Assembly (NCBI RefSeq): GCF_003201595.1
Contig: NZ_QJJS01000001.1
Location: 62,001 to 126,000 of the forward strand
From: Sphaerotilus hippei
Lineage (GTDB): Bacteria; Pseudomonadota; Gammaproteobacteria; Burkholderiales; Burkholderiaceae_C
DNA length: 64,000 bases
Direction of reading: 5' to 3'
This document shows positions 1 to 64,000 of this stretch, one piece after another; position 1 is the first letter of the stretch; every line of letters starts with the position of its first letter. The notes under the pieces were generated by a model. That model was not told where the DNA came from, made no database searches, and worked only from the letters and a program-made list of their open reading frames with translations. The position numbers and the translations under genes are program-made.

Positions 1-1628
1 AGGGCGACCGGGTGGTCGGCGCGGTGACCCAGATCGGCGTGCGGTTCCGCGCCCGGGCGGTGGTGCTGACGGCCGGCACCTTCCTCGACGGCAAGGTGCA
101 CGTGGGCCTCAACAACTACCCGGCCGGACGCGCGGGCGATCCGCCGGCGGTGAGCCTGTCGGCGCGCCTGAAGGAGCTGAAGCTGCCCCAGGCGCGGCTG
201 AAGACCGGCACGCCTCCACGCATCGACGGCCGCTCGATCGATTTCAGCCGCTGCACCGAGCAGCCCGGCGACCTGGATCCGGTGCCGGTGTTCAGCTTCC
301 TGGGCGACGCGGCCCAGCATCCACGCCAGGTGCCCTGCTGGATCACGCACACCAACCAGCAGACCCACGACATCCTGCGCACCGGTTTCGACCGCAGCCC
401 GATGTTCACCGGCGTGATCGAAGGGGTCGGGCCGCGTTATTGCCCCAGCATCGAGGACAAGATCAACCGGTTCGCCGACAAGGACTCGCACCAGATCTTC
501 CTGGAGCCCGAAGGCCTGACGACCAACGAGTTCTACCCGAACGGCATCTCGACCTCCCTGCCCTTCGACATCCAGCTGGCCGCGGTGCGCACGATGGCCG
601 GGCTGGAGAACGCCTACATCCTGCGCCCGGGCTACGCGATCGAATACGACTACTTCGACCCCCGCGAGCTGCGCTCGACCTTCGAGTCCAAGGCCATCGG
701 CGGGCTGTTCCTGGCCGGCCAGATCAACGGCACCACCGGCTACGAAGAAGCGGCGGCACAAGGCCTGTTTGCGGGTGCCAACGCCGCCCTGCAGGTCCAG
801 GGCAAGGACGCGCTGACGCTGGGCCGGGACCAGGCGTATCTGGGCGTGCTGGTCGACGACCTGATCACCAAGGGCGTGACCGAGCCCTACCGCATGTTCA
901 CCAGCCGGGCCGAGTTCCGGCTGCAGCTGCGCGAGGACAACGCCGACATGCGCCTGACCGAGATCGGCCGGCAGGTCGGCCTGGTCGACGACCGGCGCTG
1001 GGATGCCTTCAACCGCAAGCGGGACGCTGTTTCACGTGAAACCGAGCGGCTGAAATCGACCTGGATCTTCCCGAGCATCTTCCCGGCCGCCGAGGCCGAA
1101 GCCCTGCTGGGCAAGGCCATCGACCACGAGTACAACCTGGGTGACCTGCTGCGCCGACCGGGCATCAGCTTCGACACCCTGTCACAGGTGATGACGGTGG
1201 CCGAGCGTCAGCGTGCGCTGCAGGCCGGCCACCCCGAAGCGGCCGCCGTGGTTTCACGTGAAACACTGCGCACCGAACTGGGCGCGGCCGTGGCCGACGC
1301 GGTGATCGAGCAGGTCGAGATCGCGACCAAGTACGCCGGCTACATCGACAAGCAGAACGACGAGGTGCAGCGCGCCGCCGGCCTGGAGCACCTGAAGCTG
1401 CCGGCCGAGCTGGACTATGCCCAGGTCACCGCGCTGTCCTTCGAGGTGCGCCAGACGTTGATCAAGCACCAGCCGGAAACCCTGGGTCAGGCCTCGCGCC
1501 TGTCGGGGGTCACTCCGGCGGCGATCTCGCTGCTGCTGATCCACCTGAAGAAACGCCGCGGCCGCAGCGAGATCACCGGTGATCCGCGCCCCAGCGCCTC
1601 TCCCTCCAACCCCAGCGTGACCGCCTGA
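1..1628 (+). CDS. mnmG: tRNA uridine-5-carboxymethylaminomethyl modification enzyme MnmG (5'-truncated by window)
   Basis: The open frame enters from the left edge and runs to TGA at 1626-1628, giving about 541 codons, so roughly the first 90 residues of this normally ~630-residue protein lie outside. MnmG is the FAD-dependent partner of MnmE, which builds the cmnm5/mnm5 group on wobble uridine-34 of tRNA. Conserved family blocks are visible: [10 protein letters not shown] near the edge, [16 protein letters not shown] in the middle, and [14 protein letters not shown]. Two perfect 14-bp GTTTCACGTGAAAC palindromes (parS-like) sit inside the coding sequence, both read as V-S-R-E-T. The gene is followed after 1 nt by rsmG, as is common in proteobacteria. 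Confidence 0.96.
1028..1043. promoter_or_regulatory. parS-like centromere site 1 (inside mnmG)
   Basis: TGTTTCACGTGAAACC differs from the bacterial parS consensus TGTTTCACGTGAAACA only at the last base. It contains the full 14-bp palindrome. ParB would load here. It is within coding sequence, about 2 kb from parA. Confidence 0.82.
1250..1265. promoter_or_regulatory. parS-like centromere site 2 (inside mnmG)
   Basis: GGTTTCACGTGAAACA has one mismatch to the parS consensus, at the first base, and a complete 14-bp palindrome. It lies 222 bp after site 1 in the same reading frame. Confidence 0.82.
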
Positions 1629-1629
1629 C

Positions 1630-2295
1630 ATGTCCGATACCCGCAGCGCCGAGCGCCTGACCCTGACCACCGGCGCCCAGGCGCTGGGCCTGTCCCTGAA
1701 CGACACGACGGTCGAACGCCTGCTGGCCTACCTGGACCTGCTGCTGCAGTGGAACCAGACCTACAACCTGACGGCGATCCGCGACCGCCAGCATGCCCTC
1801 ACCCACCACCTGCTCGACAGCCTGACGGTGGTGCTGCCCCTGCAGCGTCACCTGTCCGCACGTTCGCTGTCCCAGGCCAGCGTGCTCGACGTGGGCAGCG
1901 GGGGCGGCCTGCCGGGCGCCGTGCTGGCCAGCGTCTGTCCTGAATTGCAGGTGACCTGTGTCGATGCCGTGGCCAAAAAGGCCGGTTTCATCCGCCAGAC
2001 CAGCGCCGAGCTGGGCCTGCCCCGGCTGCAGGCCCGCCACAGCCGGGTCGAGCAGATCCAGGACGCCCGCTACGACGTCATCACCTCGAGGGCGTTTTCT
2101 TCGCTGCCGGACCTGATCCGCCTGACCCGGCCGCTGCTCGCGCCCGGCGGTGTCTGGATGGCGATGAAGGGCCAGCACCCGGGCGACGAGCTGGCGGCCC
2201 TGCCCGCGGACATCGAGGTGTTTCACGTGGAACCCCTGCAGGTGCCCGGACTGGAAGCCGAACGCTGCCTGATCTGGATGCGCCCCCGCGTCTGA
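1630..2295 (+). CDS. rsmG: 16S rRNA (guanine-527-N7)-methyltransferase RsmG
   Basis: A 221-residue protein of normal family length. It methylates N7 of G527 in 16S rRNA using S-adenosylmethionine. The SAM-binding motif VLDVGSGGGLPG is at residues 85-96, and the amino-terminal helical region with LLQWNQTYNLTA is typical of RsmG/GidB. The ATG at 1630 follows the mnmG stop by one base, so the two are probably co-transcribed and translationally coupled. A parS-like site is embedded near the 3' end, where it is read as F-H-V-E-P. Confidence 0.96.
   Translation: MSDTRSAERLTLTTGAQALGLSLNDTTVERLLAYLDLLLQWNQTYNLTAIRDRQHALTHHLLDSLTVVLPLQRHLSARSLSQASVLDVGSGGGLPGAVLASVCPELQVTCVDAVAKKAGFIRQTSAELGLPRLQARHSRVEQIQDARYDVITSRAFSSLPDLIRLTRPLLAPGGVWMAMKGQHPGDELAALPADIEVFHVEPLQVPGLEAERCLIWMRPRV
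2219..2234. promoter_or_regulatory. parS-like centromere site 3 (inside rsmG)
   Basis: TGTTTCACGTGGAACC matches the degenerate parS consensus TGTTTCACGTGNAACA except at the last base. The site is inside the 3' part of rsmG, 0.8 kb before parA. Confidence 0.72.
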
Positions 2296-2335
2296 GCCTG
2301 AGCCTGAATCCACCACCCCTTCTCGGAGCCCCCTC

Positions 2336-2956
2336 ATGTCGTTCTTCGGCATCGCCGACTACCCCGCCTTCTGCGGTGCCGTGGTGATCTTCCTGGCCCT
2401 GCCAGGGCCGGGCACGTTCGCGCTGCTAACCTCGACCGCCAAGGGCGGCTTCAAGGCCGGGGCGGCGGCCACGGCCGGGCTGATCCTGGGTGACCAGGTG
2501 CTGCTCTGGCTGGCCGTGGCCGGCGTGGCGGCGCTGCTGGCGGCTTATCCGGCCGTTTTCAGCCTGGTTCGATGGGCAGGGGCAGCCTACCTCGGGTGGA
2601 TCGGCTGGAAGCTGCTGACGAGCCGCTCACCGGGCGCCGCGAGCCCCGTGCACATCGAGCCACGTGACTACGCCCGCCAGGCGCTGATGATCACGCTGCT
2701 GAACCCCAAGGCCATCGTGTTCTACATGGCCTTCTTCCCGCTCTTCATCGACCCGGTGCAGCACCGCGGCGGCATCACCTTCGTGGCGATGGCGCTGACC
2801 ATCGCCGGCATCACCGCCGTCTGGTGCCTGGGTCTGTGCGCGCTGGCCCGGACGCTGGCCGAGCGGCTGCGCCAGCACCACGGCCTGACCCGATGGCTGG
2901 AACGGGCGGCCGGCGCCTGCCTGATCGGCTTCGGCTGGCGCCTGTTGCGCGACTGA
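2336..2956 (+). CDS. LysE/RhtB family amino-acid exporter
   Basis: A 206-residue inner-membrane protein with about six hydrophobic segments. The family signature is visible as FLALPGPGTFALL near residues 18-30 and LLNPKAIVFYMAFFPLF near residues 122-138. Members export amino acids or related metabolites; the substrate cannot be told from sequence. It sits between rsmG and parA on the same strand, 40 bp after rsmG and 91 bp before parA, so it interrupts the usual rsmG-parA order. A second, unrelated copy of the family follows aceK. Confidence 0.88.
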   Translation: MSFFGIADYPAFCGAVVIFLALPGPGTFALLTSTAKGGFKAGAAATAGLILGDQVLLWLAVAGVAALLAAYPAVFSLVRWAGAAYLGWIGWKLLTSRSPGAASPVHIEPRDYARQALMITLLNPKAIVFYMAFFPLFIDPVQHRGGITFVAMALTIAGITAVWCLGLCALARTLAERLRQHHGLTRWLERAAGACLIGFGWRLLRD

Positions 2957-3047
2957 GCGCCCGAAACACTTCCGGGTGAAGGGCCGAGCCGCGACAATCG
3001 CAGGCGCGCCTCATCGCTCCGACAAGGCGCCCTCACCCACTGTGCTC

Positions 3048-3827
3048 ATGGCCCGCATCTTCTGCATCGCAAACCAAAAAGGTGGGGTCGGCAAGACCAC
3101 CACCACCGTCAACCTGGCGGCCGGTCTGGCCGCCCTCGGTCAACGTGTCCTGGTGATCGATCTGGACCCCCAAGGCAATGCCACGATGGGCTCGGGCATC
3201 GACAAGCGCTCGCTCGACCCGTCGATCTACGACGTGCTGATCGGCACGGCCGACGTGCGCAGCGCCCGCCGCCACAGCGACAAGGCCGGCTACGACGTGC
3301 TGGGCGCCAACCGGGAACTGGCGGGTGCCGAGATCGAGCTGGTCAGCCTGGAGCACCGGGACCGGCGCCTGAAGATGGCGCTGCACGACGTCACCGCCGA
3401 CTACGACCTGATCCTGATCGACTGCCCACCTTCGCTGAGCCTGCTGACGCTCAACGGCCTGAACTGTGCCCACGGCGTGATCGTGCCGATGCAGTGCGAG
3501 TACTTCGCGCTAGAGGGCCTGTCCGACCTGGTCAACACCATCAAGCAGGTCTACGCCAACCTGAACCGCGACCTGCAGCTGATCGGCCTGCTGCGGGTCA
3601 TGTTCGATCCGCGCATCACGCTGCAGCAGCAGGTCAGCGAGCAGCTGAAGGACCACTTCGGCGAGAAGGTGTTCAACACCGTGATCCCGCGCAACGTGCG
3701 CCTGGCCGAAGCGCCGTCCTACGGCCTGCCCGGTGTCGTGTTCGACCCCAACTCCAAGGGGGCGCAGGCCTTCATGGCGCTCGCGCACGAGGTGGTCGCG
3801 CGCATCGGTGACATCAGGCCAGGCTGA
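3048..3827 (+). CDS. parA: Chromosome partitioning ATPase ParA (Soj)
   Basis: A 259-residue protein when started at ATG 3048, the usual length for chromosomal ParA. An upstream in-frame ATG at 2976 would add 24 residues with no family similarity. The deviant Walker A motif KGGVGKTTTT is at residues 11-20, followed by Walker B-type DLDPQGN and LILIDCPPS. ParA forms ATP-dependent DNA-bound dimers that position ParB-parS complexes and so move chromosome origins. Four parS-like sites lie within 2 kb on either side. parB, normally the next gene, is absent: the following gene is convergent and overlaps the parA 3' end by 14 nt. Confidence 0.95.
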   Translation: MARIFCIANQKGGVGKTTTTVNLAAGLAALGQRVLVIDLDPQGNATMGSGIDKRSLDPSIYDVLIGTADVRSARRHSDKAGYDVLGANRELAGAEIELVSLEHRDRRLKMALHDVTADYDLILIDCPPSLSLLTLNGLNCAHGVIVPMQCEYFALEGLSDLVNTIKQVYANLNRDLQLIGLLRVMFDPRITLQQQVSEQLKDHFGEKVFNTVIPRNVRLAEAPSYGLPGVVFDPNSKGAQAFMALAHEVVARIGDIRPG

Positions 3828-4887
3828 AGCGCCAGACCCCCGCCGCGTCGCGCTCGCGGCGCAGCAGACCACGGTGCCACAGCGCATTCAGGTGAGCCAC
3901 CGCCTCCCCCATCGCGAAGGTGGTCTGGTGCAGGTCCAGCTCGCGCCGGAACAGCACCGGCAGCGCATCGGCCGCGCTGCAGGGCGATGCCTGGCAGGCG
4001 GCCAGCAGATCGGCCAACCGCTCCTCGTGATGGGCATGCAGCTGGGCCACCCGCTCGTGCAGGCCGCGGAAGGGCTTGCCATGCGAGGGCAGCACCAGCG
4101 TATCGGCCGGCAGCACCCGCAGCCGGTCCAGCGACGCCAGGTAGAGCGGCAGCGGGTTGCCCTCGGGCTCCAGGTCGATCACGCTGACGTTGGTGGAGAT
4201 GCGGGGCAGCAGCATGTCGCCCGAGATCAGCACGCCCAGGTCGGGCGAATGCAGGCTGATGTGCTCGGGCGCATGCCCGTAGCCGACCAGGCAGCGCCAG
4301 GACCGACTGCCGACATCGACCGCCTGCCCGTCCAGCAGGCGCCGGTACTGGCCCGGCACCTGCGGCACCATGCTGGCGTAGTAGTTGCCGCGCGCGCGCA
4401 CCTTGGCTTGCGCCGCCGGATCGATCAGGCCATGGCTGGCGAAGAAGGCCGCGGCGGCCTCGCCACCGAAGCCGGTGGTCTGCTGCGACGCCATGCGGGC
4501 GGCATTCCAGTCGCTGCCGCTGATCCACAGCCGGCAGGTGCGTCCATCGAGGCTCCAGCGCTGTGTCAGCCAGTGCGCCAGCCCGATGTGGTCGGGATGC
4601 ATGTGGGTCACGATCAGGCGCAGCACCGGCAGGCCGTCCAGCGCCTCGGCGAAGATGCGCTCCCACGCCGACTGGGTGCTGTCGTTGGTCACGCCGCAGT
4701 CGACGATGGTCCAGCCCTCGATGCCGTCCTGGCGGTCGCGCAGCAGCCAGAGGTTGATGTGATCGAGCGCAAACGGCAGGCCCATGCGCACCCAGAGCAC
4801 CCCGGGGGCCACTTCCAGCAACTGGCCACGCTCGGGCAGGGTGTCACCCAGCGGGTAGCTCAGCTGGTGTTCATTCGGGTTGGCCAT
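3814..4887 (-). CDS. Metallo-beta-lactamase-fold hydrolase
   Basis: A 357-residue protein if started at ATG 4887, which has a good AGGAG ribosome site. An in-frame ATG 99 nt upstream exists, but it falls within a parS-like site and has no ribosome site. The zinc-binding signature THMHPDH is at residues 94-100, with later His and Asp residues expected to complete a binuclear site (CLVGYGHAPEHISL, LISGDMLLPRI). A carboxy-terminal winged-helix-like segment (ALWHRGLLRR) resembles the LACTB2-type MBL proteins. Substrate unknown, possibly a thioester or hydroxyacyl compound. It is convergent with parA (14-nt overlap) and divergent from the MerR gene. Confidence 0.87.
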   Translation of the reverse strand: MANPNEHQLSYPLGDTLPERGQLLEVAPGVLWVRMGLPFALDHINLWLLRDRQDGIEGWTIVDCGVTNDSTQSAWERIFAEALDGLPVLRLIVTHMHPDHIGLAHWLTQRWSLDGRTCRLWISGSDWNAARMASQQTTGFGGEAAAAFFASHGLIDPAAQAKVRARGNYYASMVPQVPGQYRRLLDGQAVDVGSRSWRCLVGYGHAPEHISLHSPDLGVLISGDMLLPRISTNVSVIDLEPEGNPLPLYLASLDRLRVLPADTLVLPSHGKPFRGLHERVAQLHAHHEERLADLLAACQASPCSAADALPVLFRRELDLHQTTFAMGEAVAHLNALWHRGLLRRERDAAGVWRFSLA

Positions 4888-4943
4888 GCGCTTCTCCTGC
4901 AGCGGAATGCTTAGACTGACGGGACGTTCAACGCAGTTTACCC

Positions 4944-5390
4944 ATGCCCCCCGAAGCCGCTGTCGCCCAGGTTCCACGTGAAACACGCACCTGCACCATC
5001 ACCGAACTCGCGCAGGAGTTCGACATCACGCCACGGGCCATCCGCTTCTATGAAGACGTCGGCCTGCTCACCCCTTCCCGATCGGGTCGCAACCGGGTGT
5101 ACAGCCAGAGAGATCGCGTACGCTTGAAACTGACGCTGCGGGGCAAGCGCCTGGGCCTGAGCCTGCTGGCGGTCAAGCAGCTGGTGGACATGTACGAGTC
5201 ACCGGCCGACACCGAGCCGCAGCTGCGCCGCTTCATCGGCATGCTGCAGGCTCAGCGCCACCAGCTCGAGCAGCAGCTCGAGGACCTGAACCTGACGCTG
5301 CACGAGGTCCGCCAGCACGAGGCGAACTGCGAGCGGCTGCTGGCGCAGCGCCTGACGGGCGCCGAACCCCCTGCTCCGATGGCTGATTGA
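4944..5390 (+). CDS. MerR-family regulator, LiuR-like (acyl-CoA/leucine catabolism type)
   Basis: A 148-residue protein with an amino-terminal MerR winged helix (ITELAQEFDITPRAIRFYED, residues 18-37) and a carboxy-terminal coiled coil. Sequence blocks such as RDRVRLKLTLRGKRLG are those of LiuR, the regulator of leucine/isovalerate catabolism in proteobacteria, and not of metal sensors, since no Cys effector pair is seen. No liu enzyme genes are present here. Instead carbonic anhydrase and aceK follow. The start at 4944 has no clear ribosome site, but no better start exists. A parS-like site covers codons 10-14, and a palindromic operator covers its stop codon. Confidence 0.82.
   Translation: MPPEAAVAQVPRETRTCTITELAQEFDITPRAIRFYEDVGLLTPSRSGRNRVYSQRDRVRLKLTLRGKRLGLSLLAVKQLVDMYESPADTEPQLRRFIGMLQAQRHQLEQQLEDLNLTLHEVRQHEANCERLLAQRLTGAEPPAPMAD
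4970..4985. promoter_or_regulatory. parS-like centromere site 4 (5' end of the MerR gene)
   Basis: GGTTCCACGTGAAACA matches the parS consensus TGTTNCACGTGAAACA except at the first base. In the regulator's frame it encodes V-P-R-E-T. It is the only one of the four sites downstream of parA. Confidence 0.72.
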
Positions 5391-5403
5391 CGTTAACGTC
5401 AAT
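5386..5403. promoter_or_regulatory. 18-bp perfect palindrome, candidate MerR/LiuR operator
   Basis: ATTGACGTTAACGTCAAT is a perfect inverted repeat with no spacer. It covers the stop codon of the MerR gene and lies 52 bp before the carbonic anhydrase start. Such short A/T-edged palindromes containing ACGT are the operator type of LiuR-like MerR proteins (recalled knowledge). Control of can-aceK by the upstream regulator is an inference. Confidence 0.6.
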
Positions 5404-5454
5404 TTCCAGACCCTTTGACAGCCTGGTGCCATGGTCATGGGTCAGAATTCACGC

Positions 5455-6177
5455 ATGACGACCGAACTTCACGAACTGTTTGAGAGCAACCGCGAGTGGG
5501 CCCGCGATGTCGAGGAGCGCACCCCGGGGTTCTTCACCAAGCTGCTGGAGCAGCAATCCCCCCAGTACCTGTGGATCGGCTGTGCCGACAGCCGGGTGCC
5601 GGCCAACGAACTGGTGGGCCTGCTGCCCGGTGAGCTCTTCGTCCACCGCAACGTGGCCAACGTGGTGGTGCCGACCGACCTGAACGCCCTGTCGGTGATC
5701 CAGTTCGCGGTGGACATGCTGCGCGTGCGCCACATCATCGTGGTCGGGCACTCCAACTGCGGTGGCGTCAAGGCCGCGCTGTCCAATCTGCGCGTCGGGC
5801 TGGCCGACAACTGGCTGCGCCATGTGCAGGACGTGCGCAACCGCCACCTGCGTTTCCTCGACGGCCTGCCGGCGCACCTGCGGGTCAATGCGCTGTGCGA
5901 ACTCAACGTGCTCGACCAGGCGCGCAACGTCTGCCGTACCACCATCGTCGAGGACGCCTGGCAGCGCGGTCAGGACGTGGTCATCCACGGCTGGGTCTAC
6001 GGCCTGCACAACGGCCTGCTGGAGGACCTCTGCATGACCGTCAGCAGTGCCGACCAGGTGGAGATCGCCTACGAACGCGCGCTCGCGGCCGTGATGGCGC
6101 GTTACCACGCCGAAGTGCCGCTGCCTTCGCTGGATCCGCAGATCGCGGACCGGTCGTCGGGCACCGGGCAGCCCTGA
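5455..6177 (+). CDS. can: Beta-class carbonic anhydrase
   Basis: A 240-residue protein from ATG 5455. In-frame ATGs at 5431 and 5437 would add up to 8 residues, and the chosen start aligns best with E. coli Can. It interconverts CO2 and bicarbonate in the cytoplasm. The zinc and active-site residues are visible: C43-x-D45-x-R47 in IGCADSRVP, and H99-x-x-C102 in GHSNCGG. The gene lies between a LiuR-like regulator and aceK. In other Burkholderiales can and aceK also occur near leucine-catabolism genes, so the regulator-enzyme pairing may be a remnant of that cluster. Confidence 0.95.
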   Translation: MTTELHELFESNREWARDVEERTPGFFTKLLEQQSPQYLWIGCADSRVPANELVGLLPGELFVHRNVANVVVPTDLNALSVIQFAVDMLRVRHIIVVGHSNCGGVKAALSNLRVGLADNWLRHVQDVRNRHLRFLDGLPAHLRVNALCELNVLDQARNVCRTTIVEDAWQRGQDVVIHGWVYGLHNGLLEDLCMTVSSADQVEIAYERALAAVMARYHAEVPLPSLDPQIADRSSGTGQP

Positions 6178-6201
6178 CGCCCCACCGTCCCCAGGCGCGC
6201 C

Positions 6202-7986
6202 ATGCACCCGCAGCAGCTCGATGACGGTCGCGCCTTCGACATCGCCGCGGCCCTGATCGCCGGCTTCAACCGGCACTATCGCCTGTTCCGCGAGACCAGC
6301 GCCGCGGCCCGGCAGCGTTTCGAGGCCGCCGACTGGCACGGCCAGCAGCGGGCCCAGCGCGAACGCATCGAGTTCTACGACCTGCGGGTGCAGGAGGCGG
6401 TCGAGCGGCTGCAGCACGAGTTCCAGGCCTCGAGCCTGTCCAGCGACACCTGGCACCAGGTCAAGCTGCACTACATCGGCCTGCTGATCGACCACCACCA
6501 GCCGGAGCTGGCGGAGACCTTCTTCAACTCGGTCACCACCAAGATCCTGCACCGCAGCTACTTCCACAACGACTTCATCTTCGTGCGGCCGGCGGTCAGC
6601 ACCGAGTACATCGAGAACGAGGAGCCGGCGGCCACACCGACCTACCGCGCCTACTACCCGACCGAGGAGACGCTGCAGCAGGCCCTCACCCTCACGATCA
6701 CCCACTTCCAGCTGCAGCGCCCGTTCGACGACCTCGAGCGCGACGTGCACGACGTGCGCAAGGCGGTGCTGCGCCAGCTCGGCGACAGCCAGCTGCGGGC
6801 GAACTTCCAGATCCAGGTGCTGGCCTCGCTGTTCTTCCGCAACAAGGGCGCCTACGTGGTGGGCAAGATCGTCAACGGCTACAGCGAGATCCCGTTCGCG
6901 CTGCCCATCCTGCACGACCCGCAGGGCCGGCTGGTGATCGACGCGGCGCTGTTCGGCGAAGACGATCTGCAGGGGCTGTTCAGCTTCGCGCGGGCCTATT
7001 TCATGGTCGACATGGAGATCCCCTCGGCCTGCGTGCAGTTCCTGCGCTCGATGATGCCGCGCAAGCCGCGCAGCGAGATTTACAACGCGCTGGGCCTGCA
7101 GAAGCACGGCAAGAACCTGTTCTACCGCGACTTCCTCTACCACCTGCGCCACAGCAGCGACCGCTTCCGCATCGCCCCGGGCATCAAGGGCATGGTGATG
7201 CTGGTGTTCGACCTGCCCAGCTTTCCCTTCGTGTTCAAGTGCATCAAGGACTTCTACCCGCTGCAGAAGGACACGAGCCGCGAGCTCATCCAGGGCAAGT
7301 ACCTGCTGGTCAAGCAGCACGACCGGGTCGGTCGCATGGCCGACACGCTGGAGTTCAGCAACGTCGCCTTCCCGCGGGCGCGCTTCGACGACGAGGTCAT
7401 CGCCGAGCTGCGGCACTTCTGCCCCAGCCTGATCGAGGACGACGGCGAGACGCTGGTGATCCGCCACGTCTACATCGAGCGCCGCATGATCCCGCTGAAC
7501 ATCTACCTGCAGGACGCCACGCCCGCCCAGGTCGAGAAGGTGGTGATCGAGTACGGCAACGCGATCAAGGACATGGTGGCGGCCAACATCTTCCCGGGCG
7601 ACATGCTGTGGAAGAACTTCGGCGTGATGCGCCAGGGCAAGGTGGTCTTCTACGACTACGACGAGATCGAGTACGTCACGGACTGCAACTTCCGCCGCGT
7701 GCCGCCCCCGCGCAACGAAGAAGAGGAGATGAGCGGCGAGGTCTGGTATTCGGTCGGCCCCAGGGACGTGTTTCCCGAGACCTTCGGCCCCTTCCTGCTG
7801 GGCCATCCGGCGGTGCGGCAGGTGTTCATGAAACACCACGGCGACCTGCTCGAGGCGGACTTCTGGCAGCAGCACCAGCGGCGCATCAACGCCGGCCACG
7901 TGCACGACGTCTTTCCCTACGATCCTGAAAAGCGCTTTGCACACCAGCGTGAACGGCGCGTGATGGACGACCTGGCCTCTCCATGA
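6202..7986 (+). CDS. aceK: Isocitrate dehydrogenase kinase/phosphatase AceK
   Basis: A 594-residue protein, close to the family length of about 580. AceK phosphorylates and dephosphorylates isocitrate dehydrogenase, which switches carbon between the TCA cycle and the glyoxylate shunt during growth on acetate or fatty acids. Characteristic blocks include the regulatory domain in the first 300 residues and the kinase-like half with [20 protein letters not shown], then [12 protein letters not shown] and VVFYDYDEI. The stop codon overlaps the next start as ATGA, indicating translational coupling to the LysE-type exporter gene. It is 24 bp after can, so one operon is likely. Confidence 0.97.
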
Positions 7987-8663
7987 TCCCTCTGTCCGAA
8001 CTGTCGAGCGGCCTGGGGCTGCAGCACCTGGCGCTGTTCTCCGGCACGGTCCTCGTGCTCAACGCGACCCCCGGGGTGGACATGCTCTGCACCCTCTCGC
8101 GCACGCTGCAGGGTGGGCCGCGTGCCGGCCTGGCCACGGCCGCGGGCATCGTCGCGGGCTGCCTGGTGCACACGCTGCTGGCCGCCTTCGGGCTGGCCGC
8201 GCTGCTGGCGGTGGCCGGCCGGGCCTTCCAGCTGATCAGCTGGGGCGGCGCGGCCTACCTGGCGTGGCTGGGCTGGGGGCTGCTGCGGACGGCCCTGGCG
8301 CGTCCGGGGAGGACGGCCGCCGCGACGCCCGCCGGCACCACGAACGCCCGCTCGGGCTGGGCCGATTTCCGCCTCGGGCTGCTGACCAATGTGCTCAACC
8401 CGAAGGTCGCGCTGTTCGTGCTGGCCTTCCTGCCGCAGTTCATCCGTGCCGACGCGCCCGACAAGACGCAGGCCTTCCTGGTGCTGGGGATCTGGCTGGT
8501 GCTGCAGGGCGCGCTGTTCCTGGCGGTGCTGGTGGCGGCGGTCGCCCGGCTGCGCGGGCTGGGGCGGCGTCCGGGCCTGCAGCGCGGCCTGCAGGCGCTG
8601 GGCGGCGGCCTCTTCATGGCGCTGGCCGTGCGACTGGCGCTGAGCGACCTGCCGCGCCCCTGA
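7983..8663 (+). CDS. LysE/RhtB family transporter
   Basis: A 226-residue membrane protein with five to six hydrophobic helices. The amino-terminal family motif appears as [18 protein letters not shown], and the mid-protein motif as [20 protein letters not shown]. It starts inside the aceK stop codon (ATGA overlap), so expression is likely coupled to aceK. Family members export amino acids such as threonine or homoserine lactone; the substrate here is unknown. It is distinct in sequence from the LysE-type gene at 2336. Confidence 0.87.
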
Positions 8664-8667
8664 GCGC

Positions 8668-9285
8668 TCAGCGGGACGGGGGCAGGTAGAGCTGGTCCGA
8701 GTAGGTGGCCAGCCACTGCGGACGGAAGGCCACGAAGATCGACGCCAGCATGCCGCTGAGCACCGCATCACCCCAGGCGGCCAGCCAGCGACCGATCATC
8801 TGCTCGGCCGGATCCAGCAGCGGGGACCTGTCACCCCACCACCAGGCCAGCCAGCCCGAGCAGGCGGTGGCCAGCAGGGTCGCGAAGAACCCCCGGCCCA
8901 GGATGTAGACGAACAGGTGATGCGGCAGCCAGCGCCGCACCCCGGCCCCCAGCACCATCGCCAGCGTGCCCGGCAGCACGCCGAGCCAGACCATGCGGTG
9001 CAGGGCTTCGGCGGCGTCGACATGGGCCACGCCGATCATCATCAGCGTGACGGGCACCAGGCACAGCATCGCCAGCGGCCAGCCGGCCATCAGCACCAGC
9101 AGCGACGCGCCCGACAGCGGCTGCAGCACCGCGCTGGCCACCAGCCGGTCGCTGCTCCAGGCCCAGGGCAGCAGCGCACACCACAACAGCCAGGGCCAGG
9201 GTGGCCCGGACCAGCCGACCGCACGCCAGGGGCGGCAGGACAGGGCGGCCATCAAGGCGACCGACGCCAGCAGAAGATCAAGCAT
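8668..9285 (-). CDS. CbiM-like energy-coupling-factor transporter permease family membrane protein
   Basis: A 205-residue polytopic membrane protein with about six hydrophobic stretches. The carboxy-terminal block GDAVLSGMLASIFVAFRPQWLATYSD matches the proteobacterial branch of the CbiM/ECF S-component-like family. His residues in LPHHLFVYILGRGF are typical. No ATPase or CbiQ-like T component is adjacent, so its transport role and substrate (cobalt or nickel in classical members) are unproven. It is convergent with the upstream LysE-type gene, with only 4 bp between stops. Confidence 0.6.
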   Translation of the reverse strand: MLDLLLASVALMAALSCRPWRAVGWSGPPWPWLLWCALLPWAWSSDRLVASAVLQPLSGASLLVLMAGWPLAMLCLVPVTLMMIGVAHVDAAEALHRMVWLGVLPGTLAMVLGAGVRRWLPHHLFVYILGRGFFATLLATACSGWLAWWWGDRSPLLDPAEQMIGRWLAAWGDAVLSGMLASIFVAFRPQWLATYSDQLYLPPSR

Positions 9286-9364
9286 GCGGCGATGCTAGGG
9301 CAGCCGGCCGGCGCCCGCCTGACGGCGCGCAAGCCCGGCGCGTCCCGCGTGGACGGGAAGACGG

Positions 9365-9670
9365 TCAGGACAGCGGCGTCATGCTCGAGGGCACGCCGGC
9401 CGCGGACATCACCACGCCGACCTGCTGGCCCTGGCCTCGTCTCCCCCCGCCGACCGACAGGGGCCGGCCCGCCGGAGGCATCGGCAGGCGGGAAAACTCG
9501 TCGCCCAGGCGCACGAGCTCGGCGTTGCCGCTGGCGCGGCACAGGCTGAGCACCGCACGGGCGTATTCGGGCGGCCCCAGCATCAGGTTCATGTCCACGT
9601 CCTCTCCCAGCTCGTAGAGCAGGAGGTCGTGGATGCGGCCGGCCAGTCGTTGTCGGTTGCTGTCGATCAT
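9365..9670 (-). CDS. Conserved hypothetical protein (101 aa)
   Basis: ATG 9670 gives a 101-residue protein. An in-frame extension to 9727 begins with residues (WCGTASAWSM) that look non-coding. The amino-terminal part reads RIHDLLLYELGEDVDMNLML and is strongly helical. The tail is low-complexity (Gly, Pro, Ser). I do not recognise a characterised family. Similar short proteins with an ELGEDVDMN motif seem to occur in related Burkholderiales (recall only). No signal peptide or membrane segment is seen. The 277-bp gap to rpoN on its upstream side holds only a small hairpin (9817-9835) and a 12-bp palindrome (9859-9870). Confidence 0.55.
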   Translation of the reverse strand: MIDSNRQRLAGRIHDLLLYELGEDVDMNLMLGPPEYARAVLSLCRASGNAELVRLGDEFSRLPMPPAGRPLSVGGGRRGQGQQVGVVMSAAGVPSSMTPLS

Positions 9671-9947
9671 GGTGTCGTCTCCCATGACCATGCTCCATGC
9701 AGACGCCGTGCCGCACCACCCTCGCAAACGCGCAAATCTGCATCAGCATGTGAGCGAGCGTGAGCGGCATCACGCCGGACGCCCGGTACCAGCATCAGGC
9801 ATCAGGGTCGGTCCCTAGTCGCGGAAAGGGCGACTGTCAAGTCCCGGCGCATGCCTGCCCCGGTACCGGGCACACGAACCCGTCGCCGATGGGCAGGGAT
9901 GGTGCATGGATGGCGCGCACTGCACCATCGGGCACCGCGGACAGGGC

Positions 9948-11639
9948 TCACATCGCCTTGCGCTGGTTGGCAGGCGAGATCTTCAGCGCCTCGCGGTACT
10001 TGGCCACCGTGCGGCGCGCGACCTGGATGCCCTGCTCCTCGAGCATGTCGCTGAGCTGGCTGTCCGACAGCGGCTTCTTCGGGTCCTCGGCGGCGACGAA
10101 CTGCTTGATCAGCGCCCGCACCGCCGTGCTCGACGCGTTGCCGCCGGCATCGGTGTTGAGCGAGCTGCCGAAGAAGTACTTCAGCTCAAAGGTGCCGAAC
10201 GGCGTGTTCATGTACTTGGCCGTCGTCACGCGCGAGATGGTCGACTCGTGCAGGCCCAGCTCGTCGGCGATCTCGCGCAGCACCAGCGGCTTCATCGCGA
10301 TCTCGCCGTGCGTGAAGAAGCCCTTCTGGCGCTCGACGATGGCCTGCGAGACGCGCTGGATGGTGTCGAAGCGCTGCAGGATGTTCTTGACGAACCAGCG
10401 GGCCTCCTGAAGGCGCGCCGACAGGGACGAACCGGCCTCGTCGGCGCCGTTGCCCGCGCTCTTCTGCTGGCCGCGGTGCTGGCGCAGCACCTGCGCGTAC
10501 ATGTCGTTGATGCGCAGCTTGGGCATCACGTCCGGGTTCAGCACCACGCGCCAGCCGCGCCCCGACTTCTGCACGATCACGTCGGGCACGATGATGTTGG
10601 CCTCGGCGCGCGAGAAGCGCCGCCCCGGCTTGGGCTCGAGCGTGACGATCAGGCTCTGCGCGGCGCGGATGAGGTCCTCGCTGGAGGCGGTGGCCGCCAC
10701 CAGCTTCTTGACGTCACGCCGGCCGAGCAGCTCCAGGTGGCCGTTGCAGATGCGCATGGCCACGGTGCGGGCCTCGCTGCCGGGCAGCTCACGCAGCTGC
10801 AGCAGCAGGCACTCGGACAGGTCCCGCGCGCCCACGCCGGTGGGCTCCATGTTCTGCAGCCAGGCCAGCGCGCAGCGCAGCCGGCCGAGCAGATCCTCGC
10901 GCAGCAGTTCGACGTCGGGCTCTTGCTCGTCGGCCCAGGCCGCGGCTTCGGCGACGGCGTCCTCCACCATCGCCACCAGTTCCCCCTCGAGGGCCGGCAC
11001 CGGCTCGTGCACCAGGCTGGCCACCGTCGGGAAGCTGCCCAGCTCCAGGCTGTCGGCCAGGCGATCGGCGATGTCCTCCAGCCGGTCGGCCAAGTAACCG
11101 TCCTCGCTGAGCGAATCGATCAGGGCCTCGACCAGCAGCGCGTCGACCGGCTGCAGGTGCAGGCCGCGCAGCTGGGTGCGCAGGTGGTCGGCCAGCGTCA
11201 GCGCGACGGTGGAGCGTTCGCTCCAGTCGGTGTCGTCGTCGTCGAGGGCGCCGTTGCGCACGCCCGGGGACTCGGCGATGCCGTCGAAATCGTCCCGCTC
11301 GGTGCCGTTTTCCCAGTCGTCACGCTCGGTCGCGCCAAACTCCATCTGGTCGACGGCCACGTCCGGCTCGGCCGGGGTGTCCGAAGGACTGGAGCCGGTT
11401 TCCGCGCCATCCCAGGCCTCCTCGGAGGCGCTGGTCCGATCGGGCGCCGGCGCTTCCAGCGCGGTGCGATCGGGCAGGGGCATGTCGTCGTCGGTCTCGA
11501 GGAACGGGTTCTGCTCGAGCATCTGCTCGACTTCCTGATGCAACTCGAGCGTCGAGAGCTGCAAGAGCCTGATCGATTGCTGCAGCTGGGGCGTGAGCGC
11601 CAGGTGCTGCGAGAGGCGGACCTGCAAGGACGGTTTCAC
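9948..11639 (-). CDS. rpoN: RNA polymerase sigma-54 factor RpoN
   Basis: A 563-residue protein that starts at GTG 11639 with an AAAGG ribosome site 7 nt before it. Sigma-54 directs RNA polymerase to -24/-12 promoters and needs AAA+ activators. The glutamine-rich amino-terminal activator-interacting region (LTPQLQQSIRLLQLSTLEL), a long acidic linker (about residues 50-150), the helix-turn-helix (LHESTISRVTTAKYM) and the RpoN box ARRTVAKYRE at residues 541-550 are all visible. It is longer than the E. coli protein (477) mainly because of the acidic linker. It lies 14 bp downstream of lptB in the lptA-lptB-rpoN order. Confidence 0.97.
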   Translation of the reverse strand: MKPSLQVRLSQHLALTPQLQQSIRLLQLSTLELHQEVEQMLEQNPFLETDDDMPLPDRTALEAPAPDRTSASEEAWDGAETGSSPSDTPAEPDVAVDQMEFGATERDDWENGTERDDFDGIAESPGVRNGALDDDDTDWSERSTVALTLADHLRTQLRGLHLQPVDALLVEALIDSLSEDGYLADRLEDIADRLADSLELGSFPTVASLVHEPVPALEGELVAMVEDAVAEAAAWADEQEPDVELLREDLLGRLRCALAWLQNMEPTGVGARDLSECLLLQLRELPGSEARTVAMRICNGHLELLGRRDVKKLVAATASSEDLIRAAQSLIVTLEPKPGRRFSRAEANIIVPDVIVQKSGRGWRVVLNPDVMPKLRINDMYAQVLRQHRGQQKSAGNGADEAGSSLSARLQEARWFVKNILQRFDTIQRVSQAIVERQKGFFTHGEIAMKPLVLREIADELGLHESTISRVTTAKYMNTPFGTFELKYFFGSSLNTDAGGNASSTAVRALIKQFVAAEDPKKPLSDSQLSDMLEEQGIQVARRTVAKYREALKISPANQRKAM

Positions 11640-11653
11640 GGATCAGCCTTTGT

Positions 11654-12394
11654 TCACATGCGGAAGTTCTCGCCCAGATAGACCTTGCGAACATCCGGGT
11701 TCTCGACGATTTCGGCCGGCGTGCCTTCGTACAGCACCCGACCCTCACTGATGATGTAGGCCCGGTCGCAGATGCCGAGCGTCTCGCGCACGTTGTGGTC
11801 GGTGATCAGCACCCCGATGCCACGGGCCTTGAGGAATTCGATGATGCGCTGGATCTCGATCACCGCGATCGGATCGACGCCGGCAAACGGCTCGTCGAGC
11901 AGGATGAAGCGTGGCTGGGTCGCCAGCGCACGGGCGATCTCGACCCGGCGGCGCTCGCCACCGGACAGCGCCGGGGCGGGGCTGTCGCGCAGCTTGCCGA
12001 TCGACAGATCGCTCAGCAGGCCGTCGAGCAGCTGCTCGATGCGGTCCTTGCGCAGCGCCCGCCCCTGCTCGTCGACCTGCAGCTCGAGCACGGCGCGGAT
12101 GTTCTCCTCGACGGTCAGGCGGCGGAAGATCGAGGCCTCCTGCGGCAGGTAGGACAGCCCGAGGCGGGCACGCTCGTGGATCGGCAGGCGCTCGATCGCC
12201 GCCCCGTCGATGCGGATGCGGCCGGCATCGGCTCGCACCAGGCCGACCAGCATGTAGAAGCTGGTCGTCTTGCCCGCGCCGTTCGGGCCGAGCAGGCCGA
12301 CCACCTCGCCGCTGTGCACCGACAGGTGCACCTCCTTGACGACCTTGCGTGCGCCGTAGCTCTTCTGCAGGCCTTCGGCTTCCAGCACGCTCAT
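11654..12394 (-). CDS. lptB: LPS export ABC transporter ATP-binding protein LptB
   Basis: A 246-residue cytoplasmic ATPase that powers extraction of lipopolysaccharide from the inner membrane through LptFG. Walker [10 protein letters not shown] is at residues 36-44, the signature is [15 protein letters not shown], and Walker B is [12 protein letters not shown]. The family-specific carboxy-terminal part ends GENFRM. Its ATG overlaps the lptA stop as ATGA, showing tight coupling. The order lptA-lptB-rpoN is the standard proteobacterial one. Confidence 0.97.
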
Positions 12395-12945
12395 CGGGCG
12401 CCTCCCGCCGGCGCCGAGGCCGCATCGGACGCAGCCCGCGGGGTCACCACCGCCCGCACCCGTCCCGGCACGGCGCCGGTCGCGCCCAGCACCTCGACGA
12501 CGTCACGCTGGCGGTCGTAGGTGATCTGGTCGCCGCTGACCTGGTCGGCCAGCTTGCCGTCGCGGTAGACCCGTACGCGGGCGGCCTCGATGAAGCGCAC
12601 GGTCTCGGAGGCCGCGTCGTATTCGATGCGCCGGGCGTCACCCTCGATCACCTCGTCGGGGCCGACGCGCTTCTGGCGGAAGGTCGCCGGCTGGGCGGCC
12701 GTGCCCAGCGCGGTGGCCAGCGCCCCCCGGGGTCCTTCGCGCATCTCGACCTCGCCGGCCTTGAGCACCAGCGAGCCGCGCGTGATCTCGACCCCGCCGG
12801 TGAGCTGGCGGGTGCGGCGCTTGCCGTCGATCTTCATCTGGCCGGCATCCACCGTCAGCGGTTCATCCCGGTCGGCCGCCCGGGCAGGCAGGCCGATCGA
12901 GACCATCAAGGCCAGGGCGAGGAGAGCGTTGGGCAGCGGACGCAT
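12391..12945 (-). CDS. lptA: LPS transport periplasmic protein LptA
   Basis: A 184-residue protein if started at ATG 12945. An in-frame start at 12984 would put a polar stretch before the signal peptide. A cleavable signal peptide (hydrophobic [11 protein letters not shown], then PARA) is followed by the OstA-like beta-jellyroll domain ([19 protein letters not shown] through VVEVLGATG). LptA forms the periplasmic bridge that carries LPS from LptC to LptD. lptC, usually immediately upstream, is not in this window; upstream is a dsbA-like gene. Confidence 0.93.
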
Positions 12946-12982
12946 TGCGGCATGAATTTTGCATTGATTGTAGCCACGAAGC

Positions 12983-13016
12983 ATAAAGGCTCACGACCTT
13001 CGCCGCGAGCCTTTAT
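12983..13016. terminator. Stem-loop between dsbA-like gene and lptA
   Basis: Perfect 10-bp arms ATAAAGGCTC (12983-12992) and GAGCCTTTAT (13007-13016) flank a 14-nt loop. It lies 3' of the dsbA-like gene and 38 bp before the lptA start on the minus strand. A role as terminator or mRNA-processing structure is inferred. No long T-run follows. Confidence 0.45.
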
Positions 13017-13040
13017 CTGCCTGTGGTCTCGATGACACGT

Positions 13041-13060
13041 CCGTGTCCGCCAGGACACGG
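13041..13060 (-). terminator. Terminator-like hairpin after the dsbA-like gene
   Basis: Perfect 8-bp arms CCGTGTCC and GGACACGG around a GCCA tetraloop begin 17 bp past the dsbA-like stop codon. There is no U-tract, so it may be an mRNA 3'-end stabiliser instead of an intrinsic terminator. Confidence 0.45.
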
Positions 13061-13076
13061 CACGCGCCCGCGGGGA

Positions 13077-13745
13077 TCAGGTGCCCTTGCGCGCGCGCAG
13101 GATCAGCTGGTCTACCAGCTGCAGCGCCCGGCCGTGGCCGACGGCTTCGGGCGCGTTGTCGCCACCCGCCAGCGCGGGCGAGGTGTAGAAGCGGCCGTGC
13201 ACGCCCAGCGCCGGCACGCCCTCGATCTTGTAGGCCTCGGCCAGCTTGCTGCTCTGGCGCACCCGGTTGGCCATGCCAAAGGAGTTGAAGATCTCCTTGA
13301 ACTTCGCCTCGTCGACGCCGTTGGCCACGGCCCAGGCGATGATGGCCTCGGGCCGGTCCAGGCGCTCGCCCTCGACATGGATGCGATGGAAGACCTTGCG
13401 CTGCAGGCTGTCCATCAGGCCCATCGTCTCCAGCGTCAGCGCCAGGCGCTGCTGCGGCTCGAAACTCGGCCGGAAGCCCACATGCACGCGGCGGAACACC
13501 ACGTCGGCCGGCAGCTTCTTGACCCAGGCCTCCAGCGTCGGCTCGAACGCGTTGCAGTGCGGGCAGCCGTACCAGAAGAACTCGACCACCTCGATCTTGC
13601 CGGCCGGCACCGACACCGCCACCGACTGCGGCAGGCGCACGTAGTGGCGCCCCTCCTGGAAAACAGCCTGCGCCGACGCGGCACCTGCTGCACCACCCGC
13701 CACCAGCAGCGCACTGCCCTGCGCGATGAATGCGCGACGATCCAT
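13077..13745 (-). CDS. dsbA: Thiol:disulfide interchange protein, DsbA family
   Basis: A 222-residue exported protein from ATG 13745, which has an AAAGGA ribosome site. The amino terminus begins MDRRAF followed by a hydrophobic Ala/Gly core ending SAQA, and the RR pair could suit Tat or Sec export. The thioredoxin-fold active site C61-P-H-C64 lies in VVEFFWYGCPHC, and the cis-proline region reads EGVPALGVHGRFY. DsbA oxidises cysteine pairs in periplasmic proteins and is recharged by DsbB, which is not in this window. The upstream neighbour on the same strand, a SPOR protein, ends 17 bp before this start. Confidence 0.93.
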   Translation of the reverse strand: MDRRAFIAQGSALLVAGGAAGAASAQAVFQEGRHYVRLPQSVAVSVPAGKIEVVEFFWYGCPHCNAFEPTLEAWVKKLPADVVFRRVHVGFRPSFEPQQRLALTLETMGLMDSLQRKVFHRIHVEGERLDRPEAIIAWAVANGVDEAKFKEIFNSFGMANRVRQSSKLAEAYKIEGVPALGVHGRFYTSPALAGGDNAPEAVGHGRALQLVDQLILRARKGT

Positions 13746-13762
13746 GACCAGTCCTTTCAGAT

Positions 13763-14392
13763 TCACTTGGCGACGCGCACCAGCGCGGATTCGCCATAAC
13801 CAGCCCCTGCCGCCTCTTCCTTGGCCTTCTCGGCGTCGGACTGCGTGTCGAAGGGCCCCAGACGTACCCGGTAGATGATCCGTCCGCTCTGTTCGCGTTC
13901 CGTGATTCTGGCGGTCAGGCCGCTGATGGCGAGCTTGGCACGCTGCTGCTCGGCATCCTCGGTGCGTGTGTAGGCACCAACTTGCACGTAGAACTGCGTG
14001 CCTTCAGCACTGCCCGAACGAGCGGCGGACGATGCCGCCGACGCGGCGGCCGCCGGACGGGGTGCGGCGACCACGGCCGACGGCGTGGCCGCCGGTGCGG
14101 GTGCCGCCGCCGGCGGCTGGGCCGCACCGGACTGCACCACCCCGCTGGCGACCCCGGCGGGCGCACGGGCGGGGTTCTTGCCGTACAGCGGTGCGTTCGG
14201 GTCCCAGTTGCGGTTGCGCTCGGTCTCGGCCGCGTCCTGCTCCTGGGTGCGCTGGGGCACCTTGTCCACGAACGGCACCGGTGCCTTCGTCACGTACAGG
14301 GCCACCGCCAGGGCGACCGCCAGCCCGACCAGCAGGCCCACGACCATGCCCAGGCCGAAGCCGCCCCGCTGACGCTTCATGCTTGTCGCCAT
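13763..14392 (-). CDS. SPOR-domain membrane protein, FtsN-like
   Basis: A 209-residue protein from ATG 14392, with AGGAG about 9 nt before it. The short cytoplasmic tail MATSMKRQRGG is followed by one transmembrane helix (about residues 14-35), an Ala/Pro-rich periplasmic linker, and a carboxy-terminal SPOR domain (FYVQVGAYTRTEDAEQQRAKL to GESALVRVAK). SPOR domains bind denuded septal peptidoglycan, so a cell-division role is likely. The gene is located between argS and a dsbA-like gene, the arrangement seen in many Burkholderiales. Confidence 0.88.
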   Translation of the reverse strand: MATSMKRQRGGFGLGMVVGLLVGLAVALAVALYVTKAPVPFVDKVPQRTQEQDAAETERNRNWDPNAPLYGKNPARAPAGVASGVVQSGAAQPPAAAPAPAATPSAVVAAPRPAAAASAASSAARSGSAEGTQFYVQVGAYTRTEDAEQQRAKLAISGLTARITEREQSGRIIYRVRLGPFDTQSDAEKAKEEAAGAGYGESALVRVAK

Positions 14393-14422
14393 CACCCATC
14401 ACTCCTCTGGAGGTTCGTCAGA

Positions 14423-16108
14423 TCACATGCGATCGGGCGCACCGACGCCGAGCACCGCCAGCGCATTGCGCAGCACCTGGGCGGTGGCCGCCAGCAGCGC
14501 CATGCGGGCACGCATCAGCGCGGCGTCGTCGACCAGGAAACGCACGGCCGCGTAGTAGCCGTGATAGAGCGCGGCGAGGTCACGCAGGTAGAACGCGACA
14601 TCGTGCGGCGCCAGGTCACCGGCGGCACGCGTCAGCATCTCGGGGTAGTCCGACAGCTTGTTCATCAGCGTGGCCTCGGTCGGCTCGACCAGCAGGCTCA
14701 GGTCGGCCGCGCCCAGGTCGGCCAGCACGCCACCGTGCTGCTCGACGTACTTCGCCAGCACCGAGCGGATGCGCGCATGCGCATACTGCACGTAGATCAC
14801 CGGGTTCTCGTCGTCCTCCTTCAGCGCCAGATCGACGTCGAAGACGAACTCGGTATCGGCCTTGCGGCTGATCAGGAAGAAGCGCACCGCATCGCGGCTG
14901 GTCCAGTCGATCAGGTCGCGCAGCGTCACGTAGCTGCCGGCACGCTTGGAGATCTTGACCTCCTCGCCGCCGCGCATCACTGTGACCATCTTGTGCAGCA
15001 CGTAGTCGGGCCAGCCCAGCGGGATGCCCACGCCTGCGGCCTGCAGGCCCGCGCGCACCCGGGCGATCGTGCCGTGGTGGTCGCTGCCCTGCACGTTGAC
15101 GACCTTGTCGAAGCCCCGCTGCCACTTGTCGATGTGGTAGGCCACGTCCGGCACGAAGTAGGTGAACGTGCCGTCGGACTTGCGCATCACACGGTCCTTG
15201 TCGTCACCGTAGTCGGTCGAGCGCAGCCAGAGCGCGCCACCCTCCTCGAAGGTCTTGCCCGCGTCGCTGAGTTTCTGCACCGCCGCGGCGACCTGGCCGC
15301 TGCTGTAGAGGCCGGACTCGAGGAAGTAGTGATCGAAGCGCACGCCGAAGGCCTGCAGGTCCAGGTCCTGCTCGTGGCGCAGGTAGGCCACGGCGAACTG
15401 GCGGATGCCGTCGAGGTCGTCCGGGTCGCCCGAGGCGGTGAACTCGCGGTCGTCGGCCTTGACCGTCTCGCGCGCCAGGAAACCGCGGGCGATGTCGGCG
15501 ATGTAGTCGCCGTTGTAGGCCGACTCCGGCCAGCCGGCGTCGCCGGGCTTGAGGCCCTTGATGCGGCACTGCGTCGACGTGGCCAGCGTGCCGATCTGCA
15601 CCCCCGCGTCGTTGTAGTAGAACTCGCGGTGCACGTCCCAGCCCTGCGTGGCGTAGAGGTTGCACAGCGCATCGCCCAGTGCCGCCTGGCGGCCGTGGCC
15701 CACGTGCAGCGGCCCGGTCGGGTTGGCCGAGACGAACTCGACCATCGCGCGCCGGCCCTGGGCCGGCTGGCTGCCGTAGCGCTCGCCGGCACCCAGCACC
15801 GCCGAGACGATCTGCTGGCGCGCGGCGGGCTTGAGCTTCAGGTTGATGAAGCCCGGCCCGGCGATGTCCATCGACTCGACCCAGCGCTGCACCGCCGCCT
15901 GCTGCTGCAGGGCGGTGACCAGCGCCTGGGCGAGCTCGCGCGGGTTCTTGCGCAGCGGCCGGGCCAGCTGCATGGCCAGGGTGCAGGCAAGGTCGCCATG
16001 GGCGGCCTGCTTGGGGCTTTCGAAGGCGGGAGCGACCTGCGACTCGGGCGCCACCTGTGCCACCGCGTCCCTCAGGGCGAGCAGCAAGTCATCTTTGGCT
16101 TGGATCAT
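14423..16108 (-). CDS. argS: Arginyl-tRNA synthetase
   Basis: A 561-residue class I aminoacyl-tRNA synthetase, near the usual 560-580. It shows the HIGH-like motif HVGHGR ([17 protein letters not shown]), the KMSKS-like motif VKISKRAG, and the carboxy-terminal anticodon-binding helical domain with [12 protein letters not shown]. It charges tRNA-Arg and needs tRNA for amino-acid activation. It is the first gene of the minus-strand argS-SPOR-dsbA block, with 30 bp to the SPOR gene. Confidence 0.97.
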
Positions 16109-16190
16109 GCGCGGATTCTACGGTTGGGGCTCCCGGCGGCATTACGCACTTGCCGCTGCCGGCCGCGAGTGAAAAGATCGGGCAGTGATC

Positions 16191-17537
16191 ATGCCCACCT
16201 CTTCCTCCAGCCCACCCTCGGGTGCCATGCCGCTGCGCATCGGCAAGTACCGCATCATGCGCCGCATCGGCGAGGGCACGACCAGCGAAGTCTTCCTGGG
16301 CCATGACGAGTTCAACGACCGGCCGGTCGCGGTCAAGCGGGTGCGCGGCAGCATGCTGCGCGACGCCACCGACGGGCATGTGTTCTCGCGCTTCTTCGCC
16401 TCCGAGGCCGCGCTGGCCGGCCGGCTGCACCACCCCAACGTGGTCGACATCTACGATGCCGTGCCCGACCCGGTCGAGCCTTACCTGGTCATGGAGTACG
16501 TGCCGGGCACGACGCTGCGGGCCTACTGCCAGCCCGACCACCTGCTGCCGCTGGAGCAGATCGTCGAAATCGGCTTCAAGTGCGCGATGGCGCTGGGCTA
16601 CTGCTACCGCCAGGGCCTGATCCACCGCGACGTCAAGCCCGCCAACATCTTTGCCGTCGAGGCCCAGGGGGTCGTGACCGACGTGAAGATCGGCGACTTC
16701 GGCAGCGCGCTGAACCTGACCTCCGAGGCCACCCAGGTGCACCGGGTCGGCTCGCTGGCCTACATGTCGCCCGAGCAGCTCGACGGCAGCGAGCTCGACG
16801 CGCGCGCCGACATCTACTCGCTGGGCGCGCTGCTCTACCACCTGATCGCAGGCCAGCCCCCGTTCGACGGCGTCAGCCAGGCCACGCTGATGCACCAGAT
16901 CTGCCACGCCCACCCGCCGTCGCTGGTCAACCTGCGCACCGGCGTGACCCCGGCGCTCGACCAGGTGGTGCAGCGCTGCCTGGCCAAGCAGGCCGGTGAC
17001 CGCTACGCGACCTGGGACGAGGTCGGCGAAGCGCTGTCGCAGCTGGTCAGCCTGCACCACGTGCCCCGCGGCGCGCTGCAGGGCGTGCTCGACTCGGAGC
17101 GCTTCACGCTGCTGCGCACGCTGGACTTCTTCACCCAGTTCGGCGACGTGGCGCTCTGGGAGGTCGTGCACCGGGCGCGCTGGCAGCGCTTCCCGGTCGG
17201 CCACCCGCTCTACAGCCGCGGCGACGAGGGCCGCACCTTCCACATCATCGCCGCCGGGGCGGTCGAGGTCTACCGCGAGGGCCGGCGCGTGGCCCAGCTC
17301 GGCAGCGGCACCTCGGTGGGCGAGATGGCCTACCTCGCGCCCAGCCCGGAACTGCGCCAGCACAGCGCCGACATCGTCGTGACCGAGGCCAGCACGACCA
17401 TCTCCTTCACGCCCGACACGCTGGCGCGGCTGAGCCCGAACTCGCGCCACCTCTTCGACGAGGCCTTCATCCGGGTGCTGGTGCGGCGCCTGCACGCCGC
17501 CCACGAATCGCTCGCCCACCCGCGACGCATCCTCTGA
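16191..17537 (+). CDS. Serine/threonine protein kinase fused to a cyclic-nucleotide-binding-like domain
   Basis: A 448-residue protein if started at ATG 16191; GTG 16185 is also in frame. The Hanks-type kinase domain occupies about residues 18-285: Gly-loop GEGTTSEVF, Lys49 in VAVKRV, catalytic HRDVKPAN (145-152), DFG (169-171), and MSPEQ. The carboxy-terminal part (about 315-435) resembles a Crp/cNMP-binding beta-roll: FPVGHPLYSRGDEGRTFHII, then GEMAYL. It has no transmembrane segment and no DNA-binding helix. It is divergent from argS by 82 bp. The kinase is probably regulated by nucleotide or by the domain acting as a pseudo-sensor; the ligand and targets are unknown. Confidence 0.9.
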   Translation: MPTSSSSPPSGAMPLRIGKYRIMRRIGEGTTSEVFLGHDEFNDRPVAVKRVRGSMLRDATDGHVFSRFFASEAALAGRLHHPNVVDIYDAVPDPVEPYLVMEYVPGTTLRAYCQPDHLLPLEQIVEIGFKCAMALGYCYRQGLIHRDVKPANIFAVEAQGVVTDVKIGDFGSALNLTSEATQVHRVGSLAYMSPEQLDGSELDARADIYSLGALLYHLIAGQPPFDGVSQATLMHQICHAHPPSLVNLRTGVTPALDQVVQRCLAKQAGDRYATWDEVGEALSQLVSLHHVPRGALQGVLDSERFTLLRTLDFFTQFGDVALWEVVHRARWQRFPVGHPLYSRGDEGRTFHIIAAGAVEVYREGRRVAQLGSGTSVGEMAYLAPSPELRQHSADIVVTEASTTISFTPDTLARLSPNSRHLFDEAFIRVLVRRLHAAHESLAHPRRIL

Positions 17538-17654
17538 CGCCACGGTACCTGTGCGTCCATGTGCCGATCCACGCGCTTGCCTGCCGGCGCCGACCGCGCT
17601 CCAATGCGCGGGCAGCAGCACGCTGCAGATCACATCGTGGAAGAGGAAACCGAC

Positions 17655-17927
17655 ATGAAGACCATCATCACCATCGCCGCTCTCGCCCTGGCCAGCCTGG
17701 GCCAGGTCGCCTACGCCGCCGACGCCACCTGCGCCGAGAAGGCCGCCGAGAAGAAGCTGGCCGGCGCGGCCAAGAACAGCTTCGTCAAGAAGTGCGAGAA
17801 GGACAGCGGCGCGGCCGCCGTGCCCCCCGCCCAGGCCGCCTGCGACATGAAGGCCGCGGAGAAGAAGCTGGCCGGCGCGGCCAAGAACAGTTTCGTCAAG
17901 AAGTGCGTGGCCGACGCCGCCAAGTGA
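17655..17927 (+). CDS. Exported PsiF-repeat protein
   Basis: A 90-residue protein starting at MKTIITIAALALASLGQ, a clear signal peptide ending AYA-A. It consists of two PsiF repeats, each with two Cys (C...KKLAGAAKNSFVKKC). The ribosome site GAGGAAAC precedes ATG 17655; longer in-frame starts are unlikely. E. coli PsiF is a phosphate-starvation-inducible exported protein of unknown biochemical function. The two repeats are almost identical at DNA level (see repeat entry). No Pho box was identified. Confidence 0.85.
   Translation: MKTIITIAALALASLGQVAYAADATCAEKAAEKKLAGAAKNSFVKKCEKDSGAAAVPPAQAACDMKAAEKKLAGAAKNSFVKKCVADAAK
17739..17907 (+). repeat. Tandem 58-bp direct repeat inside the PsiF-like gene
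   Basis: 17739-17796 and 17850-17907 are 58-nt copies, 111 nt apart, with only two mismatches. They encode the two PsiF motifs. The identity is higher than protein constraint needs, which suggests recent duplication or gene conversion. Confidence 0.85.
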
Positions 17928-17956
17928 ATCCGCCGGCCTGCAGGGCCTGAAGGTGG

Positions 17957-17971
17957 GCGGCCGTCGGCCGC
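17957..17971 (+). terminator. Short GC hairpin between the psiF-like and hemJ-like genes
   Basis: GCGGCC and GGCCGC arms with a 3-nt loop are followed by TCTTCGT, 30 bp after the psiF-like stop. A weak terminator is possible. Confidence 0.3.
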
Positions 17972-17989
17972 TCTTCGTATGATGGCCCC

Positions 17990-18430
17990 ATGAGCCATCT
18001 CTACCTCTGGGTCAAGGCCCTGCACATCATCTTCGTGGCCAGCTGGTTCGCGGGGCTGTTCTACCAGCCCCGCCTCTTCGTGAACCTGGCCATGGTGCCC
18101 TCCGACAGCCAGGCCGAACGCGAGCGGCTGCTGCTGATGGCCGACAAGCTGCAACGCTTCGCGACCCTGCTGATGGTCGTGGCGCTGGTCACCGGGCTGG
18201 TGCTGTGGCTGGGCTTCGGGCTGTGGCGCGGGCCTGGCAACGGCTGGCTGCATGCCAAGCTGACGCTGGTGCTGGCCGTCATCGGCTATCACCACTGGAA
18301 CCGCCGCATCCTGCGCTCCTTCGAGGCGCGCGAGAACCGCCGCAGCCACCGCTGGTTCCGCGTCTACAACGAGTGCTCGGTGCTGCTGTTCGCCGCCATC
18401 GTCGTGCTGGTGGTGGTCAAGCCCTTCTGA
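17990..18430 (+). CDS. HemJ/CopD-family membrane protein (probable protoporphyrinogen IX oxidase)
   Basis: A 146-residue protein with four predicted transmembrane helices. The family pattern is clear: WVKALHIIFVASWFAGLFYQPRLFV at the start, WLHAKLTLVLAVIGYHHW in the middle and a carboxy-terminal VVVKPF. HemJ oxidises protoporphyrinogen IX in bacteria lacking HemG/HemY, using conserved His and Lys residues that are present here (His in LHII, Lys in HAKL). The role in haem synthesis is inferred from family similarity. It is followed by a VanZ gene after 22 bp. Confidence 0.85.
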   Translation: MSHLYLWVKALHIIFVASWFAGLFYQPRLFVNLAMVPSDSQAERERLLLMADKLQRFATLLMVVALVTGLVLWLGFGLWRGPGNGWLHAKLTLVLAVIGYHHWNRRILRSFEARENRRSHRWFRVYNECSVLLFAAIVVLVVVKPF

Positions 18431-18452
18431 GCCACCACCGCGGTCGCCGATC

Positions 18453-19601
18453 ATGTCCTCACGCTCGTCCGCCTGGCCGCTGGCCGGGATCTGGGCTGCG
18501 CTGATCGTCTATGCCAGCCTGCATCCCTTTGCCGGCTGGCGCTGGCCGGCCGTGCTCGACACCGCCGGCTGGACGGCGCTGGTGTGGCCGCCGATGCCGC
18601 ACTACTCGTCGCCCTTCGACCTGGGATCCAACTACCTGGGCTACCTGCCGATCGGACTGCTGCTGGCGATCGGCTTCCTGCGCGCGGACTGGCGGCCCTG
18701 GCTGGCGGGGCTGAGCGCCCTGCTGCTGGCCGGCCTGTTGTCCTGGAGCATGGAGACGCTGCAGCACCTGCTGCCCCGGCGTTATCCGTCGCGCATCGAC
18801 CTGGCGATGAACAGCGCCGGCGCCGGCACCGGCGCCTTGCTGGCGCTGGCGGCCGCCCGGCTGGGCTGGCTGCGCCACTGGCAGCAGCTGCGTGACCAGT
18901 GGTTCGTGCCCCACGGCACCGCCGGGCTGGCCCTGCTGCTCTCGTGGCCGGTCGGGCTGCTGTTTCCCCCGCCGCTGCCGCTGGCGCTGGGACAGGGCCT
19001 GGGCCGCCTGATGGAGGCCATCACCGACACGCTGGCCGACTCGACGCTGGCCATCTGGCTGCCGCTGCCCACGCCGCACGGCCAGCTCGCCCCGCTGCTG
19101 GAGCTGATCTCGACCACGCTCGGCGCGCTGGCGCCCTGCTTCGTGGCCTACATCATGTCGCGGCGGCCACGCCACCGCATCGTGCTGATGCTGGGCTCGC
19201 TGGGCCTGGGGCTGGTGGCCACCACGCTGTCGACCGCGCTGAACTTCTCGCCCGAATACGCGCTGGCCTGGCTGACCCCGCCCACCCGACCGGCCCTGGC
19301 CACCGCGCTGGTGCTGGGCGTGGCCATGGCCTGGCTGCCGCGCCGGGCGGTGGCCGCGATCGGCCTGCTGGCGATCAACTCGCTGATCGCGCTGGTCAGC
19401 CAGATCGCGCCCGACCCCTATTTCGCCGACAGCCTGCAGGGCTGGGAGCAGGGCCGTTTCATCCGTTTCCACGGCCTGGCGCAGTGGGTGGGCTGGCTGT
19501 GGCCCTTCGCCGCGATGACCTTTCTGCTGGCGCATCTGATCGACGTTCCGGCCCCGGCCCGGCGGGCCGACACCCCTCGCACTCCTACAATCGACCCATG
19601 A
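18453..19601 (+). CDS. VanZ-family polytopic membrane protein
   Basis: A 382-residue protein with a VanZ-like first half (ALIVYASLHPF, then DLGSNYLGYLPIGLLLAIGF and RIDLAMNSAGAGTGALLAL) and several further hydrophobic helices. VanZ proteins are poorly understood; some confer teicoplanin resistance or affect the envelope. The extended carboxy-terminal membrane half is typical of Burkholderiales members. Its stop overlaps the start of the next gene (ATGA), so the two are translationally coupled. Confidence 0.82.
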   Translation: MSSRSSAWPLAGIWAALIVYASLHPFAGWRWPAVLDTAGWTALVWPPMPHYSSPFDLGSNYLGYLPIGLLLAIGFLRADWRPWLAGLSALLLAGLLSWSMETLQHLLPRRYPSRIDLAMNSAGAGTGALLALAAARLGWLRHWQQLRDQWFVPHGTAGLALLLSWPVGLLFPPPLPLALGQGLGRLMEAITDTLADSTLAIWLPLPTPHGQLAPLLELISTTLGALAPCFVAYIMSRRPRHRIVLMLGSLGLGLVATTLSTALNFSPEYALAWLTPPTRPALATALVLGVAMAWLPRRAVAAIGLLAINSLIALVSQIAPDPYFADSLQGWEQGRFIRFHGLAQWVGWLWPFAAMTFLLAHLIDVPAPARRADTPRTPTIDP

Positions 19602-19927
19602 GCAGTTACTTCCAGCGCCACATCTTCTTCTGCCTCAACCAGCGCCCGTCCGGCGAGGACTGCTGCGCCAACCATGGCGCCCAGGAGGCCTTCGAGCACT
19701 GCAAGGCCACCGTCAAGAAGGCGGGGCTGGCCGGTCCGGGCCAGGTGCGGGTGAACAAGGCCGGCTGCCTGGACCGCTGCGCCGGCGGCCCGGTGGCGGT
19801 GGTCTACCCCGACGCGGTCTGGTACACCTTCGTGGACAAGACCGACATCGAGGAGATCGTCGAATCGCACCTGCGCAACGGCCAGGTGGTCGAGCGCCTG
19901 CGGCTGGCCGACGACGTCGGCCGCTGA
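19598..19927 (+). CDS. Thioredoxin-like [2Fe-2S] ferredoxin
   Basis: A 109-residue protein from ATG 19598 in the VanZ stop overlap. It has the (2Fe-2S) ferredoxin/Shethna-like pattern: HIFFCLNQRPSGEDCC at the start, then C-L-D-R-C-A-G-G-P further on. These proteins have a thioredoxin fold binding one [2Fe-2S] cluster and act as small electron carriers of unknown partner. No signal peptide is seen, so it is cytoplasmic. It is followed after 19 bp by an alpha/beta hydrolase, a recurrent pairing in this order. Confidence 0.85.
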   Translation: MSSYFQRHIFFCLNQRPSGEDCCANHGAQEAFEHCKATVKKAGLAGPGQVRVNKAGCLDRCAGGPVAVVYPDAVWYTFVDKTDIEEIVESHLRNGQVVERLRLADDVGR

Positions 19928-19946
19928 GCACCCCGGAGCTGTCCCG

Positions 19947-20558
19947 ATGAACTCGCAGACCCGGCGCCTGCTGATCGACGGCCCCGTCGGCCGCATCGAC
20001 TGCACGATCGACGAGCCCGCCGCCGCGCTGCGCGGCGTGGTCGTGATCGCCCACCCGCACCCGCTGTTCGGCGGCACGCTGGACAACAAGGTGGTGCAGA
20101 CCATCGCACGCGCCTTCGTCCAGATGGGCTACCGCGCGGTGCGCTTCAACTTCCGCGGCGTCGGTGCCACCGAAGGCAGCCATGACGAGGGCCGGGGCGA
20201 AAGCGACGACCTGCTGGCCGTCATCGCCGCCTTCCGCCTGCCCGACCTGCCGCTGGCGCTGGCCGGCTTTTCCTTCGGCGCCTACGTCACCACGCTCGCG
20301 GCGGCCCGGCTGGACGAGTCCGGACGGCCTGAACGCCTGGCGCTGATCGGCCCCTCGACCCAGCGCGCGCTGCCGGCGGACGTGCCGGCCGACACGCTGG
20401 TCATCCACGGCGAGAGCGACGATGTCGTGCCGCTGTCGGCCACGCTCGACTGGGCCCGGCCGCAGCAGCTGCCGGTCATCGTCATGCCCGGCGTGGGTCA
20501 CTTCTTCCATGGCCAACTGCCCCGGCTGCGCGACCTGATCGTGCGCAGCTGGCACTGA
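19947..20558 (+). CDS. Alpha/beta hydrolase, dienelactone-hydrolase-like
   Basis: A 203-residue protein. The nucleophile elbow G-F-S-F-G lies in LALAGFSFGAYV, the oxyanion region in IAHPHPLFGGTLDNKV, and a late Asp/His pair (GESDDVVPL, GVGHFFHG) completes the triad. The HPHP...GGT...NKV signature is typical of this small hydrolase family with unknown substrate. It has no signal peptide. It is the fourth gene in the hemJ-vanZ-ferredoxin-hydrolase run and precedes the dacA-type gene by 35 bp. Confidence 0.87.
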   Translation: MNSQTRRLLIDGPVGRIDCTIDEPAAALRGVVVIAHPHPLFGGTLDNKVVQTIARAFVQMGYRAVRFNFRGVGATEGSHDEGRGESDDLLAVIAAFRLPDLPLALAGFSFGAYVTTLAAARLDESGRPERLALIGPSTQRALPADVPADTLVIHGESDDVVPLSATLDWARPQQLPVIVMPGVGHFFHGQLPRLRDLIVRSWH

Positions 20559-20593
20559 GACACGGGCTTCATGCCCTCACGACCCGAATCCCG

Positions 20594-21742
20594 ATGAAAT
20601 CACTGCACGCCTTGCTGGCCCTGTGCCTCGCACTGCCTTCGACGGCCCTGCTGGCCCAGACCCCCGCCCCCGACATCGCCGCCAAGGCCTATGTGCTGGT
20701 CGACGTGACCGCCAACCAGACCCTGGCCGAGCGTGAGGCCGACACCCCCGTGGAGCCGGCCTCGCTGACCAAGCTGATGGCCGCCTACCTGGTGTTCCAG
20801 GCGCTGCAGCAGAAGAAGCTGACGCTGGACCAGGAGCTGACCGTGTCCGAGCGCGCCTGGCGCACCGGCATGACCGACGCCTCGCGCATGTACATCCAGA
20901 TCGGCACCAAGGTGAAGGTCGAGGACCTGATCAAGGGCATGATCGTGCAGAGCGGCAACGACGCCACCGTGCTGCTGGCCGAAGCGGTGGGTGGCACGCT
21001 CGAGAACTTCGTCGCGATGATGAACCGCCAGACCCAGGCCTTCGGCCTGAAGGTCACGCAGTTCAAGAACCCCGACGGCCTGCCCGCGCCGGGCCACATC
21101 AGCACCGCCCGCGAGCTGGGCATCATCGCCTCGCGCCTGCTGCGCGACTTTCCGGGCGAGGTGAAGTACTACTCGATCAAGGACTTCACTTACAACAAGA
21201 TCACCCAGACCAACCGCAACCTGCTGCTGTGGCGTGACCCGAGCGTCGACGGCCTGAAGACCGGCTACACCGACGCGGCGGGCTACTGCCTGATCGCCAC
21301 CGCCAAGCGGGATCTGCCGGCCGGCCAGCGCCGCCTGCTGACCGTCGTGGTGGGCGCGAACTCCAAGGAAGCACGTGCCACCGAGAGCCAGAAGCTGCTG
21401 AACTGGGGCTACAGCGCCTGGGACACGGTCAAGCTCTACGACGCCAGGCAGACCATCACCACCGCCCCGGTGTGGAAAGGCACGAGCAACACCGCCAAGC
21501 TGGGCCTGAACCAGCCGCTGTTCATCACGATCCCGCGGGGCGAGGCCGCCCAGCTCAAGCCGCAGCTGACCCGCACCGATCCGCTGATGGCGCCGATCAC
21601 GGTGGGCCAGCAGATCGGCACGCTCAAGGTGATGTCGGGCAGCAAGGTGGTCGCGCAGGTGCCGGTGACGGTGACCGAAGAAGTCCCTGCTGCCGGCATC
21701 TTCGGCCGGGCGTGGGACAGTCTGCGCCTGATGATCAAGTGA
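20594..21742 (+). CDS. dacA: D-alanyl-D-alanine carboxypeptidase (PBP5/6 family)
   Basis: A 382-residue exported penicillin-binding protein with a signal peptide (MKSLHALLALCLALPS...LLAQ). The active-site motifs are S57-L-T-K60, S120-G-N and K222-T-G. The carboxy-terminal domain ends in an amphipathic anchor (AGIFGRAWDSLRLMIK), typical of PBP5/PBP6, which trim the terminal D-Ala from peptidoglycan stem peptides. Its stop overlaps the first ATG of the downstream ybeD-like gene, the same order as E. coli dacA-ybeD. Whether it is the dacA or dacC type cannot be decided from sequence alone. Confidence 0.94.
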   Translation: MKSLHALLALCLALPSTALLAQTPAPDIAAKAYVLVDVTANQTLAEREADTPVEPASLTKLMAAYLVFQALQQKKLTLDQELTVSERAWRTGMTDASRMYIQIGTKVKVEDLIKGMIVQSGNDATVLLAEAVGGTLENFVAMMNRQTQAFGLKVTQFKNPDGLPAPGHISTARELGIIASRLLRDFPGEVKYYSIKDFTYNKITQTNRNLLLWRDPSVDGLKTGYTDAAGYCLIATAKRDLPAGQRRLLTVVVGANSKEARATESQKLLNWGYSAWDTVKLYDARQTITTAPVWKGTSNTAKLGLNQPLFITIPRGEAAQLKPQLTRTDPLMAPITVGQQIGTLKVMSGSKVVAQVPVTVTEEVPAAGIFGRAWDSLRLMIK

Positions 21743-22047
21743 TGCGGATCGACACCGCGACGACCATGATGATGAAAGAGATCCCGCCCGAACAGTCCCT
21801 GATCACCTACCCCTGCGAGTTCCCGATCAAGGTCATGGGCGCGCAGGTGGACGGTTTCAAGGAAGCGATCACCGCGGTGGTGCTGCAGTTCGATCCCGGC
21901 TTCGATGCCGGGACCATCGAGCAGCGCCCCAGCAAGAGCGGCAACTACCTGGGGCTGACGGTCACGGTCACGGCCACCAGCCGGGAGCAGCTCGACGAGC
22001 TCTACCGCACGCTGACCACCCACCCGATGGTCAAGATCGTGCTGTGA
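21742..22047 (+). CDS. ybeD: YbeD/UPF0250 family protein
   Basis: A 101-residue protein from ATG 21742, which shares its A with the dacA stop. Starts at the following Met triplet (MMMKEI) would give about 93 residues, closer to the 87-residue E. coli protein. The core reads FPIKVMGAQVDGFKEAITAVVLQF, then SKSGNYLGLTVTVTATSREQLDELY, an ACT-like fold. Function is unknown; it is linked by position to lipoate metabolism in E. coli, where lipB follows. Here lipB/lipA do not follow. Confidence 0.88.
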   Translation: MRIDTATTMMMKEIPPEQSLITYPCEFPIKVMGAQVDGFKEAITAVVLQFDPGFDAGTIEQRPSKSGNYLGLTVTVTATSREQLDELYRTLTTHPMVKIVL

Positions 22048-22053
22048 GGCCGC

Positions 22054-22263
22054 TCAGCCTTCCATGAACCAGGTCAGGATGGTCTTGGCGATGAAGCCGA
22101 CCATCCCGAAGGACAGCACGACGAACAGGACGAAGGTCCCGAAGCGCCCGGCCTTCGACTCGCGCGCCAGCTGCGCGATGATGAAGAGCATGTAGAGGAT
22201 GAAGGCCCCCACCCCGAAGGTGAGTCCGAACTGGGCCAGTTGCTCTTCAGAATAACCAAACAT
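22054..22263 (-). CDS. DUF2788 family small membrane protein
   Basis: A 69-residue protein with two transmembrane helices (FGLTFGVGAFILYMLFIIAQL and FVLFVVLSFGMVGFIAKTIL). It begins MFGYSEEQ, as DUF2788 members do. Function is unknown. It converges on ybeD with 6 bp between stops. The 95-bp gap upstream, to the DUF2189 gene, shows no recognisable element. Confidence 0.85.
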   Translation of the reverse strand: MFGYSEEQLAQFGLTFGVGAFILYMLFIIAQLARESKAGRFGTFVLFVVLSFGMVGFIAKTILTWFMEG

Positions 22264-22358
22264 GGTGCGCCGGGATCAGGGTTAACGCTCGCCAGGGGCG
22301 AACCCACGATCATATGCGGCCTGCCGCCGCCCGTGTGATGCGGCGTCGCCACGCCGGA

Positions 22359-23132
22359 TCAGCGCTCGCCGGCCGGCAGGCAGTCCCGGTAGGCATACCA
22401 GGTGGCGTGACCCAGCATCGGGATCACGAACACCAGGCCCAGCAGCAGCGAGCACAGGCCCAGCAGCGTGAAACCGAGCACCACGGCCGCCCACACGCCC
22501 ATCGGCACGGGGTTCTCGAGCACAGTGCGCCAGCTGGTCAGCACCGCCTCGAGCAGGCCGATCCGGCGATCGATCAGCAGGGGAATGGCCACCACGCTGG
22601 AGGCGAACACCGGCGCGGCCAGCAGCCCGCCCAGCATCAGCCAGGCCTCGAACAGCCAGCCGGAGGACTCCGACACGATCAGCCGCAGGAAATCGGCCGG
22701 CGTGACGACCGGCGTGGGCGCGAACAGCGTGATCAGCGCCGCCGAGGTCAGCACCCAGCCGGTGCCGGCCAGTGCCAGCAGGAGCCCGAAACCGACCAGG
22801 CGACGATCCAGCGAGCTCCAGACCCGCCAGACCGAGGACCAGCCGGCGGGCTCGCCCCGCTCGAGATCGCGGCTGATCGCGTACAGGCCGGTCGCCAGGA
22901 TGGGGGCCACCAGCAGGAAACCCGACAGCGCACCGGCCAGCAGCCAGAAACGCTGCCAGGCCACGGCCACCACGACCCAGCCGAACAGGGCCAGCACCGC
23001 GCCGTGGGCAAAACTCGCCGCGGGCGCCCGGCGGATGTCGTGCCAGGCACGCTCCAGCCAGGTCAGGGGTTGGAGGGTGCGCAGCGTACGCACCCTTCCG
23101 GACGGAAAGGACGCAACAGCCAGAGTGGTCAT
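22359..23132 (-). CDS. DUF2189 family integral membrane protein
   Basis: A 257-residue protein from ATG 23132, which has an AAGGTG ribosome site. In-frame sequence further upstream is low-complexity and overlaps the divergent gene, so it is not counted. About six hydrophobic helices are present. The amino terminus RTLQPLTWLERAWHDIRRAP and the motif VVAIPLLIDRR are characteristic of DUF2189 proteins; function is unknown. The 207-bp gap to the divergent HDOD gene shows no clear regulatory motif. Confidence 0.83.
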   Translation of the reverse strand: MTTLAVASFPSGRVRTLRTLQPLTWLERAWHDIRRAPAASFAHGAVLALFGWVVVAVAWQRFWLLAGALSGFLLVAPILATGLYAISRDLERGEPAGWSSVWRVWSSLDRRLVGFGLLLALAGTGWVLTSAALITLFAPTPVVTPADFLRLIVSESSGWLFEAWLMLGGLLAAPVFASSVVAIPLLIDRRIGLLEAVLTSWRTVLENPVPMGVWAAVVLGFTLLGLCSLLLGLVFVIPMLGHATWYAYRDCLPAGER

Positions 23133-23339
23133 ATCGGCACCTTGCAACAGCGCTTGCGGTCGGGATGGCCGCAACCGGGGATCGACAGGGATGATGCTAT
23201 CGGGGTGCATCGTTCCCCGATACTCGCACTCGCCCGGAGTCCCTGCTGCGCCCGAGGTGGCGCCGCGGCGATTCAAGCGTGGCCGGACGCCGGCCGATAA
23301 AGCCGTCACCCCCATCCGTCGCCCCACTGGAGAACCTGC

Positions 23340-24206
23340 ATGACGCTGCCATCCGGGCTGGCCTGGCCCGACCCCGAGGCCTGGGCGGAGGCACTGGCCG
23401 CCGCACCGATCCCCATCATGCAGGCCACGGCCGACGAGCTGGCGCTGCTGGCCGCCATCGAGGCCCGGCGGGGCGATGTCGACGCCCGCACGATCGCCCA
23501 GGTCGTCGCCGACGATCCGCTGATGATGGCGCGGGTGCTGGGCGAGGCGGCCCGGCTGCGCCACACCCGCCAGGTCAGCGACACCGAGACCGTGACCGCC
23601 GCGGTGGTGATGATGGGCATGAGCCGCTTCTTCGCCAGCCTGGACGGGCTGCTCACCGTCGAGCGGCAGCTGGCCGCCCACCCTGCCGCGCTGGCCCGCC
23701 TGCAGCACCTCGTGCGCCGCGCCCACCGCAGTGCCAGCCTGGCGGCCGGCCTCGCGGTCCACCGCGGCGACGATGACGCCGAGGCGATGCAGGAGGCCAC
23801 GCTGATGCAGGACCTGGGCATGATGCTGCTGTGCTGCCACGCCCCGGACTTCGTCGAGGCCACGCTGTCCGGCCGGCCGGACCTGGACACCGAGACGATG
23901 GCGCTGAGCCTGGCGCTGATGCGCCGTGCCTGCTTGCCCGAGGTGCTGATCCGGCTCAGCGATGACCAAGCCCCGGACCATGCGCTGATCCAGCCGCAGC
24001 GCCAGGTCGTGAAGCTCAGCCGGGAACTGGCGCGCCTGACCGAGACCGGCTGGCCCGGCTTCGACCCGCTGCGGGTCGGCCCCTCAGCCGAGCAGGCCGA
24101 TGCCGGAGTCGACCCCTACCACGCCCGGCTGCTGCCCCTGCTCGGCCCGCTGACGGGCCTGTCGCCCCTCGCCACCGATCGCCTGCTGCGCACCCTCGAC
24201 CTCTGA
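23340..24206 (+). CDS. HDOD-domain signalling protein
   Basis: A 288-residue protein with an HDOD domain over about residues 15-215 (PIPIMQATADELALLAAIE, VAQVVADDPLMMARVLGEAA, TAAVVMMGMSRFFASL). HDOD is related to the HD-GYP/HD fold but lacks the catalytic HD pair, and members act in signalling, often in chemotaxis or cyclic-di-GMP circuits. A His-rich metal site is not evident. No output domain is fused. The last 123 nt overlap the convergent lipase-like gene. Confidence 0.83.
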   Translation: MTLPSGLAWPDPEAWAEALAAAPIPIMQATADELALLAAIEARRGDVDARTIAQVVADDPLMMARVLGEAARLRHTRQVSDTETVTAAVVMMGMSRFFASLDGLLTVERQLAAHPAALARLQHLVRRAHRSASLAAGLAVHRGDDDAEAMQEATLMQDLGMMLLCCHAPDFVEATLSGRPDLDTETMALSLALMRRACLPEVLIRLSDDQAPDHALIQPQRQVVKLSRELARLTETGWPGFDPLRVGPSAEQADAGVDPYHARLLPLLGPLTGLSPLATDRLLRTLDL

Positions 24207-25166
24207 TGCGGCCGGCGCCTGCCGCAGCAGCGCCAGCACCTGTTGCCAGACGAGCGGATCGAAGACCATCTCCAGGTGCGCCCGGCCCGGCAGCGGCAGC
24301 GCCGCCGCACCATCGAGCGTGGCCTGCAGCGGCGGAAAGACGACGTTGTCGCAGTGGCTGTAGACGCAGGTGAAGCGGGCACGCCAGGCCGGCGTCTCCG
24401 CCGCGGCCAGCGCCTGCAGCCAGGCGCTGCGCTGACGCATCTGGCGGGCATTGGTGGTCAGGCCCGCACGCGCCAGCACCGTCCCGCGATGGGGAGTGCC
24501 CAGCGTCAGCACCGCGGCGACGCGTGCGGTGACGGCCTGCGCGCCCTGCCCCTGCACCCGTTGCGCCCAGCGCCACCAGGCCCGCACGGCCAGTCCACCC
24601 ATGCTGTGCGCCACGACCACCGGCGCCCGCCCCGTGGCGCGGTGGAGCTCGCGCAGGCCCTGCTCGATCAGGGGAGCGTAGTGCTCGATCGAGCCGAACA
24701 TCGGCAGCAGGTCGACGCAGACATAAGGGATGCCGGCCCGATCCAGCTCCGCCTGCCAGGGCTGCCACATGCCACGCCCGCAGGTGTAACCGTGCACCAG
24801 CAGCACCCCGCGCGAACCGCCACGGCCCGGCCGACCTTGCGGTCGATCCGGGAAACGGGCCTCGGCCCAGGGCTGGACCCAGCCGAACAGGCGATAGCAC
24901 CAGCCGATCTCGGCGCCACAGGCCCGCAGCCAGGCCCGCCAGCCCGCCCGCGGACTCGTGTCGCCGGCATGGAACAGCGCGGACATCAGGCACTCGAGCG
25001 CCACGGCCAGCGCAGGCAGCAGGACCGGCAGCAGCACGCCCCCCAGCACCCAGCCCCAGGCCCCGCGCGACGCCTGCAGCAGCCCCCACGCCAGCACCAG
25101 GCCCGCGACGAGAACCTGCACCCACCGGTGACGTCGGGCGACGCCGCCCGCTGAAAAGACCTTCAT
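24084..25166 (-). CDS. Alpha/beta hydrolase, lipase/esterase-like, membrane-anchored
   Basis: A 360-residue protein from ATG 25166, which has a GGAGGAAC-type ribosome site. The amino terminus carries two hydrophobic helices (about residues 15-60), then an alpha/beta-hydrolase domain: GVLLVHGYTCGRGMW, the nucleophile elbow VVAHSMGGLA, LGTPHRGT and a late His in RAHLEMVFDP. This matches triacylglycerol lipase/PGAP1-like hydrolases. The final ~40 residues are low-complexity and lie in the region overlapping the HDOD gene on the opposite strand, so the natural 3' end may be eroded. It is divergent from fadD. Confidence 0.82.
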   Translation of the reverse strand: MKVFSAGGVARRHRWVQVLVAGLVLAWGLLQASRGAWGWVLGGVLLPVLLPALAVALECLMSALFHAGDTSPRAGWRAWLRACGAEIGWCYRLFGWVQPWAEARFPDRPQGRPGRGGSRGVLLVHGYTCGRGMWQPWQAELDRAGIPYVCVDLLPMFGSIEHYAPLIEQGLRELHRATGRAPVVVAHSMGGLAVRAWWRWAQRVQGQGAQAVTARVAAVLTLGTPHRGTVLARAGLTTNARQMRQRSAWLQALAAAETPAWRARFTCVYSHCDNVVFPPLQATLDGAAALPLPGRAHLEMVFDPLVWQQVLALLRQAPAASEVEGAQQAIGGEGRQARQRAEQGQQPGVVGVDSGIGLLG

Positions 25167-25244
25167 CGTTCCTCCCTGTCCCGACCTCGGCACCAAGGGC
25201 AAGCCCCAAGCCGCTCGTGCGCCAGCAGGATGATTATTCATGCC

Positions 25245-26945
25245 ATGAACATCCACCTGCCTCCCCCCCGACCCTGGCTGGCCAGCTACCAGCCGGGCGT
25301 GCCCGAGGACATCGATCCTTCGACTTGTCCGACGCTGGTCGACCTGCTCGAGACGGCCTTCCAGCAGCACGCCGACCGCGACTTCGCCCTGTTCATGGAC
25401 GAGCCGATCGGTTTTGCCGAGGTCGACCGCCAGTCGCGTGACCTCGGCGCCTTCCTGCAGGGACTGGGACTCGCCCCGGGCGCCCGGGTCGCGCTGATGA
25501 TGCCCAACATCCCGCCTTACCTGGTGGCGATCGCGGCGGTGCTGCGTGCGGGCTGCACCGTGGTCAACGTCAATCCGCTCTACACCCCGAGGGAGCTGCA
25601 GCACCAGCTCGAGGACAGCGGCGCCGAAGTCATCGTGCTGCTCGAGAACTTCGCCCACACCCTCGAGCAGGTGCTCGAACGCACGCCGGTGCGCCACGTC
25701 GTGCTGGTCGCGATGGGGGACATGCTGCGCCCGGTCAAGCGGCTGCTGGTCAACCTGGTGGTGCGCCACGTGCGCAAGCTGGTGCCGCCCTTCCGGCTGC
25801 CGCGCACCTACGGCCGCACTGTCACCCGCTACGGCGAGGCGCTGCGCCAGGGCCGCCACCAGCACCTCGCGCACCGCCCGGCCCGCCCGGACGACATCGC
25901 CTTCCTGCAGTACACCGGTGGCACCACCGGCGTGGCCAAGGGCGCGATGCTGCAGCATCGCCACGTCGTGGCCAACATCCTGCAGACCGAAGCCTGGTTC
26001 CGGCCGACGCTGCTGCGCCTGGGCCCGCGCCAGCTGACCGCCGTCTGCGCGCTGCCGCTATATCACATCTTCGCGCTGACGGTGTCCTACTTCATGAGCG
26101 CCCGGCTGGGCAGCCGGATGATCCTGATCCCCAATCCGCGGGACCTGCCGGCGCTGATCCAGGCCATCGGCCGGCACAGGATCCACCTGTTTCCCGCCGT
26201 CAACACCCTCTACAACGCACTGGCCAACCACCCGGACTTCGCGCGGCTGGACTTCTCCGAGCTGGTCGTCAGCAACGGCGGGGGCATGGCCGTCCAGAAA
26301 GCCACCGCCGATCGCTGGCTGGCCATCACCGGCTGCCCGATCGCCGAAGGCTACGGGCTCTCGGAAACCTCGCCGGTCGTGACCGCCAACCGGCTGGACG
26401 TGCCGGCCTACACCGGCAGCATCGGCCTGCCGCTGCCCGGCACCGACGTGAGCATCCGCGACGACGACGGGCGGGAACTGCCACCGGGTCAGCCCGGGGA
26501 GATCTGCATCCGCGGCCCGCAGGTGATGGCGGGCTACTGGAACCGGCCCGAGGAAACGGCCGAGGCGATGACCGCCGACGGCTACTTCCGCTCCGGTGAC
26601 ATCGGCACCATGGACGAGCAGGGCCAGTTCCGGATCGTCGACCGCAAGAAGGACATGATCCTGGTCTCGGGCTTCAACGTGTACCCGACCGAGATCGAGC
26701 AGGTGGTGAACCAGCATCCCGGCGTGCTCGAGTGTGCGGTGGTCGGCATCCCCGATGAGCACACCGGCGAAGCGGTCAAGCTGTTCGTGGTGCGCAAGGA
26801 TCCGTCGCTGGACGAGCCGACGCTGCGCCGGCACTGCCAGGAACAGCTCACCGGCTACAAGCGGCCGCGCCACATCGAATTCCGCACCGAACTGCCCAAG
26901 TCGACTGTGGGCAAGATCCTGCGCCGCGAGCTTCGCCCGTCCTGA
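25245..26945 (+). CDS. fadD: Long-chain fatty-acid-CoA ligase
   Basis: A 566-residue AMP-forming acyl-CoA synthetase. ATG 25245 fits the usual amino terminus (PWLASYQPGVPEDID); ATG 25230 is the alternative, and neither has an ideal ribosome site. The AMP-binding motif YTGGTTGVAKGAM, the EGYGLSETSPV motif, GYFRSGDIG and the carboxy-terminal lysine motif KSTVGKILRRELR are all present. It activates fatty acids for beta-oxidation, using the LPLYHIFALTV region typical of FadD. The stop codon touches the first DnaA-box-like element of the following intergenic cluster. Confidence 0.95.
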   Translation: MNIHLPPPRPWLASYQPGVPEDIDPSTCPTLVDLLETAFQQHADRDFALFMDEPIGFAEVDRQSRDLGAFLQGLGLAPGARVALMMPNIPPYLVAIAAVLRAGCTVVNVNPLYTPRELQHQLEDSGAEVIVLLENFAHTLEQVLERTPVRHVVLVAMGDMLRPVKRLLVNLVVRHVRKLVPPFRLPRTYGRTVTRYGEALRQGRHQHLAHRPARPDDIAFLQYTGGTTGVAKGAMLQHRHVVANILQTEAWFRPTLLRLGPRQLTAVCALPLYHIFALTVSYFMSARLGSRMILIPNPRDLPALIQAIGRHRIHLFPAVNTLYNALANHPDFARLDFSELVVSNGGGMAVQKATADRWLAITGCPIAEGYGLSETSPVVTANRLDVPAYTGSIGLPLPGTDVSIRDDDGRELPPGQPGEICIRGPQVMAGYWNRPEETAEAMTADGYFRSGDIGTMDEQGQFRIVDRKKDMILVSGFNVYPTEIEQVVNQHPGVLECAVVGIPDEHTGEAVKLFVVRKDPSLDEPTLRRHCQEQLTGYKRPRHIEFRTELPKSTVGKILRRELRPS

Positions 26946-27158
26946 GTGGACAAGATATCAACAGCGCGAGGATGTGGACAAGTTCATCCGGATCATCTTG
27001 TCACCACACTTGTCCACATGTGGACAAGCGCCTATTTCCTCTATGAAGAAGCAGGCCCTGTGGACAAGATTTCATCTTACTTGTCCACAGACCGGATGCA
27101 TCGGCTGTCCCGCGAAGGCCGAAGGTTCTCCACAAAACTGTCCACAGCCTGTGGATCA
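26945..27158. other. DnaA-box cluster, left arm of a candidate replication origin
   Basis: Five exact TTGTCCACA 9-mers lie here: 26973-26981 (minus), 27010-27018 (plus), 27019-27027 (minus), 27059-27067 (minus) and 27081-27089 (plus). One-mismatch versions are at 26945-26953, 27126-27134, 27138-27146 and 27150-27158. The boxes at 27010 and 27019 form a perfect 20-bp palindrome (27009-27028). TTGTCCACA is the DnaA box preferred by several GC-rich bacteria; TTATCCACA is the E. coli form. No gene was found in this 210-bp gap. Confidence 0.68.
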
Positions 27159-27575
27159 CAGATTGCCGCGACATTTCGGCGCCCCGCAGCGGCAGGCCAG
27201 CTGCCCCTCGTGGTGGGTCTCGCCGTAGTCGCAGGTGATCTCGTCGCCGGTGTCGATGTCACGCATCGCATAGATCTCGACCCGTCCCTGACGGATGCGC
27301 AGCACCGCATTGGGACAGCAGGAATGGTTCGTGAACCGCAGCGGATCGGCTGAATTGGAGGCATCGATCGCTCTTCGTGGAGAAACCTCCACGATCATGA
27401 TGCGATCCAGCTTCTTCGCCCGCTCCCAGGCCTCGTAGACGCTGATCGTCTCGCCCCGGATCTCGCCGATCTTGCGGCGTGCCGGGATGGGCTCGGCCGC
27501 AAACGCCCCCATCCCGTCGATGCGGCTGGGGGCGTTGAGCACGGCAAATTTCTGCGGATTGGCGGGAGTTCCCAA
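27156..27575 (-). CDS. SET-domain protein (putative protein-lysine methyltransferase)
   Basis: A 139-residue protein that must start at TTG 27575: an in-frame stop lies 30 nt upstream and no ATG or GTG is available, while GAGG is placed 5 nt before the TTG. The SET core is complete: RIDGMGAFAAEPIPA, then FTNHSCCPN and DEITCDYGETH. A post-SET Cys cluster C-R-C-x4-C-R-G follows at the end. SET proteins transfer methyl groups from S-adenosylmethionine to lysines; the bacterial target is unknown. The gene is embedded between DnaA-box arrays, so it could read into or out of a replication origin. Confidence 0.85.
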   Translation of the reverse strand: MGTPANPQKFAVLNAPSRIDGMGAFAAEPIPARRKIGEIRGETISVYEAWERAKKLDRIMIVEVSPRRAIDASNSADPLRFTNHSCCPNAVLRIRQGRVEIYAMRDIDTGDEITCDYGETHHEGQLACRCGAPKCRGNL

Positions 27576-27640
27576 GACAGCCTCGTGACAAGAGTTGCCT
27601 CATGGTCGGAGTGCGTCCAGGAGGTGTCAAGTGACAACTC

Positions 27641-27885
27641 TGTGGACAGTTCAGGAACAAGCGGCTGGATATCCACAGGCCTGGCGCCCGGGGATCAAGT
27701 TGTTGTCATTTCATCCTATGAAAAAACAGGGTGCAACCCACACAGTTGATAACTTCTCAAGTCATTGATTTAAAAAATGAAAAGTGACTTGTCCACAGAA
27801 ACAGGCGACCTCTACTACGACTACCAATTCAAGAATTTAAGAAATACCTGTTGATAGAACGGAAGTGCACGGCACAAAAAAAACC
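27641..27885. other. AT-rich tract with DnaA boxes, right arm of the candidate origin
   Basis: This is part of a 474-bp gap before the acetyltransferase gene, and no gene was found in it. The stretch 27721-27780 is 67% A+T (40 of 60 bases) and 27781-27840 is 60%, in a genome of roughly 30% A+T. It includes runs such as GATTTAAAAAATGAAAAG and AATTCAAGAATTTAAGAAAT. One exact DnaA box is at 27789-27797, with variants at 27641-27649 and 27669-27677. It resembles a DNA unwinding element. Duplex melting here is an inference. Confidence 0.6.
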
Positions 27886-28049
27886 GGAACTGAGGTCAGG
27901 GGCAGACAGCTGCAGGCACATCCCCCGGGCTTTCCGGCAAGATGGCTGGAGGTCTTGAGGCCGCACAAGCATCGAGATCGGTCGATGCATCAAAGTTGTC
28001 TCGACCGCAGCAGCTGCACCGCAGCCTTCTCCATCACCGAGGCCGATCC

Positions 28050-30728
28050 GTGGACCGCCACTTCCTGACCCCCCTCTTCGCTCCCCGATCCATCGTCGTG
28101 TTCGCCGGAGACCCCGACCAGCTCGACACGCAGACCAATCTCGGCCGCACGATGCTGGGCGAGCTCAAGGTCAATGGTTTCGAGGGTCAGGTGACCTACC
28201 TGAGCACCGACATGAAAGGCACGCTGTCGGACCTGGCGACGACCCGGGCCGACCTCGCGCTGATCGCGCTGCCGCACGAGGAACTGGCCGGGGCACTGGA
28301 GATCGCGGGGCGCATCCGCTGCCGGGCCGCGCTGGTGCTGACCTCGGGCGTGCCGCCGGCGCTGTGCACCCAGCTGCAGGCCATCGCCAGGCACCACGAC
28401 ATGCACCTGCTCGGCCCCAACAGCCTGGGCATGCAGCGGCCGCACCTCAAGCTCAACGCAGGCGCCGCCGGACTGCTGGCCGCCCCCGGTCCGCTGGCGC
28501 TGGTGTCGCAGTCGGGCGCGCTGACCTCCTCCGTGCTGGACTGGGCCAGCCGCAATGCGGTGGGTTTCTCGGCCGTGGTCTCGCTGGGTCCGAACACGTC
28601 AGTGGACTTGCCGCAAGTTCTTGACTTTCTTGCCAACGATCCTTCAACGCACAGCATCCTCATCTATATGGAGGGGATCCACAATGCGAGAAGGTTCATG
28701 AGCGCGCTGCGCGCTGCGGCCTACATCAAGCCGGTGGTGGTGATGAAGGCCGGCCGCCGCGCGGCCGGATCCCATGCGGCGCTGACCCATTCGGCCTCCA
28801 TCGTCGGCTCCGACGACGTGTTCGAGGCCGCGCTGCGGCGTGCCGGAGTCGTGCGGGTGCGCACCGTCACCCAGCTCTTCTCGGCGGCCAAGTGCCTGGC
28901 CTCGCGCTTCAAGCCGGTGGGCAAGCGCCTGGCCATCGTCACCAATGGCGGCGGCCCGGCCGTGCTGGCCGCCGACTGGGCCAACGAACTCGGCCTGGAC
29001 GTGGCCCACCTGAGCGACGAGGTGCGCAGCGAGCTGAGCACCAAGCTGCCCGCCTGCGTGCAGCTGGAACAGGTGCTCGACCTGGCCGAGGACGCCAGCC
29101 CCGACGACTACCGCGAGGCCCTGCTGGCCTGCGCGCGCGACAAGGGCGTGGACGGCATCCTGGTGATCTACGCGCCCAAGCCCGACAGCGACGCCAACGG
29201 CATCGCGCAGGCCGTGGCCGAGGTGTTCGGGCGCATCGGCAAGCCGGTGCTGACCTGCTGGATGGGCGACGAGCGCGTGCGCACCGGCCGCTCGACGCTC
29301 AATGCGGCGCACCTGCCGACCTTCCGCACGCCCGAGTCGGCGGTGGACGCGTTCAACAACATCGCCAGCTTCTACCAGAACCAGCAGCTGCTGCAGCAGA
29401 CCCCGCCGCCGATGTCGACGCTGGCCAAGCCCGATGCCGAAGGTGCGCGGCTGCTGATCGAGGGCGTGCTGTCCGAGCGCCGCCGCGTGCTCACCGAGAT
29501 GGAGTCCAAGGCGCTGCTGGCGGCCTTCCACGTGCCGGTGACCCGCACGATGCTGGCCCGCTCGGCCAACGAGGCGATGCTGATCGCCAACCAGCTGGGA
29601 TATCCGGTGGCGCTGAAGATCGACTCGCCCGACATCTCGCACAAGTCGGATGTCGAGGGCGTGGCGCTCAACGTCACCACCGCGACGCGGGTGCGCGACA
29701 CCTTCAACGACATGCTGGCGGCCGTGACCAAGGCCATGCCCGACGCGCGCATCAACGGCGTGACGATCCAGCCGATGTGCGCCAAGCGCCGCGGCCGCGA
29801 GATCTACATCGGGCTGACCACCGACCACCCCTTCGGGCCGGTCATCACCTTCGGTGCGGGGGGCACGATGATCGAGCTGATCGCCGACCGGGCGATGGAG
29901 CTGCCGCCGCTGAACCAGTTCCTGGCGCGCCGCCTGATCGAGCGCGCCCGGGTGGCCGAGATGCTGCACGAATGGCGCGGGGCCCCCCCGGTCGACATGG
30001 ACGCGATCGAGCAGATCCTGCTGCGGGTCTCGGAGATGGTGTGCGAGCTGCCGCAGCTGCGCGAGATGGACATCAACCCGATCATCATCGACGATGACGG
30101 CGCGATGGCCGTCGATGCACGCATCGTGGTCGATCATGCGCCGCCGTCGGCACGCAGCTACAACCACCTGGCGATCCTGCCCTACCCCGCCAGCTACGAG
30201 CGCGAGTGGCCGATGAAGGGGGGCGGCTTCTACACCATCCGCCCGATCCGGCCCGACGACGCCGACATGCTGCAGTCCTTCGTGCGCAGCCTGTCCCAGG
30301 AAAGCCGCTACTACCGCTTCGCCAGCGCGATGCACGAACTGCCCGCGCGCATGCTGGCGCGCTACACGCTGATCGACTACGACCGCGAGATGGCGCTGGT
30401 GGCCGAGCACCGCAAGCGTGAACCGGACGGCGAGGGCGGCTTCACCGAGCAGGTCGAGGTGATCGGCGTGTCGCGCTACATCACCAACCCGGACCAGACC
30501 ACCTGCGAGTTCTCGCTGGTGGTGTCGGACCACTACAAGGGCCAGGGCCTGGGGTCCCGGCTGATGCTGTCGATCATCGATTTCGCCCGCGACAAGGGCC
30601 TGTCCGACATCGAAGGGCTGGTGCTGGCCAACAACGACAACATGCTGCGCCTGATGCGCGGCCTGGGCTTCGCCGTGCGGCCGTTCCCCGAGGATCCGGA
30701 CTTCAAGCTGGTCGTCAAGGCGCTCTGA
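28050..30728 (+). CDS. Pat-type bifunctional protein: acyl-CoA synthetase (ADP-forming)-like domains plus GNAT acetyltransferase
   Basis: An 892-residue protein with GTG start 28050, chosen because GAGG precedes it and the amino terminus then reads DRHFLTPLFAPRSIVVF, as in homologues. An ATP-grasp/CoA-binding acetyl-CoA-synthetase-like half (about residues 1-690, with LVSQSGALTSSVLDW and ALKIDSPDISHKSDVEGV) is followed by a GNAT domain (about 725-890, with VSDHYKGQGLGSRLM). Homologues PatZ/Pka acetylate lysines, including that of acetyl-CoA synthetase, and so control acetate activation. The catalytic His for ADP-forming ligase was not verified, so synthetase activity may be lost. Confidence 0.92.
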   Translation: MDRHFLTPLFAPRSIVVFAGDPDQLDTQTNLGRTMLGELKVNGFEGQVTYLSTDMKGTLSDLATTRADLALIALPHEELAGALEIAGRIRCRAALVLTSGVPPALCTQLQAIARHHDMHLLGPNSLGMQRPHLKLNAGAAGLLAAPGPLALVSQSGALTSSVLDWASRNAVGFSAVVSLGPNTSVDLPQVLDFLANDPSTHSILIYMEGIHNARRFMSALRAAAYIKPVVVMKAGRRAAGSHAALTHSASIVGSDDVFEAALRRAGVVRVRTVTQLFSAAKCLASRFKPVGKRLAIVTNGGGPAVLAADWANELGLDVAHLSDEVRSELSTKLPACVQLEQVLDLAEDASPDDYREALLACARDKGVDGILVIYAPKPDSDANGIAQAVAEVFGRIGKPVLTCWMGDERVRTGRSTLNAAHLPTFRTPESAVDAFNNIASFYQNQQLLQQTPPPMSTLAKPDAEGARLLIEGVLSERRRVLTEMESKALLAAFHVPVTRTMLARSANEAMLIANQLGYPVALKIDSPDISHKSDVEGVALNVTTATRVRDTFNDMLAAVTKAMPDARINGVTIQPMCAKRRGREIYIGLTTDHPFGPVITFGAGGTMIELIADRAMELPPLNQFLARRLIERARVAEMLHEWRGAPPVDMDAIEQILLRVSEMVCELPQLREMDINPIIIDDDGAMAVDARIVVDHAPPSARSYNHLAILPYPASYEREWPMKGGGFYTIRPIRPDDADMLQSFVRSLSQESRYYRFASAMHELPARMLARYTLIDYDREMALVAEHRKREPDGEGGFTEQVEVIGVSRYITNPDQTTCEFSLVVSDHYKGQGLGSRLMLSIIDFARDKGLSDIEGLVLANNDNMLRLMRGLGFAVRPFPEDPDFKLVVKAL

Positions 30729-31626
30729 GGCGCCGTGGATCGAGCTGGCGGCCGAGCCAGGCCGTCGGGCTCGTGCCCAGCCGCTGCCTGAACACCCGGG
30801 CAAAGGCCGCGGGCGAGGCATAACCGACGGCCGACGCCACGTCGTGGATCGCCCGGCCCTCGCGCAGCAGCGTCTGCGCCACGCCCAGGCGCCACTGCGT
30901 CAGGTAGTCCGCGGGCGCCTGCCCCAGCAAGGCCTTGAAACGGGCCGCGAAGCGCGCCCGGGACATGCCGGCGACGTCGGCCATCGTCTCGAGCGTCCAG
31001 GGCGCCTGAGGGCGCTGGTGCACGGCGTCGAGCACCCTGGCCAGCCGGGGGTCCGCCAGTCCGGCGATCAGCCCTTCCGGCGGGGTTTCATGGTCGCCGC
31101 GATGGACCTGCCCCCGCAGCAGCTGCACCACCAGCACCTCCATCAGGCGCCTGAGCACGGCCTGGTGGGCGCAGCCCTGACCCAGCAGTTCTTCCCACAA
31201 CGCCGTCCAGATGCCCTGCAGCGGCCCCAGATCGGTGGCATGGATCTGCAGCGATGCCGGCAGGCTGCGCAGCAGCGGGTTGAGCTCCGGGCGGCCCATC
31301 TGCAACCGGGCCGCCAGCAGCTGGACCCCCTCGACCGTCATCGCCTGCAGGGCCACCGACCCGGCCGAGTGCGGCACCCACAGCAGCCCGGGCTGGGTGA
31401 TCTGGCGGCGGGGCAGGTCGGTCCGTGCCGTTTCCACCTGCACCGCGCCCCGGCGCACCAGCACCAGCAGGCCCTCGGCCGTGCGTGCGTTGCGGGCCTG
31501 TGCATCGCCTGCGGGCGTTCCGGAGGGTTCATGGCCGGGGAGGGCGGGGCGGACCAGCAATCCCGCGTGGGTCAGGCGTGCAGCGGGCTGGAAGCGTTCG
31601 AGGAGAACCTGGAGGCGGTCAGCCAT
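30715..31626 (-). CDS. AraC-family transcriptional regulator with cupin sensor
   Basis: A 303-residue protein with an amino-terminal cupin-like region (about residues 10-170; ITQPGLLWVPHSAGSVALQ) and a carboxy-terminal AraC double helix-turn-helix (TLETMADVAGMSRARFAARFK and AIHDVASAVGYASPAAFARVFRQRLG). The arrangement is that of AraC/cupin_6 regulators, which often control efflux or redox genes; the target is unknown. Its stop lies 13 nt inside the end of the convergent acetyltransferase gene. The AT-rich region upstream (31627-31772) likely holds its promoter and an inverted repeat. Confidence 0.88.
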   Translation of the reverse strand: MADRLQVLLERFQPAARLTHAGLLVRPALPGHEPSGTPAGDAQARNARTAEGLLVLVRRGAVQVETARTDLPRRQITQPGLLWVPHSAGSVALQAMTVEGVQLLAARLQMGRPELNPLLRSLPASLQIHATDLGPLQGIWTALWEELLGQGCAHQAVLRRLMEVLVVQLLRGQVHRGDHETPPEGLIAGLADPRLARVLDAVHQRPQAPWTLETMADVAGMSRARFAARFKALLGQAPADYLTQWRLGVAQTLLREGRAIHDVASAVGYASPAAFARVFRQRLGTSPTAWLGRQLDPRRLRAP

Positions 31627-31706
31627 CGGTGCTCAGGAGTGAACAGGGTGAGACGATTTGCATCGTTTAATCCATAAAATATTGCAGATCGTACCTTGTC
31701 TTGAAT

Positions 31707-31727
31707 GTGTCTCCTATGAGAGACACT
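31707..31727. repeat. Inverted repeat between AraC and anti-sigma genes
   Basis: GTGTCTC and GAGACAC arms are perfect over 7 bp with a 6-nt loop, and outer TTGA/TCAA bases extend the pairing with a small bulge. It lies in an AT-rich 146-bp gap. It could be the operator of the AraC gene or the 3' hairpin of the sigma-anti-sigma transcript. No T-tract was seen. Confidence 0.4.
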
Positions 31728-31772
31728 CAAGGGTTCAATGTCTATTTCTGGTTGACATTCACTGGATTTTCG

Positions 31773-31973
31773 TTACCGCTTTTCCTGGTCTCGGTAGGAG
31801 CGCCACGGGTCCATCGTGCGGGCCATGAAACGTGTCTGCTGGCGAAAGCGCCTGCAGTGCCTGCACATGAGCAGGTGCAGGCGCAGCGACAGCCGTTCGA
31901 TCGGTTGCAGCTCACGGTCCGCTCCCTGCAGCATCAGGGTGGCAGCTTCTCGGCAGGTGCGCATCAGTTTCAT
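31773..31973 (-). CDS. Small zinc-finger anti-sigma-like protein
   Basis: A 66-residue protein from ATG 31973, which overlaps the sigma-factor stop as ATGA. It holds an anti-sigma zinc-finger pattern with Cys7, then H-L-L-M-C-R-H-C, resembling a ZAS domain. There is no transmembrane helix, so it would act in the cytoplasm, unlike membrane anti-sigma factors. By position it is the partner of the upstream ECF sigma factor, probably releasing it when the Zn-cysteine site is oxidised; this is inference from family behaviour (RsrA/ChrR-like). The short length without a sensor domain is notable. Confidence 0.75.
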   Translation of the reverse strand: MKLMRTCREAATLMLQGADRELQPIERLSLRLHLLMCRHCRRFRQQTRFMARTMDPWRSYRDQEKR

Positions 31974-32527
31974 GGCGTCCTCGATACAAACCAGCGCTGC
32001 TGCAGGCACTCGCGCAGACGCAGGCGGGCACGGTGCAGCAGCACCCACAGGTTGGTCGACGAGATCGCCATTTCCTTGCAGATCTCGTCGGCGTCCAGTT
32101 CCAGCCACTCGCGCATCATGAAGACCCGGCCCTGGGTCGCCGGCAGGCGTTCGATGCAGGCGTCGAGCACGCTCAGGAACTGCTGCTGGCCGAGGCAGTG
32201 CTCCGGGTCGCCCCAGTCGGCAGGGGATGTTCTCCAGTGACCGTCCTGGTCGAACAGCAGGTCGTCGAGGTCCGCCTCGTCGTCCTGGCTGAGCACCGTG
32301 GCCTCCCGGGCATGGCGGCGCAACTGGTCGATCAGCTTGTGCTTGAGGATGCCGACCAGCCAGGTCTTGAGCTGTGAGGTGCCGGCATAGCTGTGCGGCT
32401 TCTCCAGCGCGGCCAGCAGCGTGTCGGACACGGCATCCTCCGCCCACGCGTCGTTGCGCAACTGGCTGCGGGCGTAGCGCATCAGCTGAGGGCGCAGGGC
32501 CTCGATCTCACGGGCGAAGGGGCTCAT
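31970..32527 (-). CDS. ECF-type RNA polymerase sigma factor
   Basis: A 185-residue protein from ATG 32527. Region 2 reads FAREIEALRPQLMRYARSQLRNDAWAEDAVSDTLLAAL with the core-binding KTWLVGILKHKLIDQLRRH segment, and region 4 reads LPATQGRVFMMREWLELDADEICKEMAISSTNLWVLLHRARLRL. This is the pattern of ECF sigma factors with a cytoplasmic zinc-finger anti-sigma partner. The target genes are not evident. The next gene on the same strand overlaps by ATGA and is the putative anti-sigma factor. Confidence 0.88.
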   Translation of the reverse strand: MSPFAREIEALRPQLMRYARSQLRNDAWAEDAVSDTLLAALEKPHSYAGTSQLKTWLVGILKHKLIDQLRRHAREATVLSQDDEADLDDLLFDQDGHWRTSPADWGDPEHCLGQQQFLSVLDACIERLPATQGRVFMMREWLELDADEICKEMAISSTNLWVLLHRARLRLRECLQQRWFVSRTP

Positions 32528-32661
32528 GGCGGCAGCGGGAGCGCTCCGGAGTGGGGTGTGCCGGGCAGTGTACGGACCCGGGGTGATCGATGCGCGGCCG
32601 GTCACGCCGGAACCATGCCGCCGGGCTCCGGTCGAACCCGCATCCCATGGAGAATCCCCGC

Positions 32662-33015
32662 ATGAACAGCTCACCACGTCCTTCCGTCCGGGCCGTTGCG
32701 CTCGTGGTCCTGACGATGGCGTCCGGTCTGGCCGCCGCGCAGCAGCCGGCGGCAGAGGCCGCGTCGGCCAGCGTGACCGACCGGGCCCGGGAGACCGGCG
32801 CGGCCACCGCCGAAGCGGCCCGCAAGGCCGGCCAGACCGTGCGTCAGGCCGCCCAGGAGACAGGCAAGGCCGCGTCGGTGGCCGCCAGCGGCGTCGCCAC
32901 CACGGCGGTCCAGGCCTTTCAGCAGGCCCGCAGCACCGGCCGGAAGGTGGTCTGCGAGGTGGCCGAACGCACCCGCGAGGTGGCCGAGAAGGTCAAGGGT
33001 GCGGTCAAGGACTGA
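32662..33015 (+). CDS. Exported Ala-rich helical-repeat protein
   Basis: A 117-residue protein from ATG 32662, with GGAGA 8 nt upstream. Signal peptide: MNSSPRPS followed by a hydrophobic core to LAAAQQ. The rest is rich in Ala, Glu, Arg, Lys and Thr with heptad-like repeats (TAEAARKAGQTVRQAAQETGKAA), resembling amphipathic LEA-type or apolipoprotein-like helices. No characterised family is recognised. It is divergent from the ECF sigma gene by 134 bp, so it may be a target of that sigma factor (speculative). Confidence 0.68.
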   Translation: MNSSPRPSVRAVALVVLTMASGLAAAQQPAAEAASASVTDRARETGAATAEAARKAGQTVRQAAQETGKAASVAASGVATTAVQAFQQARSTGRKVVCEVAERTREVAEKVKGAVKD

Positions 33016-33020
33016 CGCCC

Positions 33021-33242
33021 TCAGGTCGAGCGGGGCGGGGCGCTGCGCAGGCGGCGCTGCGTGATGCTCTCGCCACCGATGCCCCAGTTGTCGGTCGGCA
33101 CCTCGTCGATGACGACCACGGTCGTCTGCGGGTTCTTGCCCAGCACGTCCTGCAGCAGCCGGGTGACGCCTTCGATCAGGCGGGCCTTCTGCTCGGCGGT
33201 GGCCGGACCTTCTTCAGTGATCTTGATGTTCACGTAGGGCAT
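33021..33242 (-). CDS. 4-oxalocrotonate tautomerase family enzyme
   Basis: A 73-residue protein beginning M-P-Y-V-N-I-K-I-T. The catalytic amino-terminal proline becomes exposed after Met removal, as in all 4-OT enzymes. The mid-protein ARLIEGVTRLLQDVLGK and VVVIDEVPTDNWGIGG are typical. 4-OTs isomerise unsaturated keto acids in aromatic catabolism, but isolated copies of this kind often have promiscuous or unknown roles. It converges on the Ala-rich exported protein and is 16 bp downstream of a DMT transporter gene. Confidence 0.92.
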   Translation of the reverse strand: MPYVNIKITEEGPATAEQKARLIEGVTRLLQDVLGKNPQTTVVVIDEVPTDNWGIGGESITQRRLRSAPPRST

Positions 33243-33258
33243 GTGGATTTCCTTGGTC

Positions 33259-34179
33259 TCATGAGGGTCGGGAGGTGCCGCGGGCGACCGTCGTCGGCCG
33301 GGCGGCCAGGAAGGCCCCGGTCGACACCAGGGCCAGCCCGCCCAGCAGCCAGGCGGTGACGGCCTCGCCCAGCAGCGGTGCGGCGGCCAGACCGGCCAGC
33401 ACCGGCACCAGCGCGATCATCGCTCCGGTGCGCTCGGGGCCCAGATGCTGCACCGCTTTCAGGAACAGCAGCATGGCCAGGATGGTCGGTCCCAGGCCTT
33501 GATAGAGGCCCTGGAAGATCAGCATGCCCACCGGCACCTGCGACAAGGCCTTGGGCAGCCACAGCAGATAGACCGGCAGGTAGACCAGTGCCGACGCCAG
33601 CGCCACGAAGCGGGTCAGTGTCCAGGGGGCAGGGCCCCAGCGCTTGGCCAGCAGGCTGTAGCCGGCCCAGACCACCGAGGACAGCAGCAGCAGGCCGTCG
33701 CCCAGCAGCAGGTCGGCGCTCCAGCGGTCCTGCCCGCTGACATAGGGCCAGGCGACGCAGGCGAGGCCGGCCCCCATCGCCACCAGCCCCGTCAGGCGCG
33801 CGCGGCCGGGCAGGGCGCCGGTCGTCAGCCAAGCGAGCAGCGCGATCAGGAAGGGCTGCAGGCCGGGCAGCAGGATGGCGCCGTGGGCCGCAGGGGCGTG
33901 CTTGAAGCCGCTGTAGACCAGCAGCCCGTAGCCGGCGCCACCCAGCATGGCCAGGCACCACAGCCGCGGATCACGCCAGATGCCCGCAGGCAGCCGCCGG
34001 GCGCCGACGGAAAGCGGCAGCAGCACCAGCGCGGCCGTGCCCAGGCGCAGGGCCAGCACGTCGCAGGCGGTCAGCGCACTGCGGCCGCCCAGCCGGGAAA
34101 TCAGGATGAAGCCGGTCCAGATCGCGACCGTTCCCAGGGCGGCCAGGTCACCGGTGCGGCTGTTCGTGCGTGAGGTCAT
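33259..34179 (-). CDS. EamA/DMT-family transporter
   Basis: A 306-residue protein with ten hydrophobic segments and two EamA repeats (about residues 8-135 and 155-295). A longer in-frame start at 34212 adds only polar residues. DMT transporters export metabolites or amino acids; the substrate is unknown. It is divergent from a LysR regulator, a very common arrangement in which the regulator controls the transporter. The tautomerase gene follows after 16 bp. Confidence 0.9.
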   Translation of the reverse strand: MTSRTNSRTGDLAALGTVAIWTGFILISRLGGRSALTACDVLALRLGTAALVLLPLSVGARRLPAGIWRDPRLWCLAMLGGAGYGLLVYSGFKHAPAAHGAILLPGLQPFLIALLAWLTTGALPGRARLTGLVAMGAGLACVAWPYVSGQDRWSADLLLGDGLLLLSSVVWAGYSLLAKRWGPAPWTLTRFVALASALVYLPVYLLWLPKALSQVPVGMLIFQGLYQGLGPTILAMLLFLKAVQHLGPERTGAMIALVPVLAGLAAAPLLGEAVTAWLLGGLALVSTGAFLAARPTTVARGTSRPS

Positions 34180-34236
34180 TCGAGCGCGGGGCCGGGAGGC
34201 CGGGTGATGCACGGGTCGCCAGCTTAGGCCCGGTCG

Positions 34237-34254
34237 TTCATGCTGGGAAATGAA
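34237..34254. promoter_or_regulatory. Candidate LysR-type operator
   Basis: TTCAT-N8-ATGAA is a perfect 5-bp inverted repeat matching the T-N11-A style of LysR-type operators. It lies between divergent lysR and EamA genes, 31 bp before the lysR start. Confidence 0.42.
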
Positions 34255-34284
34255 TTAACATGAATCAAATTATCTTGAAATGAG

Positions 34285-35178
34285 ATGGATCTGGACGATC
34301 TCCACATCTTCCGCACCGTGGTGCGCGAAGGCGGCGTCACCCGGGCGGCCGAGCGGCTGCACCGGGTGCAGTCGAACGTGACCACCCGGGTGCAGCAGCT
34401 GGAGGCGGCGCTCGGGGTGGTGCTGTTCCATCGCGAGGGGCGCCGGCTGGTGCTGGCGCCCGCGGGGCATCTGCTGCTGGGTTATGCGGACCGGCTGCTC
34501 GATCTGGCCGAGCAGGCCCGTGCGGCGATGCACGGCAGCGAGCCGCGCGGGCGCCTGCGGCTGGGCTCGATGGAAAGCACGGCCGCCGCCCGCCTGCCGG
34601 GCAGCCTGGCGCGGTTCCATGTCGCCCACCCGAAGGTGCAGCTGGAGCTGCGCACCGCACCGACCGCGGCACTGATCGCCGACGTGCTGGACGGCCGGCT
34701 GGACGCCGCGCTGGTCTGCGCGCCGGTGGACACCGAGCGCCTGGACGTGCTGCCGCTGTGGCAGGAGGAACTGGTGCTGATCGCGCCGGCCACCCAGGGG
34801 CCGATGCGCAGCGCGCGCGAGCTGCAGACCCGCACGCTGCTGACCTTCGGCGCCGGTTGTGCCTACCGGCTGAGGCTGGAGTCCTGGCTGGCGGCCGAGG
34901 GGGTCACGCCCGAGCGCATCGTCGAGATGGGCTCCTATCACGCGATCCTGGGCTGCGTGGCCGCCGGCATGGGCATGGCCCTGGTGCCGCGGGTGCTGCT
35001 GTCGGCCGACCCGCAGGCGGTGCTGAGCGTGCATCCGCTGGGCCGGGCCGATCATGCGGTGGCGACCACGGTGCTGGTCCATCGCCGCGGTGCCGGCATG
35101 CCGGCCCTGCAGGCCCTGGCGGATCAGCTGGTCGCCGACACGCAGGTCGTCGCCACCGTGTCCGGTGGCACGGCCTGA
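34285..35178 (+). CDS. LysR-family transcriptional regulator
   Basis: A 297-residue protein with the amino-terminal winged helix-turn-helix (MDLDDLHIFRTVVREGGVTRAAERLHRVQSNVTTRVQQLEAAL) and a LysR substrate-binding domain (about residues 90-290). It resembles CzcR/YvbU-type regulators. The effector is unknown. It is divergent from the EamA transporter at 33259 with a 105-bp gap that carries an LTTR-like palindrome, so it probably controls that gene and itself. Confidence 0.92.
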   Translation: MDLDDLHIFRTVVREGGVTRAAERLHRVQSNVTTRVQQLEAALGVVLFHREGRRLVLAPAGHLLLGYADRLLDLAEQARAAMHGSEPRGRLRLGSMESTAAARLPGSLARFHVAHPKVQLELRTAPTAALIADVLDGRLDAALVCAPVDTERLDVLPLWQEELVLIAPATQGPMRSARELQTRTLLTFGAGCAYRLRLESWLAAEGVTPERIVEMGSYHAILGCVAAGMGMALVPRVLLSADPQAVLSVHPLGRADHAVATTVLVHRRGAGMPALQALADQLVADTQVVATVSGGTA

Positions 35179-35187
35179 GCCGAGGGC

Positions 35188-35361
35188 TCAGACCGCCGAA
35201 GGCGCGTCTTCCTGCCCCGGGGCAGCGCCCTGGGTGTTGTCGTGCTCCTGGCCATCCGACGGGCCGCCCGTGGTCTTGCGCTGTTCCTTTTCCGCTTTCT
35301 TCTTCTTCTTGGCCATTTCGCGCTGACGTTTTTCGAACTGGTAATTGGGCTTGGTGGCCAT
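35188..35361 (-). CDS. Small Lys-rich conserved protein (57 aa)
   Basis: A 57-residue protein beginning MATKPNYQFEKRQREMAKKKKKAEKEQRK, with AAGGAT 6 nt before ATG 35361. It is basic and highly charged with an acidic, Pro/Gly-rich tail. I recall many Burkholderiales having a short protein of this type (K-P-N-Y-x-F-E-K/R), function unknown. It is convergent with the LysR gene (9 bp between stops) and lies downstream of an oxygenase gene on the same strand with 113 bp between. Confidence 0.75.
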   Translation of the reverse strand: MATKPNYQFEKRQREMAKKKKKAEKEQRKTTGGPSDGQEHDNTQGAAPGQEDAPSAV

Positions 35362-35474
35362 GGGGATCCTTGGGTCTGGTGGGGCGCGACCCGAACCAGA
35401 AAGGGCAGGGGCCGCTCTTCAGGGTACACCACTGCGGCGCGGGCCCGGCCCGGAGCGCCCGCAGGCGGGGGGCC

Positions 35475-36320
35475 TCAGATCACCCCGAGTTCGCGCAGCC
35501 GCTCGTCCAGGTAGCTGCCGGCGGTGTGCCGGGCCGAGAGCCGGACGTCCGGTCGCGGGTGCAGGAACAGCGGCAGCGACAGCCGCGAACGCTGTCGCGC
35601 CGCGCCCTGCGGATTGACCACCCGGTGGGTGGTCGACGGGAAATGTCCGCCCGAGGCCTCCTGGAGCATGTCGCCGGTGTTGATCACCAGCGAGCCGAAG
35701 TCGCAGGGCACGTCGCGCCACCGGCCGTCGAGGCCACGCACCTGCAGCCCCGTGTCGCTGGCCGCAGGCAGCACCGTGAGCAGGTTGATGTCCTCGTGGG
35801 CGGCGGCCCGCAGCGCGTCGGGGGGCTCGTCACCCTGCAGGGGTGGATAGCGCAGCACCCGCAGCAGGGTCTGCCGGCTGCCCTGGATCATGTCGGGCAG
35901 CGGCATGCTGTAAGCCGCCCGGACCGTCTCGGGCGAGCCCGCCTCGACCCAGCCCAGCAGCTCGGCCGCCAGCGACTGCGCCAGGTCGTGGTAGCGCCGC
36001 GCCGCATCGGACACCTCGGCCGGATAGCGGCCCCAGGGGTAGACGTGGAAATACTCCTTCAGGTCACGCCGGGTGTGGCCCTTGGCCGTCTCGGCCACCT
36101 GGGGGGCGAAATGACCATCCTGGCGCCGCGGATCGAAGGGGTAGGCCAGACGGGCCGGCGAGTCGAAGAAGTCCAGCCATTCGGCGTAGATGCCCTGGAC
36201 CAGGCTCGCCGGGATCGGGTGCCGCGTCAGCACGGCAAACCCGGTGTCGCGCAGGCTGTCGCAGAAGCGGCGAGGGGCGTCGGCGACGGTGCAGTCGACC
36301 ACCTGGATGTCGTGGCTCAT
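35475..36320 (-). CDS. 2-oxoglutarate/Fe(II)-dependent dioxygenase, isopenicillin-N-synthase-like
   Basis: A 281-residue protein with the DIOX_N-like amino-terminal half (DIQVVDCTVADAPRRF) and a 2OG-Fe(II) core: iron ligands H-x-D in AAHEDINLLTVL and the later His in STTHRVVNP, with the 2-oxoglutarate Arg in RSRLSLPLFLHP. This is the iron-ligand pattern of IPNS/flavonol-synthase-type oxygenases. Bacterial members oxidise small metabolites; the substrate is unknown. It is divergent from the DUF2520 gene by 36 bp. Confidence 0.9.
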   Translation of the reverse strand: MSHDIQVVDCTVADAPRRFCDSLRDTGFAVLTRHPIPASLVQGIYAEWLDFFDSPARLAYPFDPRRQDGHFAPQVAETAKGHTRRDLKEYFHVYPWGRYPAEVSDAARRYHDLAQSLAAELLGWVEAGSPETVRAAYSMPLPDMIQGSRQTLLRVLRYPPLQGDEPPDALRAAAHEDINLLTVLPAASDTGLQVRGLDGRWRDVPCDFGSLVINTGDMLQEASGGHFPSTTHRVVNPQGAARQRSRLSLPLFLHPRPDVRLSARHTAGSYLDERLRELGVI

Positions 36321-36356
36321 CGGGAAAGGCTAGCACCGTTCGGCCACACTGCGGCC

Positions 36357-37289
36357 ATGTTGCAGACGAACGAACCTTCTCCGACACCGGCGCTGAGGCG
36401 GCCGGTGATCGGCTTCATCGGCACCGGCCGGGTGGCTCAGGCCCTGATCCGCTGCCTGCTGGCGCTGGACTGGCCGCTGGCCGGCCTGGCCGGCCGTGAC
36501 CTCGAGCGCACGCGCGCGCTCGCCACGGCACTGGGGCGGCCCGGGCTGGCCCTCGAGGTCGCGCCCCTGGTCGAGCGGGCCGACCTGGTGCTGCTCACCG
36601 TGCCTGACGATGCCATCGAAGCCACGGCGGCCGCCTGGCCCTGGCGACCGGGCCAGGCGGTGGTGCACTGCAGCGGGGCGAGCGAGCTGCAGGTGCTGTC
36701 CGCGGCGCAGCGTCGTGGCGCCCGGGCGGGTGGATTCCACCCGCTGCAGATCTTCTCCGATCCCGAACGGGCGGCCGGGCGCCTGTCGGGCTGCAGCGTG
36801 GCGGTCGAGGCCGCCGACCCGGCCTTGCACGAAGACCTGCGCGCACTGGCTGCCGCGCTGGGGCTCGTGGCGATCACGCTGCCTCCGGGCATGCGGGCGC
36901 GTTACCACGCCGCGGCCGGACTGGCCGCCAGCGGCCTGATCTCGGTGCTGCACGAGGCCGCGCAGCTGTGGGCGAGCTTCGGCGTGGACGAGGCCGCCAT
37001 GCTGCGCGCCCTGCTGCCCCTGTCGCGGGGCGCCCTGGCGGCAGCCGAGGCACGGGGCCTGGCCGGGGCCGTGGCCGGCCCGGTGGCGAGGGGCGATGAC
37101 GGCGTGATCCGGCACCAGCGCCAGGAACTGGTGACCCTGGCACCAGGCCCGCTGGCGCTCTACGACGCGCTGGCGTGGCGCCAGCTGGCGTTGCTGGACG
37201 GCGCCGGCCGGCTCGACGCGGCGACCCTGCAGCGCCTGGCCACCGCGCTGCAGGCCTCGCCCGCGCCGGTTCAGGTGGCCGAGGGCTGA
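36357..37289 (+). CDS. DUF2520 Rossmann-fold NAD(P)-binding protein
   Basis: A 310-residue protein from ATG 36357. The nucleotide-binding motif GFIGTGRVAQALIR is at about residues 19-32, followed by a Rossmann domain and a helical DUF2520 carboxy-terminal domain (RYHAAAGLAASGLISVLHEAA). The architecture resembles F420-dependent NADP oxidoreductase/ketopantoate reductase-like proteins. The substrate is unknown. The last 19 nt overlap the convergent MazG-like gene. Confidence 0.88.
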   Translation: MLQTNEPSPTPALRRPVIGFIGTGRVAQALIRCLLALDWPLAGLAGRDLERTRALATALGRPGLALEVAPLVERADLVLLTVPDDAIEATAAAWPWRPGQAVVHCSGASELQVLSAAQRRGARAGGFHPLQIFSDPERAAGRLSGCSVAVEAADPALHEDLRALAAALGLVAITLPPGMRARYHAAAGLAASGLISVLHEAAQLWASFGVDEAAMLRALLPLSRGALAAAEARGLAGAVAGPVARGDDGVIRHQRQELVTLAPGPLALYDALAWRQLALLDGAGRLDAATLQRLATALQASPAPVQVAEG

Positions 37290-37753
37290 TCGGCGCCCGC
37301 CTCGGCGCGGCGCAGCGGCGGGTGCTTGATCGCGTTCATCCCGATCTTGCGGTGCACGGCCGCGCCGATGTCGATGCCGCTGTGGTCCGCGATCTGCACC
37401 AGATAGAGCAGCACGTCGGCGATCTCCTCGCCCAGGTGCTGCTGCACCTCGGGCTGCTCGGCGATCCGGGTCGACGCCTCCGGGGTCATCCACTGGAAGA
37501 TCTCCACCAGCTCGGCGGCCTCGACCACCATCGCCATCGCGAGGTTCTTGGGCGTCTGGTACGGCGCCCAGTCCCGCTCGTCGGCAAAACGGCGCAGCCG
37601 GGCCTGCAGCGCGCCGATGTCCAGCACACCGCCGGCGGGTGTGCTCCGTGGCGGAGCAGCGGTCACCGGAGCGCAAGCCGGGGTTTCCTCGCTGGCAGGG
37701 ACGAACCCGGTCTCGGGACAATCGGATACAGACTGAGTTTTTGACGGGATCAT
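37271..37753 (-). CDS. MazG-like nucleotide pyrophosphohydrolase (dCTPase-like)
   Basis: A 160-residue protein if started at ATG 37753; GTG 37765 is also possible, and the homologous core begins near residue 48. The MazG/RS21-C6 metal motifs are present: EAAELVEIFQW and EEIADVLLYLVQIAD, followed by KIGMNAIKHP. These enzymes hydrolyse abnormal dNTPs or dCTP to monophosphates. About 45 amino-terminal residues are Pro/Ala-rich and not family-like, so the start is uncertain. Its 5' end faces the liv operon leader. Confidence 0.86.
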   Translation of the reverse strand: MIPSKTQSVSDCPETGFVPASEETPACAPVTAAPPRSTPAGGVLDIGALQARLRRFADERDWAPYQTPKNLAMAMVVEAAELVEIFQWMTPEASTRIAEQPEVQQHLGEEIADVLLYLVQIADHSGIDIGAAVHRKIGMNAIKHPPLRRAEAGADQPSAT

Positions 37754-37782
37754 CCGGATAAACACAAAAGAAATTCAAGTGG

Positions 37783-37855
37783 TGCGCATTTATGATGCGC
37801 AAATGCACTGCTGAAGTGCATTTGAGCCGCATCCTGATCATTTTGGGATGCGGCT
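37783..37855 (+). promoter_or_regulatory. Three tandem stem-loops in the liv operon leader
   Basis: TGCGCAT/ATGCGCA (37783-37801), AAATGCACT/AGTGCATTT (37801-37823) and AGCCGCATCC/GGATGCGGCT (37825-37855) are three perfect, consecutive hairpins. The last is followed by TTCC and looks terminator-like. They lie 138 bp before livH. A role in attenuation or mRNA processing is inferred. See the possible leader peptide entry. Confidence 0.5.
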
Positions 37856-37887
37856 TTCCGTGTCGCCGAACGGGCGCCACAGGGTAA
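37792..37887 (+). CDS. Possible leader peptide of the liv operon (31 aa)
   Basis: An ATG-ATG start at 37792/37795 opens a frame of 31 codons ending TAA 37885-37887. It includes five consecutive branched-chain codons Ile-Leu-Ile-Ile-Leu (37831-37845) located at the loop and 5' arm of the third hairpin. Only a weak AAGTGG ribosome site is seen. Ribosome pausing on Ile/Leu codons could affect hairpin formation and tune the transporter operon, as with ilv/leu attenuators, but the geometry is not classical. Treat as speculative. Confidence 0.3.
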   Translation: MMRKCTAEVHLSRILIILGCGFPCRRTGATG

Positions 37888-37992
37888 AGCAGGCCCGACA
37901 CCGGTTTCTGCACGGTCAGGCATCAGGCTTGCTCGTGTGGACGGATACGGCAAGAACAAGGCGGCACAACTGCCTTCAACAGGAACGACCGG

Positions 37993-38922
37993 ATGGACAT
38001 TTTTGTACAACAGATCATCAACGGTCTGGTGCTGGGCAGCATGTATGCCCTCGTTGCACTGGGCTACACGATGGTGTATGGAATCATCAGCCTGATCAAC
38101 TTCGCCCACGGCGAAGTGCTGATGGTCGGCGCAATGACCAGCTGGAGCGTGGCCACGGCCCTCGCCGGCACAGGCTGGCCCGGCTGGGTCATCCTGCTGA
38201 TCTCGATGGTCGCGGCCATCGTGGTCTGCTCGCTGCTGAACTTCGCGATCGAGAAGATCGCCTACCGGCCCCTGCGCAATGCACCTCGTCTGGCGCCGCT
38301 GATCACCGCCATGGGCATGAGCCTGCTGCTGCAGACCCTGGCGATGATCATCTGGAAACCCAACCCCAAGCCCTATCCGCAGCTGCTGCCCGACACGGTC
38401 TACAACCTCTGGGAAGACGGGCCGGTCATCACGGTCACCCAGATCGTGATCCTGATCGTCACCGTCGTGGTGCTGTCGGCGCTGCTCTGGCTGGTCAACA
38501 AGACCAAGCTGGGCCGCGCGATGCGGGCCACGGCCGAAAACCCGAAGGTGGCCGGCCTGATGGGCGTGCGTCCTGACCACATCATCAGCGCCACCTTCGT
38601 CATCGGCGCGACCCTGGCGGCCATCGCCGGCATCATGTGGGCGTCCAACTACGGCACCGTGCAGCACAGCATGGGTTTCCTGCCGGGCCTGAAAGCCTTC
38701 ACGGCCGCGGTCTTCGGCGGCATCGGCAACCTGGCCGGAGCGATGGTCGGCGGCGTGCTGCTCGGCCTGATCGAGGCCATCGGTGCGGGCTACCTCGGCG
38801 ACCTGACCGGTGGTGTCTTCGGCAGCCAGTATGTCGAGATCTTCGCCTTCGTCGTGCTCATCCTCGTGCTGACCCTGCGCCCCAGCGGCCTGATGGGCGA
38901 GCGTGTGGCCGATCGCGCCTGA
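37993..38922 (+). CDS. livH: Branched-chain amino acid ABC transporter permease LivH
   Basis: A 309-residue inner-membrane permease with about eight transmembrane helices, typical LivH. The amino terminus MDIFVQQIINGLVLGSMYALVALGYTMVYGI and the EAA-like loop with RPDHIISATFVIGATLAA match the family. It forms a heterodimeric channel with LivM. The first gene of livHMGF, it follows a structured leader. The strong similarity suggests a true Leu/Ile/Val system, though related systems import other amino acids or amides. Confidence 0.95.
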   Translation: MDIFVQQIINGLVLGSMYALVALGYTMVYGIISLINFAHGEVLMVGAMTSWSVATALAGTGWPGWVILLISMVAAIVVCSLLNFAIEKIAYRPLRNAPRLAPLITAMGMSLLLQTLAMIIWKPNPKPYPQLLPDTVYNLWEDGPVITVTQIVILIVTVVVLSALLWLVNKTKLGRAMRATAENPKVAGLMGVRPDHIISATFVIGATLAAIAGIMWASNYGTVQHSMGFLPGLKAFTAAVFGGIGNLAGAMVGGVLLGLIEAIGAGYLGDLTGGVFGSQYVEIFAFVVLILVLTLRPSGLMGERVADRA

Positions 38923-38940
38923 GCCCCCAAGGACATCGAC

Positions 38941-40023
38941 ATGAATCGACAGACTCGAATCATCGCTTTTCTGCTGGCGGCCGTCGCGCTGCTGGCGCTG
39001 CCGCTGTTCGCGGCCCAGTTCGGACAAGGCTGGGTGCGCATCATGGCGCTGGCCCTGCTCTACGTGCTGCTGGCCCTGGGCCTGAACATCGTGGTGGGCT
39101 ACGCCGGCCTGCTCGACCTGGGCTACGTGGCGTTCTACGCGGTGGGGGCCTACCTCTACGCGCTGGGCGCCTCGCCGCACCTGAGCGAGAACTTCCCGGC
39201 CATCAAGGCCATGTTCCCCGACGGGCTGCACCTGCCGATCTGGGTGATCATCCCGGTGGCCGCGCTGGTGGCTGCCGGGGCGGGCATGCTGCTCGGGGCC
39301 CCCACGCTCAAGCTGCGCGGTGACTACCTGGCCATCGTCACGCTGGGCTTCGGCGAGATCATCCGGGTGTTCATGAACAACCTGGAGTACCCGATCAACA
39401 TCACCAACGGCCCGCGCGGCCTGAGCCAGATCGATCCGATGAACATCGGCGGCTACAGCTTCGGCGACGACCACGTGCTGTTCGGCGTGACCATCCCGTC
39501 GGTCGCGATGTACTACTACCTGTTCCTCGCCCTGGTGGTGTTCAGCGTGATCATCTGCCACCGCCTGGAGTACTCCCGCATCGGCCGGGCCTGGATGGCC
39601 ATCCGCGAGGACGAGATCGCCGCCAAGGCCATGGGCCTGAACACCCGCAACCTCAAGCTGATGGCCTTCGGCATGGGCGCGACCTTCGGGGGCGTGTCCG
39701 GCGCGATGTTCGCGTCGTTCCAGGGCTTCATCTCGCCGGAGTCGTTCACGCTGGCAGAGTCGGTGATCATCGTCGCGATGATCGTGCTGGGCGGCCTCGG
39801 CCACCTGCCGGGCGTGATCCTGGGTGCGGTGCTGCTGGCCGCGCTGCCCGAAGTGCTGCGTTATGTCGCTGGCGACATCCAGGCCATGACCGACGGTCGC
39901 CTCGATGCCGCCATCCTGAGGCAGTTGCTCATCGCGCTGGCGATGATCGCCGTCATGCTGCTGCGCCCGCGTGGCCTGTGGCCTTCGTCCGAGCACGGCA
40001 AAGCCGCGATCCAGCCGAAGTGA
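38941..40023 (+). CDS. livM: Branched-chain amino acid ABC transporter permease LivM
   Basis: A 360-residue permease with about ten hydrophobic segments. It includes YVLLALGLNIVVGYAGLLDLGYVAFYAVGAY, the LivM hallmark, and a long central loop (LGFGEIIRVFMNNLEYPINITNGPRGLSQID). It starts 18 bp after the livH stop with AAGGA upstream. It pairs with LivH; LivG and LivF supply ATP hydrolysis. Confidence 0.95.
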   Translation: MNRQTRIIAFLLAAVALLALPLFAAQFGQGWVRIMALALLYVLLALGLNIVVGYAGLLDLGYVAFYAVGAYLYALGASPHLSENFPAIKAMFPDGLHLPIWVIIPVAALVAAGAGMLLGAPTLKLRGDYLAIVTLGFGEIIRVFMNNLEYPINITNGPRGLSQIDPMNIGGYSFGDDHVLFGVTIPSVAMYYYLFLALVVFSVIICHRLEYSRIGRAWMAIREDEIAAKAMGLNTRNLKLMAFGMGATFGGVSGAMFASFQGFISPESFTLAESVIIVAMIVLGGLGHLPGVILGAVLLAALPEVLRYVAGDIQAMTDGRLDAAILRQLLIALAMIAVMLLRPRGLWPSSEHGKAAIQPK

Positions 40024-40033
40024 GGACACCGAC

Positions 40034-40822
40034 ATGACCCAGAAATCATCCGACATCGTCTTCAACGTCCAGGGTGTCTCCAAGCGCTTCGGCGGCCTGC
40101 AGGCCCTGTCCGACGTCTCGATGACCATCCAGCGGGGCCACGTCTACGGCCTGATCGGCCCCAACGGCGCGGGCAAGACCACCTTCTTCAACGTCGTCAC
40201 CGGGCTCTACACGCCCGACGGCGGCACGTTCGAGCTCGCCGGACGGCCCTACACGCCCCAGGCCGTGCACCAGGTGGCCCAGGCCGGCATCGCCCGCACC
40301 TTCCAGAACATCCGGCTGTTCGCCGAGATGACCGCGCTGGAGAACGTGATGGTCGGTCGCCACGTGCGCACCGGCTCCGGCCTGCTCGGCGCGATCTTGC
40401 GCACCCCCGGCTTCAAGGCCGAGGAGGCGGCGATCACCGCCCGGGCGCATGAGCTGCTGGAGTACGTGGGCATCGGCAAGTACGCCGATTTCAAGGCCCG
40501 CACGCTGAGCTACGGCGACCAGCGTCGCCTCGAGATCGCCCGTGCGCTGGCCACCGATCCGCAGCTGATCGCGCTGGACGAGCCCGCCGCCGGCATGAAC
40601 GCCACCGAGAAGGTCGTGCTGCGCGAGCTGATCGACCGCATCCGCACCGACGGCCGCACCATCCTGCTCATCGAGCACGACGTGAAGCTGGTGATGGGCC
40701 TGTGCGACCGCGTCAGCGTGCTGGACTACGGCAAGCTGATCGCGCAAGGCACGCCTGCAGAGGTGCAGAGCAACGAGAAGGTGATCGAGGCCTACCTGGG
40801 CGCCGATCACCAGACCCACTGA
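40034..40822 (+). CDS. livG: Branched-chain amino acid ABC transporter ATP-binding protein LivG
   Basis: A 262-residue ATPase from ATG 40034; upstream in-frame sequence belongs to livM in another frame. Walker [13 protein letters not shown], signature LSYGDQRRLEIARAL, Walker B LIALDEPAAGMN and the LivG-specific AGIARTFQNIRLF insert are present. It binds the cytoplasmic face of LivHM with LivF. The gap to livM is 10 bp. Confidence 0.95.
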   Translation: MTQKSSDIVFNVQGVSKRFGGLQALSDVSMTIQRGHVYGLIGPNGAGKTTFFNVVTGLYTPDGGTFELAGRPYTPQAVHQVAQAGIARTFQNIRLFAEMTALENVMVGRHVRTGSGLLGAILRTPGFKAEEAAITARAHELLEYVGIGKYADFKARTLSYGDQRRLEIARALATDPQLIALDEPAAGMNATEKVVLRELIDRIRTDGRTILLIEHDVKLVMGLCDRVSVLDYGKLIAQGTPAEVQSNEKVIEAYLGADHQTH

Positions 40823-40824
40823 GC

Positions 40825-41580
40825 ATGACCGACACCATGGCAAGTGCAATTCCCAATTCTTCCGCCGCCGCGCCGGTCCTGCTCAGCCTGTCCAACCTGA
40901 AGGTCGCCTACGGCGGCATCCAGGCCGTCAAGGGCGTGAGCCTCGAGGTCCGCGAGGGTGAGCTGGTCAGCCTGATCGGGGCCAACGGGGCGGGCAAGAC
41001 CACCAGCCTGAAGGCCGTCACCGGCCTGCAGCCGGTCGCCGATGGCGACGTGTCCTATCTGGGCCGCAGCATCCGTGGCCAGGGCGCCTGGGATCTGGCC
41101 AAGCAGGGCCTGGTGATGGTGCCTGAAGGGCGTGGCACCTTCACCCGCATGACCATCACCGAGAACCTGCAGATGGGCGCCTACGTGCGTGACGACAAGG
41201 ACATCGACGCCGACATCGAGAAGGTCTTCGCGATCTTCCCGCGGCTCAAGGAGCGGCGCGACCAGCTGGCCGGCACGATGTCCGGTGGCGAGCAGCAGAT
41301 GCTGGCCATGGGCCGTGCGCTGATGGCGCGCCCCAAGGTGCTGCTGCTCGACGAGCCGTCGATGGGCCTGTCGCCCATCATGGTCGACAAGATCTTCGAG
41401 GTCGTCGCCGACATCCACCGCCAGGGCGTCACCATCCTGCTGGTCGAGCAGAACGCCAGCCGTGCGCTGGCGCTCGCCAGCCGGGGTTACGTGATGGATT
41501 CCGGCCAGATCACGATGACCGGCCCCGGCCGTCAGCTGCTGGACGATCCCAAGGTGCGCGAAGCCTACCTCGGCCATTGA
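40825..41580 (+). CDS. livF: Branched-chain amino acid ABC transporter ATP-binding protein LivF
   Basis: A 251-residue ATPase from ATG 40825, 2 bp after livG. Motifs are Walker [13 protein letters not shown], signature MSGGEQQMLAMGRAL, Walker B VLLLDEPSMGLSP and the LivF-typical VPEGRGTFTRMTITENLQMGAY. The gene ends 11 bp before a strong hairpin terminator, so the permease/ATPase unit is closed here and the binding-protein gene follows separately. Confidence 0.95.
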   Translation: MTDTMASAIPNSSAAAPVLLSLSNLKVAYGGIQAVKGVSLEVREGELVSLIGANGAGKTTSLKAVTGLQPVADGDVSYLGRSIRGQGAWDLAKQGLVMVPEGRGTFTRMTITENLQMGAYVRDDKDIDADIEKVFAIFPRLKERRDQLAGTMSGGEQQMLAMGRALMARPKVLLLDEPSMGLSPIMVDKIFEVVADIHRQGVTILLVEQNASRALALASRGYVMDSGQITMTGPGRQLLDDPKVREAYLGH

Positions 41581-41591
41581 TGTCGATTCCG

Positions 41592-41624
41592 CACGGTCCG
41601 GTCCCCCGGATCGGGCCGTGTTTT
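41592..41624 (+). terminator. Intrinsic terminator after livF
   Basis: A 13-bp stem (41592-41604 with 41608-41620, two G-U wobbles) with a 3-nt loop is followed by TTTT. It ends the livHMGF transcript or attenuates read-through into livK. Confidence 0.72.
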
Positions 41625-41762
41625 CCCGAGTCTGCCGACCGATGTCGGCGACCTGCGACGCTCATCCGTTGTCTGCGGCAGTGCCTTGCGCACGCGGCTT
41701 GCATGGGTCCGCCGTCCATGTTTATTCTTTGTCTCTGTCCTTCAACCTCGAGGCTCTCGCTC

Positions 41763-42905
41763 ATGAAATTCATCGTGAAACCCGTCCTGGCTGCCATCGC
41801 CGTGGCTGCTGCCGGCTCCGCGTTCGCTCAGGAAGCCGTCGTGAAGATCGGTCACGTGGCTCCGACCAGCGGCGGCATCGCCCACCTGGGCAAGGACAAC
41901 GAATACGGTGCGCGCATGGCCATCGACGAGCTCAACGCCAAGGGCGTGGTCATCGGCGGCAAGAAGGTCAAGCTTGAACTGCTGGCCGAAGACGACGGCG
42001 CCGATCCGAAGCAGGGCACCGCCGCGGCCCAGAAGCTGGTCGACTCGAAGGTCGCCGGTGTCGTCGGCCACCTGAACTCGGGCACCTCCATCCCGGCCTC
42101 GAAGATCTACAGCGATGCCGGCATCCCGCAGATCTCGCCGTCGGCCACGAACCCGACCTTCACCCGCCAGGGCTTCAAGACCACGTTCCGCGTCGTGGCC
42201 GATGACGTGCACCTGGGTGGCACGCTGGGCCGTTATGCGGTCAAGAACCTGAAGGGCAAGACGGTCGCCGTCATCGACGACCGCACCGCCTATGGCCAGG
42301 GCGTGGCCGAGGAGTTCATCAAGGGCGCCACCGCCGCGGGCGCCAAGGTCGCCGGCCGCGAAGCCACCAACGACAAGGCCACGGACTTCACCGCCATCCT
42401 GACCAACATCAAGTCGAAGAAGCCGGACGTGATCTTCTTCGGCGGCATGGACGCCGTGGCCGGACCGATGATCCGCCAGATGAAGCAGCTGGGCATCAAG
42501 GCCAAGTTCATGGGCGGTGACGGCATCTGCACCGGCGAGCTGCCCAAGCTGTCGGGCGGCGCGATGGCCGACGAGCAGGTCGTCTGCGCCGAGGCCGGTG
42601 GTGTCGAAGGTGAAGCCAAGAAGGGCATGGACGTCTTCCGCACCGCCTTCAAGGCCAAGTTCAACACCGACGTGCAGATCTACGCACCGTACGTCTACGA
42701 CGCGACCAACGTGCTGGTGGCCGCGATGGTCAAGGCCGGCTCCGCCGAGCCGGCCAAGTACCTGCCGGTGCTGGCCAAGACGACCGGCTACAAGGGCGTG
42801 ACCGGCACCATCACCTTCGACGAGAAGGGTGACATCAAGAACGGCGCGCTGACGCTCTACACCTACAAGGGTGGCAACCGCGAGCAGATCGCCGTGGTGC
42901 GCTGA
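41763..42905 (+). CDS. livK: Branched-chain amino acid ABC transporter periplasmic binding protein
   Basis: A 380-residue exported protein with signal peptide MKFIVKPVLAAIAVAAAGSAFAQ. It belongs to the type I periplasmic binding fold (VVKIGHVAPTSGGIAHLGKDNEYGARMAIDELNAKG). The ligand-site region GHLNSGTSIPASKIYSDAGIPQISPSATNP is characteristic of LivJ/LivK. It delivers branched-chain amino acids to LivHM. The preferred start is ATG 41763, with GAGG 8 nt earlier. A terminator precedes it, so it may have its own promoter, giving higher expression than the permease genes. A strong terminator follows. Confidence 0.94.
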   Translation: MKFIVKPVLAAIAVAAAGSAFAQEAVVKIGHVAPTSGGIAHLGKDNEYGARMAIDELNAKGVVIGGKKVKLELLAEDDGADPKQGTAAAQKLVDSKVAGVVGHLNSGTSIPASKIYSDAGIPQISPSATNPTFTRQGFKTTFRVVADDVHLGGTLGRYAVKNLKGKTVAVIDDRTAYGQGVAEEFIKGATAAGAKVAGREATNDKATDFTAILTNIKSKKPDVIFFGGMDAVAGPMIRQMKQLGIKAKFMGGDGICTGELPKLSGGAMADEQVVCAEAGGVEGEAKKGMDVFRTAFKAKFNTDVQIYAPYVYDATNVLVAAMVKAGSAEPAKYLPVLAKTTGYKGVTGTITFDEKGDIKNGALTLYTYKGGNREQIAVVR

Positions 42906-42979
42906 TTCACCGTTCCGGCCCACGGCTGCCCTTCCGGGTGGCATGGCAGGCCGGATGGACGCCCCGTCATGGGGCGTGG

Positions 42980-43009
42980 ACGGGCGGCTTTCGGGCCGCC
43001 CGTTTTTTT
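42980..43009 (+). terminator. Strong intrinsic terminator after livK
   Basis: ACGGGCGGC and GCCGCCCGT arms with a 6-nt loop are followed by seven T. It lies 75 bp after the livK stop. A second small hairpin CCCCGA/TCGGGG follows at 43013-43028. The rest of the 360-bp gap to the next gene (42906-43265) shows nothing recognisable. Confidence 0.9.
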
Positions 43010-43265
43010 GTGCCCCGATCTTTCGGGGTCGAGCGCCGGGCGCGTATGCTCGGCCATCGCCGTCGGGCCCTGCACCGGGCGGCGATCTTCGTTCTGCCTC
43101 GCGTCCATGCCCTCGGCGCCCGCAGTGGCGCCCGCTCGGCGAGCGGGCCGCACACCGTGCCCTGATCCATCTTCGTACAGCACAGCGCCGATCTTCGGAG
43201 CGTTCACCCTGAGGGCGAGCGCTCCGGTTCCTGCCGCGCATCTCTGCTTCCAGAAGGGCCGACCC

Positions 43266-44024
43266 GTGCCGGGTTACCTCGTCAAACACGAACACATCAC
43301 GGTCGCCGGCCTGGCGAGCCTGCACATCCGCAGCCTGCTGGATCGCCAGCAGTACGCCGATCCGCTCGGCGAAGCCGAGGCGGTGGGCATCTCGTCGGCC
43401 GCCTGGCCGCTGTTCGGGCTGCTCTGGCCTTCGGGGCTGCACCTGGCGGCGGCGGCGGCGATCCGGCCGGTGCGTGCCGGCGAGCGCATCCTCGAGATCG
43501 GCTGCGGCCTGGCCCTGGCCAGCCTGATCAGCCACCGCCGCGGGGCCGACGTGACGGCCAGCGACTGCCACCCGCTGGCGGGCAGCTTCCTGCTCGAGAA
43601 CCTGAGGCTCAACGGCCTGCTGCCCTTGCCCTACTGCCATGGCGACTGGGCGATCAGCGATCCGGACGCGCCGGCAGAGGCCGGGCCGGCCAGTCCGCAC
43701 GGCTCCAGCCTGCACGGACGCTTCGGCCTGATCATGGGCAGCGACGTGCTCTACGAGCGCGACGAGGCGGGGGTGCTGCCCCAGTTCATCGCCCGCCACG
43801 CGACGGCGGCAGGCGAGGTGATGATCATCGACCCCAACCGCGGCAATCGCAGCGCGTTCAACCGGCGCATGGCGGCGCTGGGGTATGGTCTGCAGGAAAC
43901 GATCATCAAGGACCCCGAGGGTCCCGGTGGCGCCTACAGCGGGCGCCTGCTGCACTTCCGCCGCGAGGGCCTGGCCCCGTCCGTGCTCCAGGAGATCCAT
44001 GGTTCGCATTCAACTGGTCATTGA
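43266..44024 (+). CDS. SAM-dependent methyltransferase, METTL-like family
   Basis: A 252-residue protein with GTG start 43266, preceded by AGAAGGG. A Rossmann SAM motif ILEIGCGLALASLISHRRGADVTASDCHPL lies at about residues 80-110, with a family amino terminus SAAWPLFGLLWPSGLHLA. This resembles the nicotinamide N-methyltransferase/METTL21-like lysine methyltransferase group (PF10294). The target is unknown. The stop overlaps the next gene by 26 nt, indicating an operon. Confidence 0.82.
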   Translation: MPGYLVKHEHITVAGLASLHIRSLLDRQQYADPLGEAEAVGISSAAWPLFGLLWPSGLHLAAAAAIRPVRAGERILEIGCGLALASLISHRRGADVTASDCHPLAGSFLLENLRLNGLLPLPYCHGDWAISDPDAPAEAGPASPHGSSLHGRFGLIMGSDVLYERDEAGVLPQFIARHATAAGEVMIIDPNRGNRSAFNRRMAALGYGLQETIIKDPEGPGGAYSGRLLHFRREGLAPSVLQEIHGSHSTGH

Positions 44025-44868
44025 CCTGAATTACACCGTCGCGCCCCCCGGCGCCGACTTCGTCTTCAACATCCACTGCGCGCACACCCGCTGCCAGACG
44101 GTGGTCAGCCAGCAGCTGCACATCAACCAGCCGGTGCGCCCGCTGGTGCACACCGATCCGGTCACCGCCAACCGCTACCTGCGTCTGGCCGCCGTCCCGG
44201 GGCCGCTGCAGGTGCTCTACACGGCCTGCGTCGACATCCAGCAGCACTTCGAGTGGCCCGACCGGCTCGAGGAGGTGCCGGTGGCCCAGCTGCCCACGCC
44301 GGTGCTGAACTACATCTACCCCAGCCGCTACTGCCAGTCCGACCGGCTGGGCGCGCTGGCCACGGCCGAGTTCGGTCACCTGCCCAAGGGCTACCGGCGC
44401 GTGATCGCGATCCAGAACTGGGTGCGCCAGCGGGTCAGCTTCAGGCAGAACACCACCAACTCCCACACCTCGGCGCTGGACACCCTGACCGACCGGGTCG
44501 GCGTCTGCCGTGACTTCGCCCACCTGATGATCGCGCTGTGCCGTGCGTTGAGCATCCCGGCGCGTTTCACCACCGGCATCGACTACGGCGCCGACCCGGC
44601 CCTGGGCCCGACCGACTTCCATGCCTATGTCGAGGTCTACCTGAGCCACCGCTGGTACATCGTCGATCCCTCCGGCACGGCCATCCCGATGGGCTTCGTG
44701 CGCCTGGGGGTCGGGCGGGATGCGGCGGACGTGGCCTTCGCCACCATCTTCGGCGGCGTGCAGTCGGCGCTGCCGCGCCTGGAGGTGCGTGCGGTGACCG
44801 ACGACAGCGGCCGCTGGGCCGTCCCGCAGCACCGCATCGAGGCCTTGTCGACCGATTCGGGGCCTTGA
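43999..44868 (+). CDS. Transglutaminase-like cysteine protease-fold protein
   Basis: A 289-residue protein from ATG 43999 with AGGAG just upstream. The catalytic triad is visible: Cys in DRVGVCRDFAHLMIALCRAL, His in DFHAYVEVYL and Asp in WYIVDPSG. The amino-terminal part has the bacterial transglutaminase-like N domain (LVIDLNYTVAPPGADFVFNIHCA). Members act as proteases, cross-linkers or peptide ligases; the function here is unknown. It overlaps the methyltransferase gene. Confidence 0.88.
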   Translation: MVRIQLVIDLNYTVAPPGADFVFNIHCAHTRCQTVVSQQLHINQPVRPLVHTDPVTANRYLRLAAVPGPLQVLYTACVDIQQHFEWPDRLEEVPVAQLPTPVLNYIYPSRYCQSDRLGALATAEFGHLPKGYRRVIAIQNWVRQRVSFRQNTTNSHTSALDTLTDRVGVCRDFAHLMIALCRALSIPARFTTGIDYGADPALGPTDFHAYVEVYLSHRWYIVDPSGTAIPMGFVRLGVGRDAADVAFATIFGGVQSALPRLEVRAVTDDSGRWAVPQHRIEALSTDSGP

Positions 44869-44962
44869 ACCCCCGGATCGATGGGGTGTTCACAACGGCG
44901 TGAAAAACCCCTTCGATTCGTCACGCAATGGTGCTATGTTTCGTCAACTACCGGAGACGAGC

Positions 44963-45262
44963 ATGGCCTCTACCCCCTCCACCGCCCGCGGCGGTGCCCG
45001 CAAGGGACGGCTGCCTTCCGGGGTTGCCGCTCAGGTGACTCCGCCACCGGTGCCGCGTCTGGAGCAGCTGCGCCGTGCCCTGCTGCCGACGATGGACTGC
45101 CTGCGCCGCTGCCGCGCCGACCTGATCGACATGGCCCTGATCGACGACTACGTCGACCTGAACTGGCTTGAATGGCAGGGGGGCAGCCTCAAGCTCACCG
45201 TGACCGGCCGCAACATCTGCGCGCAGCTGCAGCGCGCCCAGCGCGAAGCCAGTTCCGGTTGA
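44963..45262 (+). CDS. Conserved hypothetical protein (99 aa)
   Basis: ATG 44963 with GGAG 7 nt before it gives 99 residues. In-frame starts 44900 and 44936 lack ribosome sites. An amino-terminal Ala/Pro/Arg-rich segment is followed by a compact region (LEQLRRALLPTMDCLRRCRADLIDMALIDDYVDLNWLEWQGGSLKLTVTGRNICAQL). No characterised family is recognised; the carboxy-terminal WLEWQGGSLKLTVTG looks like a small beta-rich fold. It lies 94 bp after the transglutaminase-like gene. Cytoplasmic by lack of a signal. Confidence 0.65.
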   Translation: MASTPSTARGGARKGRLPSGVAAQVTPPPVPRLEQLRRALLPTMDCLRRCRADLIDMALIDDYVDLNWLEWQGGSLKLTVTGRNICAQLQRAQREASSG

Positions 45263-45386
45263 GGTTCCGGCCCCACGCTGGCCGGGGCGTGCCTGCCGGC
45301 CTGACCGTTCTGCGTGCCAGCGCACCGACCGGCCCGATGCCGTCCTGCACCATGAGGCGCTCGACATCCATCGCAAGGAGGCGCAC

Positions 45387-45521
45387 ATGTCCAAAGGCAA
45401 GAACGGCAACAAGGAAGTCAAGAAGCCCAAGAAGGATCCAGGGCCGGGCAAGTCCATGACACCTGTCGTCGCCACCCCCGTGGTCGCCGCGGCCGCGCCG
45501 GTCCGGGCCCGCAGGAAGTGA
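45387..45521 (+). CDS. Small basic conserved protein (44 aa)
   Basis: A 44-residue protein beginning MSKGKNGNKEVKKPKKD and ending PVRARRK, with the strong ribosome site AAGGAGG 6 nt before ATG 45387. It is Lys/Gly/Ala/Val-rich with no membrane segment. The M-S-K-G-K-N-G-N-K-E start recalls a short Burkholderiales family of unknown function. The ribosome site and codon pattern argue that it is real. A GC hairpin (45529-45552) follows. Confidence 0.65.
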   Translation: MSKGKNGNKEVKKPKKDPGPGKSMTPVVATPVVAAAAPVRARRK

Positions 45522-45528
45522 TGCGGGT

Positions 45529-45552
45529 GGCCGCCTGCCTCGGCGGGCGGCC
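45529..45552 (+). terminator. GC hairpin after the 44-aa gene
   Basis: GGCCGCC and GGCGGCC arms around a 10-nt loop lie 8 bp after the stop. No U-tract is seen. The rest of 45553-45796 holds nothing recognisable. Confidence 0.35.
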
Positions 45553-45796
45553 CGCGGTGTCAACGGCACGGGGCCGAGGCACCTCACCTCGCAAGCCCAT
45601 CGTCGTCCCACCGAACGTGGGGCAGCACGACCCGGTCGGCGAGCACCGCCTTTTCGCCGATCCGCGACGGCCGGATCCGGGACCGGCGCCCGCCTGATCG
45701 GTGGCTTGCGCCGCAGCACGTCGGCCGGCATGGCGGACCTGTTCCCGCGCCGGACGGCCCGGGCGCCGCGCGGTTGAGCGCATTACACTGTGGCCC

Positions 45797-45820
45797 GGAG
45801 GCGCTCGCAACGGCGCCTCC
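45797..45820 (+). promoter_or_regulatory. Hairpin just upstream of the FMN aptamer
   Basis: GGAGGCGC and GCGCCTCC arms with an 8-nt loop lie 6 bp before the aptamer. It may be part of the riboswitch leader. Its function is unknown. Confidence 0.35.
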
Positions 45821-45826
45821 AGCGTT

Positions 45827-45983
45827 CTCAGGGCGGGGTGGAATTCCCCACCGGCGGTGATGGTGGTGGGGCTGCTCGCGGGCTCACGGCATGAGCCCGC
45901 GAGCGCCCGCAGGCTCATGCCGGCGGGGTCAGCAGACCCGGTGTGACTCCGGGGCCGACGGTCACAGTCCGGATGAAAGAGAC
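45827..45983 (+). ncRNA. FMN riboswitch (RFN element)
   Basis: The conserved RFN blocks are present in order: GGGCGGGGTGGAATTCCCC at 45831, then CCACCGGCGGTGATGG, AGCAGACCCGGTGTGA, CCGGGGCCGACGGTCA and AGTCCGGATGAAAGAGA ending near 45983. The variable P3 hairpin (GCTCGCGGGCTCA/TGAGCCCGCGAGC) is GC-rich. It binds FMN and represses the downstream gene, here a lumazine synthase starting 14 nt after the aptamer, so the switch likely acts on translation. Confidence 0.95.
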
Positions 45984-45996
45984 TGGCCACACCATC

Positions 45997-46476
45997 ATGA
46001 CTCACACCTCTGCTGCTTCCGCTCCCCGCATCGCTGCCATCAGCGCTTCCTGGCACCGTGACATCGTGCACCGCGCACGTGACGCCTGCGTGGCCGAACT
46101 GGCCCGCCATGACGTCGCCGCCAGCCAGGTCGAACATTTCGACGTGCCCGGCGCGTTCGAGATCCCGCTGCTGGCCCGGCGCCTGGCCGAATCCGGCCGC
46201 TTCGATGCCATCGTCGCCTTCGGGCTGGTGGTCGATGGCGGCGTCTACCGCCACGACTTCGTCGCCACCGCCGTCATCGACGGCCTGATGCGCGTGCAGC
46301 TCGACAGCGGCGTGCCGGTGCTGTCGGCCGTGCTGACCCCGCACCAGTTCCACGAGCACGCCACCCACCAGGGCTGGTTCTCCGAGCACTTCGTGACCAA
46401 GGGCATCGAGGCCGCCCAGGCCGCGCTGCAGACCCTGGCGCTGCACCGCCAGGTGTCGACGCTGCTGTCGCGCTGA
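45997..46476 (+). CDS. ribH2: 6,7-dimethyl-8-ribityllumazine synthase, type II (RibH2-like)
   Basis: A 159-residue protein from ATG 45997. It condenses 5-amino-6-ribitylaminouracil with 3,4-dihydroxybutanone phosphate in riboflavin synthesis. Sequence blocks IAAISASWHRDIVHRA, VPGAFEIPLLARRLAESG, FGLVVDGGVYRHDFVATAVIDGLMRVQLDSG and LTPHQFHEHATHQGWFSEHFVTKG fit the decameric type II lumazine synthases (RibH2) better than the E. coli RibE type, judging by DGGVYRHDFVA and HEHATH. It sits directly under an FMN riboswitch and is followed without gap by a DTW-domain gene. A canonical ribBAH cluster is absent from the window. Confidence 0.9.
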   Translation: MTHTSAASAPRIAAISASWHRDIVHRARDACVAELARHDVAASQVEHFDVPGAFEIPLLARRLAESGRFDAIVAFGLVVDGGVYRHDFVATAVIDGLMRVQLDSGVPVLSAVLTPHQFHEHATHQGWFSEHFVTKGIEAAQAALQTLALHRQVSTLLSR

Positions 46477-46477
46477 C

Positions 46478-47167
46478 GTGACGCAGGGGCCCGACGCCCT
46501 GGCGGCGCCGAGTCCTTCGCGCCGCGCCCTCTGCCCCGCCTGCCAGCGGCCGCTGGCCAGCTGCCTGTGCCGCTGGGCGGCCCCGACCGATCATCAGGTC
46601 GAGGTGCTGATCCTGCAGCATCCACTCGAGGTGAATCAGGCCAAGGGCAGCGCGCGCCTGCTGCAGCTCAGCCTGGCCCGTTGCCGGCTGTTCGTCGGCG
46701 AGACCTTCGATCCGGTGTCGCTGGAAGCTTGGTTGCGACCGCCGGGTTCGTCGCGCCGCCCGGTGCTGCTCTATCCTGACACCGATGCGCAGGCTGACCC
46801 CGGCCTGCGGTCCGCGCCGGCCGCGTGCCCGGACGAGCTGCAGGATCCGGCGCGGCTGCGCCTGGTCGTGCTCGACGGCACCTGGCGCAAGAGCCGCAAG
46901 ATGCTCTACCTCAACGCGCTGCTGCAGCAGCTGCCGCGCCTGGCGCTGCACGACCCGCCGCCCTCGCACTACCGTGCCGTGCGCCGGGCCCGCCGGCCCG
47001 ATCAGCTCTCGACGCTGGAGGCCACCGTGCTGGCACTGCAGCAGCTGGAATCGACGACCGCCAGGGGCGACCCGCAGCGCTGGCAGGCGCTGCTGGAGGC
47101 CTTCGACGGTTTTGTCGAGGACCGGCTGGTGCGGGCGGCCTCCAGTTCGGGGCCGCCGTGCCGATGA
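46478..47167 (+). CDS. tapT: tRNA-uridine aminocarboxypropyltransferase, DTW domain
   Basis: A 229-residue protein with GTG start one base after the ribH stop. The DTW-domain signature appears as D-G-T-W-R-K-S-R-K-M-L (VVLDGTWRKSRKML), with an amino-terminal zinc-like cluster CPACQRPLASCLC. DTW enzymes (TapT/TuaA) add the 3-amino-3-carboxypropyl group to uridine at position 47 of tRNA using S-adenosylmethionine. It may be co-transcribed with ribH2 under the FMN switch. A poor ribosome site suggests coupling to the preceding gene. Confidence 0.85.
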   Translation: MTQGPDALAAPSPSRRALCPACQRPLASCLCRWAAPTDHQVEVLILQHPLEVNQAKGSARLLQLSLARCRLFVGETFDPVSLEAWLRPPGSSRRPVLLYPDTDAQADPGLRSAPAACPDELQDPARLRLVVLDGTWRKSRKMLYLNALLQQLPRLALHDPPPSHYRAVRRARRPDQLSTLEATVLALQQLESTTARGDPQRWQALLEAFDGFVEDRLVRAASSSGPPCR

Positions 47168-47212
47168 CCCGGAAGGTCCCATCCTTCGTGCAGATTTGAG
47201 CAGGAGCCTCCC

Positions 47213-47428
47213 ATGAGCCCCATCAGTGCCTCCACCGCCAGCAGTGCGCTGGTCAACGGCGCGTCGTCGGGTCCTCCCGGCACGGTGTCGGGCGCGGCCT
47301 CGATGCTGGTGCTCAAGAAGGCGCTCGATGTCGAGGCCGGTTCGGCCGCCCAGCTGCTGCAGGCCTTGCCGCAGCCGCCGCTGGCCACGTCGGGATCGGT
47401 CGGCACCCAGATCAACACCTACGCCTGA
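47213..47428 (+). CDS. YjfB-like small protein (putative motility protein family)
   Basis: A 71-residue protein with an AGGAG site before ATG 47213. The carboxy-terminal pattern LVLKKALDVEAGSAAQLLQALPQ...GSVGTQINTYA is that of the YjfB family (PF14070), annotated as putative motility protein and often near flagellar genes. No flagellar gene is present here, so the role is uncertain. It starts 45 bp after the DTW gene. Confidence 0.75.
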   Translation: MSPISASTASSALVNGASSGPPGTVSGAASMLVLKKALDVEAGSAAQLLQALPQPPLATSGSVGTQINTYA

Positions 47429-47498
47429 GTCCGGCGGCCCTACCATCCGGGCATGTCCCCGCCGGTCGCGGGGGTCCTGACCTGGAGAGACGCTGCCC

Positions 47499-48164
47499 GT
47501 GACTGCGCATGTCCCCCGGCTCGCCGCCCACCTGCGGGCCCATCCTCGTCTGCTCGCGGCGCTGGTCACGGGCATGGCGGCGGCCTGGCTGCTGCCGGCC
47601 ACGTCCGCGCTGATCACCCGCAGCCTGATCGGCTGGAACGTGACGGTGTGGCTCTACCTGCTGCTGGCCGGCCTGATGATGCTGCAGGCCGATCACCTGC
47701 GGCTGCGGCGCATCGCCGTGGCCCAGGCCGAAGGGGCGGCCACCGTGCTGTTCATCGTGATCGTGGCGGCGATGGTGAGCCTGGCGGGCATCGTGGTCGA
47801 ACTGTCGGCGGCCAAGGTGCCGGGCGCCCGGCATGCCCTGCCGCACATCGCCCTGGCGCTGGCGACCGTGGCCGGTTCGTGGCTGCTGGTGCCCACCATG
47901 TTCGCGCTGACCTACGCGAGCGTGTACTGGCGCACGCCCCATGGCAGCGGGCTGCGCTTCCCGGAGGCCGATCCGGCCTTCCGGCCCGATTACGGCGATT
48001 TCCTCTACGTCGCCTTCACGATCGCCGTGGCCTCGCAGACCGCCGACGTCAGCATCACGAACCCGCCGATGCGTCGCCTGGTGCTGCTGCAGTCGCTGCT
48101 GTCCTTCCTGTTCAACACCGCCATCCTGGCGTTCTCGATCAACATCGCGGCGAGCATGTTCTGA
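47499..48164 (+). CDS. DUF1345 family membrane protein
   Basis: A 221-residue protein with five or six hydrophobic helices, starting at GTG 47499. The family block DYGDFLYVAFTIAVASQTADVSITNPPMRRLVLLQSLLSFLFNTAILAFSINIAASMF is typical of DUF1345. The function is unknown. It converges on the DinG-family gene with 18 bp between the two stops. Confidence 0.82.
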   Translation: MTAHVPRLAAHLRAHPRLLAALVTGMAAAWLLPATSALITRSLIGWNVTVWLYLLLAGLMMLQADHLRLRRIAVAQAEGAATVLFIVIVAAMVSLAGIVVELSAAKVPGARHALPHIALALATVAGSWLLVPTMFALTYASVYWRTPHGSGLRFPEADPAFRPDYGDFLYVAFTIAVASQTADVSITNPPMRRLVLLQSLLSFLFNTAILAFSINIAASMF

Positions 48165-48182
48165 CGCGCGGGCATGGCCCGC

Positions 48183-50489
48183 TCAGCCGGGCGGCGTCGG
48201 CGGGGTCGACCCGCCGCCCGTGCCGTCCAGCGACCACCAGGCCGGCAGCAGCGCACGCACCTCGCGCCGCGCGAAGCGCTCGTCCAGCAGGTGCACCACC
48301 CCGCGGTCCTGCGGCGTGCGGATCACGCGGCCGGCGGCCTGCACCACCTTCTGCAGGCCGGGATAGAGGTAGGTGTAGTCGAAGCCGTGGCCCAGCAGCT
48401 GGTCGATGCGCTGGCGCATCTGCTCGTTGACCGGATTGACCTGCGGCATGCCCAGCGTCGCGACGAAGGCGCCGATCAGCCGGTCGCCCGGCAGGTCGAT
48501 GCCTTCGGCAAAGGCGCCACCCAGCACCGCGAAGCCCACGCCCCGTCCGCCGGGAACGAAGCGCGCCAGGAAGGCCGCCTGCTCGGCTTCGCTCATGCGG
48601 CGCGACTGGCGCCACAGCGGCAGCCCCGGATGCCGCGCCTCGACGCAGGCGAGCACCTGCTCCAGGTAGTCGTAGCTGCTGAAGAACGCCAGGTAGTGGC
48701 CGGGGCGCTCGCCGTACTGCTGCGCGATCAGGTCGGCGATGCGCTCCAGCGAGGCGGCACGGTCCTTGTAGCGGGTCGACAGCCGCCGGGCGATGTGCAC
48801 GGCCAGCTGGCCGCTGTCGAACGGGGACTCGACGTCGATCTGCGCCGTGTCCTGCGGCAGCCCCAGCAGCTCGCGGTGGTAGTGCCCCGGCTGCAGCGTG
48901 GCCGAGAACAGCGTGCTGCTGTGCGCGGCGGCCCAGCGCGGCGCCAGGAAGCCGGCCGGCACCACGTTGCGCAGGCACAGCGTCACCGCCAGCCCGCTGC
49001 GGGTCAGGTCCCACAGCGAATGGGGGCCGTCGCTTTCGGCCAGCCGGGTCAGCGCCAGGGTGTCGAGCAGGAAACCCTGCAGGTCGGCGTCGACCTCGGT
49101 CGGGTGCTCGGCCAGGTGCTCGTGGATGGCCGAGTGGGCCTGCTGCAGCGCCTGCAGCAGCGCCTCCGGCGCCTCGGCCAGCAGCTGGTGGTCCTCGGGA
49201 TGGGCGCCGAGCAGCGCCTTCCAGCGTTTCTGCAGCCGCTGCAGCGGCAGGCGCAGCGCCGGGGGCGCGGTGTCGCGCACCCGCTTGAGGCTGGCGGCCT
49301 CCAGGCTGGCGCTGTACATCGAGCGGGCGCGGTCGACCAGGTTGTGCGCCTCGTCGACCAGCAGCGCCACGCGCCAGTCCTGCGTGGCGGTCAGTCCGTG
49401 CAGCAGCGCGCTCGAGTCGAAGAAGTGGTTGTAGTCGCCCACCACCGCGTCGCTCCAGCGGGCCAGCTCCTGGGTCAGGTAGTAGGGGCAGATCGTGTGG
49501 GTGGCGGCCAGCGCGCGGACCGTTTCGCGGTCCCACGCCGGCAGCGCGAGGGCGGCCTCGCGTGCGGCCCCCAGGCGGTCGTAGAAGCCCCGGGCCAGAG
49601 GGCAGGACTCGCCGTGGCAGGCCCGGTCCGGGTGTTCGCAGGCCTTGTCGCGTGCCACCAGCTCCAGCGTGCGCAGCGGCAGGTCGGCACTGCGGCGCAG
49701 CGTCTCCAGCGCGTGCAGCGCCATGGCCCGGCCCGAGGTCTTCGCGGTCAGGAAGAACACCCGGTCGATCCGCTGCGCCGGCATCGCCTTGAGCAGCGGG
49801 AAGAGCGTGCCCACCGTCTTGCCGATGCCCGTGGGCGCCTGCGCCATCAGGCAGCGCCCGGCGCGCGCGCCCTTGTAGACGGCCTCGGCCAGCGGCCGCT
49901 GGCCGGGGCGGAAGTCCGGGTGCGGAAAGCGCAGCGTCTCCAGCGAACGGTCCCGGTCGCTGCGGTGCAGTGCCTCCTGCGCCGCCCAGGCCAGATAGGC
50001 CCGGCAGCGCTGCTCGAAGTGGGCCTGCAGCGCCGCCGCCGGCGCCCGCTCGGTGAACACCGTCTCCTGCTGCGTGCCGATGTCGAGGTAGGCCAGCGCC
50101 AGTTCCACCTCCGCGAGCCCCTGCTGCGCGCACAGCAGCCAGCCGTAGATGCGCAGCTGCGCCCAGTGCAGCGCGCGGTGGTTGGCGGGCTGCCGGTCGA
50201 GCCGGCCGCGGTGGGTCTTGATCTCCTCGAGCCGCTGGCGGGCCATGTCGTAGCCGTCGGCCCGCCCGCGCACCCGCAGCGTGCCGAAGTCGCCGCTCAG
50301 CGGCAGCTCGGCCTGCCAGGCCGGGCCGCGGCGGGCGGCCACCAGCGCATGCCCCTCCTGGCCCTCGAGCGCGGTGGGCGAGGGCGTGAAACGCAGGTCG
50401 AGGTCACCCGCCTTGGCGGTGAACTCGCACAGCGCCCGCACGGCGACGGTGCACGTCGGCGTGCAGGGGTCGTTCCCGGCGGAGGTCAT
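48183..50489 (-). CDS. DinG/XPD-type DNA helicase with amino-terminal PD-(D/E)XK nuclease domain
   Basis: A 768-residue protein. The amino-terminal region has a RecB/Cas4-like nuclease signature: G-R-A-D78-G-Y, E89-I-K91 and Q111-L-R-I-Y115. A superfamily 2 helicase follows with Walker A APTGIGKT (218-225), four cysteines at about 284, 291, 296 and 334 that could bind a [4Fe-4S] cluster, the D-E-A-H box (379-382), and motif VI QAAGRVIRTPQDRG. Such proteins unwind DNA from 5' to 3' and may cut it, probably for repair. It starts within the nhaR stop (ATGA overlap), so the two are coupled. Confidence 0.93.
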   Translation of the reverse strand: MTSAGNDPCTPTCTVAVRALCEFTAKAGDLDLRFTPSPTALEGQEGHALVAARRGPAWQAELPLSGDFGTLRVRGRADGYDMARQRLEEIKTHRGRLDRQPANHRALHWAQLRIYGWLLCAQQGLAEVELALAYLDIGTQQETVFTERAPAAALQAHFEQRCRAYLAWAAQEALHRSDRDRSLETLRFPHPDFRPGQRPLAEAVYKGARAGRCLMAQAPTGIGKTVGTLFPLLKAMPAQRIDRVFFLTAKTSGRAMALHALETLRRSADLPLRTLELVARDKACEHPDRACHGESCPLARGFYDRLGAAREAALALPAWDRETVRALAATHTICPYYLTQELARWSDAVVGDYNHFFDSSALLHGLTATQDWRVALLVDEAHNLVDRARSMYSASLEAASLKRVRDTAPPALRLPLQRLQKRWKALLGAHPEDHQLLAEAPEALLQALQQAHSAIHEHLAEHPTEVDADLQGFLLDTLALTRLAESDGPHSLWDLTRSGLAVTLCLRNVVPAGFLAPRWAAAHSSTLFSATLQPGHYHRELLGLPQDTAQIDVESPFDSGQLAVHIARRLSTRYKDRAASLERIADLIAQQYGERPGHYLAFFSSYDYLEQVLACVEARHPGLPLWRQSRRMSEAEQAAFLARFVPGGRGVGFAVLGGAFAEGIDLPGDRLIGAFVATLGMPQVNPVNEQMRQRIDQLLGHGFDYTYLYPGLQKVVQAAGRVIRTPQDRGVVHLLDERFARREVRALLPAWWSLDGTGGGSTPPTPPG

Positions 50490-51409
50490 GTCGTCACCGG
50501 CGCGGCCGGGCGGGGCGCGAGGAAGTGCTCCCGGGCCGCCTCGGTGATCGCCGCGACGCAGGGGTGGGTGATGCGCCGCTCGACGGAGATGGCGAAGAAC
50601 TCCTCCACCAGCACCCTCGACTGGCCGAGGATCTCGACGCCGTACTGCTCGCAGGTCTCGGCCTCGAGCACGGTGGGTGACATGAAGATCCCCCGGCCCT
50701 CGGCGCCGAAGGCCTTCAGCAGCGCCGCATCGTCGAACTCGCCGACCAGCCGCGGGCGCAGCCGGTGTTCGGCCAGCCAGATGTCGAGCCGCTGCCGCAT
50801 CGCCGAGGTGGCGCCCTGCACCAGCATCGGCGCGCCCTCCAGGCAGGCCGGAAACTCGCCCTGCAGCGCATCCCGCAGGGCCGGCGTGGCGAAGAAGCTC
50901 ATCGCCGTCGTGCCCAGCGCGTGGCTGAAGGCCTTGACGCTGAGGTTCTTGCCCATGGCCTCGTCGGCGATGACCAGGTCGAGCCGGTGCACCGCCAGCT
51001 GGGCCAGCAGGTCCTGCAGCTTGCCTTCATGGCAGATCAGGCGCACCGGATCCGGTCCGTCCAGCGCCGGCTCCAGCAGCCGGTAGGCGATGGACTTGGG
51101 CACCTGGTCGGCGATGCCGACCCGGAAGTCGAGCACCGTCTCGCGGTGGCGCACCTTGCCGATCGCGGTCTCCAGCTCGGTGCCCAGCGCGAAGATCTGG
51201 TCGGCATAACCGAGCGCCACCCGGCCGTCGTCGGTCAGCTCGAGCCGGCGCCCGCTCTTGCGGAACAGCGCACAGTCCAGGCTCTCCTCCAGCAGCTTGA
51301 TCTGGGTCGACAGCGTCTGGGGCGTGGTATGCAGCTGCTCGCCCGCGCGCATGACCCCGCCGGCCTTGGCCGTGGCCCAGAAATAATAGAGGTGCTTGAA
51401 GTTGATCAC
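50486..51409 (-). CDS. nhaR: NhaR-type LysR-family transcriptional regulator
   Basis: A 307-residue protein beginning MINFKHLYYFWATAKAGGVMRAGEQLHTTPQTLSTQIKLLEESL, near-identical in layout to E. coli NhaR. NhaR responds to Na+ and regulates nhaA and pga genes. Here it is the upstream gene of a DinG-family nuclease-helicase with a 4-nt overlap and is divergent from terC across 74 bp. Which of these it controls is unknown. No NhaA antiporter gene is in the window. Confidence 0.9.
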   Translation of the reverse strand: MINFKHLYYFWATAKAGGVMRAGEQLHTTPQTLSTQIKLLEESLDCALFRKSGRRLELTDDGRVALGYADQIFALGTELETAIGKVRHRETVLDFRVGIADQVPKSIAYRLLEPALDGPDPVRLICHEGKLQDLLAQLAVHRLDLVIADEAMGKNLSVKAFSHALGTTAMSFFATPALRDALQGEFPACLEGAPMLVQGATSAMRQRLDIWLAEHRLRPRLVGEFDDAALLKAFGAEGRGIFMSPTVLEAETCEQYGVEILGQSRVLVEEFFAISVERRITHPCVAAITEAAREHFLAPRPAAPVTT

Positions 51410-51440
51410 TTCTGTTTTTCAGATCTGATGATTCTTGATA

Positions 51441-51456
51441 TTCGACTTTACGCGAA
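51441..51456. promoter_or_regulatory. Candidate NhaR/LysR operator between nhaR and terC
   Basis: TTCG-N8-CGAA is an inverted repeat of LTTR style. A TCAGATCTGA palindrome lies beside it at 51419-51428. Both lie in the short divergent gap. Confidence 0.33.
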
Positions 51457-51483
51457 GTGTTGGAGCCGCTAGATTTCGTCACC

Positions 51484-52245
51484 ATGGAACTCCTGCTCGA
51501 CCCCAACCTCTGGATCGCATTCGCGATGCTGACCGCCCTGGAAATCGTCCTGGGCATCGACAACATCATCTTCATCTCCATCCTGGTCGGGCGATTGCCA
51601 CCCGAACAGCGTGACCTGGCCCGCCGCCTCGGCCTGGGCTTCGCGATGGTCTCGCGGCTGCTGCTGCTGTTCTCGCTGAGCTGGGTGATGGGCCTGACCG
51701 CCGACCTGTTCACCGTGATGGGCACGGGCATCAGCGGACGTGACCTGGTGCTGCTGTTCGGCGGCCTGTTCCTGCTCTACAAGGCGTCCCACGAGATCTT
51801 CGTCGAGGTCGAGGCCCGTGAGCAGCAGGGCCCCGATGCGGGCGAGACCCCCGCAGCCAAGAGTGCCGCCGGCAAGAAGGCGCTGCTGGGCATCGTCGGC
51901 CAGATCGCGGTCATCGACATCGTGTTCTCGCTCGACTCGGTGATCACCGCCGTGGGCATGGTCGACCAGATCGGCGTCATGGTGGCGGCCGTGGTGACCT
52001 CGGTGGGCGTGATGCTGTTCGCTGCCAAGCCGATCGGTGACTTCGTCGACGCGCACCCGTCCGTCAAGGTGCTGGCCCTGGCCTTCCTGGTGATGGTGGG
52101 CATGGCGCTGACTGGCGAAGCCTTCGACATGCACATCCCCAAGGGCTACATCTACGGTGCCATGGCCTTCTCCCTGGCGGTCGAGGCGCTCAACATCCGT
52201 GCCCGCACCAAGCGCCTGCGCCTGGCCCAGGCCGACGCGTCCTGA
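51484..52245 (+). CDS. TerC-family membrane protein
   Basis: A 253-residue protein from ATG 51484; ATG 51457 (nine codons earlier) is an alternative. It has about seven transmembrane helices with the TerC duplicated motifs LTALEIVLGIDNIIFISIL and AVIDIVFSLDSVITAVGM, where the Asp residues are conserved and thought to be metal-related. TerC-like proteins are implicated in Mn2+ export and tellurite resistance. No manganese riboswitch is present upstream. It lies divergent from nhaR. Confidence 0.9.
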   Translation: MELLLDPNLWIAFAMLTALEIVLGIDNIIFISILVGRLPPEQRDLARRLGLGFAMVSRLLLLFSLSWVMGLTADLFTVMGTGISGRDLVLLFGGLFLLYKASHEIFVEVEAREQQGPDAGETPAAKSAAGKKALLGIVGQIAVIDIVFSLDSVITAVGMVDQIGVMVAAVVTSVGVMLFAAKPIGDFVDAHPSVKVLALAFLVMVGMALTGEAFDMHIPKGYIYGAMAFSLAVEALNIRARTKRLRLAQADAS

Positions 52246-52276
52246 TCCTCGTCGTTCCAACCTTCAAGGAAACATC

Positions 52277-52966
52277 ATGAACAATGTCCAGTCCTTCCAC
52301 TTCGGCCATGCCGAGGTATCGGTTGCCGAGCGCAACCGGACGCTGCGCAACACCTACTGGCTGCTGGCGCTGTCGATGGTGCCCACGGTGCTCGGCGCCT
52401 GGATCGGCGTGGCCACGGGCATCACCCGCGCCATGTCGCCGATGATGGGCATGATCATCTTCATGGCCGGCGCCTTCGGCTTCATGTTCGCCATCGAGAA
52501 GACCAAGAACTCCGCCGCCGGCGTGCCGGTGCTGCTGGGCTTCACCTTCTTCATGGGCCTGATGCTGGCGCGCCTAGTCGGCACCGTGCTGGGCCTGGCC
52601 AACGGCACCAGCCTGGTGATGACCGCCTTCGCCGGCACCGGCGCGATCTTCCTGGGCATGGCCTCGCTGTCCTCGGTGATCAAGCGTGACCTCAGTGCCA
52701 TGGGCAAGTGGCTGTTCATCGGCGCGATCATGATGATGGTGGCCGGCATCGCCAACATCTTCCTGCAGTCGAGCGCGCTGATGATCACGCTGACGGTGCT
52801 GTCCATCGGCATCTTCTCGGCCTTCATCCTGCACGACCTCAAGCGTGTCCAGGACGGCGAGGAAACCAACTACATCACCGCCACGCTGGGTGTCTACCTG
52901 AGCATCTACAACGTGTTCCAGTCCCTGCTGATGCTGCTGGGCATCTTCGGCGGCAAGGACGAGTGA
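52277..52966 (+). CDS. Bax inhibitor-1/YccA family membrane protein
   Basis: A 229-residue protein from ATG 52277, with AAGGA before it. It has seven predicted transmembrane helices in the BI-1/YccA pattern (LRNTYWLLALSMVPTVLGAWIGVA; carboxy-terminal SIYNVFQSLLMLLGIFGGKDE). Bacterial members modulate FtsH or act as pH-sensitive calcium leak channels. It starts 31 bp after terC. The carboxy-terminal stop forms one half of an inverted repeat with the convergent zwf stop. Confidence 0.92.
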   Translation: MNNVQSFHFGHAEVSVAERNRTLRNTYWLLALSMVPTVLGAWIGVATGITRAMSPMMGMIIFMAGAFGFMFAIEKTKNSAAGVPVLLGFTFFMGLMLARLVGTVLGLANGTSLVMTAFAGTGAIFLGMASLSSVIKRDLSAMGKWLFIGAIMMMVAGIANIFLQSSALMITLTVLSIGIFSAFILHDLKRVQDGEETNYITATLGVYLSIYNVFQSLLMLLGIFGGKDE

Positions 52967-52987
52967 GGCCGGGGCGGCAGGGCCTCA
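52964..52987. terminator. Bidirectional stem-loop joining two convergent stop codons
   Basis: TGAGGCC (52964-52970) and GGCCTCA (52981-52987) form a 7-bp stem with a 10-nt loop. Each arm contains the stop codon of one convergent gene (BI-1 and zwf). It lacks U-tracts, so it is a modest terminator candidate. Confidence 0.4.
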
Positions 52988-54448
52988 GCCGCCATGGCGG
53001 TTGGGGTCCCGCCAGGCCCGCTCGAAAGGCAGCCGCCAGGCGTGCGGCGCGATGAGCTGGTGGATGGACTTCGGTCCCCACGAGCCCGGCGCATAGAGCC
53101 GCACCGGCGGCGGCGCCTCCAGCAGATGGGTCGACACCTCCCACAGGCGCTCGATGCCCTCGGCGGTGGTGAACAGCGTGCGGTCTCCCCGCATCGCGTC
53201 GAGGATCAGGCGCTCGTAGGCCTCGAGCACATCGCCGATCAGGCCCGTGTCGTGCATCGCGAACTGCAGGCTCAGCTTGTCCAGTCGCATGCCCGGCCCG
53301 GGCCGCTTGCCATAGAAGGACAGCGACATCTTCGAGGCGTCCGCCAGATCGAAGGTCAGGTGGTCCGGGCCCTGCGCCCCGACGCCCGAGCCGGCCGGGA
53401 ACATGCTCTTGGGCGGTTCCCGGAAGGCGATCGAGATGATGCGCTGCCCCTCGGCCAGGCGCTTGCCGGTGCGCAGGAAAAACGGCACGCCGGCCCAGCG
53501 CCAGTTGTCGATGAAACACTTCAGCGCGATGAAGGTCTCGGTCTCCGATTCGGGATCGACCCCCTCCTCGTCGCGGTAGCCGGTGTACTGCCCGCGCACC
53601 ACGTCGTGCGGCTGGATCGGCAGCATGCTGCGGAAGACCTTGTTCTTCTCCTCGCTGATGGGAGCGGGCTCCAGCGCGGTGGGCGGCTCCATCGCCATGA
53701 AGGCGAGGATCTGGAACAGGTGGGTCACCACCATGTCGCGGTAGGCGCCGGTCTGCTCGTAGAAGCCGCTGCGCTTGCCCAGGCCCAGGGTCTCGGGCAC
53801 GTCGATCTGCACGTGGTCGATGAAGTTGCGGTTCCAGATCGGCTCGAATAGGCCGTTGGCGAAGCGGAAGGCGAGGATGTTCTGCGCCGGCTCCTTGCCC
53901 AGGAAGTGGTCGATGCGGAAGATCTGCTCCTCGGCGAAGACCTCGTGCAGCCGGGCGTTGAGCGTCACCGCGCTGGCCTTGTCGGTGCCGAAGGGCTTTT
54001 CCATGACGATGCGCGAGCGCTCCACCAGGCCGGCCTCGCCCAGCAGGCGCACCGCCGACAGCGCGGCGCTGGGCGGCACGCTGAGGTAGTGCAGCCGGCG
54101 GCTCTCGCCGCCCAGCGACATCTCGGCCCGGTCGACCGCGGCCCGCAGCGCACCGGCACCGGCGGCCAGCGGCACGTAGTCCAGGCTGCGCGCGAACGCC
54201 TCCCAGTCCGGCTCGGTCAGCGTGCGGCTGGAGAACTCCTCGAGCGCGCCGCGCGCGGCCTGCCGGAAGCCCTCGACGTCCATCTCGTCGAGCGAGACGC
54301 CGATGATGCGGCAGCCCGGGATGAACCCGGCGCTCGACAGGTGGTAGAGCCCGGGCAGCAGCTTGCGCCGGGCCAGGTCGCCCGTCGCACCGAACAGCAC
54401 CACCACCTGCGGGTAGCGCGGGCCCACGCCCGGGGAAATCTTGGCCAC
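52985..54448 (-). CDS. zwf: Glucose-6-phosphate 1-dehydrogenase
   Basis: A 487-residue protein with GTG start 54448 supported by GAGGAG 8 nt before it; no better ATG exists. It oxidises glucose-6-phosphate with NADP+ in the oxidative pentose-phosphate/Entner-Doudoroff route. The dinucleotide-binding motif [10 protein letters not shown] is at about residues 20-29, and the active-site peptide RIDHFLGKE is about residue 195. A typical carboxy-terminal domain (SVPP, then [33 protein letters not shown]) is present. It is 96 bp downstream of a hypothetical gene. Confidence 0.96.
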
Positions 54449-54544
54449 TGTGTGCTCCTCGTCATCGGGATGAACGGCGCCCGCCCCGGGCGCATCGGAA
54501 CACCCGGTCAGCAAGTCCTGGGCCTGAAGGTCCCGCACGGCGGG

Positions 54545-54835
54545 TCAGATCGGCAGCGTGTAGACCTCGGCGGCGGCCCGCTCTTCGGCGCTGTGGCCTT
54601 CGAGCGCATGGTCCCATTCCGGTGCCGTGGCACCCCGGATGGGCACCAGGCCCTGGGTCAGGCGACTGGCTTCCTCGGCCCCGGCATCGAACTCGGCGGC
54701 GACCGTCCGGTTCTCGAGGAACAGGCGCACGACCGTCGAGCCACCCGAGTCGATGAGCACGACGTAGCGCGCCGGGGGCCGGTGCGGGGTGCTGCTGTGC
54801 TTGCGGGGCAGTTCGCTGCCAAAACCGTGGTCCAT
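54545..54835 (-). CDS. Conserved hypothetical protein (96 aa)
   Basis: A 96-residue protein with a strong AGGAGGTG ribosome site before ATG 54835. The central block ARYVVLIDSGGSTVVRLFLENRTVAAEFDAGAEEA looks like a small beta-strand-rich fold, and the carboxy-terminal part is acidic (EWDHALEGHSAEERAAAEVYTLPI). No family is recognised. It lies between zwf and a CBS-domain gene on the same strand, 37 bp after the latter. Cytoplasmic by sequence. Confidence 0.68.
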   Translation of the reverse strand: MDHGFGSELPRKHSSTPHRPPARYVVLIDSGGSTVVRLFLENRTVAAEFDAGAEEASRLTQGLVPIRGATAPEWDHALEGHSAEERAAAEVYTLPI

Positions 54836-54872
54836 GGTCGCACCTCCTGGTCGTGTCGTCGTGCCGTGCCGT

Positions 54873-55313
54873 TCAGCTCCGTTCCCCGGAGATGTAGTGC
54901 TCGAGCTGCTCGATGATGAACCGCTGCTCGGAGATGATGCCCTTGACCAGGTCGCCGATGGAGATCAGCCCCAGCAGCTGGCCGTCGGCCATGACGGGCA
55001 GGTGGCGCAGCCGGTTGCGGTTCATCAGGACCATGCAGTCCTCGGTGGTGTGCTCCGGGCCCACGTACATCACGGCCGAGGTCATGATCTCGTTCACCCG
55101 GGTCTCCTTGGACGAGCGCGACAGCAGCACGACCTTGCGGGCGTAGTCCCGCTCGGTGACGATGCCGACGACGTCGGGGCCCTGCGTCACGAGCAGCGCT
55201 CCGACGTTCTTTTCCGCCATCAGCTTGACCGCCTCGAACACCGACGCCGCGGGGCCGATGCAGTGCACGGTCTGATGGGGCTTGGACTTGAGCAACTCGG
55301 CAGCGGTCTTCAC
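54873..55313 (-). CDS. CBS-domain protein
   Basis: A 146-residue protein with two CBS repeats: about residues 18-70 (VFEAVKLMAEKNVGALLVTQGPDVVGIVTERDYARKV) and 82-135 (HTTEDCMVLMNRNRLRHLPVMADGQLLGLISIGDLV). Tandem CBS pairs bind adenine nucleotides and act as energy or stress sensors; the partner is unknown. It is followed by the 96-aa gene and zwf on the same strand. Confidence 0.92.
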   Translation of the reverse strand: MKTAAELLKSKPHQTVHCIGPAASVFEAVKLMAEKNVGALLVTQGPDVVGIVTERDYARKVVLLSRSSKETRVNEIMTSAVMYVGPEHTTEDCMVLMNRNRLRHLPVMADGQLLGLISIGDLVKGIISEQRFIIEQLEHYISGERS

Positions 55314-55416
55314 GGCACTCTCCTCGGTGATCAGGATCGCTCTAGTTAAGCATCTCTCGGGGGTGTTGTCGATGCGGATGTCTGCCGGTTGAATTCACCC
55401 CGGACTGCCCGGCGTT

Positions 55417-56304
55417 TCACGGCGCGGCGCCGAACACCCCGCCGTCCTGCTGCCACTGCTCCAGCACGGTGCCGCAGGGCTCGCCGGCGGCGTCGAAGCT
55501 GCGCTCCTCGAAATGCACCCGGCCGTCGCGCGCCATGATCAGCACGGTGCTCGAGCGGGTGCCGTGTTCCGCGCCGACGACGAACGGGGCCGAGCGGCGC
55601 TCCTCCTCCGCCGCGTCGAGGCCGGTGTCGGGCAGGCCCGCGCGGGTGGTGCCGCGGTCGGCCAGCATCAGGAAACCGGCCGCGGCGATGTCCTGCGGGC
55701 TGAGTTCGTCCTGCGGCACGGGCAGCTGCAGGCCGCGGCGGGCGAGCACGTCGCCGATGCGCGGGTAGCCGTCGACCAGCGTGACGAAGCCGCCGGTGCC
55801 CTTGACGTAGGCGCCGAACACGGTGTCCAGGCGCTCGGCGTTCGGCCAGCGCTGGTCGATCAGGCCGTTGCCCAGCACGTGGATGCCCTCGGTCAGCGGC
55901 AGCGAGACCCGCGCGCGGGTCGCCGCGTAATGCGCCTGGCGCGGGTTGCCCACGATCAGGTTGAACGGCGCGTACGGACCCTTGTCGCGGGCATAGCGCC
56001 GGGCGTGCACGACCGGCTCTTCGCCGGAGCCGAAGAACTCGACGGGCAGCCGGCCCCGGCTGGGCGTGCCGGGCTCGACCGGCGTGGTGTCCCGCAAGGG
56101 CGTGACCATCGCGAAGCGGCCGTCGTGGCGGTTCACGCCCAGCCAGGTGCCGCCACCCGCCAGGTCCCGCCCGGCGAGCAGGCCGTCGTGCCCGGGCCAC
56201 CAGGCCGCCGGTGCGGTCGGGCGGTCGTGGCGCTCATCGCGGTTGCACAGCACGATCAGCGGGAAGTCGGGGTGGGCGCGCCAGGCGATGCTGATGAGGC
56301 TCAT
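55417..56304 (-). CDS. NRDE/TANGO2-family protein
   Basis: A 295-residue protein from ATG 56304. The amino terminus MSLISIAWRAHPDFPLIVLCNRDERHDRPT contains the N-R-D-E motif that names the family. Further conserved blocks are GGGTWLGVNRHDGRFAMVTPLRD and SSTVLIM. Members act as Ntn-like, possibly haem- or lipid-related proteins in eukaryotes (TANGO2), but the bacterial function is unclear. A methyltransferase gene lies 41 bp upstream on the same strand. Confidence 0.9.
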   Translation of the reverse strand: MSLISIAWRAHPDFPLIVLCNRDERHDRPTAPAAWWPGHDGLLAGRDLAGGGTWLGVNRHDGRFAMVTPLRDTTPVEPGTPSRGRLPVEFFGSGEEPVVHARRYARDKGPYAPFNLIVGNPRQAHYAATRARVSLPLTEGIHVLGNGLIDQRWPNAERLDTVFGAYVKGTGGFVTLVDGYPRIGDVLARRGLQLPVPQDELSPQDIAAAGFLMLADRGTTRAGLPDTGLDAAEEERRSAPFVVGAEHGTRSSTVLIMARDGRVHFEERSFDAAGEPCGTVLEQWQQDGGVFGAAP

Positions 56305-56345
56305 GGGGTGATCTCGCTCGAGGTGGAAGGGGGTGGCGCGCCGGT

Positions 56346-57185
56346 TCAGCAGGGTGCGGGCAGGGCCCGGGTGGCCACGGCCAGCAGGCGCACGCCGGTG
56401 TGGCGGATGCCTTCGTCCGTGCGCACGCGCACCAGCTCGGCCGCCACCTCGGAGCGGGCCCGGGCACGCAGGTTGAACGGGGTCTCGGGCAGCTGCCGCA
56501 GGAAGCGGCCCCAGCGACCGGCCTGGACAAATTCGATCGCGGCGTTGACGGAGGGGTGCACGGTCACGTCGGCCTGCGCCTCGATCCGCACCCGCTCGAA
56601 CCCGGCCTCGTGCAGCAGCGCCTCGAGGCCGGTGGCGTTGACTGCCTGCCCGAGGTCCTCGGCGGCCGGTGGATGGCGGTCGTAGGGCTTGCGGGCCAGC
56701 ACCGCGGCCGTCGCGGTGTCCACCGGGTGGGGATGGTCCCGGCATGGCGTCACCAGGCCGAGTCGCCCGCCCGGTCGCAGCACGCGGTGCAGCTCGTGCA
56801 GGACCTGCGCCGGCTCGGGCCAGGTGTGCAGCAGGTCGTTGGCGACGACGGCGTCGAAGCAGCCGGCCGGAAAACGCCCCAGCGTCGTGGCCGAGCCCAC
56901 CTGCACCCGCACATGGGGCCGGGCCCGCTGGTGCGCGATGGTCACGTGATACGGCGACGGATCCAGGCCCAGCACCTCGCCACCCGGGCCCACCACCTCG
57001 GCCAGGTGCTCGCTCAGCAGGCCGGTGCCGCAGCCCAGCTCCAGCACGCCGCCGCCCTGCAGCGGCCCGAGCGCGGCCACCAGGGCCCGACCGGCCTTCA
57101 GGTGGCGGTCGGTGACGATGCGCGCGAAATGCTCCGCCAGGTCAGGCGGGGGCTGGGTGGCGGGACCGGGTTCCGGAGGGCTCAT
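56346..57185 (-). CDS. Class I SAM-dependent methyltransferase
   Basis: A 279-residue protein with a Methyltransf_11/UbiE-like core: GVLELGCGTGLLSEHLAEVVGPGGEVLGLDPSP (about residues 45-77), then FDAVVANDLLHTWPEPAQVLHELHRVLRPGGRLGLVTP. The substrate is unknown. A hydrophobic membrane segment is not seen. It lies between the NRDE gene and a chromate transporter gene with no evident operon beyond close spacing. Confidence 0.87.
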   Translation of the reverse strand: MSPPEPGPATQPPPDLAEHFARIVTDRHLKAGRALVAALGPLQGGGVLELGCGTGLLSEHLAEVVGPGGEVLGLDPSPYHVTIAHQRARPHVRVQVGSATTLGRFPAGCFDAVVANDLLHTWPEPAQVLHELHRVLRPGGRLGLVTPCRDHPHPVDTATAAVLARKPYDRHPPAAEDLGQAVNATGLEALLHEAGFERVRIEAQADVTVHPSVNAAIEFVQAGRWGRFLRQLPETPFNLRARARSEVAAELVRVRTDEGIRHTGVRLLAVATRALPAPC

Positions 57186-57240
57186 GGCCCATTGTTGGGC
57201 CGCAGGAGAGTCGTGGTGTCGTGGTCGGGATCCGGGCGGG

Positions 57241-57816
57241 TCAGATCCAGCCCAGCGCCCCCATCAGCGCGCCGGCTCCCAGCAGCCACAGCAGGTGCAC
57301 CCGCGTGCGCCAGACCAGCCCGGCCGACACGGCGGTCACCAGCCACACCGGCAGGTGTTCGAGCGGCGCGCCCAGGCCCAGGTCCAGCACCGTGGCGGTG
57401 GCCAGCATCATGCCGATCACCACCGGTGCCATGCCCTGCTTGAAGGCCCGCACGCCGCGGTCCTCGTGGTGGCGCCGGGCCCAGCGGGTGGTCAGCAGCG
57501 TCAGCACCGAGCTGGGCAGCAGGATGGCCAGCAGGCTGAGCGCCAGGCCCAGCAGCGCGAGCGGCAGGCCGCCGGCGTTGAGGCCGACGTGCCAGCCGAC
57601 CAGTCCGATGAACAGCACGTTCGGCCCGGGGGCGGCCTGCGCCAGCGCGACCGACGCGCTGAACTGGCCATCGCTGAGCCACTGGTGGTCCACGACCAGG
57701 CGGCGCTGCAGGTCCGAGGCCACGGTGATCGCCCCGCCCACCGACAGCAGCGACAGCAGCGCGAAGTGGCCGGCGAAGACCAGCCAGTCGAATCCGTCCA
57801 GGTGCACCCCGTTCAT
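57241..57816 (-). CDS. Chromate transporter, second subunit (CHR domain)
   Basis: A 191-residue membrane protein with the CHR motif FLALAQAAPGPNVLF-like (SVALAQAAPGPNVLFIGLVGW) and an amino-terminal FALLSLLSVGG segment. Paired short CHR proteins form a chromate/sulfate antiporter dimer (ChrA-like). Its start overlaps the upstream CHR gene stop by 4 nt (ATGA), so the two are coupled. The chromate function is by homology; the pair may serve other anions. Confidence 0.9.
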   Translation of the reverse strand: MNGVHLDGFDWLVFAGHFALLSLLSVGGAITVASDLQRRLVVDHQWLSDGQFSASVALAQAAPGPNVLFIGLVGWHVGLNAGGLPLALLGLALSLLAILLPSSVLTLLTTRWARRHHEDRGVRAFKQGMAPVVIGMMLATATVLDLGLGAPLEHLPVWLVTAVSAGLVWRTRVHLLWLLGAGALMGALGWI

Positions 57817-58430
57817 GGCCGACCCCCGGCACCGGGGCGCACCGCCTCCAGGCGGGCGAGCCGCCAGGCCACCAGCAGGCAGGCCGGGCCGCCCAGGCCG
57901 AGCAGCACCCAGGGCAGCGGCAGCCGCAGCACCGCGATCGCGACGAACACCAGGGCGGCGATCAGCGCCGCGGCCGGTCGGCCCAGCACATGGCGGTGCA
58001 GCGCCGTCGACAGCTTCAGCGCGGTGGCGACGATCAGGCCGGCGGCCACCGCGCCCATGCCCCGCAGCGCCCCTTGCACCTGCGGCAGGTGCTGGTAGTG
58101 GGCGAAGCCCAGCACCAGCACCATCAGCAGCAGCAGCGGGAAGACCAGCAGCCCCAGCATCGCCGCCGCCGCGCCGCGCCAGCCGAAGTGGCGATCACCG
58201 AACATCAGCGCCAGGTTGACCACGTTGGGGCCGGGCAGCACCTGGGCGACGGACCAGTCCTCGACGAAGCCCTCGCGCGTCAGCCAGCCGCGGCGCTCGA
58301 CCAGCTCCCGCTGGATCACGGCCATCACGCCGCCGAAGCCCTGCATCGCGAGCAGGGAGAAGGCCAGGAAGAGCTCCCGGCAGGACCCGGGTCGCGGGCG
58401 GTCGGGCAAGGTCGGTGCGGAGGGACTCAT
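57813..58430 (-). CDS. Chromate transporter, first subunit (CHR domain)
   Basis: A 205-residue membrane protein with the CHR signature LFLAFSLLAMQGFGGVMAVIQRELVERRGWLTREGFVEDWSVAQVLPGPNVVNLALMFG. It forms a pair with the downstream gene (4-nt overlap). Five or six transmembrane helices. A 54-codon porin remnant lies 53 bp upstream, on the same strand. Confidence 0.92.
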   Translation of the reverse strand: MSPSAPTLPDRPRPGSCRELFLAFSLLAMQGFGGVMAVIQRELVERRGWLTREGFVEDWSVAQVLPGPNVVNLALMFGDRHFGWRGAAAAMLGLLVFPLLLLMVLVLGFAHYQHLPQVQGALRGMGAVAAGLIVATALKLSTALHRHVLGRPAAALIAALVFVAIAVLRLPLPWVLLGLGGPACLLVAWRLARLEAVRPGAGGRP

Positions 58431-58483
58431 GCGGAAATGGTAGCCGGGTCGTCCCCGGCGGCCCGGCGGCAGCGGGGCGTCCC

Positions 58484-58648
58484 TCAGAACAGGTGTCGCA
58501 GGCCCAGCTCCAGCCCGGTCGAGCGGCCACCGGCCTTCAGGCCGGCCGGCCCACCCGGCAGCAGCAGCTGCACCGCGTTGTTCGAGCGCACCCGCGTGTT
58601 CTGCGCGGTGCCGAAGGCACTGCGGATCGGGCCGGTCTGGCTGTCACC
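58484..58648 (-). pseudogene. Remnant of a Gram-negative porin gene (carboxy-terminal 54 codons)
   Basis: On the minus strand the sequence encodes ...TGPIRSAFGTAQNTRVRSNNAVQLLL... and ends with the beta-barrel terminal motif L-G-L-R-H-L-F before TGA at 58484-58486, as Burkholderiales porins do. The reading frame closes just upstream (TAG in frame 12-21 nt beyond 58648), and no signal peptide or rest of the barrel was found. It is therefore a truncated leftover. The remainder of the 329-bp gap (58431-58759) shows no other gene. Confidence 0.7.
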
Positions 58649-58759
58649 CGCCGCGCAGCAGCTCTACCCGCTCTTCCTGGAGATGAAGAAGGCCAGGCCC
58701 TCGCGGGCCCGCGGCGGCGCCTCGACGCGGGCCGCTGCGGGCTGAAGCCCGGCCGGGGC

Positions 58760-59164
58760 TCAGTGCCGGAGCGCCCCCGGCCGGTGGCCCGGCTCGTCGG
58801 GCGGCGCGGCGGTGGCGGCCCCCGGTCGGGCCAGCCCGTGCAGCACCTGTTGCGCGTCCAGCGAGCGGATCGGCACGGACAGGTCCCGCGGCAGCCGGCC
58901 CTGGGCGATCAGGCTCTCGTAGCGCAGCGCGCACACCCGCAGGAAGGAGCTGAAGTTGCCCACCGCGCCCCGTTCGGCCACCAGCTCGTCGTAGAGCCGC
59001 TCGATCAGCTGCACCACGCCCATGCCGTCACGCCGGGCGATCTCGTCGAGCACGTCCCAGTAGAGGTTTTCCAGCCGGATGCTGGTCACCACGCCGTGCA
59101 GCCGGACCGAGCGGGTGCGGCTGTCGTAGCTGGCGGGGTCGGCACTGATGAAGATCCTGCACAT
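58760..59164 (-). CDS. Ribbon-helix-helix domain protein (RHH_4-like)
   Basis: A 134-residue protein from ATG 59164. The core RSVRLHGVVTSIRLENLYWDVLDEIARRDGMGVVQLIERLYDELVAERGAVGNFSSFLRVCALRY matches the RHH_4 family (PF13467), a putative DNA-binding or partner-binding ribbon-helix-helix. The Ala/Pro-rich carboxy-terminal tail is unconserved. The function is unknown; such genes are often next to small accessory proteins. It is divergent from the TerB-like gene by 144 bp. Confidence 0.85.
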   Translation of the reverse strand: MCRIFISADPASYDSRTRSVRLHGVVTSIRLENLYWDVLDEIARRDGMGVVQLIERLYDELVAERGAVGNFSSFLRVCALRYESLIAQGRLPRDLSVPIRSLDAQQVLHGLARPGAATAAPPDEPGHRPGALRH

Positions 59165-59308
59165 CTGTTCACGCTCCTGGGATCCATCGGCCTGCCGGAG
59201 GGATTGAACTCTTTTCCACCAGACCCATCTGACATGGCCGGATCGCAGATCCGGTGGCAGTTTCTGCACTTTATTCCAACGCACCACCCCACTGACGGAG
59301 ATACACGA

Positions 59309-59818
59309 ATGGGTCTGTTCGACATGTTCAAGAGCGACACCGGCGACAAGATGACGCCCCACCTCGCCTTCACCACCGCGCTGATCTACATCATGTCGGC
59401 CGACGGCGAGATGGACAGCGAAGAGGTCGGTCACCTGCTGTCCGTGCTGGGCGGCCAGGACGACGGCAAGGGCACGATCGGGGTCGGTGCCCAGAACCAG
59501 GCCCTGCTGGACGCGGCACTGAAGTACCGCCGGAAGAATTCGCTCGAGACCTTCCTGGCCGAAGCCGCTCCGCTGCTCAGCGATGCCCAGAAGATGTGCA
59601 TCATGGTCAACCTGATCGACTCCTCGCTGGCCGACGGCCAGCCCGAGCCGGAAGAGCAGGCGATGTTCGCCAAGTTCCTGAGCGCCTTCGGCATCAGCGA
59701 GGAGCGTTTCCGCCCCTTCTTCGAGGTCATCATGCTCAAGGCCGACCGCACGGTCTTCACCAACCAGAGCCACCCGAAGAACCAGCCGGGCTACCAGGTC
59801 AAGCTCGCGCTGAACTGA
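59309..59818 (+). CDS. TerB-family (tellurite resistance-like) protein
   Basis: A 169-residue protein from ATG 59309. It has the TerB-like helical core LAFTTALIYIMSADGEMDSEEVGHLLSVLGG, then LIDSSLADGQPEPEEQAMFAKFLSAFGISEERF, with repeated Asp/Glu near D-G-E and D-G-Q that may bind calcium or metal. No other ter genes follow. TerB proteins appear as stress or phage-defence adaptors, so a signalling role is possible but unproven. Confidence 0.78.
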   Translation: MGLFDMFKSDTGDKMTPHLAFTTALIYIMSADGEMDSEEVGHLLSVLGGQDDGKGTIGVGAQNQALLDAALKYRRKNSLETFLAEAAPLLSDAQKMCIMVNLIDSSLADGQPEPEEQAMFAKFLSAFGISEERFRPFFEVIMLKADRTVFTNQSHPKNQPGYQVKLALN

Positions 59819-59841
59819 TCCCCGGCTTCACGCCTCACGCC

Positions 59842-60417
59842 TCACAGCGTGATGCGTGTGCCCAGCACCACCAGGAACTGGCCTATCCAGGCCGGGTGCG
59901 CCGGCCAAGCCGGCGCGGTGACCAGATTGCCGTCGGTGATGGCCTGGTCGACCGGGATGCCGACGTACTCGGCGCCGGCCAGTTCCACTTCCACCTGGCA
60001 GGCCGGATAGGCCGACACCCGCCGGCCCTTGATCAGGCCCGTGGCCGCCAGCAGCTGCGCGCCGTGGCAGACCGCCGCCACCGGCTTGCCCTCCTCCAGG
60101 AAATGCCGCGTCATGGCCACCACGCTGGCGTGCATGCGCAGGTATTCGGGCGCCCGACCACCGGGGATCACCAGCGCGTCATAACGGTCCACCTTCACGT
60201 CGGCGAAGCCGAAATTGAGCGTGAAGCGGTGGCCGGGCTTTTCGCTGTAGGTCTGCGCACCCTCGAAATCGTGGATCGCCGTCATCACGAAGTCGCCGGC
60301 CTTCTTGTCCGGGGCGACGGCGTGCACCGTGTGGCCCACGGCCTGCAGTGCCTGGAAGGGCACCATGGTCTCGTAGTCTTCGGCGTAGTCGCCGCACAGC
60401 ATCAGGATCTTGCTCAT
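59842..60417 (-). CDS. DJ-1/PfpI-family protein
   Basis: A 191-residue protein with the nucleophile elbow A-V-C-H-G-A ([21 protein letters not shown]) and the amino-terminal [24 protein letters not shown]. Members are glyoxalase/deglycase or chaperone-like. It converges with the TerB-like gene (23 bp between stops). The GlxA-type regulator gene lies 106 bp upstream on the same strand. Confidence 0.9.
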
Positions 60418-60523
60418 GGCTCGTCTCCGGGGTCAGTGGGAAGGACGAGTCCATTGTCGAAAACCCGCCGCCACGGCGGGTAGTAGCCGCCTGTGGTCGA
60501 AACTGGGGTTCTCCCTGAGTGGA

Positions 60524-61615
60524 TCAGGCCACCCGCAGTGCCGGCCGGCTGCCGATCGCCGGCGGCACGAACAGGCCGGCGCGGTCGGTCGGCAGGGCCG
60601 TGACCCCGGCCCCGAGCCGCCCCTTGCGCCGATGGTCGCTGGGTGCATGGCCGAACAGCGCCCGGTAGGCCTTGCAGAAGTGCGACGAGGACTGGAAGCC
60701 GCAGGCCACGGTGATCTGCATGATGGGAGCGCTGCTGTGGGTCAGCAGCTCGCGGGCGCGGCGCAGGCGCAGGTTCATGTAGTGCTGCGCCGGGTTCATG
60801 CTGTAGTAGCGGTGGAACAGCCGCTCCAGTTGGCGCAGCGAGATGCCGGTGGCCGCGGCGATCTCCGACAGCGTCAGCGGCTCCTCGATGTTGGCGGCCA
60901 TCAGCTCGGCGGCCTCGATCAGGTGCTCGTAGCCCGGCCCGATGCACTCGGGCTGCGGCAGGCGCTGCTGGTCGGTCGGGGCGCGCACCCGGTCGACGAT
61001 GAACTGCTCGGAGATGTCCATCGCGAGCTTGTTGCCGTGGTGGCCGCGGATCAGGTGCAGCATCAGGTGCAGCGGCGCGGTGCCGCCCGACGCGGTGCTG
61101 CGGTCGCGGTCGATCAGGAACACCTCCTGGGCGAAATGCACCTTCGGGAAGGCCTCGCGGATCGCCGCCAGGTTCTCCCAGTGCACCGCGCAGCGGTAGC
61201 CGTCGAGCACGCCCGCGGCCGCCAGCGCATGGGTGCCGGTGCACAGCGAGCCCAGTGCCTGGCCGCGCGAGGCGCGGCGCCGCAGGTCGGCCCGCACCAG
61301 CTCCGTGGTGGCGCTCTGCACCTCCACGCCCCCGCAGACGAACATCAGCTCGCAGTCGTCGAGTGTCGACAGGCTCGCACCGTGATCCACCCTCAGGCCG
61401 TTGCTGGCCTCGACCAGCTCACCGCCCGAGCCCACCACGGTCCAGCGGTAGAGCTCGCGCCGGCTGAGGTAGTTGGCCATGCGCAGGGCCTCGAGCGCGT
61501 TGGCGAACGCGATCATCGAGTAGTTCTGCAGCAGCAGGAAGCCGATGTGCCTCGGCGGTGGAGCTTCGGTGCGCGGGGTAGGGGCCATGGCGGGTGCGGT
61601 GTTGAGCGTGGACAT
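60524..61615 (-). CDS. gbdR: GlxA-type AraC regulator, GbdR-like (glycine betaine/choline)
   Basis: A 363-residue protein with an amino-terminal DJ-1/PfpI-like domain (HIGFLLLQNYSMIAFANALEALRMANYLSRRELYRWTVV) and a carboxy-terminal AraC helix-turn-helix (ITVACGFQSSSHFCKAYRALFGHAPSDHRR). It closely resembles Pseudomonas GbdR, the activator of glycine betaine and dimethylglycine catabolism, and the ProVW transporter and betaine-type ferredoxin next to it support this. It follows proW on the same strand with 28 bp between. Confidence 0.83.
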   Translation of the reverse strand: MSTLNTAPAMAPTPRTEAPPPRHIGFLLLQNYSMIAFANALEALRMANYLSRRELYRWTVVGSGGELVEASNGLRVDHGASLSTLDDCELMFVCGGVEVQSATTELVRADLRRRASRGQALGSLCTGTHALAAAGVLDGYRCAVHWENLAAIREAFPKVHFAQEVFLIDRDRSTASGGTAPLHLMLHLIRGHHGNKLAMDISEQFIVDRVRAPTDQQRLPQPECIGPGYEHLIEAAELMAANIEEPLTLSEIAAATGISLRQLERLFHRYYSMNPAQHYMNLRLRRARELLTHSSAPIMQITVACGFQSSSHFCKAYRALFGHAPSDHRRKGRLGAGVTALPTDRAGLFVPPAIGSRPALRVA

Positions 61616-61643
61616 CGAGGCGGCGGCGGGTCCGGGCGGGCGC

Positions 61644-62513
61644 TCAGCGTTCGACCTTGACGGTGCCGAAGCTTTCGGTCAGCCGGTCGAGGATGATGGC
61701 CAGCAGCACCACGGCGAGCCCGCTCTCGAAGCCCAGGCCGATGTCCAGGCGCTGGATGCTGGCGAGCACGTCGTTGCCCAGGCCGCCCGCGCCGACCATC
61801 GAGGCGATGATCACCATCGACAGCGCCATCATGATGGTCTGGTTGACCCCGGCCATCAGCGTGGGCAGGGCGATCGGCAGCTGCACCTTCCACAGCAGCT
61901 GCAGCGAGGTGCAGCCGAAGGCCTGGCCCGCCTCGACCTGCTCGGCGTTGACCTGGCGGATGCCCAGGCTGGTCAGGCGCACCACCGGCGGCATCGCGAA
62001 CACGACGGTGGCCAGGATGCCCGGCACCCGGCCCAGGCCGAAGACCATCGCCGCCGGGATCAGGTAGACGAAGGCCGGCATGGTCTGCATGAAGTCCAGC
62101 ACCGGGCGCACCAGCGCGTTGAAGCGCTCGCTGCGGGCGCACAGGATGCCCAGCGGCACGCCGGCCACCAGGCTGATGATCGTGGCCGAGAACACCAGGG
62201 CCAGCGTCACCATGGTCTGGTTCCAGAAGCCGGTGATCGTGATGATCATCAGGCTGACGGCGACGAAGAGGCCGAACTTCCAGTTCAGCCGCCACACGCC
62301 CAGCGCGACGAACGCCAGGATGCCGATCCACGAGGGCAGGGCCAGGAAGGCGCCCTCGATCTGCTCGGCAAAGCCCTCGACGATCGCGCCGATGGCGTCG
62401 AAGAACGAGCCGCCGTGCTCGAGCATCAGCTTGACGCCGTCGTTGACCAGCGCACCCAGCGGCAGCATGCCCTTGGTGTCGCCCAGCAGTTGGTTCAGGA
62501 AATCAGCAGACAT
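61644..62513 (-). CDS. proW: Glycine betaine/proline ABC transporter permease (ProW-like)
   Basis: A 289-residue inner-membrane permease. The BPD_transp_1 domain contains [58 protein letters not shown] and the EAA loop [32 protein letters not shown]. It overlaps the proV stop by 11 nt, so it is co-translated. The system likely imports choline, betaine or another quaternary amine. No binding-protein gene (proX) is in the window. Confidence 0.93.
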
Positions 62514-63549
62514 GGCGGGTACTCGCGATCTTGACCAGCAGGCTCTTGGGCGTGATGCAGCCCAGCAGGTGTTCGGCGTCGTCGAAGACGCTCACGGGTT
62601 GATCCAGACCAAGCACGGTCTTCATCGCGTCGGGCAGAGTGGTAGTGGCCGGAAGTCTGGTCATGCCCTGGATGAACGGAAAATCGGCCGACGGCATCGC
62701 ACTGTCGACCAGGTCCGCCGCGGTCAGGTAGCGCGAGGTGTCCACCCCCTTGAAGAAGCGGCGCACGTAGTCGTTGGCCGGTCGGGTCACGATCTCGTGC
62801 GGCGAGCCTTCCTGCACCAGGTTGCCCCCTTCCATGATGGCGATGCGGGTGCCGATCTTCAGCGCCTCCTCCAGGTCGTGCGAGACGAAGAAGATGGTGC
62901 GGCGCTGCTCGCGCTGCAGGTCGAGCATCAGGTCCTGCATCTCGTTGCGCTTGAGCGGGTCCAGCGCCGAGAAGGCTTCATCCATCAGCAGGATGTCCGG
63001 GTCCACCGCCAGCGCCCGGGCCAGCCCGACCCGCTGCTGCATGCCCCCCGACAGCTGCGACGGGTACTTCTGCGCATAGGTCTTCAGCCCCACCTGCTCG
63101 AGCGCGTCCATCACCTTGCGCTTGTAGTCCAGGCGCGCCATGCCGGCGATCTCCAGACCGAAGGCGACGTTGTCGAACACCGTGCGGTGCGGCATCAGCG
63201 CGAAGCTCTGGAACACCATCGCCACCCGCTTGCGGCGCCAGCGCACCAGTTCGCCCTCGGGCAGCCTGGCCACGTCCTGGCCGTCGATCGTGATCGATCC
63301 GGCGGTGGGCTCCACCAGCCGGTTGATCAGCCGGATCAGCGTCGACTTGCCCGAGCCCGACAGGCCCATCAGCACGTAGATGTCGCCGGCATTGACATTG
63401 AAGCTGACCTTGTTGACCCCCACCACCTGGCCGGTGCGCTGGAAGATGTCGTCCTTGCCGACACCTTGGCGCAGCAGCGCCAGGGCCTGCTCGGGACGAG
63501 GGCCGAAAACCTTGGTCAACTCGCGTACCTGAATCTTGGGTTCAGACAT
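62503..63549 (-). CDS. proV: Glycine betaine/proline ABC transporter ATP-binding protein (ProV-like)
   Basis: A 348-residue ATPase. Walker A is [10 protein letters not shown], signature [15 protein letters not shown], Walker [15 protein letters not shown], all ProV-like. After the ATPase a CBS-like carboxy-terminal region (about 270-345; [18 protein letters not shown]) is present, as in osmoregulated OpuA. It is the first gene of proV-proW-gbdR on the minus strand. The SD-like CCAGGATG lies ahead of its ATG. Confidence 0.94.
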
Positions 63550-63746
63550 CCTGGCCTCCTCGGGCTGTTTGAATTCGGTGGGGTGCCGTCATGTTCGCAA
63601 ACCCTGTGCCATTGATGCACCATGTTTGCCCTCGTGTCATGGACGGCGCTCCGCGAACGCCCCGACGGATCGGGGCGGTGTGCATCACATCGTGGGCAGC
63701 CCGCACGGTCACGGTGCGCGCTGCCGGGTTCATGGGCCGACCGTGC
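63550..63746. promoter_or_regulatory. Intergenic region before proV (promoter region, hairpin)
   Basis: A 197-bp gap with no gene. It contains a perfect 8-bp hairpin CGCCCCGA/TCGGGGCG (63658-63677) after the ferredoxin stop and the spaced inverted repeat GCAAAC...GTTTGC (63597-63629). The latter could be an operator of the betaine regulator, but no specific motif is established. Confidence 0.3.
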
Positions 63747-64000
63747 TCAGCGGTCGAGTTCCAGATCGCTCAGCGGCTGGCTGCAGCAGGGCAGGAACCA
63801 GCCCTGCGCGACTTCGCGCGGGCGCAGTCCGCCACCCTGCTGCATCTGCACCTCGCCGGACAGCTTGCGGGTGCGGCAGGTGCCGCACACGCCGTTCGAG
63901 CAGGAGAAGGGCAGCCGCAGCCCGGCCCGCTGGGCTGCCTGCAGCACCGTCTCGCCGGCACTGCAGGCAAACCGTTCGCCGCGCTGGCGCAGCTGGATCT
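63747..64000 (-). CDS. [2Fe-2S] ferredoxin-type reductase domain, carboxy-terminal part (continues beyond window)
   Basis: The reading frame enters from the right edge and ends at TGA 63747-63749. About 84 residues are visible, with the plant-type ferredoxin Cys motif C-S-N-G-V-C-G-T-C-x(n)-C (SCSNGVCGTCRTRKL ... PCCSQPL). The pattern QMQQGGGLRPREVAQGWFLPCCSQPL resembles the carboxy-terminal ferredoxin of GbcB, the reductase of glycine betaine demethylase. With the adjacent GbdR-like regulator and ProVW transporter this suggests a betaine catabolic module, but the amino-terminal part is outside the window. Confidence 0.72.
   Translation of the reverse strand, partial: IQLRQRGERFACSAGETVLQAAQRAGLRLPFSCSNGVCGTCRTRKLSGEVQMQQGGGLRPREVAQGWFLPCCSQPLSDLELDR

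Follow-up and report, generated by a model that had tools for sequence, protein, structure and literature searches.

A displaced, sequence-traceable module as the probable chromosomal replication origin of a Leptothrix/Sphaerotilus-like bacterium of the Burkholderiales

Origins of chromosomal replication are usually recognized by skew and by their adjacency to dnaA, and the movement of an origin is therefore hard to trace. Origins distant from dnaA are already known, Burkholderiales included. The oriC of Escherichia coli and that of Caulobacter do not lie beside dnaA, and a further instance comes from Ralstonia pickettii, a betaproteobacterium. Its strain 12D has putative double origins, one at dnaA and the other 291 kb off (Gao 2015, PMC4403523, which also mentions Caulobacter/hemE). 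On chromosome 1 of Cupriavidus metallidurans CH34, the predicted origin, a GC-skew transition, is about 90 kb from dnaA–dnaN–gyrB and adjoins a 213-nt region with three perfect DnaA boxes (PMC2864759, in excerpt). In the bipartite origins of Bacillus subtilis and Helicobacter pylori, two box clusters are separated by a gene, and one of them contains the DNA unwinding element (excerpted account in PMC4285127). The unwinding step itself has been formalized as a basal unwinding system (BUS), defined by a DnaA box with at most two mismatches, situated within 16 bp of at least three consecutive 3′-NAN-5′ DnaA-trios; the commonest box-to-trio spacing is 10–13 bp, 16 bp being the maximum searched (PMC8287927, as excerpted).

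Here, we describe a window, that is, a stretch of 64,000 nucleotides on a 434-kb contig (C1) of a Leptothrix/Sphaerotilus-like Burkholderiales bacterium, in which the region at 26.9–27.9 kb is very probably the chromosomal oriC. Its functional core is probably the segment 27636–27852 with its DnaA-trio-like repeats. Most of this segment is a conserved module of about 205 bp (27636–27840, plus strand) that scores 116.5 bits (E = 1.5e-34) against a sequence model, R1, in whose training alignment the window's own module is one of 23 rows. To build R1, 29 box-pair units were found and six were dropped before alignment: four duplicates of the same sites (L023, L145), the L168 pair, and the window's own 27010–27126 pair; L168 is displayed in the alignment although it is outside the 23 rows. 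Across the contig the module is the sole significant match, the runner-up reaching 11.1 bits (E = 0.058), and it is single-copy in its own genome by R1 search. A search of Rfam gave no match at 26–29 kb.

The module comprises, in order, three DnaA boxes (spaced by 28 and then 120 bp), a spacer of 14 bp, DnaA-trio repeats of degenerate form, and an AT-rich tract. The first box, CTGTCCACA (27641–27649, minus strand), is followed 28 bp on by ATATCCACA (27669–27677, plus strand), a position that reads TTATCCACA in most aligned relatives. An AT-enriched spacer (27678–27788) then leads to the best-conserved box, TTGTCCACA (27789–27797, plus strand), the one immediately ahead of the trio repeats. The 14-bp spacer GAAACAGGCGACCT (27798–27811, plus strand) connects this box to the trio-like series CTA CTA CGA CTA CCA (complement 3′-GAT-5′; 27812–27826, plus strand), beyond which a tract of 77% A+T (27827–27852, plus strand) is the probable DNA unwinding element. 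The trios of the window are degenerate, three of five being canonical, and in the alignment several relatives are more regular: L078 and L096 show five consecutive canonical trios where the window has two and then a break.

This layout is similar to that of the BUS of B. subtilis and other bacteria, with which it shares the box, a spacer of no more than 16 bp, trio-like repeats, and an AT-rich tract (PMC8287927, as excerpted). The preliminary description had placed the unwinding element at 27721–27780, within the AT-enriched spacer; its value of 67% A+T there was reproduced on recomputation, but because of the resemblance to the BUS the element is probably instead the tract that comes after box 27789. 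Box 27789–27797 and its 14-bp spacer conform to the BUS rule, whereas at most two canonical trios occur in a row in the window, short of the three required, and the module is therefore described as working like a BUS rather than classed as a strict member. In contrast to the excerpted BUS examples, the trios here are degenerate, and a single strong box precedes them, its partner boxes being 120 and 148 bp upstream (PMC8287927).

A cluster of DnaA boxes, as expected of an oriC, is present at 26.9–27.9 kb. The six exact TTGTCCACA sites claimed earlier are all there, at 26973(−), 27010(+), 27019(−), 27059(−), 27081(+), and 27789(+), as is the 20-bp head-to-head palindrome CTTGTCCACATGTGGACAAG at 27009–27028. 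The accompanying count of about six one-mismatch boxes holds only if the TTATCCACA form is included; for TTGTCCACA alone there are four within 26945–27885 (26945, 27126, 27138, and 27641) and another just beyond the edge, at 26906. With the TTATCCACA form contributing 27150 and 27669, the number of boxes that are exact or one mismatch away reaches 13 across 26906–27797. Only 17 exact TTGTCCACA sites exist in the whole 4.43-Mb genome, and 6 of these 17 are inside 0.83 kb here, while 100 simulations of the 434-kb contig (first-order Markov) never placed more than one in any 950-bp stretch. It is this clustering that is exceptional. The crude number of boxes in the entire window is a much weaker signal (14 with at most one mismatch vs. 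6.9 expected, a count reached by 1 of 100 shuffles).

The region 26945–27885 had been taken as one cluster forming the origin, a view that stands for the core at 27636–27852; the boxes at 26945–27158 constitute a separate, accessory cluster outside the conserved core (26945, 26973, the palindromic pair 27010/27019, 27059, 27081, 27126, 27138, and 27150). It sits at the 3′ end of a SET-domain gene (27156–27575, minus strand; PF00856, E = 2.3e-17), which separates the two clusters and, by tblastn, has a module no more than 1.5 kb away in 11 of the 13 genomes of the genus. The arrangement recalls the bipartite origins of B. subtilis and H. pylori, which likewise have two clusters split by a gene and the unwinding element in one of them, although in those the spacer gene is dnaA (PMC4285127, excerpted account). 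A second core within the accessory cluster was considered and rejected: the R1 match at 27017–27162 (minus strand) scores only 11.1 bits (E = 0.058) and ends before the trio part.

The module is widely conserved. Absence of the boxes from close relatives had been named beforehand as counting against an origin, and the opposite was found: R1 matches 13 of 13 genomes of the genus, 23 of 24 drawn from the family, and 3 of 16 that belong to other families, and in a wider draw from the family, 118 of 120. The position of dnaA was obtained for 86 of these 120 (79 from G040–G149, those with no more than about 70 contigs, together with 7 others); the remaining 34 of the survey are G013, G014, G017, and 31 that are more fragmented, including the two that R1 does not match. 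Removing eight genomes whose weak module match was not among the matches listed left 78 to be scored: 32 have the module no farther than 1 kb from dnaA, 33 have it farther away, and 13 have it on a different contig, so that no distance applies. Distances are linear except for G122, which joins the 31 genomes within 1 kb by linear distance once its circular record is closed. In the four genomes inspected for it, the module is located between dnaA and dnaN (4/4), and among the 15 R1 training loci outside the window none has a dnaA or dnaN match. The locus is thereby homologous to the origins of relatives, themselves predicted by place and sequence.

The preliminary description had reported dnaA and dnaN to be missing from the window, and both are indeed found outside it on the same contig. 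The gene dnaA is at C1:302435–304192, 212.6 kb from the module at C1:89.7 kb, and the locus accordingly departs from the rpmH–dnaA–dnaN type, in which the origin is beside dnaA. The dnaA–dnaN gap spans 54 bp here and 113–141 bp in three relatives whose modules are displaced; in the four relatives that carry the module inside the gap it is 217–240 bp. Near the module are parS-like sites, as expected of an origin: four in and around mnmG–rsmG–LysE–parA (1028–4985; sites at 1028, 1250, 2219, and 4970) and a fifth beyond the window at C1:61424, all five 23–28 kb from the module and, at that stringency, the only ones in the genome. A parB gene beside parA was sought and not found, the adjoining frame being a metallo-beta-lactamase-fold gene on the opposite strand; the best ParB match is at C1:325.5 kb.

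Strand asymmetry, computed contig-wide on the draft assembly and for stretches of relatives, shifts in the wider neighborhood of the module and not at dnaA, and its position is imprecise. To the left of the module, GC skew has a mean of −0.009; the mean is +0.020 over the interval from module to dnaA and +0.009 past dnaA (p = 0.0006 for left vs. middle and p = 0.12 for middle vs. the part past dnaA). The GGGNAGGG motifs similarly go from 5+/11− on the left of the module to 44+/16− on the right (p = 0.003), with no change at dnaA (34+/17− vs. 15+/10−, p = 0.62). Over the contig, cumulative GC skew reaches its minimum at 121 kb and gene-strand-corrected GC3 skew has its change point at 118–135 kb, with a bootstrap range of 125–418 kb. 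These GC and GC3 measures are thus 28–45 kb to the right of the module, whereas the GGGNAGGG change point, at 64 kb, has a range (63–93 kb) that includes it, so that the indicators fall on either side of the module and not exactly on it. A skew minimum elsewhere, for example at dnaA, had been regarded in advance as evidence against an origin here; on this contig none falls at dnaA, and one does fall 28–45 kb off the module. Gene-corrected GC3 skew is positive (+0.03 to +0.04) in the 40 kb at the left end of the contig, contrary to what would be expected of a simple division into two arms.

Among the relatives compared, two (G008, G019) back the module as origin and two (G009, G012) are ambiguous. 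In the three-contig assembly of G008, asymmetry turns near 1.78 Mb, where the module is at 1785694 and dnaA at 1325831. G019, a single contig, has a sustained rise from 1.60 Mb and one-sided motifs from 1.62 Mb, its modules being at 1604605 and 1608071 and its dnaA at 1522436; cumulative GC, however, dips nearly as far in the vicinity of dnaA (−301 at 1.54 Mb) as it does at the modules (−314 at 1.60 Mb). G009 has its GC minimum about 20 kb to the right of dnaA, and of its two minima only that of the motifs is nearer the displaced modules. For G012 the GC curve runs level at 350–520 kb, and the motif count goes on declining to 570 kb.

It is unlikely that the locus instead titrates or recharges DnaA in the manner of datA or DARS, with the true origin at dnaA–dnaN. 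Such a role would suit the dense boxes and head-to-head palindrome outside the core, together with the exact box pair that the dnaA start region has of its own (C1:303918 and 303979). Yet asymmetry is unchanged at dnaA, the dnaA–dnaN gap is short, R1 finds no second match on the contig, dnaA–dnaN included, and the conservation and location of the module, the same element that occupies the space between dnaA and dnaN in other genera, speak against it.

The core might also be retained but unused, a former or secondary origin whose active counterpart is within about 100 kb, for example at 118–135 kb. The offset GC and GC3 minima point that way, as do the two or three module copies frequent in relatives, but we consider this improbable given that the module is single-copy in its own genome, that the only other 1-kb stretch of the contig with at least four boxes is near the dnaA start, and that the range of the motif change point takes in the module. 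Plasmid origins, too, can have DnaA boxes and an AT-rich tract, and an integrated plasmid or phage origin would account for both; it is very hard to reconcile with a module that 118 of 120 family genomes carry, with SET or fadD/pat neighbors kept across the genus (tblastn), and with ten neighboring ORFs of which none (0/10) matches a replication initiator and three lack any match.

A chromosomal oriC at 26.9–27.9 kb is thus our preferred reading, and the relocated origin away from dnaA that the preliminary description had entertained is favored by the contig asymmetry, by the proximity of parS, and above all by the family-wide module that adjoins dnaA in other genera. The origin would have moved off an ancestral place beside dnaA. 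In living cells, replication would start with DnaA binding the module boxes 27641, 27669, and 27789; from the last of these, DnaA may be led over the intervening 14 bp to the trio-like repeats at 27812–27826, forming a filament on a single strand, and the AT-rich tract at 27827–27852 would be opened for helicase loading. The palindromic cluster at 26945–27158, past the SET gene, may help load or titrate DnaA.

Like the oriC of E. coli and Caulobacter, the module is apart from dnaA, with different neighbors and architecture. R. pickettii 12D differs in that its second site adjoins hemE and an oriC-like site exists at dnaA (PMC4403523), whereas the present module adjoins fadD/SET/pat and has no R1 copy at dnaA. 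C. metallidurans CH34 is likewise a member of the Burkholderiales with a predicted origin away from dnaA, a case of one genome whose excerpted description contains no trio or module homology (PMC2864759). Within the literature searched, we recognized no paper describing the module or its copies.

What appears to be new, judging from sequence, is a single wandering origin core that can be followed as such, often in two or three copies. At least two or three predicted cores are present in each of G009, G012, G015, G016, and G019. Where a chromosome of the family has several, they are in tandem, 3–30 kb apart, or once about 314 kb apart; the copy numbers are lower bounds among the matches listed, and the 120-genome survey used stricter filters. 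We tentatively suggest, with more doubt than confidence, that the origin core in this family is a movable unit, copied nearby and passing through states of two or three cores before one copy is lost, so that the origin wanders off from its place at dnaA, by up to 459 kb, and some chromosomes may use more than one core. According to Gao (2015, PMC4403523), evidence that any single bacterial chromosome employs two functional origins was then lacking, and the five genomes above suit direct tests of dual-origin use. With a single short module traceable by its sequence across the entire family, origin movement and the use of duplicate cores become askable, as does why dnaA, parA/parS, parB, and oriC separate. 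In this group, dnaA as a rotation point, or as the zero for peak-to-trough growth estimates, could be in error by up to hundreds of kilobases.

The genes flanking the region agree, by Pfam domain matches, with those named in the preliminary description (fadD, SET-domain gene, and Pat acetyltransferase). The left neighbor is a fadD-like AMP-binding gene (25230–26945, plus strand; PF00501, PF13193), and the right neighbor encodes a Pat-type acetyltransferase with CoA-ligase-like, ATP-grasp, and GNAT domains (27942–30728, plus strand; PF13607, PF13549, PF00583). The pat neighborhood by itself is a poor guide to the module, which 16 of 80 named pat loci have, 13 of these 16 being R1 training rows.

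The Sphaerotilus hippei genome (4.43 Mb in 46 contigs, with the window at C1:62001-126000 of the contig that also carries dnaA and dnaN) contains 17 exact TTGTCCACA sites, and the DnaA-box cluster reported in the preliminary description indeed holds six of them, at window positions 26973-27797. Allowing up to one mismatch to TTRTCCACA, 13 boxes are present within 26906-27797; when the contig was simulated 100 times with a Markov model, exact sites never numbered more than one in any 950-bp stretch. The preliminary description is also correct on the palindrome (27009-27028) and on the 67% A+T at 27721-27780. Comparison of box spacing across loci revealed a recurring unit composed of a minus-strand box, a second box usually 28 bp on, and a third approximately 118-120 bp further. 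Among 29 same-orientation box pairs at 116-122 bp, 23 were aligned after removal of four duplicates and two unrelated pairs; in this alignment, approximately 13-14 bp separate the third box from a block of CTA repeats (consensus CTCTACTACTACnACTA), after which comes an AT-rich tract. In the window, this module or core comprises boxes at 27641 (-), 27669 (+), and 27789 (+), a spacer (27798-27811), the trio-like repeats CTA CTA CGA CTA CCA (27812-27826), and a tract of 77% A+T (27827-27852).

Read on the complementary strand, the CTA repeats correspond to DnaA-trios (3'-GAT-5'). A site is searched for as a basal unwinding system by a box, a spacer of up to 16 bp, and three or more trios (PMC8287927); the window site misses this strict rule, with just two canonical trios in a row, and five trios are kept in relatives' loci such as L078 and L096. 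Across the SET-domain gene, the palindromic accessory cluster (26945-27158) lacks trios and lies outside the aligned core; by analogy, it looks like a possible second half of a bipartite origin.

R1, a sequence-only model of the module spanning 205 positions, has one significant match on the contig of the window (116.5 bits), and the module is single-copy genome-wide. Within a 40-genome set, R1 matches 23 of 24 genomes of the family, the one miss being 65% complete, and 3 of 16 that belong elsewhere in the order; a wider draw yields matches in 118/120 family genomes and 106/108 genera (E <= 1e-4). Close relatives, where a search for conserved boxes had been proposed, bear the locus out, with R1 matches in all 13 genomes of the genus. 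In 11 of these, a SET-domain gene is found no more than 1.5 kb from a module; the remaining two (G002, G007) have fadD and pat in the module flanks instead. The module accompanies 16 of 80 named pat loci, including those of Leptothrix discophora, Sphaerotilus mobilis, and several Hydrogenophaga (13 of the 16 being R1 training rows), and is missing from 64. Judged by the Pat protein next to the module, the closest named relatives of the genome include Leptothrix, Sphaerotilus, Ideonella, and Rubrivivax, in a comparison that may exclude records of the genome itself or of a very close one; this places it in the Burkholderiales.

The position of the module relative to dnaA was compared in 78 genomes. 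It lies less than 1 kb from dnaA in 32 (including G122, with its circular record closed), 1-20 kb away in three, and over 20 kb away but still on one contig in 30; in 13, the two occupy different contigs. The separation is 212.6 kb in the window's genome and reaches 459 kb in G008, the largest seen. In the four dnaA-adjacent genomes inspected for gene order (G075, G090, G099, G131), the module fills a dnaA-dnaN gap of 217-240 bp. By comparison, G009, G012, and G019, with modules elsewhere, have gaps of 113-141 bp, and the window's genome has one of 54 bp. Since none of the 15 R1 training loci outside the window had a dnaA or dnaN match, the recovery of the classical dnaA-dnaN site by R1 is an independent sign that the module is the family oriC. 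We regard it as very probable that the window site is oriC; on the simplest account it moved there from beside dnaA, a direction that we infer. The core could alternatively be a datA- or DARS-like locus, but such a role is unlikely because the same core occupies the dnaA-dnaN gap in other genomes. A DnaA-box pair 60-61 bp apart near the dnaA start (C1:303918-303979), also present in G011 and G012, is perhaps an autoregulated dnaA promoter. In several other genera, displaced cores lie approximately 0.1-2.3 kb from a large GGDEF/EAL-type gene (loci L263, L270, L271, L272, L279, L281), as assigned by Pfam scan in L263 only and elsewhere by similarity to the same place on C1.

Strand asymmetry was read along the full 434-kb contig, with GC skew averaged in 2-kb bins. 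The mean changes from -0.0087 on the left side of the module to +0.0197 in the middle interval, up to dnaA (p=0.0006); beyond dnaA it is +0.0090, which does not differ significantly from the middle value (p=0.12). The GGGNAGGG motifs, which orient FtsK in E. coli, number 5+/11- to the left versus 44+/16- to the right of the module (p=0.003), with no strand change at dnaA (p=0.62; middle versus beyond, 29+/6- versus 15+/10-, p=0.075). Within this contig, such placements are of limited precision: the cumulative GC minimum falls at 121 kb versus the module at 89.7 kb. The gene-corrected GC3 change point lies at 118-135 kb (0/200 permuted gene orders as good; bootstrap range 125-418 kb), the corrected skew being positive in the leftmost 40 kb, and for the motifs the estimated change point is 64 kb (63-93 kb). 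In G008 (three contigs, sampled in 20-kb stretches), the turn comes near 1.78 Mb, with the module at 1.786 Mb and dnaA at 1.326 Mb. In G019 (one contig; modules at 1.605 and 1.608 Mb, dnaA at 1.522 Mb), GC shows a sustained rise from 1.60 Mb and motifs are one-sided from 1.62 Mb; its cumulative GC at 1.54 Mb (-301) is nearly as low as at 1.60 Mb (-314). Two genomes are ambiguous: G009 (one contig), with a GC minimum approximately 20 kb right and a motif minimum approximately 119 kb left of dnaA, and G012 (two contigs; modules at 351 and 360 kb, dnaA at 168 kb), with a flat GC curve over 350-520 kb and a motif count still falling at 570 kb.

The partition genes also appear dispersed. Five parS-like sites, the sole genome matches to GTTYCACGTGRAAC, lie at C1:61.4-67.0 kb, 23-28 kb from the module, surrounding mnmG-rsmG-LysE-parA (parA beside mnmG-rsmG, window 2976-4986). 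A metallo-beta-lactamase-fold gene on the opposite strand takes the usual place of parB after parA. The best ParB gene is at C1:325507-325788, near dnaA and approximately 260 kb from parA; the usual origin neighbourhood therefore appears split into parts in this genome.

Origins distant from dnaA are already known. One report places the GC-skew switch of Cupriavidus metallidurans CH34 approximately 90 kb from dnaA, adjoining 213 nt that contain three perfect boxes (PMC2864759); Ralstonia pickettii 12D is predicted to carry two origins at a distance of 291 kb (PMC4403523); and DoriC 10 includes a cyanobacterial origin distant from dnaA and dnaN (PMC6323995). What is new, as far as the literature searched shows, is the module, its apparent wandering, and its copies, no description of which was found there.

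Several genomes carry two or three cores. These are in tandem in G009 (346 bp apart) and for two of the three in G015, 3-9 kb apart in G012, G011, G015, G019, and G022, and up to 29 kb apart in G016. In G009, a complete relative, cores flank dnaA on both sides, approximately 155 kb left (the tandem pair, C1:4753668 and 4754014, locus L145) and 159 kb right (158744, L230). Going by the matches listed for the 78 scored genomes, multiple copies occur in 3/32 with the module at dnaA versus 21/46 without (Fisher p=0.0009), or 2/31 versus 22/47 with the G122 record taken as linear (p=0.0001), p-values that overstate independence as the genomes are related. Copies within one genome can, judging by their sequences, be old: each of the two cores of locus L093 has its own counterpart in L118 (90%, 94%), to which it is closer than to the other core (69%); the L078 cores are closest to each other (80%). 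In G008, dense DnaA-box clusters lacking an R1 match (L162, L163, L165; C1:1.759-1.814 Mb) lie 15-26 kb on either side of the single core, and are possible titration sites; the largest, near 1.812-1.814 Mb, packs 15 boxes (one mismatch or none) into approximately 2 kb.
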